A stretch of DNA of 64,000 nt from contig NZ_QASA01000001.1 of assembly GCF_003340495.1 (NCBI RefSeq), positions 1,922,001 to 1,986,000 on the forward strand, written 5' to 3'. A program made the position numbers and the translations under genes. This document shows positions 1 through 64,000 of this stretch, in pieces. Under the pieces are notes generated by a model. It was not told the DNA's origin, did not search any database, and saw nothing but the letters and a program-made list of their open reading frames with translations. How positions within the stretch are numbered: the stretch's first letter is position 1; each line of letters starts with the position of its first letter. Origin of the DNA: Adhaeribacter pallidiroseus (GTDB taxonomy: Bacteria; Bacteroidota; Bacteroidia; Cytophagales; Hymenobacteraceae).

Positions 1-1
1 C

Positions 2-1789
2 GTTAAAGTGGATGGAGATATGGGTATTGAGTTCGGCAAGGAACTTACTTTCGACCGGTATCAGCCTTTCAGTGTTAGCTTATGGGTGAACGTTTTAAAA
101 GCCGGCGAATCAGGTCCTTTGTTTAACCGCACCAATGGCGAATTAGATAACTGGCGCGGATATTTGTGCGGATTGAATAAAGATGGCACCGTATCCCTGA
201 AATTTGTGCACGTGTACCCAGCCAATGCCATTGAGCTGCAAACTACGCAAAAACTAAATCCGCAAGCCTGGCACCATTTGGCTTTGGTATACGATGGCAG
301 CAGCAAGGCCCAGGGTATTCAGTTTTTTATCGATGGCAAGTTGGCTTCGCTTAAAGTAATAAACGACGACTTGCAACAAAGCATGTTGTACGCCAAAGAC
401 AAAGCCAATTGGGGTATTCAAAATTTTAAATTAGGGCAGGCATCCATTAAATCTATATCGGGGGTGGCTTTCGATGAATTTCGGGCTTATAACCGCCAAC
501 TCGCAGCTTTAGAAGTGCAGCAACTTGCCAGTAAAAAAGATTTAATTCAAATTATTTTAGAAAAGCCGGTGAGTCAATTATCCGCTGAGCTAAAAGATTT
601 GTTACAGGAGTATTACCGGCTGGCTTTTGACCCGGAATTTGCGGCACTTCAAAAAGAATTAGCTGCTAAAAGGAGTGAAGAAAACGACTTGCTCACCAAT
701 CAGGAAGAAGTAATGATTTACAAGGAGCTACCGCAACCCCGCGCGGCTTTTATCCTGGATCGGGGAGCCTACGATGCCCCGAAAGAACAAGTAAAACCGA
801 ATACACCCGAAAAATTCTTGGTGTTTGATAAAAAATTACCTAAGAACCGACTAGGATTAGCTAAATGGTTAATCAGTAAAGAACAACCTTTATTTCCGCG
901 GGTAGCCGTAAATCGTTTTTGGCAACAATGTTTTGGACAAGGAATTGTGAAAACGGCCGAAGATTTTGGCAACCAGGGCGACTTGCCCACGCACCCGGAA
1001 CTACTGGATTATCTAGCCGTAACTTTCCGGGAAAGTAACTGGAACGTAAAAGCTTTATTAAAGACCATGGTATTATCGGCTACTTACCGGCAATCTTCGG
1101 TGCCAACCCCGATTAATAAAGCGAAAGATCCGGAAAACAAGCTATTTACGCGGGCACCTTCGTACCGCTTAAGTGCCGAAATGATCCGGGATAATGCATT
1201 AACCGCAAGTGGTTTATTAACGCGCAAGATTGGGGGTAAGAGCGTATTTCCGTACCAACCTGCCGGTATTTGGGAAGCATTAGCCACACGTAATGCCACC
1301 CACTACGAAACCAGCAAGGGCGCTAATTTATACCGACGCAGTTTGTACACCATCTGGAAGCGTAGTTCGCCGCACCCTGCCATGATTAATTTTGATGTGC
1401 CCGACCGGTATATGTGTAGTGTGCGGCGGCAGAAAACCAGTACTCCTTTGCAAGCCTTGGTTTTAATGAACGATGTGCAATTCGTAGAAGCCTCTCGGGT
1501 TCTTGGTGAGCGGATGATTCGGGAAGGCGGGGAAACGCCGGAACAACGCATTACATATGCTTTTCGGGCATTAACTAGCCGGTATCCTCGTCCGGAAGAG
1601 TTGGCTATTTTGAATGATTTGTACCAGCAGGAATTCGCCGATTTTAAAAAAACACCCATGCGGGCAACTAAATTATTGCAGGAAGGGGAGTATGCGGTTA
1701 ATAAAAAATTACCGCTTGCAGAAGTTGCCACCTGTGCGGTAGTAGCCAATACGCTCATGAATTTTGATGAATTTGTAATTAAGCGTTAA
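2..1789 (+). CDS. DUF1553 (PSD1-type) protein with LamG domain, 5' end outside window
   Basis: The reading frame is open through the left edge (the first visible codons continue in frame upstream of a GTG at base 8), so only the C-terminal part is seen. Roughly the first 165 visible residues look like a concanavalin A/LamG jelly-roll (PFSVSLWVN, WHHLALVYDG, GVAFDEFRAYNRQL). Residues about 260-590 match the DUF1553 domain (FPRVAVNRFWQQCFGQGIV, LSATYRQSS, TPLQALVLMND). Such proteins usually start with a cytochrome c-like and DUF1549 part and are encoded next to a DUF1501 gene, as here 11 bp downstream. They are thought to be exported and linked to polysaccharide degradation, but the reaction is unknown. 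The family call is solid; the role is inference. Confidence 0.85.
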   Translation, partial: VKVDGDMGIEFGKELTFDRYQPFSVSLWVNVLKAGESGPLFNRTNGELDNWRGYLCGLNKDGTVSLKFVHVYPANAIELQTTQKLNPQAWHHLALVYDGSSKAQGIQFFIDGKLASLKVINDDLQQSMLYAKDKANWGIQNFKLGQASIKSISGVAFDEFRAYNRQLAALEVQQLASKKDLIQIILEKPVSQLSAELKDLLQEYYRLAFDPEFAALQKELAAKRSEENDLLTNQEEVMIYKELPQPRAAFILDRGAYDAPKEQVKPNTPEKFLVFDKKLPKNRLGLAKWLISKEQPLFPRVAVNRFWQQCFGQGIVKTAEDFGNQGDLPTHPELLDYLAVTFRESNWNVKALLKTMVLSATYRQSSVPTPINKAKDPENKLFTRAPSYRLSAEMIRDNALTASGLLTRKIGGKSVFPYQPAGIWEALATRNATHYETSKGANLYRRSLYTIWKRSSPHPAMINFDVPDRYMCSVRRQKTSTPLQALVLMNDVQFVEASRVLGERMIREGGETPEQRITYAFRALTSRYPRPEELAILNDLYQQEFADFKKTPMRATKLLQEGEYAVNKKLPLAEVATCAVVANTLMNFDEFVIKR

Positions 1790-1800
1790 TAAAACCAGCT

Positions 1801-3248
1801 ATGTGTAACCATCACCATCACGAACAAGTTGCCAGCCAAATGAACCGGCGAGAATTTTTAACGCGCACCAGTTTGGCTGGGGTAGGGTTAGCCGCGCTCT
1901 CCTCGCTTTTGCCCCAAAGTGTTCTGGGTGATACCAACCCCAAACCGGTATTGCCGCATTTTGCGCCTAAGGCTAAACGGATTATTTACTTGTTTCAGAG
2001 CGGTGGTCCCTCGCAATTAGAACTATTTGAATACAAACCTAAATTGCAACAGTTATTTGGTCAGGAATTGCCGGCTTCTATTCGCGGCAACCAACGCTTA
2101 ACCGGCATGACTTCCAACCAGAAATCTTTTCCGCTGGCCATGGGTAAATTTGAATTTGCGCAGCATGGTAAGAGCCGGGCCTGGGTATCGGAATTGTTGC
2201 CGCATACCGCTAAAATTGTGGATGAGTTGTGTTTTATAAAATCCATGCACACCGAAGCCATTAACCACGACCCGGCGGTAACGTTTGTGCAGACGGGTAG
2301 CCAGCAAGCCGGCCGGCCTAGTTTTGGCTCTTGGTTGAGTTATGGGTTAGGCAGCGAAAACCAGAATTTACCGGCTTTTGTGGTTTTATTATCGCGTGCC
2401 CGCGAAGGCGACCAGCCGCTTTATGCGAAGTTGTGGGGCAATGGCTTTTTGCCTTCCGAACACCAGGGCGTTATTTTTAAATCGGGCGATAACCCGGTTT
2501 ATTATTTGAACAACCCCGGCGGCATGGATAAAGTAAGCCGCCGCCGCATGCTCGACCATTTAGCTAAATTGCACCAGGCCCAGGTTAAAAACGTGCTCGA
2601 CGACGAAATTAACTCCCGTATTTCGCAGTACGAAATGGCTTACCGCATGCAAAGCTCCGTACCCGCTACCCTGGACATCAGCAAGGAGCCGGAGTATATT
2701 TACAACATGTACGGCGAAGAATCCAAAAAACCCGGCACTTTTGCGGCTAATTGTTTATTGGCGCGACGTTTAATTGAAAAAGACGTGCGGTTTGTGCAGT
2801 TGTATCACCAGGGTTGGGACCAGCACGGTAATTTACCCAACGACATTAAGCTCATGGCTAAATCAGTGGATCAAGCATCCGCGGCGCTTATTAAAGATTT
2901 AAAACAAAGAGGCTTGCTCGACGAAACGCTGGTAATTTGGGGGGGGAATTTGGTCGAACTAACTACTCGCAAGGCAAGTTAACCCCCGAAAACTACGGTC
3001 GCGATCATCACCCGCGCTGCTTTACAATTTATATGGCCGGAGCCGGTATTAAGAAAGGCTTTTCGTACGGCGAAACCGATGAATTTGGCTACAACATCAT
3101 CAAGAACCCGGTGCACGTGCACGACTTTCAAGCCACGGTGCTGCATCTGCTAGGTATCGATCACGAGCAATTAATTTTTAAAAATCAAGGCCGCCGCTAC
3201 CGTTTAACGGATGTGGCTGGTAAAGTAGTGAAAGATGTGTTAGCATAA
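1801..3248 (+). pseudogene. DUF1501 family twin-arginine protein, frameshifted at a G8 run
   Basis: The partner of the upstream DUF1553 gene. The N-terminus has a natural His-rich stretch (MCNHHHH) followed by a twin-arginine signal (NRREFLTRTSLAG, about residues 15-30), so export by Tat is expected. The sulfatase/phosphatase-like DUF1501 fold follows. The frame runs from 1801 to a stop at 2982; the family motif GGEFGRT and the C-terminal 100 residues lie in another frame up to 3248. The switch is at the run of eight G at 2939-2946; a ninth G would restore one protein of about 482 residues, a normal family length. It may be a base-calling error rather than a dead gene. Function of the family is not established. 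Confidence 0.85.
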
Positions 3249-3283
3249 CGTCAAAACACTTAAATATTTAAAAATAGGAGTAG

Positions 3284-3828
3284 TTACAGCTTTTTATCAA
3301 AACGGCCATCGGTTACTTTAATGGTGTCGCAGCCAGGTTTGGCTAAGGTAAATTCAAACTTCCCCGAGATAATACGTTGATTTAAGTCTAACTTCGTGAT
3401 GGTCAGTGTACCTGAGGAGTAAGTATTTATACTATCTCTACTAGCGTACTCACAACCTGTTTTATGATCAGTATAGGAAACTCCACTGCTTCGTTTGTTG
3501 CTGAAAGAATAGGTACCCGAAGTAGATAAATGAAAAGCATATAAAATTAAGTATTGATTTTTGCCACTTTTATCCGGGTAGCGGTAGGTTCTTAAGTCAA
3601 AAGTTCCCCCGTCGAAAGTAGGATCAAAAGAAACATCATAGTTAGAAGTGCCATTGTTGCCCTTAGGAGTCCAAGCTTTGCCATTGAGCAAACAGCCAAA
3701 GGTGTTGGCCCCAGTTTGCGTAGCGGGGGCAGTTGTTCAATCGGTTCGGGATGGTCTTTCTTTTTGCATTGCCCCAAAATCATCATTAAAAAAATCCAAA
3801 TAATTAATTTAAAATGCTGCTTGCTCAT
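3284..3828 (-). pseudogene. Small secreted lipoprotein (DUF6252/DUF5025-like), frameshifted
   Basis: The minus-strand start at 3828 gives a lipoprotein signal peptide (MSKQHFKLIIWIF...ILGQC, lipidated Cys followed by KKKDHPEP). The frame then derails. The other frame carries the rest: ATQTGANTFGCLLNGKAWTP followed by a beta-rich domain ending at 3284. Lipoproteins with TGANTFGC-NGK-W-P after the signal are common in Bacteroidota. The break is at five C (plus-strand G at 3725-3729); one more C would give an intact protein of about 181 residues. No catalytic motif is seen and the function is unknown. Placement in DUF6252/DUF5025 is tentative; that the two pieces are one gene is well supported. 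It converges with the DUF1501 gene. Confidence 0.7.
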
Positions 3829-3888
3829 TATAGACTGATGTATAAGGGCGAATGCTTCCCAAAATTTAAAAAATTACCTACAAACCCA

Positions 3889-4374
3889 TTAAAACTGAAA
3901 AGTATACCTGCTTTCCGGATTATCTAGTTTCGTGCTTAGCCGTTTGTTCCCAACCGTTACGTGAACCATGTTTTGCTGCAGCGGGTGGGCATCAAACAAA
4001 ATTGCATCTTCAATATCCAAGCGCTTGAGCAGGGTGGTTTGCGGTGCTTCTAAATAACACCAGGCGGCTTCTTCTTCAATCTCAAAACCTAAGTATTTTA
4101 GTTTCACCAATTTTCCGTTCACCCGAATTTGCAAACGTTCTTGTAAATAGCTGGCAATCAGTTCGTTTACCTGCCTGGGATTTTCGGGCTTTAAGATATT
4201 TACTTTTACTTTATACTTCTTTTCGAGAGTCTTCTCCAAGTCGTCAAAAAAAATCCGGCTGCTAACTTCCAGGTTTTTAGTTTTTTCATTTTGACGTATT
4301 TCCGTAATGCTTACAAAAAAGGGGTGCAGCCCGGAACTTACATGTAACAACAAAATAATAATAAAAGATAACAT
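3889..4374 (-). CDS. DUF6702 family exported protein
   Basis: 161 residues with an N-terminal hydrophobic segment (LSFIIILLLHVSSGL) that looks like a signal peptide, then HPFFVSITEI and a mostly beta-strand body. The pattern FFVS-TEI near the start, IFFDDLE in the middle and NMVHVTVGNK-RLSTKL-NPE-RYTFQF at the end fits DUF6702. It is divergent from the HupE/UreJ-like gene with 65 bp between starts, and the M1 peptidase follows that gene; this neighbourhood recurs in Bacteroidota as far as I recall. Function is unknown; it probably acts in the periplasm. A short inverted repeat sits in the shared promoter region. Confidence 0.7.
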   Translation of the reverse strand: MLSFIIILLLHVSSGLHPFFVSITEIRQNEKTKNLEVSSRIFFDDLEKTLEKKYKVKVNILKPENPRQVNELIASYLQERLQIRVNGKLVKLKYLGFEIEEEAAWCYLEAPQTTLLKRLDIEDAILFDAHPLQQNMVHVTVGNKRLSTKLDNPESRYTFQF

Positions 4375-4384
4375 AGCGTTTTCA

Positions 4385-4400
4385 GCCGGAAATTACCGGC
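4385..4400. repeat. Short inverted repeat between divergent genes
   Basis: gccgg-aaatta-ccggc in the 65 bp between the DUF6702 and HupE/UreJ starts. It could be an operator or a leader hairpin, but it is short enough to occur by chance. Confidence 0.25.
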
Positions 4401-4439
4401 GTTCTCTTTAATTTAACGCCAAAATACGAAAAGAAATTC

Positions 4440-5027
4440 ATGACGGACTTTTCCTTGTACTTTCAGTTGGGTTGGGAACATATTCTGGATTGGCAAGGCT
4501 ACGATCATATTTTGTTTGTTTGTGCCTTGTGTGGCATTTACAGCTGGCACAATTGGCGCTCGGTTTTAATGCTAGTAACGGCTTTTACCTTGGGGCATTC
4601 GGTAACTTTAGCACTTAGTGTTCTTCATTTTTTTAAAATTTCTTCTTCTTGGATCGAATTTTTGATTCCGGTTTCCATCGTGATTACCTGCCTTACTAAT
4701 ATTTTAAAAAAACACAATTGGGGTAAGTTTGTTCGGGTACCATACGTGTTAGCTATGTTGTTTGGCTTTATTCATGGCTTAGGCTTTTCTAACTACTTGA
4801 AAAGCCTTTTAGGGCGTGATTCCAATATTGTAGCGGAATTATTTAGTTTTAACCTCGGTTTAGAAGGGGGACAGTTCCTAATTGTATTAGTTATTCTGTT
4901 TTTATCTTTTATTTTTACCGAAATCTTGAAGGCACCCCAGCGGGAGTGGAATTTGTTCTTGTCATCGGCTATTTTTGGTATTAGCTTTATGATGGCCCTG
5001 GAACGGCTAGCTGCTTTAATTAATTAA
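4440..5027 (+). CDS. HupE/UreJ-like membrane protein
   Basis: 195 residues, almost entirely transmembrane helices (about six). The opening LGWEHILDWQGYDHILFV with its His and Asp, the conserved FTLGHSVTLALS and the loop GFIHGLGFSNYL match the HupE/UreJ_2 family, whose members are proposed metal (nickel or related) transport or accessory proteins. No hydrogenase or urease genes are in the window, so that role is unlikely here. It is divergent from the DUF6702 gene and followed after 13 bp by the M1 peptidase gene, probably in one transcript. Family call good; substrate unknown. Confidence 0.8.
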   Translation: MTDFSLYFQLGWEHILDWQGYDHILFVCALCGIYSWHNWRSVLMLVTAFTLGHSVTLALSVLHFFKISSSWIEFLIPVSIVITCLTNILKKHNWGKFVRVPYVLAMLFGFIHGLGFSNYLKSLLGRDSNIVAELFSFNLGLEGGQFLIVLVILFLSFIFTEILKAPQREWNLFLSSAIFGISFMMALERLAALIN

Positions 5028-5040
5028 TTTAAAAATTTTA

Positions 5041-7389
5041 ATGAAACACTTTTTTTTAGCTTTACTTTTTACCGGCAGCCTCAGTACTGCATCCTGGGCA
5101 CAAATAAAAAATAATCCGGAATCAAATCACGGTAATAAATTTGAACAACTCGGTACCATTATCCAGGATCCCAATATGTACCGTTCCGCCTCGGGAGCAC
5201 CCGGCCCTCGGTATTGGCAGCAACGCGCCGATTACGACATAGACGTAGAACTCGATGACCAAAAGCAACGCATTGCGGGTTCGGAAACCGTAACGTACTA
5301 CAACAACTCGCCCGATCCCTTATCTTACATTTGGCTGCAACTCGACGAAAACGAACATAATCCCAAGAGCGACAATCAAAAGTTCGACGAAAGCTCCATG
5401 AAGGAAAAAATGTCGATCGCGGATGTGCAGGCCATTATGGGGCATAATCAGGATTTGGGCGTTAAAATTGAAAAACTCACCGATGGTAGCGGCAAAGCGC
5501 TGAAGTATACCATTAACCAAACCATGTTGCGCATGGAACTGCCCAAAACGCTGAAGCCTGGCGAACGGTTTAAATTTAAAGTAAACTGGAACTACAACAT
5601 CTCGGACCGGATGACCATTGCCGGCCGGGGTGGTTACGAGTATTTTGCCGAAGATGGCAATTATTTATACACTATTTCGCAGTGGTACCCGCGCTTAGCT
5701 GTGTATTCCGATTTTCAGGGTTGGCAAAATAAGCAGTTTACCGGCCGGGGGGAGTTTGCCTTAACTTTTGGAAACTTTAAAGTAAATATTACGACCCCCG
5801 CCGACCACGTGGTGGGCGCTACCGGCGAATGCCAGAACTACAGCAAAATGTTAACCTCGGCGCAATTAAAGCGTTGGAACCAATCCAAGAATGCTACTTC
5901 GCCCGTGGAAATTGTAACCCTGGACGAAGTAAAAGACATGATGAAAGTTAAGTCCACGAAGAAGAAAACCTGGACTTACGTGGCTACCAACGTGCGTGAT
6001 TTTGCCTTTGTCTCGTCGCGCCGGATTGTGTGGGATGCCATGGGCACCAACGTAGAAGGCAAAAAAGTAATGGCCATGTCGTACTACGGACCAGAAGCGT
6101 ATCCTTTGTATAACCGCTATTCTACCAAAGTGGTAGCGCATACTTTAAAATCATATTCTAAACACAGCATTGCGTACCCTTACCCGGTGGCTATTTCGGT
6201 GGAAGCGGCAAATGGCATGGAATACCCCATGATTTGCTTTAACTACGGTCGCGCCGAGAAAGACGGTACGTACTCCGAAGCAACCAAATACGGCATGATC
6301 GGTGTAATTATTCACGAGGTAGGTCATAACTTTTTCCCGATGATTGTAAACTCCGACGAACGGCAATGGACCTGGATGGACGAAGGATTAAATACTTTTT
6401 TGCAGTATTTAGCGGAGCAAGAGTGGGATAATAATTATCCGTCGCAGCGCGGACCGGCGCACAAAATTGTAGATTATATGCGTTTGCCGAAAGACCAGTT
6501 AGAACCTATTATGACTAACTCGGAAAATATTGTGCGGTTTGGGCCAAACGCCTACGCAAAACCCGCTACGGCTTTAAATGTTTTGCGCGAAACCATAATG
6601 GGCCGCGAATTATTTGATTATGCCTTTAAACAATACGCTAAACGTTGGGCTTTTAAACATCCCACTCCCGCCGACTTATTCCGGACCATGGAAGACGCCT
6701 CAGCTGTGGATTTAGATTGGTTCTGGCGCGGTTGGTTCTTTGGCATTGACCCGGTGGATATTGCTATTTCGGATGTGAAGTATTACCGCCTCGACACTAA
6801 AAATCCGGAAGTAGAAAACCTGGAAGCCAAAGCCGCCCGAGAGCGCACCGAATACAACATCGGACGGGAGCGCAACCGGCAGGAGGGAACCAAGTTTGCC
6901 GTAGAACAGGATACTTCTTTACAGGATTTTTATAATAAATGGGATCGCTTTGCGGTAACGCCGGCCACCCGGTCCGCTTTTAACGAGTATTATGCGGGCT
7001 TAACTCCCGAAGAAAAAGCTTTGTACGATACTAAAACCAACTTCTACGAAGTAGATTTTGCTAACGTAGGCGGACTTGTTGCCCCACTAATTCTGGAGTG
7101 GACGTACGTGGATGGTACGAAAGAAATCGAGCGGATTTCGCCGTATATCTGGCGGAAAAATGAAAACAAAATCACGAAAGTTTTTGCCAAAGCCAAAGAG
7201 GTAAAAAGTATCAAGTTGGATCCGTTCCGCGAGACGGCCGATATTGAAGAAAATAATAATTCCTGGCCGACGGAGTATGCCCCTTCTAAGTTTGAATTAT
7301 TTAAACAGAAAACAGCTCCGCGTGGGTCCTCAACGGGGGCTAATCCCATGCAGCAAAATCGGCAAAGCCCCAATCAGGTAAAACAATAA
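5041..7389 (+). CDS. M1 family zinc metallopeptidase (aminopeptidase N-like)
   Basis: 782 residues with a signal peptide (FFLALLFTGSLSTASWA, cut before Q21), so periplasmic or secreted. An N-terminal beta domain (about 65-300) is followed by the gluzincin core: HEVGH at residues 425-429 and the third zinc ligand Glu448 in WMDEGLNTF, with the expected 18-residue spacer. The substrate-binding GMEYP motif (GAMEN-like) lies upstream near residue 390. The C-terminal part has an Arg/Glu-rich linker (about 595-630) not typical of PepN. Such Bacteroidota proteins are annotated M1 family metallopeptidases; the actual substrate is unknown. A strong hairpin follows the stop. Confidence 0.92.
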   Translation: MKHFFLALLFTGSLSTASWAQIKNNPESNHGNKFEQLGTIIQDPNMYRSASGAPGPRYWQQRADYDIDVELDDQKQRIAGSETVTYYNNSPDPLSYIWLQLDENEHNPKSDNQKFDESSMKEKMSIADVQAIMGHNQDLGVKIEKLTDGSGKALKYTINQTMLRMELPKTLKPGERFKFKVNWNYNISDRMTIAGRGGYEYFAEDGNYLYTISQWYPRLAVYSDFQGWQNKQFTGRGEFALTFGNFKVNITTPADHVVGATGECQNYSKMLTSAQLKRWNQSKNATSPVEIVTLDEVKDMMKVKSTKKKTWTYVATNVRDFAFVSSRRIVWDAMGTNVEGKKVMAMSYYGPEAYPLYNRYSTKVVAHTLKSYSKHSIAYPYPVAISVEAANGMEYPMICFNYGRAEKDGTYSEATKYGMIGVIIHEVGHNFFPMIVNSDERQWTWMDEGLNTFLQYLAEQEWDNNYPSQRGPAHKIVDYMRLPKDQLEPIMTNSENIVRFGPNAYAKPATALNVLRETIMGRELFDYAFKQYAKRWAFKHPTPADLFRTMEDASAVDLDWFWRGWFFGIDPVDIAISDVKYYRLDTKNPEVENLEAKAARERTEYNIGRERNRQEGTKFAVEQDTSLQDFYNKWDRFAVTPATRSAFNEYYAGLTPEEKALYDTKTNFYEVDFANVGGLVAPLILEWTYVDGTKEIERISPYIWRKNENKITKVFAKAKEVKSIKLDPFRETADIEENNNSWPTEYAPSKFELFKQKTAPRGSSTGANPMQQNRQSPNQVKQ

Positions 7390-7407
7390 GTGATTTTTTA
7401 AAAAATT

Positions 7408-7449
7408 AAACTTCCTCCCGAATACCTTATATTCCGGGAGGAAGTTTTT
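7408..7449. terminator. Bidirectional intrinsic terminator
   Basis: Stem aaacttcctcccg/cgggaggaagttt closed by an AT loop, with one bulged base, ending in a T run on the plus strand and an A run (T on minus) on the left. It ends the M1 peptidase transcript and could also stop the minus-strand SMR remnant. Confidence 0.85.
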
Positions 7450-7497
7450 GTTTTATAAGCCTTTTAAAGCTTTAAGATTGAAGCTGGATACTTTACA

Positions 7498-7809
7498 TTA
7501 ATACACCACTTTCAACCCAATGATAGAGCCGATTAATTAAAAAATAAACAAAAGCCGAGGCAGATTGGCTGGTTCGTGAAAAAGAATGCCGATACTCACG
7601 GTTCCTTCAGGCCAGTTCCGGTCCAAATGGCATAAGCAGTTCTCATGGGTGTAGTTTGGATGGCTTTATTCAATACCAAAAAGCTCATGGTTATACAAAT
7701 AAATAAGCCAGCGGCCCAAAGATAATTCGGAAAATTGTTAGATAATTTTAAACAAGTGGTAAAACCTACTTCGAACAAACCAGCAAAAAATAAGAATCAA
7801 CCAGATCAC
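7498..7809 (-). pseudogene. Decayed small multidrug resistance (SMR) transporter
   Basis: Reading the minus strand from a GTG at 7809 gives an SMR protein in pieces: WLILIF, then (after a one-base shift at a T6 run near 7787-7792) AGLFEVGFTTCLKL and FLVLNKAIQTTPMRTAYAIWTG, then another shift near 7610 and SIGILFHEPA...LLFIF, a TAA where Leu is expected, and LIGSIIGLK. Glu in AGLFEVG is the family's proton/drug-coupling residue. Total span equals about 104 codons, the normal SMR length of 105-110. Two frame shifts plus an in-frame stop mean a real pseudogene rather than one sequencing slip. Resembles the SugE/Gdx or EmrE branch; which one I cannot tell. Confidence 0.75.
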
Positions 7810-7846
7810 TTGTGTTTAGAAAATGCCTGGTAAAATAAGCGAATAT

Positions 7847-8392
7847 TTACGTTAACGTGGTTTCCTGAGGCAATGACTTACTAAAGTAAAGCATTACAAC
7901 TCCATTAGAATAAACCTGGTGTTTGCTTAATTTTAAATTTTCCTGGTTTTGCCCATTCGGGAACAAGGCAATGCCCTCACCCAGAATTATGGGAATAAAC
8001 GCCAGAATGTATTCGTCAATTAAACCGGCATTGTGTAATAACGTAATTATTTCACCACCTCCAAGGAGCCAGATATCTTGTCCTTTTTGGTAGAGTAACT
8101 CCTGCGTAAAAGTAACTGGGTCTGGGTTTACCACTTGCGCTTCCGGAATAACTGTTTTCATATGGTCGCGGGTAAATACAAATGATTTCTTATCCGGCTA
8201 AGGCCATTCGCCGAAACCCACACAAACTTCGTAGGTTTTGTAGCCCATTAGCAACGTATCCACGGTGGCTAGAAAATTCTGGTAACCGTAGCCTTCTCCC
8301 GCATTAGGGTCGGGCAGCCAATCAATAGCGCCATCTTTCCGGGCAATTTTGTTATCCAGAGAGGCCGCACTATAAAGCTTTAGTTTTCGCAT
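7847..8392 (-). pseudogene. Dihydrofolate reductase-family protein with in-frame TAG
   Basis: Starting at ATG 8392 (MRKLKLYSAASLDNKIA) the protein matches the DHFR/RibD C-terminal family: DWLPDP, DTLLMGYKTYEV, and, after the stop, KSFVFTRDH, GQDIWLLGGGEI, LGEGIALFPN. Codon 65 (plus 8198-8200, cta) is TAG where related proteins have Tyr in EWPYPDK. Both halves are in the same frame, so this is a nonsense substitution, not a frame shift; readthrough would give about 181 residues. The family uses NAD(P)H, but most members of this branch have no proven substrate. It sits next to the SMR remnant on the same strand, so both may have decayed together. Confidence 0.8.
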
Positions 8393-8425
8393 AATTAAAT
8401 TTTTTAATAACCTACGTGTATGCAT

Positions 8426-8855
8426 CTAAGTTACTAGGTATCCGGCCAAATGGAAAGATGCGGTATCTACGAGTGCTTGTATTGGCTCGGCTGCATTAAA
8501 AACAAAAGGAGAGTTTTTTAAATCAAGCAAAATTTTCTGTTACTATGACCTGGTAATTAACCCTAAAAAAAGGTAAAATCTAAAAAAATTAATCTTTTTT
8601 GGGGAACAAATGATAGTTTTACCATCTGAATAGAAGAGTAAATAATAAATGTAGGTGTTTCTTGTTAATAAAATTTAAAGAATGAATTACCTTTTTATTA
8701 ATGGGGATGCATACTTGCTGATAATTTGCAGTGAAGGAGCAAATGAAGGTGCTAGTAGTCGAAAAAATCTACATATCTGTTTTGTTTCGGAGCACAAGCT
8801 GCTTTTTTTAAATTTATCTGAATCCTTCTGTTTGGATTAGCGAAGAATAAGAATA
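8426..8855. other. Gene-free stretch before the lipid-glycan operon
   Basis: AT-rich, with no credible reading frame, RNA or strong hairpin seen. It should hold the promoters of the DHFR-like remnant (minus) and of the epimerase operon (plus), but no convincing promoter could be assigned. Confidence 0.5.
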
Positions 8856-9908
8856 ATGAGCGTAACGCAGCGTATTTTAGTTACCGGAAGTGCGGGTTTT
8901 ATTGGTCACCATCTGTTGCTAGCATTGGCAAAGCTGCCTTACCTGGTTTATGGCCTGGATTCGGTAAACAATTACTACGATCCCGAGTTAAAAACGGGCC
9001 GTTTAAAGGTGCAAGGATTTGAATCGAATAATGTTCCGGAAAACACGGTAGTTGCCAGCCAACAATATGCTAACGTATTTTTTACGAAGCTCGATTTGAT
9101 TGATGCTCCTGCTTTAAGTAAATTATTTGAAGAACAAAATTTTGACATTGTCATAAATCTGGCGGCCCAAGCCGGAGTACGCCATAGCATGGAAGACCCG
9201 CAATCGTACGTGGCCAGTAATTTAGTAGGGTTTGCCAATTTACTCGAATGTTGCCGACGCTTTAAAATCAAGCATTTATTGTTTGCTTCTTCCAGTAGCG
9301 TATACGGGAATAACTCCCAAATTCCGTTTGCTACTACGCATGCCACCGATACCCCCGTTTCTTTTTACGCCGCTACTAAAAAGGCCAACGAAGTAATGGC
9401 CCATAGTTACGCCCACCTTTACCAAATTCCTACTACCGGTTTGCGTTTTTTTACGGTATACGGTCCCTGGGGCCGACCGGATATGGCTTATTACTCCTTT
9501 ACGAAAGCCATTATGGCCGAAACTCCCATTAAAATTTACAATCACGGGAATATGCTCCGCGACTTTACTTATGTCGATGACGTGGTGCAAAGTATAATCC
9601 GGTTAATTTCGTTAGCGCCGGCGCTAAGTTCCTCTCCGGGGGCGCCTTTTAAGATACTAAACATTGGTAACAGCAAGCCGGAACAATTACTTGAACTCAT
9701 TTCTTTACTCGAAAAATTGCTTCAGAAAAAAGCCATTCTGGACCTGCAACCCATGCCTCCCGGCGATGTACCAACCACTTATGCCGATGTTAGCGAACTG
9801 GAAGCATTAACGAACTTCCGGCCTAATACTTCTCTGGAAGCTGGCCTAATTGAGTTTATAAGTTGGTATACCCGTTACTCCGAAAATAATTATCTGCCAG
9901 TGCGGTAA
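8856..9908 (+). CDS. NAD-dependent epimerase, UDP-glucuronate 4-epimerase-like
   Basis: 350 residues of the extended short-chain dehydrogenase type. N-terminal Rossmann motif GSAGFIGHHL (about residues 11-20), Asp-containing GLDSVNNYYDP, active site Ser-Ser-Ser in ASSSSVYG and the Tyr-x3-Lys pair in FYAATKKANE, then TGLRFFTVYGPWGRPDMA, which is characteristic of UDP-glucuronate 4-epimerases. It would supply a nucleotide sugar in the cytoplasm. It begins a run of four genes with short gaps (59, -8, 39 bp), all fitting polyprenyl-phosphate or lipid A sugar modification. The exact substrate is inferred from sequence resemblance only. Confidence 0.85.
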   Translation: MSVTQRILVTGSAGFIGHHLLLALAKLPYLVYGLDSVNNYYDPELKTGRLKVQGFESNNVPENTVVASQQYANVFFTKLDLIDAPALSKLFEEQNFDIVINLAAQAGVRHSMEDPQSYVASNLVGFANLLECCRRFKIKHLLFASSSSVYGNNSQIPFATTHATDTPVSFYAATKKANEVMAHSYAHLYQIPTTGLRFFTVYGPWGRPDMAYYSFTKAIMAETPIKIYNHGNMLRDFTYVDDVVQSIIRLISLAPALSSSPGAPFKILNIGNSKPEQLLELISLLEKLLQKKAILDLQPMPPGDVPTTYADVSELEALTNFRPNTSLEAGLIEFISWYTRYSENNYLPVR

Positions 9909-9967
9909 AAATTAATACGTATCTTTACGTAAGGAATAAATACCGCTATCATTGAATTTAGCACCCT

Positions 9968-10735
9968 ATGACCTTAATTGCTCCTTTAAAAAAATTGCTT
10001 TCCTTAACAATTATAGTTCCGGTTTATAACGAAGAAGAATGCTTGGTGCGTTTTTGCGATGCCATGGATCCTTTTTTGCAACAATCGCCGATGCCCACCC
10101 AGGTTCTTTTTGTGAACGACGGTTCCCGGGATAACAGTTTGCAGGAGATTAAAAAGATTTGTAAAAATAAAGAAGCTTATAATTTTATCTCCCTGGACAA
10201 GAATTATGGGCTAAGCACGGCTTTTAAAGCCGGCATTGATCATGCGCAATCTACTTATATCGGGTATATTGATTCGGATTTGCAAACGTCGCCGCTCGAT
10301 TTTTTAAAATTTTTCCCCTTTTTAGCGGAATACCAGATGGTTAACGGCATTCGCCAAAAAAGGAAAGATACTTTTGTGAAAAAGATTTCTTCTAAAATTG
10401 CGAATAGCTTCCGGCGCCGGATGATTCAGGATGGAATAGCCGATACGGGTTGTCCTTTAAAAATTATGGATGCCACGTACGCCAAAAATGTACCTTTTTT
10501 TACGGGGATGCACCGCTTTTTACCGGCCTTGTTTCAGTTGCAGGGTGGCCGGGTAAAGCAAGTGCCGGTGCAACATTTTGAGCGCCTGGCGGGCTATTCT
10601 AAATATCATTTATTCAATCGCCTGTGGGGGCCGCTGCAAGATACCTTTGCCTTCCGGTGGATGCGCAAGCGGTACATCCGGTACCAGATAGCCGAACAAC
10701 AGCAAAAAGTAATCTTGCAACCCCAGCATGACTAA
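9968..10735 (+). CDS. GT2 glycosyltransferase, polyprenyl-phosphate sugar synthase-like
   Basis: 255 residues with a GT-A fold: VPVYNEEECLVRF at the start, VNDGSRDNS, and the metal-binding DSDLQTSP. This is the pattern of dolichol/undecaprenyl-phosphate mannose or ArnC-type transferases, which move a sugar from a nucleotide to a lipid carrier at the inner face of the membrane. There are no C-terminal membrane helices, unlike many GtrB/ArnC proteins. It overlaps the next gene by 8 bp, so coupled translation is likely. With the downstream ArnT-like enzyme it would make and use a lipid-linked sugar donor; the sugar is unknown. Confidence 0.85.
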   Translation: MTLIAPLKKLLSLTIIVPVYNEEECLVRFCDAMDPFLQQSPMPTQVLFVNDGSRDNSLQEIKKICKNKEAYNFISLDKNYGLSTAFKAGIDHAQSTYIGYIDSDLQTSPLDFLKFFPFLAEYQMVNGIRQKRKDTFVKKISSKIANSFRRRMIQDGIADTGCPLKIMDATYAKNVPFFTGMHRFLPALFQLQGGRVKQVPVQHFERLAGYSKYHLFNRLWGPLQDTFAFRWMRKRYIRYQIAEQQQKVILQPQHD

Positions 10736-11432
10736 CACTAATTATCTGATATATGGCATTGGTTTACTGGCCCAGTTGTTATTTTCGGCCCGGTTGCTCG
10801 TGCAATGGGTGCAATCCGAAAAAGCCGGCAAAGTTTTATCGCCCGGTTCTTTCTGGACCACCAGCATTATGGCTTCTATCCTGCTGATGCTTTATGGTGC
10901 GCTGCGCGACGATGTGGTAATTATTGGGGGACAGGTTATCTCGTATTTTATTTACCTGCGCAATTTAAAATTAAAAAATATCTGGCAGGATGTTCCTTTT
11001 GCGATACGCTGGTTAGCCATTCTTTTTCCGTTTATTAGCTTTGCCTGGTTGCTCTTATACGATAATCATACCTGGGCTTCGCTCATGGCGCACAGCCGTA
11101 TTTCGGGAGCTTTAATTGCCTGGGGTGGCTTAGGCCAAGTTGTTTTTACTTTGCGTTTTGTGTACCAATGGTATTATTCCGAAAAAAAACAACAATCCCT
11201 AATACCCAATGGATTTTGGCTTATAAGCTTAATTGGGAGTTTAATGATTATGTCGTATGCGGTTTTCCGGCTCGATCCTATTCTTTTTATCGGCCAAATA
11301 TTTGGGGTAGTGGTATACGTCCGCAATTTTAGCATTGGCTCACGGGCGCAAAAACAAGCAACAACTATCCAGGATCCAGAAGCAACTTCCCAGCCGGCAC
11401 CCGTCAGTAGTTCGGCCCGGGCACCTAAGTAA
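10728..11432 (+). CDS. Membrane protein with two LAB_N domains
   Basis: 234 residues of transmembrane helices forming two repeats of the lipid-A-disaccharide synthase N-terminal (LAB_N) domain: first LLAQLLFSARLLVQWVQSEK with YGALRDDVV, second GQVVFTLRFVYQWYYSEKK with YAVFRLDP. Single LAB_N proteins often sit between a DPM1-like transferase and an ArnT-like transferase, as here, and have been suggested to help flip or handle the lipid-linked sugar. The duplicated form makes a self-contained pair of three- to four-helix bundles. The last about 30 residues are a polar Pro/Ser/Ala-rich tail. Role is inference. Confidence 0.85.
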   Translation: MTNTNYLIYGIGLLAQLLFSARLLVQWVQSEKAGKVLSPGSFWTTSIMASILLMLYGALRDDVVIIGGQVISYFIYLRNLKLKNIWQDVPFAIRWLAILFPFISFAWLLLYDNHTWASLMAHSRISGALIAWGGLGQVVFTLRFVYQWYYSEKKQQSLIPNGFWLISLIGSLMIMSYAVFRLDPILFIGQIFGVVVYVRNFSIGSRAQKQATTIQDPEATSQPAPVSSSARAPK

Positions 11433-11471
11433 ATGGCTAAGAGCAGCGGTACCCTTTTTTTTAATTTTTAA

Positions 11472-13142
11472 ATGCCCCAGATACGTAACAAAACTACCTC
11501 TCTATTACAAAACACCGCGGTTCAGGTTACTTTGCTGATGTTGGTACTGTACGCCACCTTTTTTCAGAACCTGCAAGCTCTTGAACCATCGTTAATGGAA
11601 GCCCGCAACTTTATAACCGTGCGGGAAATTACCCAAAACGGTACCTGGCTGATACCTACTTTAAACGGACAGCCGCGTCTGGCTAAACCCCCTTTACCTA
11701 CCTGGCTCACGGCTTTTTCTATTTTGGGGGCTGATGACTTATACGATTTGGCCGCGCTGCGATTTCCGGCCGCTTGTGTTTCGGCGCTGCTGGTTTTTTT
11801 CTTGTACTTGTTTACCCGTAGGCTCACCCGCGACCGGTATTTGCCGTTCCTGGCGGGGTTAGTACTGGCTACTTCTTTTTCTTTTTTTAATATTGGTCGG
11901 CAAGGTACCTGGGATATTTACTGCCATTCGTTTATGATGGGCGGTATTTGGTTGTTAGTAACGGGTTTGCAAGCAGAAAACAAAGCCTGGGGTATTTTTG
12001 CAGGCAGTGGTTTATTAATGGGCTTCTCTTTTTTAAGTAAAGGCCCGGTTTCTTTTTATGCTTTATTACTTCCGTTTTTAATAAGCTATGCTTGGGGTTA
12101 TGGCACGAGTAACTTAAAAAAACACCGAACCGGAATAATAATAGTTACCATCATCTGCTTACTGGTTAGTCTAGCCTGGCCCTTTTATGTTTACCTGCAG
12201 GAACCAGCCAGAATGGCTACCAACATTTCCAATGAGAGTACGGCCTGGGTAAACCGGCACGTAAAGCCTTTCTGGTTTTATATCAGTTTTCCGTGGCAGG
12301 CCGGCATCTGGGCTATTTTCGCGGTAACGGCTTTAGTGATACCCTACGCTCGGCGGCGCATTGCACTTTATGGGAATTACCGGTTTCTGAGTAGTTGGGT
12401 ATTTAGCTGCTTTATATTGTTATCGCTGATTCCGGAAAAAAAAGAGCGTTACTTACTTCCTTTGCTCATGCCTTTAGCTTTGCTTACCGCATATTACCTG
12501 CGGTATATGTGGGAAGTTTTTCAAAATAAAGCGGCTACCAAATCCGACCGCGTTGTATTTCTAATTAACACGGTGGTTTATGTATTAATCTCGCTTGCCC
12601 TGCCGGTAATGCTTTACATCTTAGGATACCAGCACAATTTAATTACTACAACTACTTTAATCTGGAGCAGTTGTTTGTTTCTGATCCTGGCAGTATGCTT
12701 CGTGCAGTTTTTTTTAAAAAAAGACTTTCGATTGTTTTTAGCGGCAGCCGTAATTTTGCATGTAGTAGCTCTTTTCTTTTTAATACCGCGTTACCAGAGC
12801 CTGGTGCACCCAGTAAAAAATTACGTGGGATTAGATCAAGTTCGGCAAATCAAAGAACTACACGTAGTTCCGTTTTATGCCGTACAGGAAATATCGCCGG
12901 AGCATATTTGGGAAGTGGGTAAACAAGTAGATACCATATCCTGGAACCGCCAGCAACTGCAACTACCCAAAACGCTGCCAGCCGCCATTTTTTCTAAATT
13001 TGCGCTTAATCGGGGCATGTTACCCCAGTTCAACTTACGCTTACAAAAAATTGGACGGTACCAGTACGATCGCCGGCACCCGGAAAGAGTGTATTATGTT
13101 TATTACCTAACGGCGGGTAAGCAAACCGCTAGCGATCGCTAA
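11472..13142 (+). CDS. ArnT/GT-C family glycosyltransferase
   Basis: 556 residues with about twelve membrane helices. The first periplasmic loop has the GT-C signature ALEPSLMEARNFITVREI followed by WLIPTLNGQPRLAKPPLPTWL, characteristic of ArnT and related PMT-like enzymes that transfer a sugar from a polyprenyl-phosphate to lipid A or another envelope acceptor. A periplasmic C-terminal domain follows the last helices (from about residue 440). It is the last gene of the four-gene run and its end overlaps the convergent AraC gene by 14 bp. Whether the acceptor is lipid A cannot be told. Confidence 0.85.
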   Translation: MPQIRNKTTSLLQNTAVQVTLLMLVLYATFFQNLQALEPSLMEARNFITVREITQNGTWLIPTLNGQPRLAKPPLPTWLTAFSILGADDLYDLAALRFPAACVSALLVFFLYLFTRRLTRDRYLPFLAGLVLATSFSFFNIGRQGTWDIYCHSFMMGGIWLLVTGLQAENKAWGIFAGSGLLMGFSFLSKGPVSFYALLLPFLISYAWGYGTSNLKKHRTGIIIVTIICLLVSLAWPFYVYLQEPARMATNISNESTAWVNRHVKPFWFYISFPWQAGIWAIFAVTALVIPYARRRIALYGNYRFLSSWVFSCFILLSLIPEKKERYLLPLLMPLALLTAYYLRYMWEVFQNKAATKSDRVVFLINTVVYVLISLALPVMLYILGYQHNLITTTTLIWSSCLFLILAVCFVQFFLKKDFRLFLAAAVILHVVALFFLIPRYQSLVHPVKNYVGLDQVRQIKELHVVPFYAVQEISPEHIWEVGKQVDTISWNRQQLQLPKTLPAAIFSKFALNRGMLPQFNLRLQKIGRYQYDRRHPERVYYVYYLTAGKQTASDR

Positions 13143-14022
13143 AATTATAGGAGTGCGTATCGCTGTTTACTTTTTCTAATAGCTTGCTGCGAAATTCACC
13201 GGGAGTTACACCGTAGTATTTTTTAAATAATTTATTTAAATGGCTGCCATCCGTAAAGCCGAATTCGTAAGTAATCTGCGAAATGCTGCGGTTGCTGAAC
13301 TGCAACCGGTGCTGAATCATTTTAAGTTTGTATTTTAGGATATATTGCTGCAACGATTCGCCGGTTTGCCTTTTGAAAAAAATGCTTAAATACCCCGCGG
13401 AATAATTGAATTTTTCAACTAATTGCTCTATCCGCAGCTGCTCGGGTTGCTGAATGTTTTGGCTGATGTAAGATAAAATTTCTTCAATCAGCTGGGCGCT
13501 TTTGGGGTCTTTAGCCGCCACTCCTTTTTCCTGAACTACGTTCCGGGCCAATATACCCAAAATAGCTTTCATCAGGCTGTTCATGATTAACTCGTAAGAG
13601 CTTTCGGAACTGCGTTCATACTCCTGCAACAATACCGGGAGCAAGTGTTCTATCGTTTCTTTTTCTTTAGCATCCGAAACCAAACTGCCGCAGGATTGAT
13701 AAGGGGCATTTAACAATAAGTGCACCGTCCGGGGCCAATTAGGTCCGGTTGGAATAACGGGTTCCTGCACAAAGGCTTCCGTAAAACGCAGGTAGCAAAA
13801 AGTGGTAATTTCTTCTATCAGAAAGTAATGGTAATCTTCCGGGCCTAGTAAGAAAACATCGCCGGCCGCATAATTAAAAGTGTTGCCATTAATAAAATGC
13901 TGGCCTTGGCCGCTCCGGATAAAAATTATTTCAAAATAACTGTGTTTATGTACCGGGTGCTGCCATTCGGCGGCCGTAAATACATAAATATTAAAGGGTT
14001 CGTATTGAATGTAGCGCTTCAT
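13129..14022 (-). CDS. AraC family transcriptional regulator
   Basis: 297 residues: an N-terminal cupin-like sensor half (HKHSYFEIIFIRSGQGQHFINGN, about residues 22-45) and a C-terminal double helix-turn-helix (about 195-285; YSAGYLSIFFKRQTGESL and ITYEFGFTDGSHLNKLFKK, GVTPGEFR). The His-rich cupin start suggests a small sugar or metabolite ligand. It is convergent with the ArnT-like gene and transcribed toward it. The next genes upstream on the same strand are a small unknown gene and the phosphatase fusion; what it controls is not shown by the sequence. Confidence 0.9.
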   Translation of the reverse strand: MKRYIQYEPFNIYVFTAAEWQHPVHKHSYFEIIFIRSGQGQHFINGNTFNYAAGDVFLLGPEDYHYFLIEEITTFCYLRFTEAFVQEPVIPTGPNWPRTVHLLLNAPYQSCGSLVSDAKEKETIEHLLPVLLQEYERSSESSYELIMNSLMKAILGILARNVVQEKGVAAKDPKSAQLIEEILSYISQNIQQPEQLRIEQLVEKFNYSAGYLSIFFKRQTGESLQQYILKYKLKMIQHRLQFSNRSISQITYEFGFTDGSHLNKLFKKYYGVTPGEFRSKLLEKVNSDTHSYNFSDR

Positions 14023-14114
14023 GTATGTAGCTACTGGTAAAAAGTTATTAGGGTAATTACTGGAGGTGATGTTATTCTCTGCTTGGCTGCTTTAGGAGTT
14101 AGTTAGGGGTAATT

Positions 14115-14414
14115 TTAATTTTGTTCTTTTAAAAAAATTAACAGTTTATCAATGTCCTGTAGGGCTTGCTGCTGGGCTAAGTTAAAATTGTCTTGTAAGT
14201 GCGATTCATTTTTAATAAAATCTACTGATAAGTACTTATCCGGATTGCGGGAAAGGGTAGTAAACGGGCCGTAATTTTGTAGGTGGTCTTCTAAGGGTAG
14301 TAATAACTGTAGCGCATCTTCAATTAAACTACGTAGCACAAAAACGTTTCCCCGGCTATAGCGCAAAAAATTAATCTGAAATTTTATTCTTTCCATTTCG
14401 GCACCCTTATCCAT
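14115..14414 (-). CDS. Small hypothetical protein, probably helical
   Basis: 99 residues; a second in-frame Met at residue 7 (MERIKFQINF) is an equally good start. It has no signal peptide or membrane helix and is rich in Leu, Gln and Asn, with amphipathic stretches at both ends (RSLIEDALQLLLPLEDHL and LAQQQALQDIDKLLIFLKEQ), suggesting a helical bundle or a small binding protein. I do not recognise a family. It lies between the AraC gene and the phosphatase fusion, same strand, with 92 and 275 bp gaps. Codon use resembles its neighbours, so it is probably real. Confidence 0.55.
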   Translation of the reverse strand: MDKGAEMERIKFQINFLRYSRGNVFVLRSLIEDALQLLLPLEDHLQNYGPFTTLSRNPDKYLSVDFIKNESHLQDNFNLAQQQALQDIDKLLIFLKEQN

Positions 14415-14689
14415 ACAAAGCGCAATTTTTAGTCAATATAGTCATTATTACATTGGTAAAAGAACATAAATTTAAAATATAAGCGGCAATTGCAATAGGT
14501 AGTTCCTATTAAAAAGATTTGAATTTAGAACCGAGTAAAAGTTTATTTGCCTACGCCCGTTAAGGATGAAGTAGAATTAAATGCTCATATAATTATTTGA
14601 CTGCTATCTAAAATTTTAACTCGCCAGGAAAGTCGTCCTAAGACTATTTACTTAATCCATTTACTTAACTAGGCCGGGTTAGTTGGTTT

Positions 14690-16531
14690 TTAATGGTATT
14701 TTTTAATTATCTGCATTATTTTATCGAACAAAGCCGTGTTTTCGTATACTCCCCGAAAATCCAGAGAATGCGGGCCATAGGCAAATACTGGTACCGGTAT
14801 GGCCGAATGATCATCAGAACTGAAATTGCCGGCTACGTAGTTCTGAGTCAAATTGCCGTCCAGCAGCGATAAGCCTCCGGTTTCGTGGTCGGCGGTAACC
14901 ACTACCAAGGTTTCGCCGTTCTCGTCGGCAAATTGCATGGCTTCTCCCACGAGTTGGTCAAAATCCAGCATTTCTTGTACAACTAAAGGTAAATTGTTCT
15001 GGTGTCCGCCATGGTCGATTTGAGCGCCTTCGGCCATGATAAAAAAACCGGATTTGTTTGGTTGTAAGGCCTTTATAGAAGTACGCAAGGCATTTCGCAG
15101 AAAGTCGTTTCTTCCGGTAGCTTTAGAAAGCATGGCCGTGGAATCCAGTACCACAAACTTAGTGGCAACACCTGGCTCGAAACCCGTTAACTGAGTAGCG
15201 GTACGATAACCTTTCTGTTGTAAAAGGGTAAATAAATTACGGGAGTCGGCGCGCTTAATAAATGGTTTGCTGTTGCCGCCGATTAAAATATCTACGGGGC
15301 TAGAAGTAAAATCAAGCGCAATGGCCTCGCTTAGACTTCTTTCGTTTTGGTGCGCGTAAAAGCAGGCCGGGGTAGCATCGGTAATATCGCCTGCTGATAT
15401 TAAAGCGGTTTTCATTTGGTAGGCGGTTAGCAAATCAGGGATAGCCGTAAGGGGTTTGCCTTGGGAATCTACCCCCACGTACCGGTTATTGGTTTTTTTA
15501 CCGGTGGCCATAGCGGTAGCTCCCGCCGCAGAATCGGTAATGTAGGTATCGGCCGCCGATGTTTTAGATAAGCCGATATTTAAAAAATTAAACAAATTTA
15601 ACTTGCCCGCCTGCCCCGTGTAGCCGGCGTAAATCTGCGCTAAGCCCATGCCATCACCAATCAGCAATATTACATTCTTAACTTTTGTGAGCTGGTCGTT
15701 ATTTACGTATTTAGGTGGGTAAACTGGGTAAGCCGACGTTTTTAGTTGGAATTCGTTCTGGGGTAACTTTTTTAAAAAAGTGGTCAGATTCGTAACGTCG
15801 TCCGTGCCAATATAATCCACGCCCAATTGCATCAGGGTTTTCCAGGAGTTTACATTATCCGGGGTAGCCCAGAAACGTATTTTTTGATGCAGGTGGTGCA
15901 CGCTATCAATTAGTCTTTGAATTTTTAAGAGGTCGGCCGCTACTATTTTACCTTTCCCGTTCCAGGCAGTGTACTTTCGAAAACTATCGCTGATTAATCC
16001 CACGCGTTGCGATTGGGCTGCGTTGTATTGCTGGCCAGGTGTGCCATCAAAATGAATGAACGCCGGAAACTCTGCCCAAGTGGCAGGTGCTGGTTTCTCA
16101 CCGCTGATTACAATCTTAATAGTTGAATTTTTAAAAATTTCGGGGTAAGCACCCAGTAGTTTTACTAGGGCCGGTAGGGTAGTAGCACCCGTTGTTTTTA
16201 AATCAATCAATAACTGCAATACCGCCTTTTTATCAGAATAAGCGGTTCCTTTATTTTTCCGGATTTGGGTTTGTAAGGGTTTTAAATACAAAGCTTCCAG
16301 CGTACGGTCGGAAGCAATTTCCTGCGGTTCGTGGGCTACATACAACACCTTATCTTTTAAATAAACATCAGCCTCCATCGATCCTACGCGCCGGGAGTAC
16401 GCATTTAAAAAGGGAATGGGTTGCTGATAATCATTATGGGCGTGTACCTGAGCCGGTGTATAATGGATTTGGGCTTGTAAAGAGGTACAAAATAGTATAA
16501 AAATTACGAGGAAACTTACCGGAAATTTCAT
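14690..16531 (-). CDS. Secreted GDPD/PI-PLC-like domain fused to alkaline phosphatase
   Basis: 613 residues with a signal peptide (FPVSFLVIFILFCTSLQA). Residues about 25-265 form a glycerophosphodiesterase/PI-PLC-like barrel with HAHNDY, MEADVYL and VAHE as the likely catalytic and metal residues. Residues about 285-613 are an alkaline phosphatase: LIGDGMGLAQ, the nucleophile Ser334 in TDSAAGATAMATG, AEGAQIDHGGH and VTADHETGG. Both active sites look complete. The pair could release a phosphomonoester from a phosphodiester and then inorganic phosphate in the periplasm. It has its own 275 bp downstream gap and about 610 bp upstream region; phosphate control is plausible but no box was identified. 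Confidence 0.9.
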   Translation of the reverse strand: MKFPVSFLVIFILFCTSLQAQIHYTPAQVHAHNDYQQPIPFLNAYSRRVGSMEADVYLKDKVLYVAHEPQEIASDRTLEALYLKPLQTQIRKNKGTAYSDKKAVLQLLIDLKTTGATTLPALVKLLGAYPEIFKNSTIKIVISGEKPAPATWAEFPAFIHFDGTPGQQYNAAQSQRVGLISDSFRKYTAWNGKGKIVAADLLKIQRLIDSVHHLHQKIRFWATPDNVNSWKTLMQLGVDYIGTDDVTNLTTFLKKLPQNEFQLKTSAYPVYPPKYVNNDQLTKVKNVILLIGDGMGLAQIYAGYTGQAGKLNLFNFLNIGLSKTSAADTYITDSAAGATAMATGKKTNNRYVGVDSQGKPLTAIPDLLTAYQMKTALISAGDITDATPACFYAHQNERSLSEAIALDFTSSPVDILIGGNSKPFIKRADSRNLFTLLQQKGYRTATQLTGFEPGVATKFVVLDSTAMLSKATGRNDFLRNALRTSIKALQPNKSGFFIMAEGAQIDHGGHQNNLPLVVQEMLDFDQLVGEAMQFADENGETLVVVTADHETGGLSLLDGNLTQNYVAGNFSSDDHSAIPVPVFAYGPHSLDFRGVYENTALFDKIMQIIKKYH

Positions 16532-17143
16532 AAAGGTTTAGTTAAGCAGCACTTGTTAAAAAGATTCAACATGGAATATTTAGCGTTCATCGAACGTGCA
16601 AATAACTAAAAGGCTGGCGGATCCGCTAACCCGGAAGCATTATCTTTCAGTTAAATTGATTTAAGAACATTATGAACTCTTTCACAAAACAATGTTGCCG
16701 TTTTTATCGAAATGGCGTACTTTTTTAAATTTTTGTAGTGCTACCGCAGCTAACTTATGTACCAACAAAAATGCGTCTAAAAGTAAGATTAAATTAAGTG
16801 AGCCCCGTTACTATTTTTGTTATGAAACCGGCTAAAAGCAAATTAGCATTTAACGTTTTGCAATAAAAAAGCAAAATTCCTGGGTATATTAAGAATTAGA
16901 TTTAAAAATACGTATGATTTATTAGTAAATAGGCTTTTAAAAAGGCAGTACAATGGTATTGTTAAGTGGGAGTATGCAGCAGAAAATTATTCAAACTGTT
17001 TTTGCTAAAGTTCCGCTAAGTAAACGCAACATTTATAAATTCAGTTTGCATTTTATAGTTAATACCACGCTGCTTTTTTCTAGCTACGTTCATGCTGCGC
17101 CATATAATTATTATAAAATTTAAAAAAATTAGCTTTTACTCAC
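16532..17143. other. Gene-free divergent region
   Basis: Between the phosphatase fusion (minus) and the fructokinase (plus). It is AT-rich; only short frames overlap the fructokinase start. No RNA, repeat or strong hairpin recognised. It must contain both promoters. Confidence 0.5.
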
Positions 17144-18022
17144 ATGATGCACCAAATTATTTGTTTCGGCGAAACCTTATGGGACATGCTGCCCAGCGGC
17201 CACCTGCCCGGTGGAGCCCCTATGAATGTAGCCATTCATTTAAAATACAATCACTACAACTCACTTGTTATTAGCCGGGTAAGCACCGATGATTTAGGCG
17301 AAGCGCTCTTAGATTTTTTAAGAAAAAAAGAAGTCTCTACCGAATTTATCCAGATTGGGAAAACCCATTTAACCGGCGTAGTAAAAGTGAATGTGGATGA
17401 TAAAAGCGAAATAACTTACAATATTGTAGAGCCGGTTGCCTGGGATTATATTCAATACGATGAAAATGTAGCCAAACAAGTAGCGCAAAGTGATGTTTTT
17501 GTTTACGGCAGCCTGGCGGCCCGCAGCCCCACTACTCGCGATACGCTGCTGCAATATTTACCCAAGGCCCAATTAAAAGTTTTTGATGTAAATCTGCGCC
17601 CACCCCACTTCACCCCGGAACGAATAGAACACTTGCTGCACTTTGCAGACATTGTAAAAATGAACCACCAGGAATTAGAACTAGTTACCGGCTGGCTTGG
17701 GCAACTTGGAAACGAACAACAACAAATGGAGCAAGTTCGGCAGAAATTTAAATTGCAAATGGTGATTTTAACTCGGGGCGAGAATGGAGCAGCCGTTTTA
17801 ACCAACGAAGGTTTTTGGGAACATCCGGGTTATAAGGTGAAGGTAGAAGACACTATTGGCAGCGGCGATTCCTTCCTGGCCACTTTCCTGAGTAACCACC
17901 TGCAGCAGCTACCAATACCCGAATGTTTGAGAAAAGCTTGTTTAGTAGGTGCTTACGTGGCTTCGTGTAAAGGTGCTACTCCCACCTACGACCCCTTGCT
18001 GCTGGAGGCCAACTTTGCTTAG
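17144..18022 (+). CDS. Fructokinase-like PfkB family sugar kinase
   Basis: 292 residues. The N-terminus CFGETLWDMLP and PGGAPMNVAIHL are typical of fructokinases; the C-terminal signature DTIGSGDSF contains the catalytic base Asp242. It would phosphorylate fructose with ATP in the cytoplasm, giving fructose 6-phosphate. The GH32 fructan hydrolase gene follows about 610 bp downstream on the same strand, so the two are likely one sucrose/fructan use module, although the gap with two large hairpins suggests separate transcription. A Met-Met start at 17144 is used; the frame starting at 17092 is an unrelated shadow. Confidence 0.87.
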   Translation: MMHQIICFGETLWDMLPSGHLPGGAPMNVAIHLKYNHYNSLVISRVSTDDLGEALLDFLRKKEVSTEFIQIGKTHLTGVVKVNVDDKSEITYNIVEPVAWDYIQYDENVAKQVAQSDVFVYGSLAARSPTTRDTLLQYLPKAQLKVFDVNLRPPHFTPERIEHLLHFADIVKMNHQELELVTGWLGQLGNEQQQMEQVRQKFKLQMVILTRGENGAAVLTNEGFWEHPGYKVKVEDTIGSGDSFLATFLSNHLQQLPIPECLRKACLVGAYVASCKGATPTYDPLLLEANFA

Positions 18023-18105
18023 AACCAGGCTTTCTAATCCGGAATACTTACTTTTTATTTCTAACAATAAACCTACAACAAACGAAAAGAATCTAGTACT
18101 TATTT

Positions 18106-18149
18106 ATGTTGATTTGGGCTACACCAATTGTGTGCGCCCAAATCAACAT
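18106..18149. repeat. Perfect 14-bp inverted repeat (first of a tandem pair)
   Basis: atgttgatttgggc at 18106-18119 pairs exactly with gcccaaatcaacat at 18136-18149; the 16-base loop contains a nested acac/gtgt. There is no T run after it, so it is not a plain intrinsic terminator. Confidence 0.8.
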
Positions 18150-18156
18150 GAATGTC

Positions 18157-18197
18157 CCCGGGAAAGTCTCTCCCGTTTCGGAAGAGACTTTCCCGGG
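18157..18197. repeat. Perfect 15-bp inverted repeat (second of a tandem pair)
   Basis: cccgggaaagtctct at 18157-18171 pairs exactly with agagactttcccggg at 18183-18197 across an 11-base loop. It lies 7 bp after the first hairpin. GC-rich tip, no T run on either side. The hairpin could be an RNA processing or stabilising element, or a protein site. Confidence 0.8.
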
Positions 18198-18635
18198 AGT
18201 AAGTATCTTGGTTAAAGGTATTTAAGTTTAAAGGAAAGACGGGCTTGAATGCCGGCTGGCAGCTTAGTTGGAAAGTTTTAAATCAAATAGCCGTATTTTT
18301 GGCGCCCGTTATATTAAAAGAAGGTAATTTGTCTAATAAAATTTAAAAATTTCCCTGTTGAAAGTGCTTGATGGCTAACCAGCTTACATTTACTTAGTGC
18401 TAGTTAATAGATCTACTTTTTTCTTTTTTGCCTTGGCTATTCTTGTGGTGCTTCATACAGATAGTTTGTAGGCACCTATACGGAGTAGAGGCGTATCAAG
18501 AATAGAGTCTTTATGTTATTTCTAAGCTGAACATCGTTTCGTAATCATCAATAAGGAAATTTTAAAATCTCAGAAATTTAAATTTCTGAACAGAATACCC
18601 GCTTCTTTAATCTTTAATTTTACGACTCATCTTAT

Positions 18636-20222
18636 ATGAAAAAACTTGTTTTAAGCTTAGTAATGGGCGTTTTTCTATATGGCTGCAATTCTAAGTCAGC
18701 AACTACCGAAAATAATAGCGAGTCTACCGCCAAAAAAACAGAAGCCTCCGGGAGCCTCAGGGAAGACGGTACTTACAGCGAACAGCACCGGCCGCAGTTC
18801 CATTTTTCGCCCCCCCACATGTGGATGAACGACCCCAACGGCATGGTATATTACAAGGGTGAGTACCATTTATTTTACCAACATTACCCCGATAGTACCG
18901 TGTGGGGACCCATGCATTGGGGCCACGCCGTAAGTAAAGACCTGGTGCATTGGCAAAATTTACCTATTGCGTTATACCCCGATAGTTTGGGTTACATCTT
19001 TTCGGGCAGCGCCGTGATAGACGAAAACAATACGGCGGGCTTTCAGAAAGGAGATGAAAAAACAATCATAGCTATTTTCACCCACCATAACCCCAAAACC
19101 GAAAAGCAGGTGCAAAGTCTGGCCTATAGCACCGATAAAGGCCGCACCTGGGTTAAGTACCACCGGAACCCGGTACTACCTAATCCGGGAATCAGCGATT
19201 TCCGCGACCCCAAAGTTTCGTGGTACGCTCCGGCTAAAAAATGGATTATGACTTTAGCCGTGAAAGACCGGGTGCATTTTTACGGTTCTGCTGATTTAAA
19301 AAGCTGGCAATTATTAAGTGAATTTGGCAAAGGAAACGTAGGGGCGCATGGCGGTGTTTGGGAGTGCCCCGATTTGTTTCCGCTTACCGTAGAAGGGCAG
19401 CAGAAATGGGTGTTATTTGTGAGTATTAACCCTGGTGGACCCAACGGAGGCTCCGCTACGCAGTACTTTATCGGCGATTTTAACGGGAAAGAATTTAAAA
19501 ATAGCAATCCGCCTACCACCACCCTTTGGGTAGACCAAGGCGCCGACAATTATGCCGGGGTAACTTGGTCTAATGTTCCGGCTCAGGATGGCCGGCGTTT
19601 ATTTATGGGTTGGATGAGTAACTGGTATTATGCGAATAAAGTGCCCACCCAAAATTGGCGCAGTGCCACTACTGTGGCGCGCGAGTTAACTTTAAAAAAT
19701 ACGCCGGCGGGTATCCGGTTAGCCAGTGCTCCGGTTAAAGAATTGCAGCAACTCCGGCAAGAATCAAAAACCATAAAAGCCCAGGAAATATCTTCGCCAA
19801 TAAACGTAAGTCAGCAATACAACTTAAAAACTCCATTAACCGAATTAAACTTAAATTTTGACGTCTCTAAAAGCGCAGGAGTAGTTCTGAAGTTTTCTAA
19901 TGCAAAAGGCGAGTACGTACACATAGGTTACTCGGTGCCCAACAAACAGTTGTTTATTGATCGTACCTCTGCCGGTAATGGTAACTTTGAGCCGAGGTTT
20001 GCCAAAAAGCATGTTGCCCCGCTAATCCTGCAAAATGGCAAATTAAATTTGCATTTATTTCTGGATGTAGCGTCGGTAGAGGTTTTTGCTAACCAAGGCC
20101 AGCTGGTAATGACGGATATTTTCTTTCCGACGGAAGATTTTACTCACCTCGAAATTAGCTCCCAGGGCTCTGCACGACTGTTGGAAAGCCAAGCGTATTC
20201 GTTAGAGTCTATCTGGAAATAA
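18636..20222 (+). CDS. GH32 family fructan hydrolase (levanase/inulinase-like) lipoprotein
   Basis: 528 residues with a lipoprotein signal (KKLVLSLVMGVFLYGCNSKS, Cys16), so probably anchored in the periplasm or on the outer surface. The five-bladed propeller has the three GH32 acidic motifs: WMNDPNGM (nucleophile Asp66), FRDP and WECPDLF (acid/base Glu). A C-terminal beta-sandwich (about 370-528) follows. It should cut beta-fructosyl bonds of levan, inulin or sucrose from outside the cytoplasm, feeding fructose to the upstream kinase. No SusC/SusD pair or sugar transporter is next to it, which is unusual for a Bacteroidota fructan locus. Confidence 0.93.
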   Translation: MKKLVLSLVMGVFLYGCNSKSATTENNSESTAKKTEASGSLREDGTYSEQHRPQFHFSPPHMWMNDPNGMVYYKGEYHLFYQHYPDSTVWGPMHWGHAVSKDLVHWQNLPIALYPDSLGYIFSGSAVIDENNTAGFQKGDEKTIIAIFTHHNPKTEKQVQSLAYSTDKGRTWVKYHRNPVLPNPGISDFRDPKVSWYAPAKKWIMTLAVKDRVHFYGSADLKSWQLLSEFGKGNVGAHGGVWECPDLFPLTVEGQQKWVLFVSINPGGPNGGSATQYFIGDFNGKEFKNSNPPTTTLWVDQGADNYAGVTWSNVPAQDGRRLFMGWMSNWYYANKVPTQNWRSATTVARELTLKNTPAGIRLASAPVKELQQLRQESKTIKAQEISSPINVSQQYNLKTPLTELNLNFDVSKSAGVVLKFSNAKGEYVHIGYSVPNKQLFIDRTSAGNGNFEPRFAKKHVAPLILQNGKLNLHLFLDVASVEVFANQGQLVMTDIFFPTEDFTHLEISSQGSARLLESQAYSLESIWK

Positions 20223-21215
20223 ATTATACTCAATTTATTATCTGGAATAGACCCTCTGATTTTGTCGCAAACATTCAAGTAACTTGCTTAACTATGTCCT
20301 TAATTTTTGAACTGTTTGAAACAACAAAATTACTAAAATTAGAATTATAGTTAAAATGTAGCAGCCTGACCCTTGAAAATTTAAAAATTACTAAAACAAA
20401 AGGCATTATATGGCCTTAGCTGTATTTTGGTTTTAAGGGTGATCCTTTCAGAATAAAAAGTAAAATGAGTGATTGAACGCTTCAGCCTTATCAAAAAATT
20501 TAAAAAATCTAATTTTTCACGAAAGGGAAACTTTAATGTGGCAGCTTACGCAAACCATTGAGGGGTGGATTACTGCATTAAAGCTGTATAACCTGCAATA
20601 GTTAAGGTTTAAGTTCTAGGTAAATAGCTGGTGGCTAAGTCAGGTAGATAACTATTTCATTCAGCATGCTGTTTATTGTTTTACGCAGGTTAAAGCGTGT
20701 TTAAGGAGTAAGGAAAATGTCTTCTAAAAATATAGGCTCTAATTAGCATCTGGTTCCAGAATAATGTAAACAGTTTCGGGGCTCACCAAACATCAAAGAA
20801 CCCTATCAATTCAGCAATAAATTACAACTACTACAGTGTTTCGAGCAACGAAAAACCGCAGCAGGGTCAAAGGCGGAAAAATCATAGATTGTGCCGCTTC
20901 AGTTAAAACAAAGCATCCTGGTTCTGATTTTTTAAAGCCGCCGAGTGGCTACAGATTGCCGACATGTATTTATGATACCAAATCCACCAGAGAAAACGTA
21001 TTGACTCTTTTTTAGAGAAAGATTTAAAAAAAATGTAAACTAAAAAAGCTTTCCTGATCAAATGATTAGGAAAGCTTTTTTAGTTTACACAGCTTATAGA
21101 TACAAAAAACAAACTCTTGAGAGCAAATCCTTTAATTAAAGGAGCACTTTCTGGGGTTAAATAGTAGAATCTTAAGTACAATAAAAGTGAACAACGCGAA
21201 GCTAAAAACTACCCA
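20223..21215. other. Nearly 1 kb without a recognisable gene
   Basis: No frame longer than a few dozen codons looks coding on either strand. The stretch is moderately AT-rich with several AATTTAAAAA-type blocks; a perfect 22-bp hairpin sits near its right end. It may hold remnants of lost genes, but I cannot name any. Confidence 0.5.
21034..21089. terminator. Perfect 22-bp hairpin, bidirectional terminator
   Basis: tgtaaactaaaaaagctttcct (21034-21055) pairs with its exact complement at 21068-21089 around a 12-base loop. A/T tracts lie inside the stem rather than after it. It may end the minus-strand desaturase transcript, 127 bp beyond its stop. Confidence 0.65.
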
Positions 21216-22333
21216 CTACACCGGTACTCGAACCAAGGCCGATTGTTTTTTATACGCTTCCAGGCCAAACTTCTTCAGCATCCGGTAATGAGATTTTAAT
21301 GCGGCTACAAAAGTAGGACTTTCGATGTAAGGCAAATCAAACTCCAGAGCTGTTTGTTTTACAATTTTAGAAATTATCGGATAATGGATATGACAAACTT
21401 TTGGAAACAAATGATGTTCAATTTGCCGGTTAAGGCCACCTAGTAAAAAACCGGCCAATTTGCTGTTAGTAGCAAAGTTTGCGGTAGTGCGCATTTGGTG
21501 GTCTGCCCAAGCTTCTTCAATATTTCCTTGATCGTTGGGTAATGGAAAATCTGTGCCTTCAACCACGTGAGCCAGCTGAAATACTAATCCCATGGTTAAG
21601 CCCTCGGCCAGGTGCATACCAATAAAACCCATAACAAATTGCCACCAGGTTATATCTAAAACCAGCAGAGGTAAAGCAATAAACAAAAAGTAATAAATGG
21701 CTTTAAAAAAAAACAAGTTAAAGTATTCTCGTTTAGGATGATTATCCGTGGGATGTTCCCCAATCTTTTTTGAAAAAACTTAACGTAATCTTTGCGGAAC
21801 ACCCAGGATAGAGAAGCTAAACTGTAGAGACCAAAAGCATACAAATGTTGAAAACGCTGGATTTTGTTTACTTTTTCTTCTTCCGAGATCCGGATCAGAC
21901 CTGGTGCTACTTCAATATCTTCATCGTGACCCGGAATATTAGTATACGTATGATGCACTACATTATGCGATATATTCCAGATATAAGGACTTGCCCCTAT
22001 TAAATTAAATAAAAAGCTAAAAGCTTTATTTACCCTGGAATTAGAAGAAAAAGAACCATGGATAGCATCGTGGCAAACATTAAAACCAACAAAGGCGCTA
22101 AATACTCCCAGTAAAAGGGTAAAGCCCAGCATGGTCCAAAGAGAAAAATAGTTTGAAATCACCAATAAGTACAATGCAACAAAACCCGTTAAGTAAAAAA
22201 TTGCTTTACCCCACATAGCTGTGTTAGCATATTTTGAAATAGAATTTTCTTTAAAATAGGTTTCAACCCGTAAACGAGTAGTAGCAAAAAAGGTAGATTT
22301 ATGAGTGTTCGTGAATTTAATTTTTGACGACAT
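21216..22333 (-). pseudogene. Acyl-lipid fatty acid desaturase, frameshifted
   Basis: Two minus-strand frames together make one membrane desaturase. The first (from ATG 22333) has the His boxes HDAIHGSF and HNVVHHTYTN; the second has the third box QIEHHLFP, in which Gln replaces the first His as in front-end (delta-5/delta-6, linoleoyl-CoA-like) desaturases. The di-iron site is therefore complete if the frames are joined. The switch is a T6 run (plus 21766-21771); one more base gives HPTDNHPKREYFNLFFFK and a protein of about 372 residues, normal for the family. The break is probably a sequencing slip. Acts in the inner membrane on acyl chains. Confidence 0.85.
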
Positions 22334-22683
22334 AAAAAGTTAGTTGCAAAGTAAAGTAATTAAGGAATTAATTAGAAAGAAATACATTACTGCAACTTAT
22401 AAAGCACAAACAAGCTGGCTTTAACAGCAAAATACCTTTTAATAGGATGTTAAATTTTTGAATGAAAAAGTTTTAAAAAAGGATCGAGCTATAATCAAAA
22501 TAGTGTTAATCGGTATTGATTACGTTTTTATAAGCTAACTGGTTTCTTTATCAATGTATTATTGTTTGTTTAACCAGAGGTAATATTAAAAATTTAATTT
22601 AAACACCATGGATAATTCAAAACCCTTGAAAAACAAAGCCTACTCTGAAGTGAAGTAGGCTTTGTTTTTAATCTATGAATTAG
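22334..22683. other. Intergenic stretch upstream of the desaturase
   Basis: 350 bp, AT-rich, with one terminator (22629-22669) that belongs to the oxidoreductase on its right. The rest should hold the desaturase promoter; nothing else recognised. Confidence 0.5.
22629..22669. terminator. Intrinsic terminator of the oxidoreductase gene
   Basis: Perfect 16-bp stem aaaaacaaagcctact / agtaggctttgttttt with a 9-base loop, 15 bp beyond the minus-strand stop at 22684. T tract on either strand, so it can act both ways. Confidence 0.9.
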
Positions 22684-23832
22684 CTAAACCTGAACCCAAG
22701 TTTGCTTTTTATTACTTTCTATAATTTTATCACATAAGACTAATTCGCGTAAACCATCGGCGAAAGTAGGGTAACTCGGCTCGGTTGGTTGTTTCCCTTC
22801 TCTGACTGCCGCGTATACCTCCTTAAATAATTGCTTAGAAGTATCCGGAAAACCTTCGTTATGGCCACCGGGGAAGGAGATTAAGGCCGCACTTTCTTTG
22901 TGCACCAAGGCGGGATCCCGCATCAGCATTTCGTTGGCGCTATCGCGTTTACCAATCCACAAATTATTCGGGGACTCCGAAACCCACGAAACAGTTTGAT
23001 TCGAGCCGGAGATCTCCAGACTTAAACGGTTTTTGCGTCCTGCTGATACCTGGCTTACAGTTACTACTCCTTTGCTGCCATCGCTAAACCGGATCATGAC
23101 GGTAGCGTAATCTTCGGTAGTAATGGGTACTTCTTGGTAATCCTCCGGCTGCAACATTTTGCCGGAGTAAGTTTCTATCGGTTTGGTGGGCTTTTTCCGG
23201 TTGGGGTGTACCGTCGCAAAGTCCGCCATTACAGCGGTTATTTCTAAGCCGGTAATGTATTCTATCAAATCAATCAGGTGCGATCCAATATCGGCAATTG
23301 CCCGCGATTCGCCGGATTTATCCGGCTCCAAACGCCAGTTATAATCGGTAGCGTAAAAAAGCCAGTCCTGTAAATACGAACCAATTACCGAATGTACGTT
23401 GCCCAGTTCCCCTTTTACCCGCATGGTGCGCATGTGGCGGATTAAGGGGTAATAACGCAGGTTAAAGTGAATAGCGTTCACCAATCCTGTTTGGGCCGCC
23501 AGTTCTACTAATTCCTGAGCTTCGGCTACCGTATTGGCTAAAGGTTTTTCGCATACTACATGTTTGCCCGCTAGTAACGCGGCTTTCGCCATGGGATAAT
23601 GCAGAAAATTAGGCGTACAAATATGCACCACTTCTATATCCGGATCAGCCAGCATGCTATCAAAATTACCGTACGATTTCGCAATGCCTAAGCTATCGGC
23701 CTTCGAACGGGCGTATTCTTCGCTAAAATCGTTAATCGCTATAACTTCTATATCCGGCTGGCGGCGCAGCGCTTCGATGTGGGCGGGACCAATAAAGCCT
23801 AAACCCGCTACACCTACTTTAATTTTTTTCAT
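22684..23832 (-). CDS. Gfo/Idh/MocA family oxidoreductase
   Basis: 382 residues. N-terminal NAD(P)-binding fold VGVAGLGFIGPAHIEAL, then HICTPNFLHYPMAKAAL and the family's EKPLA motif (CEKPLANTVAEA). The C-terminal half has SRAIADIGSHLIDLIEYITG with the Asp and His used in catalysis. No signal peptide, so cytoplasmic, unlike many Bacteroidota family members with Tat signals. The family oxidises or reduces sugars, inositols and derivatives; substrate unknown. It is a single gene with its own terminator, and the Wzz-like gene lies 275 bp upstream on the same strand. Confidence 0.9.
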   Translation of the reverse strand: MKKIKVGVAGLGFIGPAHIEALRRQPDIEVIAINDFSEEYARSKADSLGIAKSYGNFDSMLADPDIEVVHICTPNFLHYPMAKAALLAGKHVVCEKPLANTVAEAQELVELAAQTGLVNAIHFNLRYYPLIRHMRTMRVKGELGNVHSVIGSYLQDWLFYATDYNWRLEPDKSGESRAIADIGSHLIDLIEYITGLEITAVMADFATVHPNRKKPTKPIETYSGKMLQPEDYQEVPITTEDYATVMIRFSDGSKGVVTVSQVSAGRKNRLSLEISGSNQTVSWVSESPNNLWIGKRDSANEMLMRDPALVHKESAALISFPGGHNEGFPDTSKQLFKEVYAAVREGKQPTEPSYPTFADGLRELVLCDKIIESNKKQTWVQV

Positions 23833-24031
23833 AATTGTTTAAGTGAGGAATGGTACGAATCTTCAAATATATTCTTTTCATTTGAATGGGAACAAAAATT
23901 TTTAAATTGGAAAATATTAAATAAGGATTTATCTCGGCCAAACAGCCTGAATTAAAAAAATAATTTTAAAACGGAGATCCTATTGAAAGTTTAAAATCAA
24001 TAACCAGGTTTATTACCTCTTAATCAACAAA

Positions 24032-24064
24032 AAAGCCGTTAACCAAATTGAGGCTAACGGCTTT
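24032..24064 (-). terminator. Intrinsic terminator after the Wzz-like gene
   Basis: aaagccgttaacc pairs with ggctaacggcttt (one wobble pair) around a 7-base loop, followed on the minus strand by a run of T. Lies 44 bp after the stop. Confidence 0.85.
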
Positions 24065-24107
24065 CTAGTAAAACTAAAAAATTTTACTTGTTACTAAAAT
24101 TTTAAAA

Positions 24108-25124
24108 TTATTCTTCTTGTACCGCTGTACGAAGGTTTCTTAAACCATCGCGTAAAATAAGGTAAAAAACATAAAGTAGGCCAAGCAACAAGCCAATTAT
24201 AGCCCCTTTAGCCGCATGCTTTTCCAGAGTACCACTAGCCGGTTTTCCAAAAGTAATAAACCGGTCGATAATTTCTATTTCGGAGTTAATAAACAATAAA
24301 CGGTCTATTTGCAACTGCTGATCATAAAGCCGGAAATCTTCCCGGTAGACATTTATCGGATCAGATTCTTTATCGTTTAATGTTACGTTAGTTCCTTCTT
24401 TGCCGGTACCTCTCGTGAGATAACTTTGAGCCATATATTTTTTCAAAGTATCCAGATTTTTAGATTCTCTGATGAGTTTTGCCCGGCGATTAAGCAAATT
24501 TTTCCTTTCAATAGCAATCCGTTTATTTACGAATTTATTATTTTTAATATAGTTTACCAGGGTAGTATCTAGCCCTACCAGCGTAGTGGTATCGTAAACT
24601 TGCACCATAATCTGAAAAGTAGAATCACTGTGATTAAGGATAATAGAATCTAGTCGGCGCTGGTTTCCTTCGTTACTTTTGTAAAGATCAATCAACATCT
24701 GCATATTAGGAGAGATAATTTGCTCAACTTCTATTTTACGCAGTGTTTTGGCCTTTTCCGGATTTATTTTTAATAGATTTGCTAAAACTCTATAGTTTCC
24801 TTCGCCGCAAAGCCTGTTTAAATTTTGAATAGAATTGCCTAAAAACTCACCCTTGTAATATGCTGAATTTAAAGTCATTTTAGATTCATAATAAGGCTTG
24901 ACATTCAGATGGTAACCAATTCCTAATAATCCGAAGATTATAATAAGGGAAGTAATTACTTTATAATTAGCAAATGTGGAGTCAATGGCTAAAAAGAAGA
25001 ACCGGACCACAGATTTAATTAAAGCAGTAATAGCTTTACCAACAGCGCTTAACAGTTTGCTAAGATCAATTTCATCATTGTTTTCAGGGTTTTTCTTATT
25101 CAAGTTAGGTTCTGAATAATCCAT
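24108..25124 (-). CDS. Wzz-like polysaccharide chain-length determinant
   Basis: 338 residues with the Wzz topology: a charged N-terminus, one membrane helix (about 56-73, VITSLIIIFGLLGIGYHL), a long periplasmic part with predicted helices, and a second helix near the C-terminus (about 306-323, GAIIGLLLGLLYVFYLIL). There is no tyrosine-kinase domain. The family sets the length of polymers made by Wzy. It is transcribed away from the plus-strand polysaccharide operon, with 214 bp between starts, which supports the role. Sequence resemblance to known Wzz is weak outside the topology. Confidence 0.7.
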   Translation of the reverse strand: MDYSEPNLNKKNPENNDEIDLSKLLSAVGKAITALIKSVVRFFFLAIDSTFANYKVITSLIIIFGLLGIGYHLNVKPYYESKMTLNSAYYKGEFLGNSIQNLNRLCGEGNYRVLANLLKINPEKAKTLRKIEVEQIISPNMQMLIDLYKSNEGNQRRLDSIILNHSDSTFQIMVQVYDTTTLVGLDTTLVNYIKNNKFVNKRIAIERKNLLNRRAKLIRESKNLDTLKKYMAQSYLTRGTGKEGTNVTLNDKESDPINVYREDFRLYDQQLQIDRLLFINSEIEIIDRFITFGKPASGTLEKHAAKGAIIGLLLGLLYVFYLILRDGLRNLRTAVQEE

Positions 25125-25288
25125 ATAGCGTTTAAATAAGGTTCAAATTTATAAATTTTGCATCTAAATCTTTATAAATTTGCGACCTCCTGCATCAAAA
25201 TTTAAAAAACAGATTGCTTAAGTGAGTTTAGAAATACTATTTAATTAGCATTTTCTTTCATAAATCCCCAGAGTAGTTTCGTAAAATT

Positions 25289-25300
25289 ATTGTATACAAT
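25289..25300. promoter_or_regulatory. Perfect 12-bp palindrome between divergent polysaccharide genes
   Basis: attgtatacaat lies in the 214 bp between the Wzz-like gene (minus) and the aminotransferase gene (plus), 39 bp before the latter. Position and symmetry fit an operator; no cognate regulator is known. Confidence 0.35.
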
Positions 25301-25338
25301 TTACTTGATAATAAATATATATTAATAACCTATTTTTT

Positions 25339-26463
25339 ATGCGCCTAATCCAAATGGTCGACCTTAAAACGCAGTATGAAAAAATTAAAGACGATATTAA
25401 TGCCTCTATTTTCGAAGTAATTAATAATTCTAATTTTATCAACGGTCCTCAAGTAAAAGAATTTGCACAACAATTGGCAGTTTTTAATAAGGTTAAAAAG
25501 GTTATTCCTTGCGCTAATGGGACTGATGCCTTGCAAATTGCCATGATGGCTTTGGGGTATAAACCTGGTGATGAAATTATTTTGCCGGTTTTTACTTACG
25601 TGGCTACTGCCGAGGTGATTGCCCTGTTGGGTTTACGCCCCGTTTTTGTAGACGTGGATCCATTAACATTTAATATAGATCCTAACAAAATCAAAGAAAA
25701 AATAAGTGCTAGAACTAAAGCTATAGTGCCAGTACATTTATTTGGGCAATGTGCGGATATGGAGGCAATCATGCAATTAGCGACCGATCATTGTTTAGAC
25801 GTGATAGAAGATGCTGCACAAGCCATTGGGGCAGAATATTATTTCAGTAATAATAAGCAGTTTGCCGGTACAATCGGTACGTTTGGCACTACTTCTTTCT
25901 TTCCTTCAAAAAATTTAGGTTGCTACGGAGATGGGGGAGCCTTGTTTACGAACAAGGATGAATTAGCAAAAACAGCAGAAGTAATTGCCAATCATGGCCA
26001 GGTAGTTAAATACCATCACGATGTAATTGGCATAAACTCCCGGTTAGATACTTTACAGGCAGGCATACTTTTAAAAAAATTACCCCTTTTAAATAATTAT
26101 ATTGATAATAGAAGAATAGCTGCTGCTTATTATGATGAAGCATTAAAGTCTATTCCGCAAATAGTTATACCATACCGTTCGTCGGTTTCTACCCATGTTT
26201 TTCATCAGTATACCATTAAAGTATTAGCAGAAAAACGAGACGCGTTGAAGAATTATTTAGCCGAAAAAGAAATTCCGACGATGGTCTATTATCCTTTGCC
26301 GCTACATTGGCAAAATGCTTACAAAGCGTACAATGTATCCAACGAAAGTTTTCCTGTATCCGAATCTATATCCGGCCAGGTGCTATCTTTGCCCATTCAT
26401 ACGGAGCTGGATCAAGAACAATTAGAATATATAACTGCCAATATCACTGCATTTTTTAACTAG
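25339..26463 (+). CDS. DegT/DnrJ/EryC1/StrS aminotransferase, WbpE-like
   Basis: 374 residues, PLP-dependent. The Schiff-base Lys191 is in FFPSKNLGCYGDGGAL, preceded by DVIEDAAQAIGA, the standard family arrangement. Together with the next two genes (hexapeptide acetyltransferase and Gfo/Idh/MocA dehydrogenase) it fits the WbpE/WlbC step: amination of UDP-3-keto-GlcNAcA to the 3-amino sugar using glutamate. It is the first plus-strand gene of the polysaccharide cluster; the next gene starts 3 bp after its stop. Family call certain; the exact sugar is inferred from neighbours. Confidence 0.88.
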   Translation: MRLIQMVDLKTQYEKIKDDINASIFEVINNSNFINGPQVKEFAQQLAVFNKVKKVIPCANGTDALQIAMMALGYKPGDEIILPVFTYVATAEVIALLGLRPVFVDVDPLTFNIDPNKIKEKISARTKAIVPVHLFGQCADMEAIMQLATDHCLDVIEDAAQAIGAEYYFSNNKQFAGTIGTFGTTSFFPSKNLGCYGDGGALFTNKDELAKTAEVIANHGQVVKYHHDVIGINSRLDTLQAGILLKKLPLLNNYIDNRRIAAAYYDEALKSIPQIVIPYRSSVSTHVFHQYTIKVLAEKRDALKNYLAEKEIPTMVYYPLPLHWQNAYKAYNVSNESFPVSESISGQVLSLPIHTELDQEQLEYITANITAFFN

Positions 26464-26466
26464 CAA

Positions 26467-27048
26467 ATGGATCAAAAAGATTTTTTTCAGCATGAATCTG
26501 CCTACGTTGATAAGGGATGTGCTATTGGTAAAGGAACTAAAATATGGCATTTTTCTCATATAATGCCTAATTGTAAAATTGGGCAAAACTGCAATATTGG
26601 GCAGAATGTAGTAATATCGCCCCAAGTTATTTTGGGCAACAATGTTAAAATTCAAAATAATGTATCCGTTTATACCGGGGTCGTTTGCGAAGATGATGTG
26701 TTCTTAGGTCCGTCTATGGTATTTACCAATGTAATTAATCCTCGTAGCGCAGTTAATCGCCGCAATCAATATGCCACAACCAAAGTAGGAAAAGGAGCAA
26801 GTATAGGGGCTAATGCTACCATTGTGTGCGGACATGATATTGGAGCCTATGCCTTTATAGGAGCCGGAGCGGTTGTTACTAAGTCGGTACCATCCTTCGC
26901 GCTGCTAGTAGGTAACCCGGCTAAACAAATTGGCTGGATGAGTGAATTCGGACACCGTTTAAAGTTTAATGCAGATAATATTGCTGTTTGTCCGGAGAGT
27001 GCGCAAGAGTATGTGCTGGAGGCTGGGTCCGTTAGAAGAATTAAATAA
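26467..27048 (+). CDS. Hexapeptide-repeat N-acetyltransferase, WbpD-like
   Basis: 193 residues of left-handed beta-helix repeats: [56 protein letters not shown], then [30 protein letters not shown] in pieces, and [11 protein letters not shown]-like ending ([13 protein letters not shown]). This is the pattern of WbpD/WlbB, which acetylates the 3-amino group of UDP-GlcNAc3NA with acetyl-CoA. It is placed directly after the aminotransferase (3 bp gap) and 67 bp before the dehydrogenase, the same set as in wbp/wlb operons. Confidence 0.88.
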
Positions 27049-27115
27049 GTTTAACTTCTGGAATGCAACCCTTTTTATTAGGAATAACTCTTAGAGAAAA
27101 AACAGTAAATACATA

Positions 27116-28135
27116 ATGGTAGCGAAAGACCAAAAGATAAAATTTGCAGTTATTGGGTGTGGCCATATTGGTAAACGGCATGCCGAAATGATAATCAGAA
27201 ACGATGAATCTGAGTTGGTAGCCTTAATTGATGTAAAGGATCCTGCCGAGCTAAATATAGAAGGTTATAAGATCCCTTTTTACCAGAGCATAGAACAATT
27301 AATAAATTCCGGTATTGAGGTTGATGTAATAAGTATTTGTTCCCCCAACGGGTTTCATGCCGAACAAGCTTTACAAGCTCTTGCGGCTAAAAAGCATGTG
27401 GTGGTAGAGAAGCCGATGGCATTGCGAAAGTTGGATGCTGAAAAAGTAATTTACAAGGCCCTAAATATGCACCGGCATTTATTTGCTGTTATGCAAAACA
27501 GGTATTCACCGCCATCGGTTTGGATTAAAGATATGGTAGAATCCGGAAAATTGGGGCAGATTTACATGGTGCAACTTAATTGTTACTGGAACCGCGATGA
27601 CCGGTATTATAAACCAGATAGCTGGCATGGTAAAAAAGAATTGGACGGAGGTACTTTATACACCCAGTTCTCGCATTTTATAGATATAATGTATTGGTTA
27701 TTTGGCGATATCGAAAACATACAAGCCAAGTTTAACGATTTTAATCACCAGCACTCCACAGAATTTGAAGATTCTGGTTTTGTTAGTTTTGATTTTGTAG
27801 AAGGCGGAATGGGCAGCATTAATTACTCCACGGCCGTTTGGAATAAAAACCTGGAAAGCAGCATGACTATTATTGCCGAAAAGGGAAGTGTGAAGATTGG
27901 TGGCCAATATATGAACGAAGTAGAATATTGTCATCTAAAAGATTATGAAATGCCGGTTTTAGCGCCTACCAATCCCGGGAATGATTATGGCGCTTATAAA
28001 GGGTCTGCCCAGAACCATCATTATGTAATCGAAAACGTAGTAGATGTTTTAAAAGGACGAGCTCCCATTACTACGAATGCACTTGAGGGTTTAAAAGTAG
28101 TTGATATGATAGAAAGAATTTATAATTTAAAATAG
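27116..28135 (+). CDS. Gfo/Idh/MocA dehydrogenase, WbpB/WlbA-like
   Basis: 339 residues. NAD-binding VIGCGHIGKRHAEM, then SICSPNGFHAEQALQAL and VVEKPMAL. The C-terminal half has LNCYWNRDDRYY, DSWHGKKELDGGTLYTQFSHFIDIMYWLFG, closely resembling WbpB/WlbA, which oxidises UDP-GlcNAcA at C3. It would work just before the aminotransferase. With the WbpI-like epimerase at 32779 all steps from UDP-GlcNAcA to UDP-ManNAc3NAcA are present; the dehydrogenase that makes UDP-GlcNAcA from UDP-GlcNAc (WbpA) is not in this window. Confidence 0.85.
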   Translation: MVAKDQKIKFAVIGCGHIGKRHAEMIIRNDESELVALIDVKDPAELNIEGYKIPFYQSIEQLINSGIEVDVISICSPNGFHAEQALQALAAKKHVVVEKPMALRKLDAEKVIYKALNMHRHLFAVMQNRYSPPSVWIKDMVESGKLGQIYMVQLNCYWNRDDRYYKPDSWHGKKELDGGTLYTQFSHFIDIMYWLFGDIENIQAKFNDFNHQHSTEFEDSGFVSFDFVEGGMGSINYSTAVWNKNLESSMTIIAEKGSVKIGGQYMNEVEYCHLKDYEMPVLAPTNPGNDYGAYKGSAQNHHYVIENVVDVLKGRAPITTNALEGLKVVDMIERIYNLK

Positions 28136-28284
28136 ATACCAATACCTATTTAAATCTATACTTTAAATTTAAAAATTATTAAATGCTTCTTTAGTTACTG
28201 TTATTTAAATGAATGCTTTAGGAGAAGCAATATTAAAATAATTGACATTAAAAATTAAAGAAGTATTTACTAAGAAAATAAAGA

Positions 28285-29583
28285 GTGCTGAATATCCATA
28301 CTTTTAAAGATTTAAAATCTTCCGATTTTTTAAAAAATGTTTTAAAGCTAAGTGGGGGAACAATATTCTCTCAGTTACTATCAATTTTTTCAGCACCTAT
28401 CATTTCAAGGTTATATAGTCCCGCTCAATTTGGGGAATTTGCTTTATTTAGCAGTATCATTTCCATTATATTAATATTTTCAACTTTAAGATATGATTTT
28501 GCAATTGTTATAGCTAAAACTAAGTTAGTAGCTAACACTTTAATCAATATTTGCATTATTTTAATTGCATTATTTTTTTTTATAAGTACAGTTGTATCCA
28601 TAATTTACAAATTAAATACTGGTAATTCTGATGCTTTAGCAAACTTTATTCTGTGGATACCTGTAACCGCAGTTATCGTCAGTTCCATTCAGATATTGCT
28701 GTATGCTTTAAACCGAGAAAATAGCTATTCCGCAATAGCTTTTTCTAAAGTCTTGCAGAATGTATTAAATAGTTCAATTAGTATATCAAATGGTATATGG
28801 ATTAAAAGTAATTTAGGGTTAATTTACGCGAACATTATAAGTGGTTTTTTGAGCCTTATATATCTTTTTTATACTGCTAAAAAATCCTATAAAGTTACTT
28901 TTAGGTTGGTAAAGAATAGAGTAATAAAGAAAGTAGCTTCTCATTACAAAGACTTCCCACTTTTTTCGGCTCCTACCTCTTTTTTAGATACATTGTCACA
29001 ACAAGCACCTCTTTTTTTTATAACTTATTTTTTTTCATCCCAATTAGCTGGCCATTATTCTTTCGCCTATAGAATTTTAAGTTTACCCATCATCTTGGTT
29101 GGAACTAATATCGGACAAGTATTTTATAAAAAATTAAACGATTCTTATTTAGAAAAGAAAGACAGTAGAAAAGTGTTTTTGAGAACCTGGCTTTTTTTAG
29201 CTTTACTATCTATCATTCCTTTTACCATATTATTCTTTTTTGGGGGTTGGATTTTTAATTTTGTATTTAGTAGTAAATGGGAATTAGCAGGGAATATTGC
29301 CTCGGTAATTTCTCCATTATTATTTCTGACCTTTATAAGTTCTCCCACAAGCACGGGTTTTATCGTTTTAAAAAAACAAAGGGTTAATCTTATTTTTGGA
29401 TTAGCCGTGCTGGTTTACCGGCCCATTGCTTTGTATATAGGATTTGTGTATAAAGATTTTATGCTGGGTTTAATACTTTTTACAATTTTTGAAATCATTC
29501 AAATATTTATATACAACTTTATCATGTATTCCTATTATGGCAGAAAATATTCTAATTGGAGAAAAAAAACTGCAGTATTATAA
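28285..29583 (+). CDS. Wzx-like oligosaccharide flippase
   Basis: 432 residues with 12 or so membrane helices and the polysaccharide-synthesis/MATE-type start (LKLSGGTIFSQLLSIFSAPIISRLYSPAQFGEFALF). Translocates undecaprenyl-linked repeat units to the periplasmic face. The start shown is GTG at 28285; no nearer ATG precedes the conserved region. Base composition is clearly more AT-rich than in the sugar-nucleotide genes before it, as is usual for the strain-specific centre of such loci. Its end overlaps the methyltransferase gene by 47 bp. Confidence 0.9.
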   Translation: MLNIHTFKDLKSSDFLKNVLKLSGGTIFSQLLSIFSAPIISRLYSPAQFGEFALFSSIISIILIFSTLRYDFAIVIAKTKLVANTLINICIILIALFFFISTVVSIIYKLNTGNSDALANFILWIPVTAVIVSSIQILLYALNRENSYSAIAFSKVLQNVLNSSISISNGIWIKSNLGLIYANIISGFLSLIYLFYTAKKSYKVTFRLVKNRVIKKVASHYKDFPLFSAPTSFLDTLSQQAPLFFITYFFSSQLAGHYSFAYRILSLPIILVGTNIGQVFYKKLNDSYLEKKDSRKVFLRTWLFLALLSIIPFTILFFFGGWIFNFVFSSKWELAGNIASVISPLLFLTFISSPTSTGFIVLKKQRVNLIFGLAVLVYRPIALYIGFVYKDFMLGLILFTIFEIIQIFIYNFIMYSYYGRKYSNWRKKTAVL

Positions 29584-30256
29584 TAATTTACTTATAAGAG
29601 CTGACTTAAACCTACATCAACAAATAGCTAAAAAAGTTGAAGAAATTCTGCCTCCGGGTTCCCGTATTCTTGATCTTGGGGCAGGCCAAGGAGCGCTATC
29701 TGCTCGTTTACATGATTTAGGATATAAGTTAATCGCAGTAGATGTAGATCCACTTGACTTTAAGTGTGAAACAGTAGAGTTTCATAAAGTAGATTTTAAT
29801 AATAAAGAAGAAGTAGAAAGATTTAAAACGGAATACCACGAATCATTTGATTTAGTTTTAGGTATTGAAGTAATAGAGCATATTGAAAATCCTTGGGAAT
29901 ATGTCCGGTTGTTGAAAGGACTTGTTAAACCAAAGGGTTTTTTAATAATTTCTACTCCAAACATTACTTCCTGGATATCCAGATTCAAGTTTTTATTATC
30001 TGGTCAGTTTTTTCAATTTGATGAGCCTGATTTAGCTTACGGGCATATTGCTCCTATAACACCTTGGGAACTTAACCTTATTTTAACAAAAGAAGGTTTT
30101 AAAAAAATTAATATCACAAAGGGAGGAACTTTGCCTAAAATATGGATTCGAAGAGATTTAGCCGCATTATTTATTAACTTTTTAGCTTTAATAGTTCGAC
30201 CATTTTCTAAAGGAATAGTTGATGGCTGGTGCATAATTGCAACAGCCCAGAAGTAA
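29537..30256 (+). CDS. Class I SAM-dependent methyltransferase
   Basis: 239 residues from the ATG at 29537 (MAENILIGEKKLQYYNNL); the longer frame from TTG 29489 is unlikely because it runs further into the flippase gene. Motif I is ILDLGAGQGALSARL, motif II acidic residue in AVDVD, motif post-I FDLVLGIEVIEHIENPW, then KPKGFLIISTPN. This is the UbiG-like layout common in polysaccharide loci. It could methylate a sugar or lipid-linked intermediate; the target is unknown. The next gene starts 4 bp after the stop. Confidence 0.85.
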   Translation: MAENILIGEKKLQYYNNLLIRADLNLHQQIAKKVEEILPPGSRILDLGAGQGALSARLHDLGYKLIAVDVDPLDFKCETVEFHKVDFNNKEEVERFKTEYHESFDLVLGIEVIEHIENPWEYVRLLKGLVKPKGFLIISTPNITSWISRFKFLLSGQFFQFDEPDLAYGHIAPITPWELNLILTKEGFKKINITKGGTLPKIWIRRDLAALFINFLALIVRPFSKGIVDGWCIIATAQK

Positions 30257-30260
30257 TGGC

Positions 30261-31478
30261 ATGAATATATTTATTATTCCCTCTTGGTATCCTTGCCAAT
30301 CGCTTCCCATATCTGGTATTTTTTTTCAGGAGCAAGCTGCTTATTTAGCTGATTATAGTATGTCCAACCAGATAGGTGTGAGTTTATGGGGCCAATCCGA
30401 TAAAAATTTACAATGGGTTGCTAAAGATTTGCTACTGCTAAATAAATTTTTACCTAAAGCGTTATATACAATAGCTCAGAAAAAAAAAGTCAAGAAAGTA
30501 AAAGACAATCTTTTTGAATACTACAATCCCGTTATATTATGGTCAAAAAGAATTAAAAACGGAAACTTTCAGGGAATAGTAGAGGCTAATGATGTAAATT
30601 TAAAAGATTTCATCCGAAATCAAGGGAAAGTGGATGTGATTCATGCGCATGTTAGCTTTCCGGCTGGTTTTTTAGCGAAGCAACTTTCCGAAAAATATAA
30701 GATTCCTTATATTATCACGGAACACATGGCACCATTTCCTTTTGTTCACTTATTAAATCCAGACGGTTCTTTGCAAAATGAGGTATTTGATTCGTTAAAT
30801 AATGCTGCTAGAATTATTGCGGTAAGTCCAAGTTTAAGTAAGAGAATAAAAAGTTTCAACCTTCCTGAACCTGTTTATATTCCTAATATTATTGATGAAG
30901 ATTTTTTTAAAATTTCTAGTCAAAACTTATCTAATTCAAAGTTTACTTTTTTCTGTTTGGGAGGTATGGATCCCAGTAAAGGAATAAAAGAACTGCTTTA
31001 TGCTGTTCAAAAATTGCTTAGTAACGTTGATCGGCCCTTTTGTGCTAGAATTGGGGGAGACGGCGACTATTTAGAAGAATACCAAAGCATTGCTGCGGAG
31101 TTAAAGATTACAGAACATGTAAAATGGTTAGGTCTGTTAAGCCGTGAAGAGGTTAGAAGGGAACATCAAACATGTGACGCCTTTGTTTTACCAAGCTTTA
31201 TAGAAACATTTGGAGTTGTTTATGCAGAAGCAATTGCGTGTGGAAAACCCGTAATAGGAGCTTATTCAGGAGGGCCTGAATGTATAATTAATAAGAATAA
31301 TGGCGTTTTAGTTAAAGTGGGAGATATCCCGGATTTAGCTACTAAAATGCAATTTATAATGGAATACCATAATAGTTACAATGCAATTGAAATTAGGAAT
31401 GATTTTGAAAATCGGTTTTCAAAAAAAAGTGTTATACCAAGATTATTAGAGGTATATGAAAGCGTTATTGATAAATAG
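30261..31478 (+). CDS. GT4 family glycosyltransferase
   Basis: 405 residues from the ATG at 30261, just after the methyltransferase stop. GT-B fold: IIPSWYPCQSLPISGIFFQEQA at the start (N-terminal acceptor domain) and the donor domain with FCLGGMDPSKGIKELL, VKWLGLLSREEV, and the E-x7-E motif in PSFIETFGVVYAEAIACGKPVIG. Retaining transferase building the repeat unit on the cytoplasmic side. Donor sugar unknown. Confidence 0.88.
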   Translation: MNIFIIPSWYPCQSLPISGIFFQEQAAYLADYSMSNQIGVSLWGQSDKNLQWVAKDLLLLNKFLPKALYTIAQKKKVKKVKDNLFEYYNPVILWSKRIKNGNFQGIVEANDVNLKDFIRNQGKVDVIHAHVSFPAGFLAKQLSEKYKIPYIITEHMAPFPFVHLLNPDGSLQNEVFDSLNNAARIIAVSPSLSKRIKSFNLPEPVYIPNIIDEDFFKISSQNLSNSKFTFFCLGGMDPSKGIKELLYAVQKLLSNVDRPFCARIGGDGDYLEEYQSIAAELKITEHVKWLGLLSREEVRREHQTCDAFVLPSFIETFGVVYAEAIACGKPVIGAYSGGPECIINKNNGVLVKVGDIPDLATKMQFIMEYHNSYNAIEIRNDFENRFSKKSVIPRLLEVYESVIDK

Positions 31479-31640
31479 AAGTGAGTAATATACATAATTC
31501 TCTGATTTAATTATTGTTTTGTTAAATTTTTAAATTAGGAAGCAGCAACGTATTCATTTAATATGGCAAACCAGTTAATAAGTTTATTTTCTCTTAAGCC
31601 ATGTTAAGAAAATCTTACTAATTTATTCTTCTACATAATT

Positions 31641-32774
31641 ATGAAAAAAACCATTTTGGTAATTGCTTCTGCTCCTCTTCATAATGGGCCAAGAATGATT
31701 AGAGAAATTGAGGCGTTAAAGCCATTTTATAATATTGTAGCAATTGGAGCCACTCCTCCTCCTGATGCAAGTATTAAATATTACGCTGTTAAAACAATTG
31801 ATAAACCATTTCCTGACAAAGTATTTACAAAGGTTTATCAAATTTTTACTGGTAAGAGATATCTCTTACCTTTATGGTTGACGAAGCGGCGGTTTCAAAA
31901 ATTATTATATTTAATTAAACCTGACTTTGTAATTGCTCATGACCCTACGCATCTCCCTTATTTAGTAGATTTTCCAAAAACATTATTCAAGCTTATTTAT
32001 AATGCACACGAGTACCATCCATTAGAATTTGATGAGAATACTAAATGGTTGAACTTTTGGGGTAAATATTACTATCAGCTTTATAAAAACACATTGCCTA
32101 AAGTTAACCTTTTGATTAATGTATGTGAAAGTATTGCCATAAAGTGTAAGGAAGAATTTAATAAAAGTTCAATTGTTATACCTAATGCGGCGGTCTATTA
32201 TCCCGATCTCAATCCTGTACTAAATAATTATGCGAGTTTGATTCGGCTTATTCATCATGGGATTGCTAACAAAACCCGTAAAATTGAATTAATGATTGAT
32301 GCGGTAAAAATGTTGGGGAACTCTTTTCATTTAGATTTAATGTTAGTGCCGGTTGATCCTTTGTATTATGAAGAACTTCAGGTTTACTCTCGAAATTTAT
32401 CTAACATAAGGTTCATCAAACCGGTTGCGTATAACCAGATTGTTCCTTTTATTAATACATACGATATTGGCTTGTATAATCTGCCGCCGGTAAGTTTTAA
32501 CAATAGAATTGCCTTGCCAAATAAATTTTATGAATTTATACAGGCCAGGCTTTGTCTTGTTGTGAGCCCCTCAGTAGAGATGAAAAAAATTGTAGAGGAA
32601 CACGATCTAGGATTAGTAAGTGATGATTATACGGCTGAATCTTTAGTTGAAACTATAAAAAGATTAGATTTAACAGCTATTAACCGGTATAAACAAAATG
32701 TCCATAAAGCAGCTTATTGTTTATCTGCTCAGCAATACCAAAATAGGTTGGTAGATGCATTAAAGGAAATATAA
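31641..32774 (+). CDS. Glycosyltransferase, GT-B fold
   Basis: 377 residues. The N-terminal half has ASAPLHNGPRMIREIEAL and DFVIAHDPTHLPYLV, the C-terminal half HHGIANKTRKIELMIDAV and IALPNKFYEFIQARLCLVVSPS, like GT4-related transferases of polysaccharide clusters, though the E-x7-E donor motif is reduced. Transferred sugar unknown. It sits between a 162 bp gap and the epimerase gene (4 bp gap), on the same strand as the cluster. Confidence 0.78.
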   Translation: MKKTILVIASAPLHNGPRMIREIEALKPFYNIVAIGATPPPDASIKYYAVKTIDKPFPDKVFTKVYQIFTGKRYLLPLWLTKRRFQKLLYLIKPDFVIAHDPTHLPYLVDFPKTLFKLIYNAHEYHPLEFDENTKWLNFWGKYYYQLYKNTLPKVNLLINVCESIAIKCKEEFNKSSIVIPNAAVYYPDLNPVLNNYASLIRLIHHGIANKTRKIELMIDAVKMLGNSFHLDLMLVPVDPLYYEELQVYSRNLSNIRFIKPVAYNQIVPFINTYDIGLYNLPPVSFNNRIALPNKFYEFIQARLCLVVSPSVEMKKIVEEHDLGLVSDDYTAESLVETIKRLDLTAINRYKQNVHKAAYCLSAQQYQNRLVDALKEI

Positions 32775-32778
32775 TATT

Positions 32779-33822
32779 TTGAAAACAATTTTGTCTATAG
32801 TAGGAGCACGCCCTCAGTTTATAAAGCATGCACCGGTGCAACTTCAATTGCAACAATATTTTAACGCCTATACCATTCATACGGGTCAGCATTATGATGC
32901 TAATATGAGCCAAGTGTTTATTAATGAGTTAAATATTCCTGCTCCTGATTTTATGTTTGATATTGGGGGAAGTAAACCCCAAGGAGAGCAAACGGGTATT
33001 ATAATGACAAAAATTGAAGAAGTATGTACAAAGGTAAAGCCGGATGCTATTGTAATTTACGGCGATACCAATAGTACACTAGCGGGTGCATTGATTGCTG
33101 TTAAAATGCATATTCCGCTGGTGCATATCGAGGCAGGACTGCGAAGTTATAATCGGAAAATGCCAGAAGAAGTTAACAGGATTGTGGCGGATGAATTCGC
33201 GGATTTATTATTTTGTCCTACTCAATTGGCAGTAGATAACATCAGGAAGGAAAAGCCAGACCGTAAAGGAGTTTTTCTTTGTGGTGATGTGATGTGCGAC
33301 GCCTTACAATTGATAATTGATAAAACAACCCTACTTTTTGATTTACCTTATTATTTTGTTACACTGCATCGCCCGTATAATACAGATGATCAGAGTCGGA
33401 TGAATAGAATATTACATACTTTGAATAAATTAGATAAGAAGGTTATTTTTCCTGTTCATCCAAGAACTATAAGCCGACTCAAAACTTACGCTATATTACC
33501 CGAGAATTTCCCTAACATCCATTTTGTAGACCCGGTGGGGTATTTAGAATCTATTTCTTACCAGAAATTTGCGGCTTGTGTTTTAACGGATAGTGGGGGT
33601 ATTCAGAAAGAAGCTTACATGTTAAAAAAGAAATGCATTACTTTAAGAAGCGAAACAGAGTGGTCAGAAACTTTACAAAATGGCTGGAACACACTTGTGT
33701 TTGAAGATATTGAGAGTATCCCTGAAGTTATAAACAATCCTTGTGGAACTTATATCCCCAATGTGTATGGCGAAGGAACAGCAGCAGAATATATCGCTGA
33801 AACAATTTTTAAAAATATATAA
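32779..33822 (+). CDS. wecB: Non-hydrolysing UDP-GlcNAc 2-epimerase, WbpI-like
   Basis: 347 residues from a TTG start 4 bp after the previous stop (TTG-AAA-ACA, giving MKTILSIVGARPQFIKHAPV). Family motifs: GARPQFIK, HTGQHYD, YGDTNSTLAGAL, HIEAGLRSYNRKMPEEVNR, and TDSGGIQKEAY. In WecB the product is UDP-ManNAc; the close relative WbpI/WlbD inverts UDP-GlcNAc3NAcA to UDP-ManNAc3NAcA. Because WbpB-, WbpD- and WbpE-like genes are in the same cluster, the WbpI role is the more likely one. The symbol names the family, not the proven substrate. Confidence 0.85.
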   Translation: MKTILSIVGARPQFIKHAPVQLQLQQYFNAYTIHTGQHYDANMSQVFINELNIPAPDFMFDIGGSKPQGEQTGIIMTKIEEVCTKVKPDAIVIYGDTNSTLAGALIAVKMHIPLVHIEAGLRSYNRKMPEEVNRIVADEFADLLFCPTQLAVDNIRKEKPDRKGVFLCGDVMCDALQLIIDKTTLLFDLPYYFVTLHRPYNTDDQSRMNRILHTLNKLDKKVIFPVHPRTISRLKTYAILPENFPNIHFVDPVGYLESISYQKFAACVLTDSGGIQKEAYMLKKKCITLRSETEWSETLQNGWNTLVFEDIESIPEVINNPCGTYIPNVYGEGTAAEYIAETIFKNI

Positions 33823-33838
33823 TTATTTAAGCTAGCTT

Positions 33839-35758
33839 ATGTGTGGGATTTCCGGAATAGTAAGTTTGAATCCAAATAAAGTTTCTCGGGAGCGCTTAAA
33901 GAATATGACAGATTCTATCGCGCACCGAGGACCGGATGGAGAGGGGCATTGGTTGGCTGATGATCAAAGAGTTGGATTTGGGCATAGAAGGCTTTCTATT
34001 TTAGATTTATCTGAATCTGCTAATCAGCCAATGCATTTTGCTGACAGATATACCATTGTATTTAACGGCGAAATTTACAATTACTTAGAGCTCAAAGCCA
34101 GCCTTATTCAGAAAGGCTACCATTTTAAAACTACCTCCGATACGGAGGTTCTAATGGCTTGTTATCATGAAAAGAAGGAGAAATGCTTACAAGAATTAGA
34201 TGGAATGTTTGCTTTTGCAGTTTATGACAAGGTAGAACGAACCGTGTTTTGTGCCCGGGATAGATTCGGGGAGAAACCTTTTTACTATACTATACAAGAT
34301 AAACAAAGTTTCCTTTTTGCCTCAGAGATGAAAGCGTTGTGGGCGGCGGGTGTAGCGCGTGAGAGTAATACTACAATGCTCTATAATTACTTAACCGCTG
34401 GCTTTTTAGAAGATATTAGAGATAAAAAAGTTACTTTTTTTAAAAATATATTTCGCTTACCGGCAGCTTCTTATATCTATATAAATATCGATACTCTCGA
34501 AATTGTAGAAAAGGAATATTGGGATATTGATTACTTGAACACAGATGAAGCTATCAGCCTAGATGGGGCAACTCAGAAGTTCAAGGAACTGTTTTATACG
34601 TCGGTTAAACGGCGATTACGTTCCGATGTGCCGGTAGGCAGTAGTCTTTCAGGAGGATTAGATAGTTCTTTAGTTGTGTCCGTTATGGATGATCTGGATC
34701 AGCAGCAGCAGATTAATCGGAAAACATTTTCCGCGCAGTTTCCAGGTTTTCTGAAGGATGAAAGTGTTTACCAGCAAATGGTTATCGATCATACGCATGT
34801 TGATCCACATTTTGTTCAGCCAACAGAGCATTCTATGCTGGCTAATCTGGATAAAATCATTTACCACCAAGAGGAGCCTTTTGGCTCAGCCAGTATTGCC
34901 GTTCAGTACGAAGTTTTTGAACTTGCCAAGCACCAGGGAGTAACGGTGTTATTAGATGGCCAAGGAGCAGATGAAATTTTAGGTGGTTATCATGGCTACT
35001 TTTTAGCTTATTTTAATGAACTCGAAAAAGCAAATAAAAGTAACTTTAAAAAGCAGTGGGAAGCTTACCAAAAGCTTCACCAGCATAATTTAATTAATAG
35101 TGCTGATAAACAAAACCGTAACTGGAAAACCAGCCTGAAAAGTAAAATTTCGTTGCCAGTAAAAAAGCAATTGAAAACCATTTACCGGAAAATAAATCCA
35201 TTAGATAACCGGATAGGATTACAAACTGATTTTGCCGCAACATACCGGCAGTCCGCTTTCCAGGACTCGGCTGATACGAATAACCTGAACGCAGTTTTAT
35301 ACCATAGCACGCGGGTGCATGGCCTAGAACAGTTGTTGCGATATGCCGATAGAAACTCGATGGCTCATTCTAGGGAAGTAAGGCTACCTTTTTTAAATCA
35401 TGAACTGGTGGAATTTTTATTTACCTTGCCGGCTTCCTTTAAAATAAATGCGGGCTGGACAAAATATTTAATGCGCCATACGTTTGAAGATTTATTACCC
35501 AAAGAAATTTGCTGGCGAGTTGATAAAATCGGCTATGAACCCCCGCAGCAAAAATGGCTGCAAAATAATAAATTAACCGAACAGCTAATTTATTCGGTGG
35601 ATAGTTTGGTACAGCATCGAATACTAGATGAACAAAAAGCCAGAATTTTAAAAAATAAAGGTTTAAAGAATTTAGATCATGCCATTGCCTGGAAATATTT
35701 AATGGCAGCCAGTTTGTTGAATAAAAATTTAGCTGTACCGCAGCAGGTAGCGGTATAA
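33839..35758 (+). CDS. asnB: Asparagine synthase-like glutamine amidotransferase
   Basis: 639 residues. Class II glutaminase with N-terminal Cys2 nucleophile (MCGISGIVSL), RGPDGEGHW and FNGEIYNYLEL; synthetase half with the PP-loop SLSGGLDSSLV (about residue 270) and LDGQGADEILGGYHGY. Normal AsnB makes asparagine, but copies inside O-antigen or capsule loci (WbpS type) are thought to turn hexuronic acids into uronamides. The cluster makes an acidic sugar by a Wbp route, so amidation of it is a reasonable inference. Located 16 bp after the epimerase. Confidence 0.85.
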   Translation: MCGISGIVSLNPNKVSRERLKNMTDSIAHRGPDGEGHWLADDQRVGFGHRRLSILDLSESANQPMHFADRYTIVFNGEIYNYLELKASLIQKGYHFKTTSDTEVLMACYHEKKEKCLQELDGMFAFAVYDKVERTVFCARDRFGEKPFYYTIQDKQSFLFASEMKALWAAGVARESNTTMLYNYLTAGFLEDIRDKKVTFFKNIFRLPAASYIYINIDTLEIVEKEYWDIDYLNTDEAISLDGATQKFKELFYTSVKRRLRSDVPVGSSLSGGLDSSLVVSVMDDLDQQQQINRKTFSAQFPGFLKDESVYQQMVIDHTHVDPHFVQPTEHSMLANLDKIIYHQEEPFGSASIAVQYEVFELAKHQGVTVLLDGQGADEILGGYHGYFLAYFNELEKANKSNFKKQWEAYQKLHQHNLINSADKQNRNWKTSLKSKISLPVKKQLKTIYRKINPLDNRIGLQTDFAATYRQSAFQDSADTNNLNAVLYHSTRVHGLEQLLRYADRNSMAHSREVRLPFLNHELVEFLFTLPASFKINAGWTKYLMRHTFEDLLPKEICWRVDKIGYEPPQQKWLQNNKLTEQLIYSVDSLVQHRILDEQKARILKNKGLKNLDHAIAWKYLMAASLLNKNLAVPQQVAV

Positions 35759-35908
35759 GTCTTACTTGTGCAAACATCCGTGTATATTTTATGAAAGGAA
35801 GTACATTAGATTTTTATTAAAATAATTTTGGTAGCAGCATTTCAACTATAAAAATTAAAAAAAGGTATAATTCGGATAATCCGGTAATATTAAGGGTAAA
35901 ATTAAAGG

Positions 35909-37245
35909 ATGAAAATTTTAATTATTTCAAAATATTTCCCCCCGGAAAATTCTGTTGCCTCCCTTAGGCCTTACTCCTGGGCTAAGTATTGGGCCAAAGC
36001 GGGAAACCAGGTGGAGGTGTTAACCACCATCAAAGATAAAAACAAGCCAGAGGCCAACCATTTAAATAGGAGTGGCTTTAATGTAAACGAGGTAGATTTC
36101 AGTGCTATTTATTATTCTATAAAATCAGTTTATAAAAAGAAAAACTCCTTAAAATCAGCTACTAGGGAACATTACGTTGTGGATCAGGCAAAAGTCTCTA
36201 ATACCACTCCGCCAATTTCGAATAAAAACAACCAGTTACTGTTAATGGATCAGTGGCGAAGGAAACGCGGCTTGTTTTTAACAGCCCGGATGCCCGATAT
36301 AATGGATTTGTGGATAAAACCTGCTACTCACTGGGCACGGGAAAATGGCCCCTGGGATTTAATAGTGAGTACCCACGGCCCTTATGCCTGTCATTTAATA
36401 GCTTTGAAATTAAAAAGAGAAAACCTAACTAAGAAATGGATAGCTGATTTTCGGGATTTATGGACCGACAATCATATTTACAAAGGCATGTTTCCGTTTA
36501 CTTTGGCAGAAAAGTATTTAGAGAAAAAATCATCAGTCAGGCGGATGTTGTAACTACCGTAAGTGCGCCTTTAGTCGAGACTTTAAAAAATAAATATTCC
36601 CAAAAGCGCATTGAGGTTATTCAAAATGGGTTTGATTCAGATGAAATAAAAACCTTACCCGCAGGTTCAATTTTTCGAGAGGATAAAGTTCGTATTATCC
36701 ATACCGGAACCTTTTATACCGGAAAAATGAGCCCAACCTTATTATTTGAAGCAATACAGTTACTTGCGGCTGATAGGCATTCATTTCCGCTCTTAAAAAA
36801 CTTAGAAGTACTATTTTGTGGCCCGGATAATAGCAGGGTTATGCAGCAGGCCGAAGAAATGAGAATTTTACCTTGGGTCAAAGATGGGGGCTTTTTGTCG
36901 AGAGAGTTAATTTTGAAAATGCAATCTGAGGCGCACGTTCTGTTGTTTCTGGGGTTTGATAAGAATAAAACACCTGGTATTTTAACAGGTAAGATATTCG
37001 AATATTTGTTTAGCGGCACACTTATTTGGGCAATTGACGTAGACGATTGTTCGGCCGTAGGCCAAATAATTAAGGAGGCCAAAGCCGGTATTCTATTTGG
37101 GGAAGATCTTAATTTGTTAAAGCAAGAATTATTGCATTTATTAAAATCTCCGGAAAAGCAAAAACCCCAAACTGATATCATTTATTTAAAACAATTTGAA
37201 AGGGCAGCCTTAGCGGACAAAATGCTTAAACTTGTAACAGTCTAA
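35909..37245 (+). pseudogene. GT4 glycosyltransferase, frameshifted at an A6 run
   Basis: Frame one (from ATG 35909) starts IISKYFPPENSVASLRPYSWAKYWAKAG and ends shortly after MFPFTLAEKYLEKK; the rest, SQADVVTTVSAPLVETLKNKY through IHTGTFYTGKMSPTLLFEAI and TGKIFEYLFSG, is in the next frame to 37245. One additional A in the run at 36524-36529 joins them as EKKIISQADVV, giving about 445 residues, the usual size. Only this base is wrong and codon use is good on both sides, so a sequencing slip is likely. A WcaI/WbuB-like acceptor domain is suggested by the start. Confidence 0.83.
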
Positions 37246-37298
37246 TCATATAAAATTCTTTTTAATACGGCTCACCCTATAAAGCATCACTCCTAAAA

Positions 37299-38366
37299 TT
37301 GTTACCTAACCCCAATGAACCAAAAGTTTATATAATTCTGGTTAATTTTAACCGTTGGCAAGACACCTTAGAATGTTTAGAAAGTATTTTTAAACTTACA
37401 TATTCTAATTATAGAGTGATAGTGGTTGATAATAATTCGGAAAACGATTCTTGTACTCGTATTCAGGATTGGGCCAATGGATCACAGGCAATTTCCTTTA
37501 ATAAAAATTTTTACCAGAAAACCGGCATTGATTCTTTCCCCGTTGCTAAACCTATTTCCTTTTTATTTTACAATAAGCTAAATAGGACAAATGAGACAGA
37601 CCTTACGGGTAGGGAGAAATTAATTTTGATTCAATCTAATGCAAATTTAGGTTTTGCCGGCGGCAATAATAAAGCCACTACTTTTGCTTTGCATCAGGGA
37701 GACGCCGATTATTTCTGGTATTTGAATAATGATACAGTAGTGAATAAGGAAGCCTTAACCCGAATAATAAATTTTATAAAAAAAGAAGAATTAGTTGGGA
37801 AAAATTATGGAATAATTGGTACTAAATTACTTTTTTATGAACAGCCTGAATTATTGCAGGGCATAGGTGGAAATTATAATAAATGGTCAGGGTTAACCAG
37901 TCATGTATTAGAAAACACGAACGATAAAAGTTTAAAAAGCATTTATTCGGAAAAAGCAGTCGTTGATTATCCCATTGGAGCATCAATGGTGGTAACAAAA
38001 GCGTTCATTGAAGAGGTGGGGCTTATGGAAGAAGATTATTTTTTGTATTTTGAAGAACTGGATTGGACCCAACGAGCTCACAAAAAGGGTTTGTCTATTA
38101 TTTCTTTTCTTAATTGTAAAGTTTATCACAAAGAAAGCGCCAGTATTGGTAATAGTACAGGCAAAAAGAGTAAAATCGCGGATTTTTATAACCTTAGAAA
38201 CAGAATTCTAATTTCTCAAAGATTTTTTAAGCCATATTTGCCCTTGGTTTACTTAGGATATATACCAGTAATTTTTAACCGGTTAAAAAGAAAGCAGCTA
38301 AACCGAATTAAAATGATTATAGGAATTTTATGGAATCCTTACCAGCATTACCGTGGAAGCAAATAG
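37299..38366 (+). CDS. GT2 family glycosyltransferase, rhamnosyltransferase-like
   Basis: 355 residues. GT-A motifs: IILVNFNRWQDTLECLESI, VIVVDNNSEND, NANLGFAGGNNKA, WYLNNDTVV, and YPIGASMVVTKAFIEEVG with LYFEELDWTQRA. The pattern is that of inverting rhamnosyl-like transferases. The first residues are uncertain: the best start is TTG 37299 and the frame is open further upstream, without a good ATG. It has an insertion of about 35 residues between the DNN motif and the NLGFAGG motif compared with short family members. Confidence 0.85.
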   Translation: MLPNPNEPKVYIILVNFNRWQDTLECLESIFKLTYSNYRVIVVDNNSENDSCTRIQDWANGSQAISFNKNFYQKTGIDSFPVAKPISFLFYNKLNRTNETDLTGREKLILIQSNANLGFAGGNNKATTFALHQGDADYFWYLNNDTVVNKEALTRIINFIKKEELVGKNYGIIGTKLLFYEQPELLQGIGGNYNKWSGLTSHVLENTNDKSLKSIYSEKAVVDYPIGASMVVTKAFIEEVGLMEEDYFLYFEELDWTQRAHKKGLSIISFLNCKVYHKESASIGNSTGKKSKIADFYNLRNRILISQRFFKPYLPLVYLGYIPVIFNRLKRKQLNRIKMIIGILWNPYQHYRGSK

Positions 38367-38500
38367 TAAATTACTAACTCTTACAATTTAAACGCTTTTA
38401 CAAGCAGTAAGAAATAATTATAAAGATAAAAGTACAGGTTATAAATGGGGAGAAAATTGAATAATATGGGCCAGATAATTATTTCAGTAAAATAACTTAC

Positions 38501-39768
38501 ATGCGGTTCATAGATAAAATGTTACTTTTATTTTTAGTAACTGCTGGAATTCAACGCATAGATTTATTTGCGGGTAAATCTAGCTTTTTGATGCAGCCTT
38601 CTTTGGTAATTGCTCTGTTTTTGATTCCGTATACGCTCATTATTTTGTCAGTTAAGAGGCAGTTTAACGTACATCGGAATGTATGTTATTTTATTTTATT
38701 TCAAATACTACTATGTGCTTGGTTTTTATTTTCCTTAGTTGATTTGAAAGACCTTTTACAGGTAAAAAGAATCATTTTATTTTTTATTATTACTTCCTCC
38801 ACCAGCTGCTTTCTACTATTATTTTATCATTCTACTACTCAAGAAAAGATACTATTAAAGTTTATTAAGTACTCATTTTACATTTACGTGATATTTTCTT
38901 TTACGCAACTTTATTTGTTTTTGATCGGAACTTTTGGGGGAGATTTTGTGGAGCCTTTTGGCATTATGATTTTAAATCCGCCCACCATTGGTACCTATTT
39001 CCCTAGGTTAACTGGTGGTTTATATGACCCCAATATCGGTGGTTATTTTTTAACTTTTCTGTTTGTTTTAAACCGCCAGTTTAAAGTAAATATTAAGTAC
39101 AATAAGTACATGGCTTTGCTTATTTTGCTTACCTTATCCAGAAGTGCCATTATGGCTTTTATACTTGTTCTGGTTATTGACAAAGCTATTAATTTTATTT
39201 TAAATAAACCCCGAATTAGTATCAATACTAAAATAAGTAAAAAGTTTTTTTAGGTTCTATTTTCTTTTTGATCGGAATTTTATATGTAATATTTTATACA
39301 AACCTTGCATCTAATTTTGTAAAGGGAGTGCAGGCTAGGTTATTCAATGAGGATAATTCAACTAGCATTCATGCCGGGTTATTTAAAATAGCTATTAATG
39401 GAATTATGCATGATTCCTGGCATTTTATTAAAGGCTATGGCTTCAGTTCATCGTTTCTTTATACTCAGAAATTTTTTCCGAATAGTAAATATGGTAATTT
39501 TCATTCAGAGTTAATTACCATATTTTTTGAAACCGGTGTCATCGGGTTTATATTGTACTTTTTGTTTTTGAGTATTCCTCTAATTACCTTATTAATGCAA
39601 CAATTGCGTAAAAACATAAACTACATCTTAATAGGTATTTCATTTTTTTTGCAAGGTATATTTTACCAGCAGTTTTTATTTCAATACTACTGGATAATGA
39701 TTGCCATTATTTGGTTAGTACCGGTGATCAAATTTCCAGGGGAAAGCAGTTTGAAAAATGTAGCATAA
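38501..39768 (+). pseudogene. Wzy/WaaL-like O-antigen polymerase or ligase, frameshifted
   Basis: Two frames of one polytopic membrane protein: 38501-39253 (about six helices, ending ISKKFF) and a continuation from the shared region to 39768 with the large periplasmic loop (FVKGVQARLF, KGYGFSSSFLY, FHSELITIFFETG) typical of the Wzy_C/O-antigen ligase fold. Adding one base in A5 39239-39243 or T7 39245-39251 joins them into about 422 residues. Polymerises or transfers polysaccharide in the inner membrane. It is the first of two such genes in the cluster. The break is probably a base-calling slip. Confidence 0.75.
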
Positions 39769-39806
39769 TAATACTTTGCTGGTGAAAATAAACAACTTAG
39801 ATACGT

Positions 39807-40889
39807 ATGCTATTTCCGGAAATCTATGTAAATGCCCGCTTTCTTACGCAACCCATTACCGGCGTACAACGGTTTGCCATTGAGATTTCTAAACAATTAA
39901 AAAAAATTATACCAGGTATTAATTTTATTGCACCAAAGGCCATCATACACCAGTTAATTGCCGAAGAGTTAGAGGTTATTACTTTCGGTAGTTATAGCGG
40001 ACATGTTTGGGAACAGATAGAGTTACCATTATTTTTAAAAAAATGTGGAGCAGTATTGTTATTAAATCTAGCTAATACGGCTCCTTTATTTTTTGATAAA
40101 AATATTATTACCATACATGATTTGGCATTCAAAGTTAATCCACAATGGTTTTCTAAACCTTTTTCAATATATTATAATTGGTTGATACCTAAAATCAGTA
40201 GAAAAGCCTTACACATTTTTACGGTTAGTGAAGCATCAAAGAAGGAAATCAATAAATTAATAGGTATACCCGCGCATCATATTACCGTAGCTTATAACGC
40301 TGTTTCAAATAATTTAGAAATTAAGGCAAACCAATCTACTAACAGATTAAATATTCCGGAAAAATATATATTAAGTGTGGCTTCGGTAGATCCTCGGAAA
40401 AATCTTTTGTGTTTGATTGATGCTTACGTAAAGCTGGCACTACCCGGATTTAAGCTTTGCCTAGTTGGCCGGAAATACAAAGTATTTGCAGAAAGTAACC
40501 TTTTTGCTTTAATAAAGGCTAACTCAAATATCATTTTTTTAGAAGATACCTCTGATACAGAGTTGGCATTATTATACCAACATGCTCAAGTATTTGTTTA
40601 TCCATCGTTTTATGAGGGTTTTGGCATTCCAAACCTGGAAGCAATGGCCTTGCAATGTGCTGTAATTACTTCAGATATACCTGTTTTTAGAGAAGTTTGC
40701 GGTGAAGCAGCATTGTATTTTAACCCCGACGATAGTTCTCAATTAGCAGAAAAAATTGCTACTTTGCTCAGTAATCCTGAAAATAAGAATAGGATGAAGC
40801 AGAAGGGTAAAATACAAGCCGAAAAGTTTAATTGGTTTAATTCGGCTCAGAAATATGAACAAATTGTTTTGAAACTGTTAATCAATTAA
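39807..40889 (+). CDS. GT4 family glycosyltransferase
   Basis: 360 residues. Start YVNARFLTQPITGVQRFAIEI is characteristic of the mannosyl/rhamnosyltransferases of GT4 (WbaZ/WbdB-like). Donor domain: YILSVASVDPRKNLLCLIDAY, LEDTSDTELALLYQHAQVFVYPSFYEGFGIPNLEAMALQ in two overlapping segments, with the E-x7-E pair in YEGFGIPNLEAM. Located between the two Wzy/WaaL-like genes. Donor sugar unknown. Confidence 0.88.
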   Translation: MLFPEIYVNARFLTQPITGVQRFAIEISKQLKKIIPGINFIAPKAIIHQLIAEELEVITFGSYSGHVWEQIELPLFLKKCGAVLLLNLANTAPLFFDKNIITIHDLAFKVNPQWFSKPFSIYYNWLIPKISRKALHIFTVSEASKKEINKLIGIPAHHITVAYNAVSNNLEIKANQSTNRLNIPEKYILSVASVDPRKNLLCLIDAYVKLALPGFKLCLVGRKYKVFAESNLFALIKANSNIIFLEDTSDTELALLYQHAQVFVYPSFYEGFGIPNLEAMALQCAVITSDIPVFREVCGEAALYFNPDDSSQLAEKIATLLSNPENKNRMKQKGKIQAEKFNWFNSAQKYEQIVLKLLIN

Positions 40890-40958
40890 CTTATTGATAT
40901 AATTTTTTAAAAAATACTATTCTTAATAACCGAGTTGATATTAGTATAAAAATTTTTT

Positions 40959-42235
40959 TTGATGTTAGCTAAAAGACGTACTTTTCATGATATAGTTTTC
41001 CAAACTGGAATATTAGGATATGTTTTTACCTTGCCTTATCATGCAAAATTTAATAGTATTTTTTTAATTTTATTGATTATCAATTGGATATTTTCTCCCG
41101 ATTTTAAAATACGCTTAGCACAAGCATTTACAAATAAATTTGTTTTGCTTTTGATAAGTATTTATGTGATTTATGTATTAGGTATGCTCCATACCAGTAA
41201 CTTAACTACGGGTACTAAGTTATTGGTAAGAGATTTTAGTTTGGTATTTTGCCCATTGTTGTTAAGTACTACAACTGTTAGTGAAAACTTAAAACGATCT
41301 ATCTTTATAACCCTTTTAGTTACTTTGCTGCTATCTACAGGGGTATGTTATTATCTTTTTTACAAAAATTACTTACTAGTTAATGATTTTTATTTAACCT
41401 TCAGTCAAGGTCATTTTCGAGATAATTTTGTAAAATATTTACCTATTAGACCTACGTATCTGACTTTATATATCCTATTTTCAACAATTTCGATTATTGA
41501 ATTGATTAAGTATTATTTACAAAAGCGGGTATACACAGCAGTTACGGTGTTATTCCTAATCATCCTTTATTTTGTGTTTACAGCACTTCTCCTTTCGGCC
41601 CGGATGCCATTAGCAGCTGGGCTATTGTTGTTTATTTTTTAATATCTAAATACTCTTTAAAGAAAAAATATTATTGGGGCATTGCTATTAGTTTTTCAGT
41701 GGTAATAAGTACTTTATACATAAGTTATAATAATCCTTATTTGAATAAAAGGTTCAAAGAAACCACAGAAACGACATTAAAAGCACCAACCGGAATGGAG
41801 CATAATTCTACTAATATACGAGTAGGGATTATTAACTGTGCTTATCAACTAATTAGTGCTAATTGGTTATTTGGGGTTGGAACGGGAGATTCTCAAGATT
41901 ATTTAAATAAGTGCTATAAAGATTCTAAATTCAGCTCTTTAATGTATCAAGATAGTTACAATACACATAATGCATATTTAGAAATATGGTCTAAAAATGG
42001 TGTTTTCAGCTTTATACTTTTGATTATTATACTTATAATGCCCCTTACAATTAGCTTTAAGTATGATAATATCATTTACTTTTCTTTTTTATTTATCTTT
42101 TGTTTAACTTCTCTTACGGAATCAACTCTAAACTCGCAGAAAGGTGTGGTATTTTATAGTTTTTTCAATTCTCTACTAGCTTTTAATATGCCTTATTTCA
42201 AGTACTATTCTAAGAAAATTAGTGGCTTAAATTAA
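40959..42235 (+). pseudogene. Second Wzy/WaaL-like membrane protein, frameshifted
   Basis: Frame one (40959-41642) gives seven or so helices ending PLAAGLLLFIF; frame two (to 42235) begins LISKYSLKKKY and contains NIRVGIINCAYQLISANWLFGVGTGDSQDYLNKCY and NTHNAYLEIWSKNG, matching the O-antigen ligase (Wzy_C) domain with its His in the periplasmic loop. One T added to the T6 run at 41635-41640 gives about 425 residues. It is the more ligase-like of the two copies. It may attach the polymer to lipid A core or polymerise it; the sequence cannot decide. Confidence 0.78.
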
Positions 42236-42352
42236 ATTTATGCTCTAAAAAATTCTTGTTTTGAAAATCAGATAATCTGGTCTATAAATTAATGGCCTGA
42301 ACAATGTATTGATCGGTGTAATAAATGATAAAAAATTTTAGATTTATCTTTA

Positions 42353-43498
42353 ATGAAATTAGCCATTGTGCACGATGATTTGATGCGCCGGGGTGGAGCG
42401 GAACAAGTAGCACGGTGTTTTCATTATGCTTTTCCGGAAGCCCCTATTTTTACTTTAGCGTATGATGCAGAAAATACTTATCCGGATTTTAAAAATAGCC
42501 GGGTAATTACTTCCTGGTATCAGAAGCTGGCAAAAGATGAAAGTAAAATGAAGAAATTTTTCTTTCCTTTTGGACTTTTGGCCATGCACCAGTTAGATGT
42601 TACCCTATTTGATGTTATTTTAATATCTTCAACGTATTGTGCTAAATACATTAAAGTTTCTCCCGGAGCTTTAGTTATTAATTATTGTCATCAACCTTTC
42701 CGGCTGGCTTGGTACCCGGAGTCTTATGGCGAGTATGTGCAAGCTAGAGGTTTAAAAAAACAGTTGTTGCGTACTGTTATATCTGTTTTGCAGCATTATG
42801 ATTTTAAAGCTGCGCAACGAACCGATTACTTTATTGCAAATACCGCTGAAACGAGTATCAAGATTAAAGAAATATACACTTCTAGTAAAGAGATTCAGGT
42901 AATCTATCCTCCGGTAAATACTAAAAACTTCTATGTAGCTTCGCACCAGAATGGATACTATTTAATGGTAACAAGGCTGGAATACTATAAAAAAGTGGAT
43001 TTAGCCATAGAGGTTTTTAATCAATTAGGGTTACCGCTAGTAATTGTTGGAACTGGAACTAAAGAAAAAGAACTTAAAACGCAGGCAAAGCATAACATTA
43101 CTTTTAAAAGTAGATTATCCGCCCTAGAGTTAAGTAAATTGTACGCGGAATGCCGGGCCTTTATTTTTCCGCAACACGAGGATTTTGGAATTACGCCTTT
43201 AGAAGCCAATGCCTCCGGACGGCCAGTTATTGCTTATGCCGCGGGAGGTGTACTGCATACCATGCTTCCTTATAAAGAACTTGTAGCCCAAAGCACGGCT
43301 GTTTTTTTTAAAAATCAAAGTGTGGAGGCGCTAATAGAAGCCGTAAGCTTGATGGAAAATATTTATGCCGATTTTGATCCGGAATTTATTCGCCAAAATT
43401 CTTTACGTTTCGACGAAAGCACTTTTATAAAATCAATCCAAAATTTTGTTCTAGATAAATACGGAGCTGAGTATAAAAACTTACACCCGGTGGAGTAA
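42353..43498 (+). CDS. GT4 family glycosyltransferase, WbaZ-like
   Basis: 381 residues. Begins AIVHDDLMRRGGAEQVARCFHYAFPEAPIFTL and has CHQPFRLAWYPESY, AANTAETS-like FIANTAETSIKIKEIY, YLMVTRLEYYKKVDLAIEVF and the donor motif FIFPQHEDFGITPLEANASGRPVIAY in segments. This arrangement is typical of mannosyltransferases that act early on the repeat unit. It is close to the initiating transferase gene (64 bp). Base composition returns toward the genome norm here. Confidence 0.88.
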   Translation: MKLAIVHDDLMRRGGAEQVARCFHYAFPEAPIFTLAYDAENTYPDFKNSRVITSWYQKLAKDESKMKKFFFPFGLLAMHQLDVTLFDVILISSTYCAKYIKVSPGALVINYCHQPFRLAWYPESYGEYVQARGLKKQLLRTVISVLQHYDFKAAQRTDYFIANTAETSIKIKEIYTSSKEIQVIYPPVNTKNFYVASHQNGYYLMVTRLEYYKKVDLAIEVFNQLGLPLVIVGTGTKEKELKTQAKHNITFKSRLSALELSKLYAECRAFIFPQHEDFGITPLEANASGRPVIAYAAGGVLHTMLPYKELVAQSTAVFFKNQSVEALIEAVSLMENIYADFDPEFIRQNSLRFDESTFIKSIQNFVLDKYGAEYKNLHPVE

Positions 43499-43562
43499 GA
43501 ATTTCTACATTATCTAAGTCAATTTTAATAGATTTGCTTAGAAATACAGGTAATTCACATTA

Positions 43563-44945
43563 ATGGCAGGGCAGAACCAAAAGTACATTAAAATAATAAA
43601 CACGGTAGGAGATCTGATTTTACTTAATATAGCTGCTTTGGCTGGTTATGTAAGCCGTTTTAATGGATCGGAGAATTTTATCGAATCGCAATTTTTAAGT
43701 TTATTACTGTACTGCAATTTAGCTTGGATTACTGCTGCTTCTATCTTAAATTCCTACAATATTAAGCGGGTAACCCGGATTACTTCTATTGTCAGTAATC
43801 TTATTAAACAGGTTATACTGTTTATTTTATTAGTAGAAGCAACCATTAATATTACCAAACCTTACTTTTTTTCCCGATCGTTTCTGACTTACACGTATGT
43901 TTACTTAACGATCCTGATGGTAGGCTGGCGCGTAGGGCTTACGTATATTTTAAAGTATTATCGTATAAAAGGCGGAAATTACAAGAAAGTAGTTATTGCG
44001 GGATTTGGCAGGGCATCGAACCAACTACGAAAATACTTTGAATCTCGGCCGGATACGGGTTATCGTTTTTACGGTTTTTTTGATGATAATCCGAAAAATA
44101 CCAGTAAATCTTTAGGAAAAATCGATGATTTAGAGGATTACGTACTGCGTAACCAAATAGATGAGATTTACTGTTCGGCGTTTGAACTAACCAGCAATCA
44201 GGTAACCAGAATTATTGATTTTGCCGAAGATAATCTTATTCGGTTAAAGTTTATTCCGGAAGCTAATTTGATTCAATCGCGCAAATTGGAGGTAGATTTT
44301 TATGACCTGCTGCCTATCATGAACCTTCGTCCGATACCTTTGGACGATTCCTTTAATATGGTAGTTAAGCGAGTTTTTGATATTCTATTTTCTTTTGTAG
44401 TAATCGTTTTTGTGCTTTCCTGGCTCATACCAATTGTTGGAATTTTGATAAAATTAGATTCTAAAGGGCCTATTTTGTTTAAACAATTACGAAACGGCCG
44501 GGATAATAAACCCTTTGTTTGCTATAAATTTAGAAGTATGCGGCAAAATGAAGAGGCAGATATAAAGCAAGCTACCAAAGATGATGATCGAGTAACTAAG
44601 TTGGGTGGTTTTTTAAGAAAAACAAATTTAGATGAGCTACCGCAGTTTTTTAACGTGTTTTTAGGGGACATGTCGGTAGTCGGACCGCGTCCGCATCCGG
44701 TAAAGTTAAACGAAAATTACCGGCGGTTAATTGGCCGGTATATGTCGCGGCACTTAATTAAACCGGGGGTTACGGGTTTAGCACAGGTAAAAGGCTATCG
44801 CGGAGAAACATCGGAACCGCACCAAATGAAGAATAGAATTAAAATAGATTTGTTTTACATTGAAAACTGGACCTTTTTACTCGATATTAAAATTATTTTT
44901 TTAACTATTTACAATATGCTGAAAGGTGAAGAAAACGCTTTTTAA
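43563..44945 (+). CDS. Initiating polyprenyl-phosphate sugar-phosphate transferase (WbaP/WcaJ-like)
   Basis: 460 residues. Four N-terminal helices, a CoA-binding-like Rossmann part (KVVIAGFGRASNQLRKYFESRPDTG in segments, about 140-170), then a fifth helix and the bacterial sugar transferase domain: LDSKGPILFKQLRNGRDNKPFVCYKFRSM in segments, LRKTNLDELPQFFNVFLGDMSVVGPRPHP and RHLIKPGVTGLAQVKGYRG. It transfers a sugar phosphate to undecaprenyl phosphate and starts the repeat unit in the inner membrane. It is the last gene of the cluster, before a bidirectional terminator. Confidence 0.93.
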   Translation: MAGQNQKYIKIINTVGDLILLNIAALAGYVSRFNGSENFIESQFLSLLLYCNLAWITAASILNSYNIKRVTRITSIVSNLIKQVILFILLVEATINITKPYFFSRSFLTYTYVYLTILMVGWRVGLTYILKYYRIKGGNYKKVVIAGFGRASNQLRKYFESRPDTGYRFYGFFDDNPKNTSKSLGKIDDLEDYVLRNQIDEIYCSAFELTSNQVTRIIDFAEDNLIRLKFIPEANLIQSRKLEVDFYDLLPIMNLRPIPLDDSFNMVVKRVFDILFSFVVIVFVLSWLIPIVGILIKLDSKGPILFKQLRNGRDNKPFVCYKFRSMRQNEEADIKQATKDDDRVTKLGGFLRKTNLDELPQFFNVFLGDMSVVGPRPHPVKLNENYRRLIGRYMSRHLIKPGVTGLAQVKGYRGETSEPHQMKNRIKIDLFYIENWTFLLDIKIIFLTIYNMLKGEENAF

Positions 44946-44965
44946 AATTTAAAAAACGTCATAAT

Positions 44966-44997
44966 AAAAGCCGGTAAGTACCAACTTACCGGCTTTT
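44966..44997. terminator. Bidirectional terminator between polysaccharide cluster and PDH gene
   Basis: aaaagccggtaagt pairs exactly with acttaccggctttt around a 4-base loop (14-bp stem). It lies between convergent genes, 21 bp after the transferase stop and 20 bp before the pdhB-like stop. Confidence 0.93.
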
Positions 44998-45016
44998 CCA
45001 TTAATAATTTAAAAAA

Positions 45017-46000
45017 TTAAGCTTTGCGGTACATTACCGATTGCACGGCTTTAACCGTACGTTCCACATTAGGCAAAGAAGCTTCAATAAGGGTAGGCGC
45101 ATAAGGTAAAGGTACATCGCGGCAAGTAACGCGTTTAACCGGAGCATCCAGGTAATCGAAGGCGTTATGCTGTACGTGGAAAGCAATTTCGGAAGAGATA
45201 GAGGCTAATGGCCAAGCTTCTTCCACAATTACTAAGCGATTGGTTTTCTTCACCGATTCCATGATAGTTTTATAGTCGATGGGGCGGACGGTACGTAAAT
45301 CGATAACTTCGGCCGAAATATTTTCTTTTTGTAACTCCTCGGCAGCCGCTAACACTACTTTCATTATTTTACCAAATGATACCAATGTTACGTCTGTACC
45401 GGGGCGTTTTACATCGGCTACCCCAATCGGGATCATGTATTCTTCTTCCGGAACTTCGCCTTTGTCGCCGTACATTTGTTCTGACTCCATAAAAATTACC
45501 GGATCTTCATCGCGGATAGAGGATTTCAAAAGACCTTTCGCATCGGCGGGGTTACTTGGCACCACTACTTTTAAACCCGGGCAGTTCGCGTACCAATTTT
45601 CAAAATTTTGCGAATGCTGCGACGACAACATACCGGCGCTGCCGGTTGGTCCCCGGAAAACGATGGGCACCCGGTACTGACCACCCGACATGGACATCAT
45701 TTTGGCCGCTGAGTTAATAATCTGGTCTATGGCCACCAGCGAAAAATTAAAAGTCATAAATTCAATGACAGGGCGCAGACCATTCATGGCCGCTCCAATA
45801 CCAATACCGGCAAAGCCTAACTCGGCAATCGGGGTATCAATAATGCGTTCCGGCCCAAACTCATCCAACATGCCCTGACTTACTTTGTAGGCCCCATTGT
45901 ACTCGGCAACTTCTTCGCCCATTAAAAAAATACGGGGATCGCGTCGCATTTCTTCGGTCATGGCTTCGCGCAAAGCTTCTCTAAACTGAATTGTTCGCAT
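45017..46000 (-). CDS. Pyruvate dehydrogenase E1 component, beta subunit
   Basis: 327 residues, full length for the family. Transketolase pyrimidine-binding domain: [39 protein letters not shown] in segments, [20 protein letters not shown] and [22 protein letters not shown]-terminal domain [16 protein letters not shown]. With the alpha subunit, which is not adjacent, it decarboxylates pyruvate with thiamine diphosphate and passes the acetyl group to E2. 2-oxoisovalerate dehydrogenase is a weaker alternative, but the sequence is close to Bacteroidota PdhB. Confidence 0.92.
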
Positions 46001-46577
46001 TTATAATTTGATTTATACCAACTATGGTAGCGTAAAAATTAAAATTTATTTTAAAAATCCGGCTTTGTTAACGGATCATGTATTCTATTTAGCCTTGTTC
46101 TTTTAAATACCAAAACTACATATTTTCTGAAATACTTACAGTATCCATTTTGTTTTTTTGTGAAACGTAAGCCTGAAGAAGAATTTAGCTGACTTACCGG
46201 AGTGCTGCTTGCAATATTCAGATAACAGTTAAATAGGTTAGCTATCATTAGTTTTTACTTCTTTTTGTAAAATGCTCTACAATCAAATTAAATTGGCTAA
46301 TCGCTTAATAATACAGTATTTATCTACAAGATGCTATGTTATTTATAGAATTTAGAGGTAACTCTAAGGAAGATGCAACCTTGTCTCTAGCTTGTAGTAA
46401 TAGTATATCAGAAAAAACAAGAAGCTGAAGTAAGTATTTGCCAGCTTTTTGCGATACTTACGAAGTTAATAGCCGCATAATAAAGTTTATGCGGCAGTTT
46501 AATAAATAGGAGTTAGTTATTGAAAGCAGTTACTTTTACAGTTAATAGTGTTATATTAGTTTAATTTTTAAAGAGAC
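46001..46577. other. Gene-free divergent region
   Basis: Between the PDH beta gene (minus) and the PspC gene (plus). The 65-codon frame at 46051-46248 lacks any sign of coding. A hairpin at 46472-46495 is listed separately. Promoters of both genes are expected. Confidence 0.5.
46472..46495. promoter_or_regulatory. 9-bp hairpin upstream of the PspC gene
   Basis: gccgcataa pairs exactly with ttatgcggc over a 6-base loop, 82 bp before the pspC-like start. No T run follows, so leader structure or operator rather than terminator. Confidence 0.4.
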
Positions 46578-46796
46578 ATGAAACGGTTACAATATTACAT
46601 TGAATCGCGGGCTTTTGGTGTTTGTACGGCACTCGGCGAAAAGTTAGGCTTTGCTACCAGCAGTATTCGCATGTCTTTTATTTACTTGTCCTTCCTGACT
46701 TTTGGCTCACCCGTACTCATTTACTTAATGCTGGCTTTTTGGTTAAACATTCAAAAATGCTTGCGCCGGCAAAAAAGTACGGTTTGGGATTTTTAA
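46578..46796 (+). CDS. PspC domain protein
   Basis: 72 residues. The PspC pattern of a short amphipathic start (YYIESRAFGVCTALGEKLGFATSSIRMSF in segments) followed by a hydrophobic pair of segments (IYLSFLTFGSPVLIYLMLAFWL) and a basic tail. Phage-shock C-like proteins sit in the inner membrane and respond to envelope stress. It is a lone gene without other psp genes nearby. Compared with full PspC there is no extra C-terminal domain. Confidence 0.75.
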   Translation: MKRLQYYIESRAFGVCTALGEKLGFATSSIRMSFIYLSFLTFGSPVLIYLMLAFWLNIQKCLRRQKSTVWDF

Positions 46797-46879
46797 ATTT
46801 TTACCGGAGCAGCGTTTATTTTTTCTACTTTCCCGGACTAGTTGCTTAATTAGATAATGCACCAAATATTTTGCATCCG

Positions 46880-47923
46880 TTAACTGGTAAAATTTTTAAA
46901 TTTTAATTCCCGGTAGCTTCTTTTTTGCCGAATAAAATAATCCCAAACAATACTCCGGCTATATACGCCCTTAGCTGGGCTTTTTTGAACCAGCATTTGC
47001 TCTGCTCTTGTTTTATACCAATACTTTCTGTTCTGCCATATAGCCAAGTGTGCTCTAAAAACAGCTAAACCGTCCGCGGCTTGTCCGCTACTGATAAATG
47101 TAAGCGCGGCAATCCAATCTAATAATAATCGTGTGCAAAAGGTTGCAAAAAGGTTTTTGCCGGCGAAATTTTTATAAAGCAGCGCTAAGCCATTTCTAAA
47201 ATTTAAAAAAGTTTTCCGGGGGTTCGATGCGGGTAGGGTACCACCGCCCACGTGGTAAACTTCACTTTTACCACAATACCATATTTGGTAACCTTGATTT
47301 TGTAATCGCCAGCACAAGTCAATTTCTTCCATATGGGCAAAAAAAGCAGGCTCTAAACCGTGCATCTGGTGATAGGCCGCTGCGCGCACAAACAAACAGG
47401 CCCCGCTGGCCCAGAAAACCGGTACAGCATCGTTGTATTGCCCGCGATCTTCTTCAATGGATTGAAACAATCGGCCCCGGCAGAACGGATACCCAAAGCG
47501 ATCGAGCAAACCGCCACCCGCTCCCGCATATTCAAAGAAAGACGGCTTGTAATAAGATTTGATTTTAGGCTGACAAGCGGCAATAACAGGATGGCTTTCC
47601 ATTAGTTCGATTACTGGCGTAACCCAGCCAGCAGTAACTTCTACATCTGAATTTAACAAGATGTAATAATCGGCTTCGATTTGCTGAATCGCTTGATTGT
47701 AACCTACGCAGAAGCCTAAATTTTGCTCGTGTTGAATGAGCTTTATGTTCGGATAATTTTCTTGTACAAACGGCACGGAGTTATCGGTAGATTGATTATC
47801 TACCACGAAAATGGTGCAGCCGGAAGAATGCGTAACTACGGAAGGTAAAAATTGGGCTAAGTACTTCTGACCATTCCAGTTTAAAATAACAATAGCAACC
47901 GAAAGGCGCTGCTTATAAACCAA
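46880..47923 (-). CDS. GT2 family glycosyltransferase
   Basis: 347 residues. VAIVILNWNGQKYLAQFLPSVV, FVVDNQSTDNSVPF, QNLGFCVGYNQAI, YYILLNSDVEV, and FWASGACLFVRAAAYHQMHG with AHMEEIDLCWRLQNQGY: the rhamnosyltransferase-like GT2 set with all catalytic motifs. A C-terminal hydrophobic region may tie it to the membrane. Its start overlaps the end of the ybaB gene by 11 bp, so the two are co-transcribed. Not part of the main polysaccharide locus; acceptor unknown. Confidence 0.88.
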   Translation of the reverse strand: MVYKQRLSVAIVILNWNGQKYLAQFLPSVVTHSSGCTIFVVDNQSTDNSVPFVQENYPNIKLIQHEQNLGFCVGYNQAIQQIEADYYILLNSDVEVTAGWVTPVIELMESHPVIAACQPKIKSYYKPSFFEYAGAGGGLLDRFGYPFCRGRLFQSIEEDRGQYNDAVPVFWASGACLFVRAAAYHQMHGLEPAFFAHMEEIDLCWRLQNQGYQIWYCGKSEVYHVGGGTLPASNPRKTFLNFRNGLALLYKNFAGKNLFATFCTRLLLDWIAALTFISSGQAADGLAVFRAHLAIWQNRKYWYKTRAEQMLVQKSPAKGVYSRSIVWDYFIRQKRSYRELKFKNFTS

Positions 47924-48248
47924 GGCTGTTTAAATCTAATCCGGGAATGTTAGGCAATAATCCTTCGGTTTGGCGTTTCATTTCGTCGCGACCTTTCTCT
48001 CCGGCCTCATCCATGGCTTTATTAACGGCGGCAACGACCAGGTCGGTGAGCATTTCTTTATCTTCCTGGTTTAGCAAAGAAGCATCTATTTCCAGGGAAA
48101 TCAACTTACGTAAGCCGTTTGCTTTTGCTTTTACTAAACCTGCCCCCGACTCAGCAGTAACGGTGATAAACTGGAGGCTATCCTGGGCATCTTTCATTTT
48201 GGCCTGAACCTCTTTTATCTTGCCCATCATCGAAAACATATCAAACAT
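47913..48248 (-). CDS. YbaB/EbfC family nucleoid-associated protein
   Basis: 111 residues, the usual length. MFDMFSMMGKIKEVQAKMKDAQDSLQF start, middle VTAESGAGLVKAKANGLRKLISLEIDASLL and NKAMDEAGEKGRDEMKRQTEGLLP define the family (dimeric DNA-binding proteins of unclear role). In many bacteria it is next to recR/dnaX; here it precedes a GT2 gene with an 11 bp overlap. Confidence 0.93.
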   Translation of the reverse strand: MFDMFSMMGKIKEVQAKMKDAQDSLQFITVTAESGAGLVKAKANGLRKLISLEIDASLLNQEDKEMLTDLVVAAVNKAMDEAGEKGRDEMKRQTEGLLPNIPGLDLNSLGL

Positions 48249-48498
48249 AGCGCTGGCGGTTTTAATTATTACTATATAAAGTGGAGCAAAGGTAATAATT
48301 TAAAAAATAATACCTAAGGACTGGTAAAGGCAGGAGTTTAAAAATTATTACTTCTAATTTATTAAACACGAATACCAAATAATTTGATACTAGGCTTATG
48401 AATATACAGGATTACCGGACTAACTGCCTATACAATTAATAGGAAGCTACCAAACAGCCAAAGTAATTTGATCGATGATTTTTTATATGTACCTATGA

Positions 48499-50502
48499 TT
48501 ATATTCTCCTGGTTGGATGAATATCAATGCGGTCGCCGAGCATTATCCGAAGATTGGCTAAATCGGAAGGGTTATCTTCTATTTCGTTAGTTTTATCTAC
48601 TATTTCCCGGATAATCAGGTCTAAGTCGTTGGTTACAGTAAGTAAATTCGTTAATACTTCCAGGTTGAAGGGATCGGTTAAATCCTGGTAATTAAACGCG
48701 TTTACTAAGCCTAAAATATTGGCAACAGGTACCCGTACTTTATGCGATTGAATCCAAGCAATTTCTTTCAGCTTTTCATTTTGTTCCTGAATTTTAATCT
48801 GGTGCCGTTTATTCTCGGTTATATTTCGGGAAAAACAACCAGTACCGGTAATCCGACCATCGCGGTCCCGGATGGGATTAAAACTTATTTCGTAATAGGT
48901 TACCGTATTATCAGCATTAATCTCTTTATCTTCTACCGAATAAATTTCGCCTTGAAATGCTCTTTGGTACAGGTCAAGCCATTTATTTACCAATTCGGGG
49001 TTAGATTCCGGATATATTACGCTATCGCCTTTTTGCAGCGTAATACCCATAACTTGAGACATTTTAGTGATAAAAGGTTTGTTAGCCGATATTAATTGGT
49101 ATTTGGTATTAACCGACCAGATGAGCGCACTTGGGTTATTAATAAGCGCGTTTAAGTTTTGAGCATCTTCAAAGTCTTTTTCCTGGGCCTTTTTTTCCTG
49201 GGTAATATCTTGAAAATATACGGTTAAACCATCGGGAGTAGGATAAGCCGCCACTTTGAACCAAGCCTGAAAACGCGGATAGTATTCTTCAAAGTGTACT
49301 TTTATTTGCTCCTGCATGGATTTTTGAAATTCACTATGAAAAAGCAGGGAAACAGATTCCGGGAATTGCTCCCAAAACGAAGTTCCCATTATATTTTCGC
49401 GTTTGCTGTAAAGCAAACGCTCAAATTCTTTATTTACGTAAGTGAAATTCCAGTTTTTGTCAATAGCGCAAAAACCATCCGTTATGCTCTCCAAAATATC
49501 GTGGATTCGTTGAGTATATTCTTCAATCTTTGTTTGCGATTCTACTTCTTCCGTAACGTCCCGCCCCATTCCTTGCAGCTCCGTGATTTTTTCTTTAGCC
49601 GCTTTTATGGCCACAAACTCCCACTGTATAAGAACTGGCTTACCCTGACTATTTACTTTGTGAAGCATAATAGGTACTACTTTATCGGGTTGCTGCAAAC
49701 ATTGGTGGATAAGTTCTTGAACTTGTCCCTCTTCTTCGGGCAGCAGGTCGGTTAAAAAAGATTGGGTTAAGATGTATTCTAATGAACAGTTAAGTTTTTG
49801 ACAAAAAGCCGGATTAACAAAAGTATACTGGCCTAACGTGTCGATGCGAATCAGAAAAGTTGTTTGCGAATCGATGATAGAACGTAAATAGCGTTGTTTT
49901 TTTTCTAAACGATTGTTTAATACCCTGTTTTCCTGTTCGGCCTGAATGATAGGAGTAATGTCGAAGGCCATAACCAACCGAGCTAGATGCCCCTGGTATT
50001 CCGTAGAATTGGAATAAATTCGTACATAAAATAACTCACCGCTTTTACGCTGGTGGCACCAAATGCCACTTTTAGAGTAAGTGGGTATATCTTCTTGTAA
50101 TCTATTTTCCAAGGCCCCAATACTCTCCTGCGGACGAATTTGTTTGATAGTCATCTGCAGCAGTTCTTGCCGGGTATAGCCATATTCCACTACCATGGCT
50201 TGGTTTACTGCCAGTATACACAACGACTCCTTATCGTAAAACCACATCGGATTGGGATTGTCATCAAACATTTGTCGAAAATGCTGACTATCCGGATGAT
50301 TTTTTAAAAAATTACGATGAATAAAAACGTAAAAAATCAAAGCCGTGGCAACAACAAAGAAATACCCTGTCCATTGATCTAACCTAAAAATTTGTGGTGG
50401 GTCAAGCTGATAGATGACATTTATTTTCTGCAGCGCCCAACCACTCCATGTAATCCAGCCTAAACCTAACAGCAAATAAATTAACGCAATTCTCCTTGCC
50501 AT
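48499..50502 (-). CDS. Multi-PAS sensor protein with HisKA-like box but no ATPase domain
   Basis: 667 residues. Two N-terminal membrane helices (about 5-25 and 45-62), then four PAS units (starting near 75, 205, 335 and 450; FRQMFDDNPNPMWFYD, IIDSQTTFLIRIDTLG, ILESITDGFCAIDKNW, LINNPSALIWSVN), each with a FxDIT/RDVT-type end. The C-terminus has an H-box-like helix EIAWIQSHKVRVPVANILGLV followed by only about 60 residues; the HATPase_c N, G and F boxes are missing. It can sense but probably cannot phosphorylate itself; it may act with a partner kinase. The end at 48499 is a clear stop, not a run-off. Confidence 0.85.
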   Translation of the reverse strand: MARRIALIYLLLGLGWITWSGWALQKINVIYQLDPPQIFRLDQWTGYFFVVATALIFYVFIHRNFLKNHPDSQHFRQMFDDNPNPMWFYDKESLCILAVNQAMVVEYGYTRQELLQMTIKQIRPQESIGALENRLQEDIPTYSKSGIWCHQRKSGELFYVRIYSNSTEYQGHLARLVMAFDITPIIQAEQENRVLNNRLEKKQRYLRSIIDSQTTFLIRIDTLGQYTFVNPAFCQKLNCSLEYILTQSFLTDLLPEEEGQVQELIHQCLQQPDKVVPIMLHKVNSQGKPVLIQWEFVAIKAAKEKITELQGMGRDVTEEVESQTKIEEYTQRIHDILESITDGFCAIDKNWNFTYVNKEFERLLYSKRENIMGTSFWEQFPESVSLLFHSEFQKSMQEQIKVHFEEYYPRFQAWFKVAAYPTPDGLTVYFQDITQEKKAQEKDFEDAQNLNALINNPSALIWSVNTKYQLISANKPFITKMSQVMGITLQKGDSVIYPESNPELVNKWLDLYQRAFQGEIYSVEDKEINADNTVTYYEISFNPIRDRDGRITGTGCFSRNITENKRHQIKIQEQNEKLKEIAWIQSHKVRVPVANILGLVNAFNYQDLTDPFNLEVLTNLLTVTNDLDLIIREIVDKTNEIEDNPSDLANLRIMLGDRIDIHPTRRI

Positions 50503-50664
50503 ACCCGGTGCAAAATTCAGAAATTATATTTTTAGGTGATGCCTCTTCGTTAGATCTCTAAAAAATCAATTGAAAATACGACTATTTTAATAATTTAAAA
50601 AAGAAAAAGTAATTTGCTGCTAAATAGCTGATTAATTTTTAAATGGATGCTGGATATGAGAAGT

Positions 50665-52638
50665 TTACTTGATTAAAGTTACGGATCCTTTCCGCTGAAT
50701 AAGGTTTCCGTTAAGGTCCTGAGCAGTAAATGAGTAAACGTAAGTACCTACGGGCGCATCTTGGCCGTTTATTTTACCGTTCCAGCCTTCATTAGGGTTT
50801 TTACTTTCAAATATAATTTGGCCCCACCGGTTGTAAATTTTAAGGTTCAAGGTTTGTATAAATTTTCCTTTTAGCTCAAAAACATCATTTAACCCATCGT
50901 TATTAGGGGAAAAGGCCGTAGGAATAAAGGCGGAAAAATTTTGAGCTATTACTACTTTGTTGGAGTAACTAATTTCGCCTGGGTTAGCCGAAGTAACTTT
51001 TATGCGGTAGGCCAATATTTGGCTGGCAGTATTTAATTTGCTGTCGATAAATGTGGTGTTGCTTCCTACTGCAAACGAACCAAGCAATTGACCGGTAGCC
51101 TCATCAGATACTTCAACGGTATATTGAGGTACGAGAGTAAAGCCTATATAGGCCGACCAACGTAAATTTACCCGGTTCTCTGCGGAGTTAAATGTTCCGT
51201 TCAACATTGTTGGACAAGCTTGATTGCTCAAAGCCGAAATTAGTCCACAAGGATCGGTGTAAGTGGCCTGGTAGCAGGGTGGTTCGTTTTCTTTAAACTT
51301 TGCTTCATCCAGAAAGGTATTTTGTTTCGTGCTTCCTAGGTTCATAAAAGGCCTGTTATTCATTTTTTTTTGCCAGTTTGCATCTTGCGCTGTTTCCTGG
51401 GCCGCTGGTTGTAATCGTAATTCTACCTGATTTTGCAGATTGTAAGAAGCTACCAGCAATCCGGCTTTTGGTGGTTTGGTAGCTATTACCTTTTGGCAAG
51501 TATCGTTTGAAAACGACGACTGATTATTCTGAAGGACTACCTCTAGGCGGTAACAATATTGTTGCCCGCAGGTCACGACTTCATCTACAAAGGAGGTGAT
51601 TAAAGCTGGTAGAGTTTTAATTAATTGAGCATCACGGTATATCTGGTAATTTCTTACTGCTGCTGAAGGATAAAGGGGCCAAGTTAATTGATTGGTTTTA
51701 TTCTGCGTAGTTACCCCCAAAGGCTGGGTAGTTAAAATATTCGAAAAAACGTTGGTATGGGTACGGCAACTATCAGAAACTTGTAAGCGGTACTGGTAAA
51801 CGGTGCGCGTATCTATTTGATCTACGATTATCGTACGGCTATTATCTCCCAAAGCGGAATTTATACGTTTAACTTCTCTGAAATTGTTTGAATTTACGGG
51901 AGCTTGCTCCAGAAGGTAACTATAGCCACCCTGTAGTTCTGCTTTGATCTCCAACTTGCCCGATTCTTTAGAATAATTGTTGATAGCAATGCTGGTTAAG
52001 TGGGGAATCTTCATCTCATTTAAAGGTGGTATTTCCAGAGAGTTTTCCGTTATGCACAAGGCATTCCTAAAGATTCCTTTTACCGTTAATTGAAATAAAC
52101 CGGCTTTCTGATACTGGTACGTTGTGTCTTTACCGGGTAGTACTCGTAGCTCCGTACCATCGCCAAAGTTGACGCGGTAATAATCATAATGGGTGTCGGT
52201 TATTCTAAAGTTTACTTTATAAAAAGCGCAGGCAAATCCTGTAAGGGTAGGTGGGGGAGTATCTAATACGGTGAATGTTCGCTCAAATTGGTTATTCCCG
52301 GGTAAGCCGGTATTAATTAGTTGTGTAACGGTATAGGTACCGGGTGCGCTATAAGTAACACTTTTAACAGTATCCGGGAAAGCCAAACCATCATTTTTGT
52401 TAGTATCGTAGTACTCCTTATCTGGTTGCGCGTTGGCCGAACACGATTTAAACCGGATTTTTTCACCTACACAAAAAGTATTTACTTCAGCTCCATTGGC
52501 ATGGTATGCCTTAAATTTATCCGGGCAGGGGTTGGTTTGCGCGGGTACATTTTTACTAATTACTAGTTGCAGTAAAATACATAACCAGAAAATTTTCGAT
52601 AAGTTACTTACTGGCAACACTGGCATACATAAACACAA
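50665..52638 (-). CDS. PKD/fibronectin-like secreted protein with type IX sorting domain (type B)
   Basis: 657 residues; start at 52638 or, more likely, at the third Met (52626, MPVLPVSNLSKIFWL), which gives a signal peptide ending near NVPAQ. A PKD-like domain follows (YSAPGTYTVTQLI), then fibronectin-type repeats (about 220-560), and the C-terminal gliding-motility-associated domain FIPTAFSPNNDGLNDVFELKG, IYNRWGQIIFES, WNGKINGQDAPVGTYVYSF. This is the type B signal for type IX secretion and cell-surface attachment. Function of the body is unknown; adhesion is a guess. Confidence 0.9.
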   Translation of the reverse strand: MCLCMPVLPVSNLSKIFWLCILLQLVISKNVPAQTNPCPDKFKAYHANGAEVNTFCVGEKIRFKSCSANAQPDKEYYDTNKNDGLAFPDTVKSVTYSAPGTYTVTQLINTGLPGNNQFERTFTVLDTPPPTLTGFACAFYKVNFRITDTHYDYYRVNFGDGTELRVLPGKDTTYQYQKAGLFQLTVKGIFRNALCITENSLEIPPLNEMKIPHLTSIAINNYSKESGKLEIKAELQGGYSYLLEQAPVNSNNFREVKRINSALGDNSRTIIVDQIDTRTVYQYRLQVSDSCRTHTNVFSNILTTQPLGVTTQNKTNQLTWPLYPSAAVRNYQIYRDAQLIKTLPALITSFVDEVVTCGQQYCYRLEVVLQNNQSSFSNDTCQKVIATKPPKAGLLVASYNLQNQVELRLQPAAQETAQDANWQKKMNNRPFMNLGSTKQNTFLDEAKFKENEPPCYQATYTDPCGLISALSNQACPTMLNGTFNSAENRVNLRWSAYIGFTLVPQYTVEVSDEATGQLLGSFAVGSNTTFIDSKLNTASQILAYRIKVTSANPGEISYSNKVVIAQNFSAFIPTAFSPNNDGLNDVFELKGKFIQTLNLKIYNRWGQIIFESKNPNEGWNGKINGQDAPVGTYVYSFTAQDLNGNLIQRKGSVTLIK

Positions 52639-53752
52639 TCGTTTTCCGGATTAATTCGTCAAAATCAGCTTCCTTTAAAACGGCAATTACTTGCTTTCGG
52701 TATGTAGCCTGAAGATTTGCTGTTACATTTAGCGTATTAGCCGGGTTAATAGCCTTAGTTAATTGCACCAGAGTGGTTATTGCCATTTTTTTTTCTAAAT
52801 TTTTTAAAAAAAAGAAAGGCTGCAACATCAGTTGGTTGGTAAAAGCAGTAGATGGGCCGGAATGTGAGTCAAAATCGCCTTCAAACAAAAAGAAGCTTTC
52901 CTGATGAAGTACTTTTATTAAGGTAAGCAGGTGGGCGGAGTTTGTTGAAATTTGGTTGTTTAAAGCAATGGAAAAAGATTCGTTCGTTCTTGGCTGCGCT
53001 AAATTTTCCAGAATATATTCACCGAATTTAAAAAATAATTTTACTACCTGATACATTAAGCCGTTTACGGGTTTTGACTGCGCTTCCGGGAAAGTTAAAA
53101 AGCTGTTCAACTGGTGTTCCAAGTGTTCCAACTGCTCTGGGTATAGATTTCCGGAATCGGTTAATAGGTCAACAGGAGGTAAAAGCACTTCGGAATAGCT
53201 GACAAGTTTTTTAAGCTGTATAAAAGAGTAAATTAAATTACTTAATCCCAGGAAAGAAGTTGAGGTAAGGGCAAGTGGCAAATCTTCCGGCCAGGGTATA
53301 GGTTGCCAACTAAATATGTCGTGCACATCGGCGGCTTTTAATAAATAACCTTGGTAATACACTTTGCCAACGCCAAATACCGGTAAGATTAAATGAGCAG
53401 CAGGAGAGGTATAAAGTCCTTGACTGAAAACCTGGGGTAAAACTTCATAATCGTAAAATTCCAGGATTCGGGAAATAATTTGCAAACTATTTGCAATTGG
53501 GTTTTTAAAGACAAAATCGGCCAGCAAGACAAGCATTAAAGGTGTTAGTTCGGCCGGAGTTTCCGGGCCTAATCCTATGGCAAATGCTTGCAGTTCGGCG
53601 GATGTTATTGCTTCTTGCGTGTTGAGAATATCGGATTTTGAATTTCCATTAAGGTCAGGCGAAAAGGTAACGCTTATTTGTTTCGCCAGAATCTGTTGAA
53701 TTGCCTCAACTGTAAGTGGTTGATTATGTTTAATCGAAAATACGCGTTCCAT
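52604..53752 (-). CDS. Degenerate HAL/PAL-like (aromatic amino acid lyase fold) protein lacking the MIO triad
   Basis: 382 residues, no signal peptide. I see distant likeness to histidine/phenylalanine ammonia-lyases: QPLTVEAIQQILAKQISVTFSP (HAL N-terminal strand), AFAIGLGPETPAEL (HAL GVGPPLP-E), RILEFYDYEVLPQVFSQG (HAL LLNAGVHPVVP-SQG), AHLILPVFGVGKVYYQG (HAL AHLALVLIGEGE-Y-G). The Ala-Ser-Gly stretch that forms the MIO cofactor, and the residues around it, are missing: SQG is followed by LYTSPAAHL. The protein is also shorter than the usual about 500 residues. It starts 1 bp after the hisS stop, so the two are coupled. Alternative: an unrelated helical protein. Confidence 0.5.
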   Translation of the reverse strand: MERVFSIKHNQPLTVEAIQQILAKQISVTFSPDLNGNSKSDILNTQEAITSAELQAFAIGLGPETPAELTPLMLVLLADFVFKNPIANSLQIISRILEFYDYEVLPQVFSQGLYTSPAAHLILPVFGVGKVYYQGYLLKAADVHDIFSWQPIPWPEDLPLALTSTSFLGLSNLIYSFIQLKKLVSYSEVLLPPVDLLTDSGNLYPEQLEHLEHQLNSFLTFPEAQSKPVNGLMYQVVKLFFKFGEYILENLAQPRTNESFSIALNNQISTNSAHLLTLIKVLHQESFFLFEGDFDSHSGPSTAFTNQLMLQPFFFLKNLEKKMAITTLVQLTKAINPANTLNVTANLQATYRKQVIAVLKEADFDELIRKTIVFMYASVASK

Positions 53753-53753
53753 T

Positions 53754-55136
53754 TTAAAGGGCTAACCTCTTGATAATTTCTGCTAGCGGAAGGCTTTCTT
53801 GCTCGCCAGTACGCATATTTTTAAATTTCAACTGACCCGATGTTATTTCTTCGGAGCCGATCAACAATACGTAAGGTATTTTTTTCTGATCAGCGTAGGT
53901 CATTTGCTTGGCTAATTTTACCTGATCGGGATACAGTTCCGTGGCAATACCGGCCGCCCGCAATTGTTGCAAAATAGGCAAAGCATAAGCTTCAGATAAG
54001 CTATCGAAGTTGGTAAGCAGTACTTGCGTGCTGGTTTGCACCGACTCCGGAAATAACTGTAATTCTTCCAGTACATCGTATATCCGGTCGACGCCAAAGG
54101 AAATGCCCACGCCGGATACATTGGGCAGGCCAAACATACCCGTCAGGTTATCGTAACGACCACCACCCGATATGCTGCCCATTTGCACATTGTTTACCTT
54201 AACTTCGAAAATACAGCCGGTGTAGTAGGAGAGACCCCGGGCCAGCGTGGGATCAATCTTAACATTTTTTAAAGCAACTCTATTTATAGTTTCTACATAG
54301 TTTCTTACTTTATCAATTTCTAAATGGCCAATTTGAGTGTTCTGATTATCAAATTGATTTTTGATTATTTCCGGAATAGCATTAATAGTCTCAATACCAA
54401 AATCTGTATAAGATAATAAAGTGTGCAGTTTGGCTACTTCTTCAGCAGGTATGCCTTTAGTTAATAATTCTTTTTTAACTCCTTCAACTCCAATTTTATC
54501 AAGCTTATCAATAGCTACATAAAAATCCACTTCACGACCCTTTTGACCAATAATCTCAGCTATACCTTCTAAAATTTTACGGTGGTTAATCTTAATGGTG
54601 AAATCCGTTATACCTAAACTGGTAAAAACCTCATCAATCATCAGTACAATTTCGGCTTCGCAAAGTAAGGATTTGGTACCTACTACATCAGCATCGCATT
54701 GATAAAATTCGCGATAACGGCCACGTTGGGGTCGATCGGCGCGCCACACCGGTTGAATTTGGTAGCGTTTAAACGGAAAGGTAATTTCGTTGCGGTTCAT
54801 GACCACGTACCGGGCAAAAGGCACGGTTAAATCGTACCGGAGGGCTTTCTCCGAAATTTTCCGGAGTAAATGTTTGCTGCCCAGTTCATAATCGGCAACA
54901 GTAGTTTTGGCCAGGTAATCGCCGGAGTTCAAAATTTTAAAAATTAACTGGTCCCCTTCGTCGCCGTACTTCCCGGTAAGTACCGAAAGATTTTCCATGG
55001 TTGGCGTTTCCAGCGGCTGAAAGCCAAACTTACGGAAAGTTCTTTTAATAGTGTTAAAAATATAGTTACGCTTTCCCACTACTTCCGGACTAAAGTCGCG
55101 GGTTCCTTTAGGAAGGCTGGGTTTTTCTTTACTCAT
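53754..55136 (-). CDS. hisS: Histidyl-tRNA synthetase
   Basis: 460 residues, full length. Class II motif 1 region at the start (KGTRDFSPEVVGKRNYIF), motif 2 in YQIQPVWRADRPQRGRYREFYQCDADVVG (segments), the histidine-specific LARGLSYYTG, and motif 3 GISFGVDRIYDVL, followed by the anticodon-binding domain (LLTNFDSLSEAY to the end). Charges tRNA-His in the cytoplasm. Upstream region 119 bp with the terminator of the preceding gene's partner; downstream the HAL-like gene begins after 1 bp. Confidence 0.97.
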   Translation of the reverse strand: MSKEKPSLPKGTRDFSPEVVGKRNYIFNTIKRTFRKFGFQPLETPTMENLSVLTGKYGDEGDQLIFKILNSGDYLAKTTVADYELGSKHLLRKISEKALRYDLTVPFARYVVMNRNEITFPFKRYQIQPVWRADRPQRGRYREFYQCDADVVGTKSLLCEAEIVLMIDEVFTSLGITDFTIKINHRKILEGIAEIIGQKGREVDFYVAIDKLDKIGVEGVKKELLTKGIPAEEVAKLHTLLSYTDFGIETINAIPEIIKNQFDNQNTQIGHLEIDKVRNYVETINRVALKNVKIDPTLARGLSYYTGCIFEVKVNNVQMGSISGGGRYDNLTGMFGLPNVSGVGISFGVDRIYDVLEELQLFPESVQTSTQVLLTNFDSLSEAYALPILQQLRAAGIATELYPDQVKLAKQMTYADQKKIPYVLLIGSEEITSGQLKFKNMRTGEQESLPLAEIIKRLAL

Positions 55137-55199
55137 GGTTGCTTAAAAATTCTGGCGCGAAGGTAATAATTTTTGCCGAAATCGTGGTTTTAACAAACA

Positions 55200-55235
55200 A
55201 AAACGGATAGTTCACTTTGGCGAACTATCCGTTTT
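55200..55235. terminator. Intrinsic terminator
   Basis: aaaacggatagttc pairs exactly with gaactatccgtttt around an 8-base loop. It lies upstream of hisS and 20 bp after the stop of the GNAT-nitrilase gene, which it ends. Confidence 0.92.
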
Positions 55236-55255
55236 ATGTGTAACATTTAAAAAAA

Positions 55256-56812
55256 TTAATCCATAATCCAGCTTACATTATATAAATCTCTCCGGCGATC
55301 ACGCAGGTTTCGTACACTACCCCCGGTATTTAAGTCTTTCAATAAATCAAGGTCTAAGTCCGCAATTAAGGTCATTTCGGTGTTCGGCGTGGCTTCGGCC
55401 ACCACCGCATCGTGCGGAAAAGCAAAATCGGAAGGGGAAAACACTGCCGATTGCGAATACTGTATATCCATGTTTTCGACACGGGGCAAGTTCCCTACGC
55501 TGCCCGTTATCGCCACATAACATTCGTTTTCGATGGCCCGAGCCTGGGCGCAACGCCGTACCCGCAGATAGGCGTTTTTGGTATCCGTCCAGTAAGGCAC
55601 AAATAAAATTTTCATGTCCATATCCGATAGCATCCGAGCTAATTCCGGAAATTCCACATCGTAGCAAATCAGTATACCAATTTTGCCAATATCCGTATCA
55701 AAAATAGATAGTTTATTTCCGCCGCGCATACCCCAATAAGCGGCCTCGTCTGGGGTTACGTGCAATTTGTATTGTTTATCGTAGGTGCCATCGCGGCGGC
55801 AGAGGTAACTTACATTGTGCAACTGCTTATTATTATACTCGGGCATACTGCCGGCAATAATATTGATATTGTACGACAAGGCCATGCTAATGAGTTTTTC
55901 CCGCACTTCCTCGGTATAATCGGCTAAGGTACGAATAGCAGCCGAGGGCGACGGGTCGTTGGAAAGGGCCATCATGGGAGCGTTAAAAAACTCCGGAAAC
56001 ATGATAATATCTGCTTTGTAGGAACTCACCGTATCCACATAAAACTCTATTTGCTGCAGTAAATCTTCTAAAGAAGTTAGATTTCGCATTTGCCACTGCA
56101 CCACACCAATCCGGACAACGGTTTTTTGACCACCAATTAATTCTTCCCGTTCTTCGTAATACACGTTAATCCATTCGAGTAAAGTAGCGTACGCTTTCGA
56201 CTCAACATCGCTGGGCATGTAGCCTTTTAAAATTTTTCGAACGTGGAAGTCGTTACTGAGCTGAAAGGTTAAAATGGGGTCGTAAATTTCCTTGTTCCGC
56301 ACCATGTCAATGTATTTGCGCGGCGACATTTTCTCGGCGTGTTCTAAGTAGCCCGGTATTCGGCCACCGGCAATAATACCACGCATGTTCAGGTTTTCGC
56401 ACATTTCTTTCCGGGCATCGTATAAACGGCGGCCTAAACGCAAGTTCCGGTACTCGGGATCTACAAACACGTCTACCCCATAAAGCGTGTCGCCATCAGG
56501 GTTGTGGGTATCAAATTTGCCTTTGCCCACAATTTGCTCATAGGTGTGTTTATCGCCGTAATCGGAATATTTTACGATGATACTTAATGCTCCTGCTATT
56601 ACTTTGCCTTTATCGGTAATGCATATTTGGCCTTCCGGAAAAGCTTTTAACAAAGCCACAAATTCTTCTTTGGTCCAGGAGCCGCCCAAGTTAGAATAAA
56701 CAGTGTCCATAATGCCTTTTATAGCTTTGTAATCGGCGAGCCGTAACTGGCGCAGGGTTAACTTATGTTCGGGTTCTTTGGTTTTATCGGATGGTTTACT
56801 TTTATCAGTCAT
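55256..56812 (-). CDS. GNAT acetyltransferase fused to carbon-nitrogen hydrolase
   Basis: 518 residues. N-terminal GNAT domain (about 15-190; VDVFVDPEYRNLRLGRRLYDARKEM carries the acetyl-CoA loop), then a nitrilase-superfamily domain (about 225-518) with the triad Glu in MFPEFFNAP, Lys in YKLHVTPDE and Cys383 in ILICYDVEFPE. Both active sites look complete. The bifunctional architecture is known in Bacteroidota and elsewhere; substrates are not established. Cytoplasmic, single gene with its own terminator. Confidence 0.93.
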   Translation of the reverse strand: MTDKSKPSDKTKEPEHKLTLRQLRLADYKAIKGIMDTVYSNLGGSWTKEEFVALLKAFPEGQICITDKGKVIAGALSIIVKYSDYGDKHTYEQIVGKGKFDTHNPDGDTLYGVDVFVDPEYRNLRLGRRLYDARKEMCENLNMRGIIAGGRIPGYLEHAEKMSPRKYIDMVRNKEIYDPILTFQLSNDFHVRKILKGYMPSDVESKAYATLLEWINVYYEEREELIGGQKTVVRIGVVQWQMRNLTSLEDLLQQIEFYVDTVSSYKADIIMFPEFFNAPMMALSNDPSPSAAIRTLADYTEEVREKLISMALSYNINIIAGSMPEYNNKQLHNVSYLCRRDGTYDKQYKLHVTPDEAAYWGMRGGNKLSIFDTDIGKIGILICYDVEFPELARMLSDMDMKILFVPYWTDTKNAYLRVRRCAQARAIENECYVAITGSVGNLPRVENMDIQYSQSAVFSPSDFAFPHDAVVAEATPNTEMTLIADLDLDLLKDLNTGGSVRNLRDRRRDLYNVSWIMD

Positions 56813-56901
56813 AATACAGGTAAGTAAGGCTGCAAAAATTTAAAAAAATAGGCAGCCCATCGTGGAAAGTTTTTCTAAATAACTAATGGTAACAAAACTA
56901 G

Positions 56902-57558
56902 TTATATTTTAATTTCCGGAACACTATCCGGAGTTATCAATTTGCCGGCGGTAACTTTCTGAATTTGTTCCACCGTTACTCCGGGGGCTCGTTCGCGCAA
57001 GACAAACCCTTCCGGTGTAATATCCAGAACGGCTAAATCAGTTACTATTTTTTTTACACACTGCAAGCCGGTTATAGGTAAGGTACACGAAGTAAGCAGT
57101 TTAGATTGACCATCGCGGCTGGTATGTTGCATGGCCACAATGATGTTTTTAGCCGAAGCTACCAAATCCATGGCGCCGCCCATGCCTTTCACCATTATAC
57201 CCGGAATTTTCCAGTTAGCAATATCGCCGCGCTCCGACACTTCCATGGCCCCCAGCACCGTTAAATCGACGTGCTCGCCCCGGATCATGGCAAAACTTTC
57301 GGCGGAACTAAAGAGCGAAGAACCCGGCAGCGTAGTTACCGTTTGCTTTCCGGCATTAATCAGATCAGGATCTACTTCCGTTTCGGTGGGGAACGGCCCC
57401 ATCCCTAACAAACCATTCTCGGACTGCAACGTTACGTTTATACCCGCCGGAATATAATTGGCCACTAACGTTGGGATACCGATGCCGAGATTCACGTAAT
57501 ACCCATCCCGTAATTCCTGCGCAATCCGTTTCGCGATGCCGTGTTTGTCCAAGGCCAT
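56902..57558 (-). CDS. 3-oxoacid CoA-transferase subunit B
   Basis: 218 residues, full length for ScoB/AtoA. Opening [23 protein letters not shown], the catalytic Glu in [15 protein letters not shown], and [18 protein letters not shown]. With subunit A it moves CoA from succinyl-CoA or another donor to a 3-oxoacid. The subunit A gene lies upstream at 58201, separated by an iron-permease-like gene, which is unusual. The exact acid is not shown. Confidence 0.92.
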
Positions 57559-57560
57559 AT

Positions 57561-57698
57561 TTAGTTGTTGGTTGTTAGTTGGTTGTTTTTATGGGCTAGT
57601 GTTGAGAACAATTAAGAGAAAAATTAGCTGAATTGTCTATTAAGATCAAAAATTTTAAAATTTTTACTAATAACCAGCAACTAGCAACCAACAACTAA
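57561..57698. repeat. Intergenic element with inverted ends
   Basis: 26 bases at 57561-57586 match the complement of 57673-57698 at 23 positions (TTAGTTGTTGGTTG core). The arms surround an AT-rich spacer of about 86 bp and fill the gap between two genes. It could be a small MITE-like or hairpin element. Confidence 0.5.
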
Positions 57699-57699
57699 C

Positions 57700-58178
57700 C
57701 TACTGTGGTTTGTGATCGGCCCGTTCTTTAGCTTCTTGATTTTCCCGGGCGTCTTCCATCGAATGGGCTTCTACGATGCTTTCCTCTTTCTCAGCAATTT
57801 CGGCTAATTGGTCGTAGTACGATTTCAGGACTTTTAATTCATCATCGCTTAAGTCTTCGATATTAATAAGGCGGTTACTGGCCCCTTTTAAAGCCGCTAC
57901 TACTTCATTTAATTTTAACTGGATAGCCTGCGAGTCTTTGTTTTGTGCCTGTTGAATTAAAAAACCATTAAAAAAGTAACAATGCTGGTAACCGTATTTA
58001 TTACTAATTGCCAAGTATCCGAAAAATGGAACAAAGGGCCGGTGATGCCCCAGATTAATACAAAACCAAAAGCCGCCAGAAAAGAAACTGGTTTTCCGGA
58101 AGCCCAGGTAATTTTACCGGCAAAGTTTTCGAAGAAAACAGCAAATTTACTCGGTCGTTTATCTTCAGCTATTTTCAT
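57700..58178 (-). pseudogene. Low-affinity iron permease-like protein, frameshifted
   Basis: Frame one (from ATG 58178) gives KFAVFFENFAGKITWASGKPVSFLAAFGFVLIWGITGP (in segments) and a second helix to TFLMVF; frame two continues LIQQAQNKDSQAIQLKLNEVVAALKGASNRLINIEDL. This matches the low-affinity iron permease family (PF04120), whose members have two helices and the QNRD/QAIQ-KL-E-- pattern. One A added to the A6 run at 57959-57964 joins them into about 159 residues. Role in iron uptake is by family name only. Confidence 0.83.
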
Positions 58179-58200
58179 GAGAGCAGCAATTTAGTATATC

Positions 58201-58896
58201 TTACGTTCTTACGGTACGTTGTTCGATTCGTTTTTCGTAAGCTTGTCCTTGAAAGATGCGTTGCACAAAAATACCGGGCGTATGAATGTGGTTTGGGTCG
58301 AGCTCGCCGGCTGGTACGAGTTGTTCTACTTCCGCAATGGTAATTTTACCGGCGGTGGCCATCATGGGATTAAAATTGCGGGCCGTACCTTTATAGATTA
58401 AATTTCCGGCGGTATCTCCCCGCCAAGCTTTCACCAGGGCAAAATCGGCGCGTAACCCATATTCCAGTAAATACATTTTGCCGTTAAACTCCCGAACTTC
58501 TTTGCCTGCACCTACTTCGGTGCCATAGCCAGCTGGGGTATAAAAAGCCGGAATGCCCGCCCCACCCGCCCGGATTCGTTCGGCTAAGGTGCCTTGCGGA
58601 ATTAATTCTACTACTAATTCACCACTAAGCAGTTGTTTTTCAAACTCGGCATTTTCACCCACGTAGCTCGCCACCATTTTTATTACCTGGCGCTTTTGCA
58701 AGAGTATTCCCAAGCCAAAATTATCGACCCCGGCGTTATTAGAAATACAGGTTAAATTTTTGGTGCCCTTACGCAGGAGTTCGGCAATGCAATTTTCGGG
58801 TATACCGCATAAACCAAACCCACCCAGCATTAGAACCGCACCGTCCGGTATATCCGCCAGGGCTTCTTGTGCACTGGCTACTTCTTTATTTATCAT
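58201..58896 (-). CDS. 3-oxoacid CoA-transferase subunit A
   Basis: 231 residues, full length. [17 protein letters not shown] at residues about 25-41, then [41 protein letters not shown] (in segments) and the end [29 protein letters not shown]. The partner of subunit B at 56902; both on the minus strand with the iron-permease-like gene between. Works in ketone-body or fatty-acid-derived acid use. Confidence 0.93.
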
Positions 58897-59089
58897 ACAT
58901 TTTTAATTGTATGCTATGAATATACGAGAAATCAAAAATGATTAGAAGAAGCCGCCTGCTATATTTAGTGCTCTACACAAAAATCCGGGAGAATACAGGA
59001 ACGTATTTTAATTAAGTGAAGTGGAGTGAAATAAATGACTTTATAAGATTGCTAGTCACCGATGAAGTCGCGGGTAAAATACTAAAAAT

Positions 59090-60025
59090 TTAAAAAAAAC
59101 TATTTAAAACGCTCAAAGACTTGATTTTATCCTGATGCATCTGGGTAATAAGTTCATCCAGATTAGCAAACTTTTCTTCACTACGAATGCGATCGAGAAA
59201 AAGCAAGGTAATTTCCTGACCGTATAGATTACCGGAGAAATTAAAAATATTTACTTCAACGGTTTGGTTCGTGCCGCCCACTGTAGGATTAGTACCAATA
59301 CTCAGCATGCCACCAAATAGCTGATTTTTAATTTTTACCTGCACTACGTAAATACCTTGTCTGGGAATTAGTTTATGCTGTTCCGTGATATTTAAGTTAG
59401 CGGTTGGGTAGCCTAAGGTGCGGCCCAATTGTTTACCCAGCACCACTGTTCCCACTAAGGCATAATAGCGGCCCAAATAAGCAGTGGCTGTTTTAATTTC
59501 GCCGGCTTCTAGCGCCGTCCGGATTTTGGTAGAACTTACGGCTACATGGTCAATGTCTTGGCGCGGTATTTCTTCTACTTCAAAACCTAATTCGGGGGCA
59601 TGTTGCCGTAAATATTCAAAACTACCGGCCCGGTTACGTCCAAACCGGTGATCGTAGCCAATAACTAATTTTTTGGTGCGAATGGTTTTTATGAGGATTT
59701 CCGAGACAAACTGTTCCGAGTCTAAATTGGCAAATTCGCGGGTAAACGGAATAATTAAGAGATAATCTACGGCAAAAGCCGCCAGTTGTTCAATCCGTTC
59801 TTCTATGGTGGACAACAAATGAATATTTTGAATTTCTGGTTGGAGAACCAGACGAGGATGGGGCCAATAGGTAATCACCACACTTTGCCCATTTATAGCT
59901 TGTGCTAGCTGAATCAGGCGTTGCAGAATTTTCTGGTGGCCACGGTGTACGCCATCAAAAGTGCCGCTAGTAACCACTGCCTGGCTTAGTTCCGGAAAAT
60001 CAGTAAGGCTACGAATTACCTGCAT
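59090..60025 (-). CDS. ribF: Bifunctional riboflavin kinase/FMN adenylyltransferase
   Basis: 311 residues, full length. N-terminal adenylyltransferase domain (VTSGTFDGVHRGHQKIL; IGYDHRFGRNRAGS; SSTKIRTAL), C-terminal flavokinase (GKQLGRTLGYPTANLN; GIYVVQVKI; FNFSGNLYGQEI). Makes FMN and FAD in the cytoplasm. Start overlaps the truB end by 17 bp, so translation is coupled within the ftsX-DUF3098-uppP-truB-ribF run. Confidence 0.96.
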   Translation of the reverse strand: MQVIRSLTDFPELSQAVVTSGTFDGVHRGHQKILQRLIQLAQAINGQSVVITYWPHPRLVLQPEIQNIHLLSTIEERIEQLAAFAVDYLLIIPFTREFANLDSEQFVSEILIKTIRTKKLVIGYDHRFGRNRAGSFEYLRQHAPELGFEVEEIPRQDIDHVAVSSTKIRTALEAGEIKTATAYLGRYYALVGTVVLGKQLGRTLGYPTANLNITEQHKLIPRQGIYVVQVKIKNQLFGGMLSIGTNPTVGGTNQTVEVNIFNFSGNLYGQEITLLFLDRIRSEEKFANLDELITQMHQDKIKSLSVLNSFF

Positions 60026-60707
60026 GTTGTTCTTGTCTGTACTTCCGGATTTCCTGAATATTGTCCAGGGTAAGCGCTTGTCTTAAGTCGTATTCCCCGA
60101 TTCGGGTGCGTACTAGTTGTGATAAATAAGCCCCGCAACCCAATTTTTGCCCAAAATCGCGGGCCAAGCTGCGGATATAGGTACCTTTGGAGCATACCAC
60201 CCGAAAATAGACTAAGGGCAGTTCTATTTGCGTAATTTCAAAAGTTTTGATAAAAATAGCCTTGGCCTTAATCTCGGCCTCCTCGCCCCGCCGGGCCAAA
60301 GTATAAGCTCGTTCCCCGTTTATTTTAACTGCCGAAAACAAAGGCGGTATTTGATCAATCTGTCCCAGGAAAGAAGCGGCAGCAGCCTGAATATCTTCAG
60401 TAGTTATGTGCCGGTAATCCAAAGTTTGATCGACGGCTGTTTCCAGGTCGAACGAAGGAGTGGTCTGGCCAATGGTAAAATGACCCGTGTATTCTTTTTC
60501 TTGGCTTTGAATTTCGTCTATTTTCTTGGTAAACTTTCCGGTGCATAAAATAAGCAAACCCGAAGCTAAAGGATCTAAAGTGCCGGCATGGCCGATTTTT
60601 TTAATTCGAAGCTGGTTCCGTACTTTTTTTACCACATCAAACGAAGTCCAATGTAAGGGTTTATTCATCAGTAGGATTTCGCCGGCTTCAAAATCGTAGT
60701 CTTTCAT
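60009..60707 (-). CDS. truB: tRNA pseudouridine(55) synthase
   Basis: 232 residues from the Met at 60707 (MKDYDFEAGEILLMNKP); an extra MCN at 60716 is possible and would overlap uppP by 8 bp. Catalytic Asp in GHAGTLDPLASGLL, plus RVVCSKGTYIRSLARDFG. Makes pseudouridine 55 in the T loop of tRNAs. Short form without the C-terminal PUA-like extension, as usual in Bacteroidota. Same strand as uppP and ribF. Confidence 0.96.
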   Translation of the reverse strand: MKDYDFEAGEILLMNKPLHWTSFDVVKKVRNQLRIKKIGHAGTLDPLASGLLILCTGKFTKKIDEIQSQEKEYTGHFTIGQTTPSFDLETAVDQTLDYRHITTEDIQAAAASFLGQIDQIPPLFSAVKINGERAYTLARRGEEAEIKAKAIFIKTFEITQIELPLVYFRVVCSKGTYIRSLARDFGQKLGCGAYLSQLVRTRIGEYDLRQALTLDNIQEIRKYRQEQHAGNS

Positions 60708-60708
60708 A

Positions 60709-61548
60709 TTACACACTTAAATCAACTCCGAACAATAAGAGCAACAACAACAAAGCCCCCACAATAATGCGGTAAATACCAAAAACCCGGAAGCCATACT
60801 TCGTTAAGAAATTAATAAAAAACTTAATAGCCAGCATCGCTACTATAAAAGCGACTAAGTTGCCTAATAAAAGTGTTTGCACATCGTGCGCCGATAAGTG
60901 GTTTAAGCTGGACTGTATTTTGTACGTATTCATTTTCAGAATATCATCTTTAATGTCCAGGTGCAGGAAGTCAGTGATAAATTTATAACTGGCCGCGGCC
61001 AGCATGGTAGGTATAGCCAGGAAAAACGAAAATTCGGCCGCCGCTTTCCGGGAAATACCTTGGGCCAGGCCGCCAATAATGGATGCCGCTGAGCGGGAGA
61101 CTCCGGGAATCATGGCAATGCATTGGGCAATACCAATTATAAAAGCTTGTTTAGCCGAAGGCGTGCTGTGCATTGGATCATTATTAAACCATTTATCTAC
61201 AAATAACAGTACTACGCCGCCCAACACCAAAGAGATGGCAACGGTAACCACGCTCTCCAGCATGGCATCAATTACATCGTTGAGTAAAAAACCAACCACA
61301 ACGGCTGGGATAAAGGCAAACAATAACTTTTTATAAAAATCCAGCGATTGAAAAAACCGCTTCCAGTATAATACCAGCACCGATAAGATCGCTCCGAACT
61401 GAATATTAACCGTGAACATTTTGGTAAATTCCGATGCGGTAATGCCCATTAAACTAGAGGCAATAATCATGTGACCGGTGGAAGATACGGGTAGAAATTC
61501 AGTAAGGCCTTCTACGATAGCCAGAATAATTGCGTGCCAGAAACTCAT
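60709..61548 (-). CDS. uppP: Undecaprenyl-diphosphatase
   Basis: 279 residues of membrane helices with the family motifs [20 protein letters not shown] (residues about 11-30) and [20 protein letters not shown]. Removes a phosphate from undecaprenyl diphosphate to recycle the lipid carrier needed for peptidoglycan and for the polysaccharide cluster in this window. It starts directly after the DUF3098 stop (1 bp spacing). Confidence 0.96.
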
Positions 61549-61764
61549 TTAAACTTTTTTGCGATCTTTCACCAGAATGGCGAAAAACTCGATAATAAAT
61601 CCTATAACTAAAAAAATTGGTCCTAATGTAATACCCAAAAATCCTTCGCCGTAAGGCTCCTTATCCAGGGTCATGATAATGAAGCCGATACCCAATACCA
61701 CCAAGCCTACAATCATTAACAGGTAGTTGCGGCGACCAAAAGCAAACTGATTTTTATTTTCCAT
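61549..61764 (-). CDS. DUF3098 small membrane protein
   Basis: 71 residues with two helices (YLLMIVGLVVLGIGFIIMTL and FLGITLGPIFLVIGFIIEFFAIL) and a charged tail. FAFGRRNY followed by LMIVGLVVL-IGFI is the DUF3098 pattern. In Bacteroidota it regularly sits between ftsX and uppP, as here; function unknown, perhaps linked to cell division or carrier recycling. Confidence 0.88.
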   Translation of the reverse strand: MENKNQFAFGRRNYLLMIVGLVVLGIGFIIMTLDKEPYGEGFLGITLGPIFLVIGFIIEFFAILVKDRKKV

Positions 61765-61782
61765 ATTTCTTAAGACGCTAGA

Positions 61783-61895
61783 TTTTAGATCCTAGACGTT
61801 AGAATTATTATGTATAAGTTGTTGTGAAAATTTAAATATTATGTTCGGTATTCTTCAAATAATTTAAGTCTGGTATCTAGTGTCTAGCATCTAAT
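61783..61895. repeat. Intergenic element with imperfect inverted ends
   Basis: The TTAGATCCTAGACGTTAGA side (from about 61785) and the right side (about 61875-61895, TCTAGTGTCTAGCATCTAA) are complementary at most positions. They border an AT-rich spacer between DUF3098 and ftsX. Weaker than the element at 57561. Confidence 0.35.
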
Positions 61896-62792
61896 TAATA
61901 AAGTTCATCCAGGGATAAACGCATGTATTTCCGTACGGCCCGGTAAGAGCTGATATACCCGATGATCATACCCAATAGGACTAACAAACCCGCCAGAATG
62001 ATTAACTTGGTTTCATCCCGGAGGAGGTATAATTCATTGATTTGATAATACGCGTACGTTAACAACCCCAAAAGCATCCCGGAGGCCAGCAAGCCGCTGA
62101 TTAAACCTTGTATGATCGCCCGGTTCATGAAAGGCCGTTGTATAAAACCCGAGGTAGCGCCCACAAGTTGCATGCTCCGGATAAGAAAACGCTGGGAGAA
62201 CATAGCCAGTTTGATAGTATTATTAATTAATATAATAACCACCAACACCAGAATGCCGGCGAAGCTAAGCAGTATAATGCTGATTTTTTTAAATTTTGAT
62301 TGATAGAATCAATTAGACTGGCTACGTATTGCACTTCGTACACCCCGTCTATTTCTTCCAGTTCGGCTTTTATTTTCTTTAAGTGCTCCGAATCGGCAAA
62401 ATCCGGGTTAATGTTTAATATGTAGGCATCGCGCAGCGGGTTATCGCCCAGAAAAGCCATAAAATCCTCGCCACTCTCCTGAATAAACTCTTTTGCGCCT
62501 TCTTCTTTCGAGAAAAAACGTACCTGCGGTTCTTGGTTTAAGTAAGCAATGTATTCTTTTTGCGAAAAAATATTTTTCATGCGGGCCAGTTGCGTCTGGG
62601 TTAAATCAAAATCCAGGTAAACCTGTACTTCAATGCTTTGCTTCACCACATCGGATAATTTACCCGCATGAATGAGTAAGGTGCTGAACAAGCCAATAAC
62701 GAACAAGGCCAGGGTAATGGTAAAAATAACCATCGCGTGTGGGTAACTGCCAAGCTTTTTTTACGGGTAGGTTTGGAAGGTTGTCTGGCCAT
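61895..62792 (-). pseudogene. ftsX: Cell division protein FtsX, with two homopolymer frame shifts
   Basis: From ATG 62792 (MARQPSKPTRKK), one base is missing in a T7 run (plus 62756-62762) before KLGSYPHAMVIFTITLALFVIGLFSTLL, and another in T7 at 62284-62290 before SIILLSFAGILVLVVIILINNTIKLAMFSQRFLIRSMQLVGATSGFI (segments). Adding both bases gives exactly 300 codons, the normal size. FtsX topology: N-terminal helix, periplasmic domain, three C-terminal helices. It is the membrane part of the FtsEX ABC complex that controls peptidoglycan hydrolases during division. An ftsX with two breaks is unlikely to be real in a free-living cell. Confidence 0.88.
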
Positions 62793-62853
62793 AAATTCTT
62801 TTGCCCGGCGAAATTAAGAATAAAAAGCTCATGTTTCAACATTTACCGGCTTC

Positions 62854-63122
62854 CATTTACCAGTTACCAAGTAGCATGTACCAAATACTATTTATCCCAA
62901 GCGTGATTTCGTTTGATAAATAGTAATGATTGATAAAAGATCAAAATCTCTTTGAGATGCTTCCGATAGTTATAAATTCAAGTACCAAGCCTGCAGTTTT
63001 TTTAAAAATTCTTACTTCAAGTGATTACCTGCCAATATAAAGCTGAATAAATGTTTGCTTATTTAACAGATAACCTTTGATAAATAATAATTGGTAGCTG
63101 GTCATTGATAACCTGGTAAATG
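62854..63122. repeat. Intergenic stretch with inverted ends between ftsX and tamB
   Basis: catttaccag at 62854-62863 matches the complement of ctggtaaatg at 63113-63122, with further partial matches inward (taccaa motifs). The 330 bp gap 62793-63122 is otherwise AT-rich and has no gene. Role unknown. Confidence 0.3.
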
Positions 63123-64000
63123 TTATAATCCTACCCGGTCATCAGAGTCAATTATGATTTTCTCGGGCGGTTTGCGCATCCGGCGACGCAATTTCCGGCG
63201 GGCAAAAAGCTCGGAGAAAGAATCGAACCGTTCGGTGTGCAAAATACTGCCGCGTAAACTGCTCACGGTATTTTGGCCAAAAGTAGTGTAGGAATACGGA
63301 AGAATGTTGTATTCTAGTTTAAGTCGAAGCTTTCCGTCTTCCCGCATAAAAATATCGGCGCGCCAAGAACCCGGTACTTCGCCGTTAGTCGGATTATAAT
63401 TTGGATTAGTAGGATCGGTGTTGTTGTAATTACTTCCCGGCAATCCGCCTTCGTGACTTAACCGCAAGCGTCCTTTAAAAAAAGAGTAACTGAGCCGAAG
63501 TTGTAAATCATTTAATTGTTGTCCGGTAAACCCATCCAGGCCAATATCAATTTCCAGGTTGCTATCGAGTTGCGAAATTAAATTACCTAATTGGTTAGAT
63601 AAAGCCTGACTTAAACTACTGGTTAAGCCAAGCGCATTATCTACCTGAGCACTTACATTTGATTGTGAAGCGTTAGCCGGATCGGATAAACGTTTTAAAA
63701 TGAGTAGATTAAACACCTGCCGGTTCAACTCGTCCTGATTATTACGGATATCCGCTAAATAAGCATTTATCTGCGTTTCGAGCGCCGCCGGAGTTTCCTC
63801 AAATTCCAGGTTAAGCTTAATTTCCGGGGAGAGTAATTTGCCATCTAAATCCATAACGGCCGTTACGGGATAACGAAAAGCGCTTTTATCCGGAGAAATA
63901 CTGGTAGGTAAAGCAATGCGCTGGGTATAGGTGGCGGTTAAGTCCATAATACCGGCGTATGGGTCGCCGTTCCAGGTGATGGTGCCGCCGGGCCGGATAT
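63123..64000 (-). CDS. TamB/DUF490 C-terminal part, cut by the right edge
   Basis: Only the C-terminus is in the window; the frame stays open through base 64000 (GGTITWNGDPYAGIMDLTATY crosses the shown Met at 63947). ITWNGDPYAGIMDL, LNLEFEETPAALETQINAYLADI and the final beta segment DGFTGQQLNDLQLRLSYSFFKGRLRLSHEGG with LEYNILPYSYTTFGQNT match the TamB translocation and assembly module. It spans the periplasm between inner and outer membrane and carries lipids or helps assemble outer-membrane proteins. A basic stretch (LFARRKLRRRMRKPP) precedes the end. Confidence 0.9.
   Translation of the reverse strand, partial: IRPGGTITWNGDPYAGIMDLTATYTQRIALPTSISPDKSAFRYPVTAVMDLDGKLLSPEIKLNLEFEETPAALETQINAYLADIRNNQDELNRQVFNLLILKRLSDPANASQSNVSAQVDNALGLTSSLSQALSNQLGNLISQLDSNLEIDIGLDGFTGQQLNDLQLRLSYSFFKGRLRLSHEGGLPGSNYNNTDPTNPNYNPTNGEVPGSWRADIFMREDGKLRLKLEYNILPYSYTTFGQNTVSSLRGSILHTERFDSFSELFARRKLRRRMRKPPEKIIIDSDDRVGL

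Follow-up and report, generated by a model that had tools for sequence, protein, structure and literature searches.

What keeps the gene of an enzyme in place once its product can no longer do the enzyme's chemistry? The question is raised by a locus of Adhaeribacter pallidiroseus, a soil bacterium of the Hymenobacteraceae (order Cytophagales), within a stretch of 64,000 nt (assembly GCF_003340495.1, contig NZ_QASA01000001.1, positions 1,922,001 to 1,986,000), here called the window. An earlier note on this DNA had described one product of the locus as a catalytically dead protein resembling histidine ammonia-lyase (HAL), coupled to hisS and perhaps a sensor of histidine use. The three HAL-like stretches that it named are all present in a 382-aa ORF on the minus strand, and the spacing of a single nucleotide is borne out, with hisS ending at 53754 and the ORF starting at 53752. 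At the other end of the ORF, the likely ATG of the CHU_C gene (52626-52624, as read from the sequence) lies within the final pseudo-HAL codons, giving a 23-nt overlap. The features of the locus are collected in Table 1.

Table 1. Features of the pseudo-HAL locus, in window positions
Feature	Position	Strand	Basis
Pseudo-HAL, MIO-less descendant of histidine ammonia-lyase, 382 aa	52604..53752	-	PF00221, AlphaFold model, site residues, selection
MIO-loop scar, codons 112-113 (G-L); intact relatives have five more residues, including part of Ala-Ser-Gly	53414..53419	-	Alignments
Well-kept segment, residues 95-151	53300..53470	-	Alignments and predicted structure
hisS, histidyl-tRNA synthetase, 460 aa	53754..55136	-	TIGR00442, 408 bits against a cut-off of 286.75
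Protein with PKD and CHU_C (type IX secretion sorting) domains	50665..52626	-	PF13585, E 5.2e-19; PF00801, E 4.5e-6

A lyase fold without its active site

The window protein descends from histidine ammonia-lyase, and the likeness is not a matter of chance. Residues 47-190 match PF00221 (E 4.8e-11; 42.4 bits, the curated cut-off being 27.3), the top chain in a PDB sequence search is 1b8f, itself a HAL (E 0.0034), and an AlphaFold2 model compared by VIA-align has the HAL/PAL fold over nearly the whole chain, with the helical bundle of HAL retained. The profile match and the fold confirm the HAL/PAL-like identity proposed in the earlier note; instead of an unrelated fold, the model gives that of HAL. 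With HutH (PF00221, TIGR01225) the protein shares common descent, predicted fold and the gene position of the family's living HALs. It differs from HutH in length (382 vs about 498 aa), in its missing MIO triad and site residues, and in its score against the NCBIfam hutH model (E 1.7e-5, 23.5 bits), which is far under the equivalog cut-off of 539.15. It also differs in its setting: its genome has no urocanase match and no hutI above cut-off.

How much of the active site is left? The alignment used here holds 99 HALs, 45 of them from urocanase-bearing genomes (40 from the family and five from outside) and the rest from urocanase-less family genomes. All 45 of the former keep each of the 12 site residues examined, and the window protein keeps none of the 12, the MIO triad included. 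In the numbering of the P. putida enzyme, Ala142 and Ser143 fall within a five-column gap, Gly144 has become Leu and Asp145 Tyr; Gln277, Tyr280, Arg283 and Phe329 are all gapped. The pocket is likewise not intact, since the equivalents of Tyr53, His83, Asn195 and Glu414 are a gap, Phe, Ser and a gap. The seven other Adhaeribacter genomes encode the same type of protein (377-390 aa) and, because these also lack a triad, no local sequence error is hiding one. Thus, the loss of Ala-Ser-Gly claimed in the earlier note stands, and the intact triad that a corrected sequence might have revealed is not there. For the Geobacillus HAL, PMC11432326 gives the equivalents of these site residues and reports that the Y52F, H82L, N194D and E411D variants are each without activity.

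The window gene is an orthologue of the Hymenobacteraceae HAL that has turned pseudoenzyme: a homologue of an enzyme that lacks the catalytic residues and is kept as a protein by selection, with a non-catalytic function that is predicted.

Loss of the pathway, retention of the gene

Is this an oddity of one genus? A PF00221 gene is present in all 200 sampled Hymenobacteraceae genomes, most of which come from two genera. Urocanase is found in 146 of the 200. The hutI profile matched something in every genome and was counted only when above cut-off, which leaves hutI in 144 genomes, two urocanase-bearing ones (G143 and G145) having a partial hutI only, and in none of the 54 that lack urocanase. 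All 54 nevertheless retain a HAL-derived gene. In 34 of them this HAL is triad-less, and every one of the 34 dead copies sits in a urocanase-less genome; the 34 are the eight Adhaeribacter copies and 26 others chosen for a weak HAL score (in G093, a weak second copy). The triad is missing in 34 of 34 dead family copies and present in 20 of 20 other urocanase-less copies and 45 of 45 urocanase-bearing ones. The 20 also have strong HAL scores, and 18 of them keep all 12 residues (G146 has one change and G210 a shifted N-terminus). The best PF00221 E-values are 1.6e-175 or lower in urocanase-bearing genomes, of which 106 from the family were judged from this score alone, and 7.9e-143 or weaker in dead copies. 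Since the dead HALs and the 20 triad-bearing HALs are all without urocanase, it seems that the pathway is lost first and the chemistry later, while the protein stays.

The 20 genomes that combine a triad-bearing HAL with a lack of urocanase and of any above-cut-off hutI (L050, L053, L095-L112), in which the HAL appears from its residues to be catalytically complete in 18 cases, include a starred four-species clade (G054, G178, G200, G210). Urocanate may be the end product where a HAL persists without the rest of the pathway. Remnants of hutI occur as stop-containing pieces (G153:C1:599621-600375), as partial matches (G143, G145) and as a split gene (G207), and look like ongoing pathway loss.

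Other Cytophagales families served as a control. Among 137 of their genomes, 63 are without urocanase, and 43 of these 63 have no PF00221 gene at all, so that retention is 54/54 in the Hymenobacteraceae vs 20/63 in the control (Fisher p 8e-17, relatedness ignored). Thirteen of the 20 PF00221-bearing control genomes score 1e-152 to 1e-168 and may hold another lyase subfamily. The exceptions are G027, G221, G236 and G288 (one genus) and G312, which score as true HALs, G228, which has a fragment, and G300, with a HAL in three pieces, two of them with a stop. Hence, outside the Hymenobacteraceae, loss of the pathway takes HAL along often, not always.

Repeated loss under purifying selection

HAL has died more than once in the family. 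The lesions of the triad vary: five residues are missing in Adhaeribacter, and other lineages have Ser replaced by Tyr or Phe, loss of Ser only, Ala-Gly-His-Asp, or other deletions. In the 99-HAL alignment, different parts of HAL are missing in different dead lineages. On a quick hisS tree (91 rows, 29 dead), the dead state changes 12 times, with at least four changes forced by starred branches. On a quick hisS and CHU_C tree (92 rows, 32 dead), drawn without G204 (shifted frame) and G211 (a locus without hisS and CHU_C), there are 10 changes, at least six of them forced in this way; this tree splits the eight Adhaeribacter into two groups. We read the changes as losses because regaining a lost triad is unlikely.

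The dead copies are under purifying selection on the protein. In 20 pairs of dead copies, hand-chosen, with lineages shared between pairs and dS of at least 1 in seven, NG86 omega is 0.083-0.450, and in all 20 even the lowest of that pair's 60 neutral simulations (medians 0.70-1.18) exceeds the upper bootstrap limit. For the window gene against G003, omega is 0.245 (bootstrap 0.163-0.348), a rough value given a dS of 1.56. All 561 dead-dead pairs had been computed first, with poor start codons in a few GC-rich frames (G187, at 117 codons, has omega 0.44-0.74 in six listed pairs), and the starts were rechosen before the 20-pair analysis. Among the 32 pairs with the lowest dS, tabulated from the 561, the dead HAL mostly has a higher omega than hisS and, if the G187 pairs are disregarded, an omega that in most cases does not exceed that of CHU_C. 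Frames are open in 33 of the 34 dead copies (that of G206 is cut by a contig end). The frame of G204 is shifted, so that some lineages may be able to do without the gene; an assembly error is also possible, the G204 genome being a draft in about 450 contigs. All eight Adhaeribacter frames are open, and neither the broken frame nor the relaxed selection of a pseudogene is found.

The hisS-HAL-CHU_C gene row

Which neighbour goes with HAL, dead or alive? In 94 family genomes, with distances taken from stop-to-stop frames so that overlaps are approximate, a CHU_C frame follows HAL at a distance of up to 700 nt in 93, the remaining locus ending 1.1 kb past HAL. Upstream, hisS could be scored in 92 of the 94: it is no farther than 600 nt in 76, at 0.6-3.5 kb in 14, and in two, both with a dead HAL, it was not seen within about 7 kb. 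The distance is 0.8-2 kb in eight dead genomes, and the gap between hisS and the pseudo-HAL is -4 to +2 nt in all eight Adhaeribacter. The CHU_C gene is therefore the steadier neighbour (93/94 vs 76/94). The coupling to hisS stressed in the earlier note is thus mostly kept, but it was inherited from living HALs, is sometimes broken and is looser than that to CHU_C. As a specific partner hisS is weakened, because the link is shared with living HALs and looser than the CHU_C link.

Among 25 HALs from other families, a CHU_C frame adjoins in six and hisS in four. Two genomes of another Cytophagales family, G225 (L197) and G254 (L198), have HAL followed by a CHU_C frame, with hisS absent. The pair of HAL and CHU_C looks separable from the link to hisS.

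What the dead copies keep

In the eight Adhaeribacter proteins, residues 109-162 are best kept (mean identity 0.53-0.58). Identities were compared with those of 25 of 59 living HALs; G206, G211 and G204 (contig ends, shifted frame) were omitted from the structure alignment and from the identity and retention analyses, and G210 from the intact set in the latter two. Over residues 136-162, identity is 0.58 in Adhaeribacter vs 0.70 in the living HALs, and over residues 217-297 it is 0.25-0.32 vs 0.86-0.88. The poorly conserved residues 1-27 (0.33 vs 0.39) retain as large a share as residues 136-162. Thirty-four columns are invariant in the eight Adhaeribacter proteins, 19 of them within residues 95-151, a segment with predicted strands at 104-112 and 130-139 and helices at 116-126 and 140-146, followed by F147-S-W149-Q-P151.

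Q134, Y136, L138, F147 and W149 are kept by the majority in every one of the 12 dead groups, which together comprise 31 copies. Y136, L138 and F147 are typical of Hymenobacteraceae HALs and rare outside the family, at 0-16% in 25 such HALs. This kept cluster hints, at the level of sequence, at a binding patch. It is only a hint because mean retention in the dead groups is 0.55 for the 19 family-typical columns vs 0.45 for universal columns; with no clear enrichment over 19 columns, the family-typical residues do not, in our view, prove that there is a second function. The head segment may have been kept as a requirement of the fold only.

Why is a dead lyase kept?

The window protein is probably a pseudoenzyme whose non-catalytic role goes back to the time before the family's HAL died. 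HAL in the Hymenobacteraceae, mostly in the hisS-HAL-CHU_C row, would already have had this second role, in which the head segment (residues about 95-151), next to the former active site, would most likely bind a partner protein. In a lineage that loses hutU and hutI, HAL chemistry would no longer be needed; the MIO loop and pocket would go, in many lineages with at least a fifth of the chain, and selection would retain the fold and the head segment. The chances seem even that the Hymenobacteraceae HAL as such is a two-job protein, combining its chemistry with an indispensable non-catalytic role tied to the gene row, and that the pseudo-HALs do the second job alone. Two candidate partners, each proposed tentatively and each rather doubtful, are HisS, which in Adhaeribacter is translated just before the pseudo-HAL, and something that serves the adjacent CHU_C protein.

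Could the gene instead be carried along by its operon? An inert protein might have its frame kept only via co-translation with hisS and CHU_C, where the gene downstream would suffer from a stop or frameshift. The tight hisS junctions in Adhaeribacter, the nearness of CHU_C in 93 of 94 family genomes and the apparent overlap of its start with the pseudo-HAL end in the window all fit this idea. However, it predicts an open frame, not kept amino acids, and omega is 0.08-0.45. The gene can also be missing: other families have 43 HAL-less genomes, and in eight of the 20 examined a CHU_C frame directly follows hisS. The row works without HAL there, and HAL is therefore not kept merely as operon glue; we regard an inert passenger as unlikely. 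It is very unlikely that we see a slow pseudogene, one that gave up catalysis not long ago, owes its low omega to the time when it was still active and is now disappearing. Decay is indeed staggered, because the triad persists in 20 of the 54 genomes without urocanase (with all 12 residues in 18), and frames are shifted in G204 and G210. The omega pairs, however, are dead on both sides and mostly share one lesion, so their divergence postdates the loss; dS reaches about 1.9 with an omega of 0.14 (G001-G007), and the eight Adhaeribacter genomes are all dead yet open in frame.

The earlier note suggested a sensor or regulator of histidine use, linked to histidine or HisS. The proximity of hisS speaks for it (76 of 94 family genomes within 600 nt, and the -4 to +2 nt of Adhaeribacter), but the histidine-binding pocket residues are gone, none of the 54 genomes has urocanase or hutI above cut-off, and among the dead genomes eight have hisS at a distance of 0.8-2 kb and two showed no hisS in the roughly 7 kb upstream. 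With pocket and pathway both lost, we rejected this as the leading idea and consider it quite unlikely; the pseudo-HAL may have a new binding site. Enzyme folds are often reused, and the helical bundle is retained in the model, so the trimmed fold might have adopted another reaction. That is highly improbable: there is no clear new polar cluster, the old head holding 19 of the 34 invariant columns and 11 of the 15 others being non-polar, and the dead lineages have lost different parts.

How does a pseudoenzyme with an older second role compare with known cases? Pseudoenzymes in general (reviewed in PMC10211241) likewise keep a fold, lose a catalytic motif and remain under selection in sequence; the difference is that here one enzyme died several times within one family and was kept every time. 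Among the matches listed in our literature searches there was no MIO-family pseudoenzyme and nothing on MIO-less HALs. Delta-crystallin, which derives from argininosuccinate lyase (fumarase-like fold), belongs to another family with another chemistry, and its change took place in the animal eye lens, after gene sharing or duplication rather than pathway loss. Repeated death with repeated retention amounts to a natural experiment that separates catalysis from the other roles of HAL. If the reading as a pseudoenzyme with an older role is true, the family's HAL does something else as well, not yet described, whose outline the retained parts of the dead copies reveal, and annotating a Hymenobacteraceae PF00221 protein as a lyase would call for a prior look at its MIO triad.

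Other observations

In G093 (L061 / L131), where the hisS-linked HAL is dead, a second lyase with a triad (in GSVGASGDLVQLAH) lies in a 14-kb locus without a hisS match. In the window, the minus-strand gene at 48499-50502 encodes a 667-aa protein that by eye resembles a multi-PAS protein, with a C-terminal kinase-like H-box (SHKVRVPVANILGL) and no ATPase domain visible beyond it.
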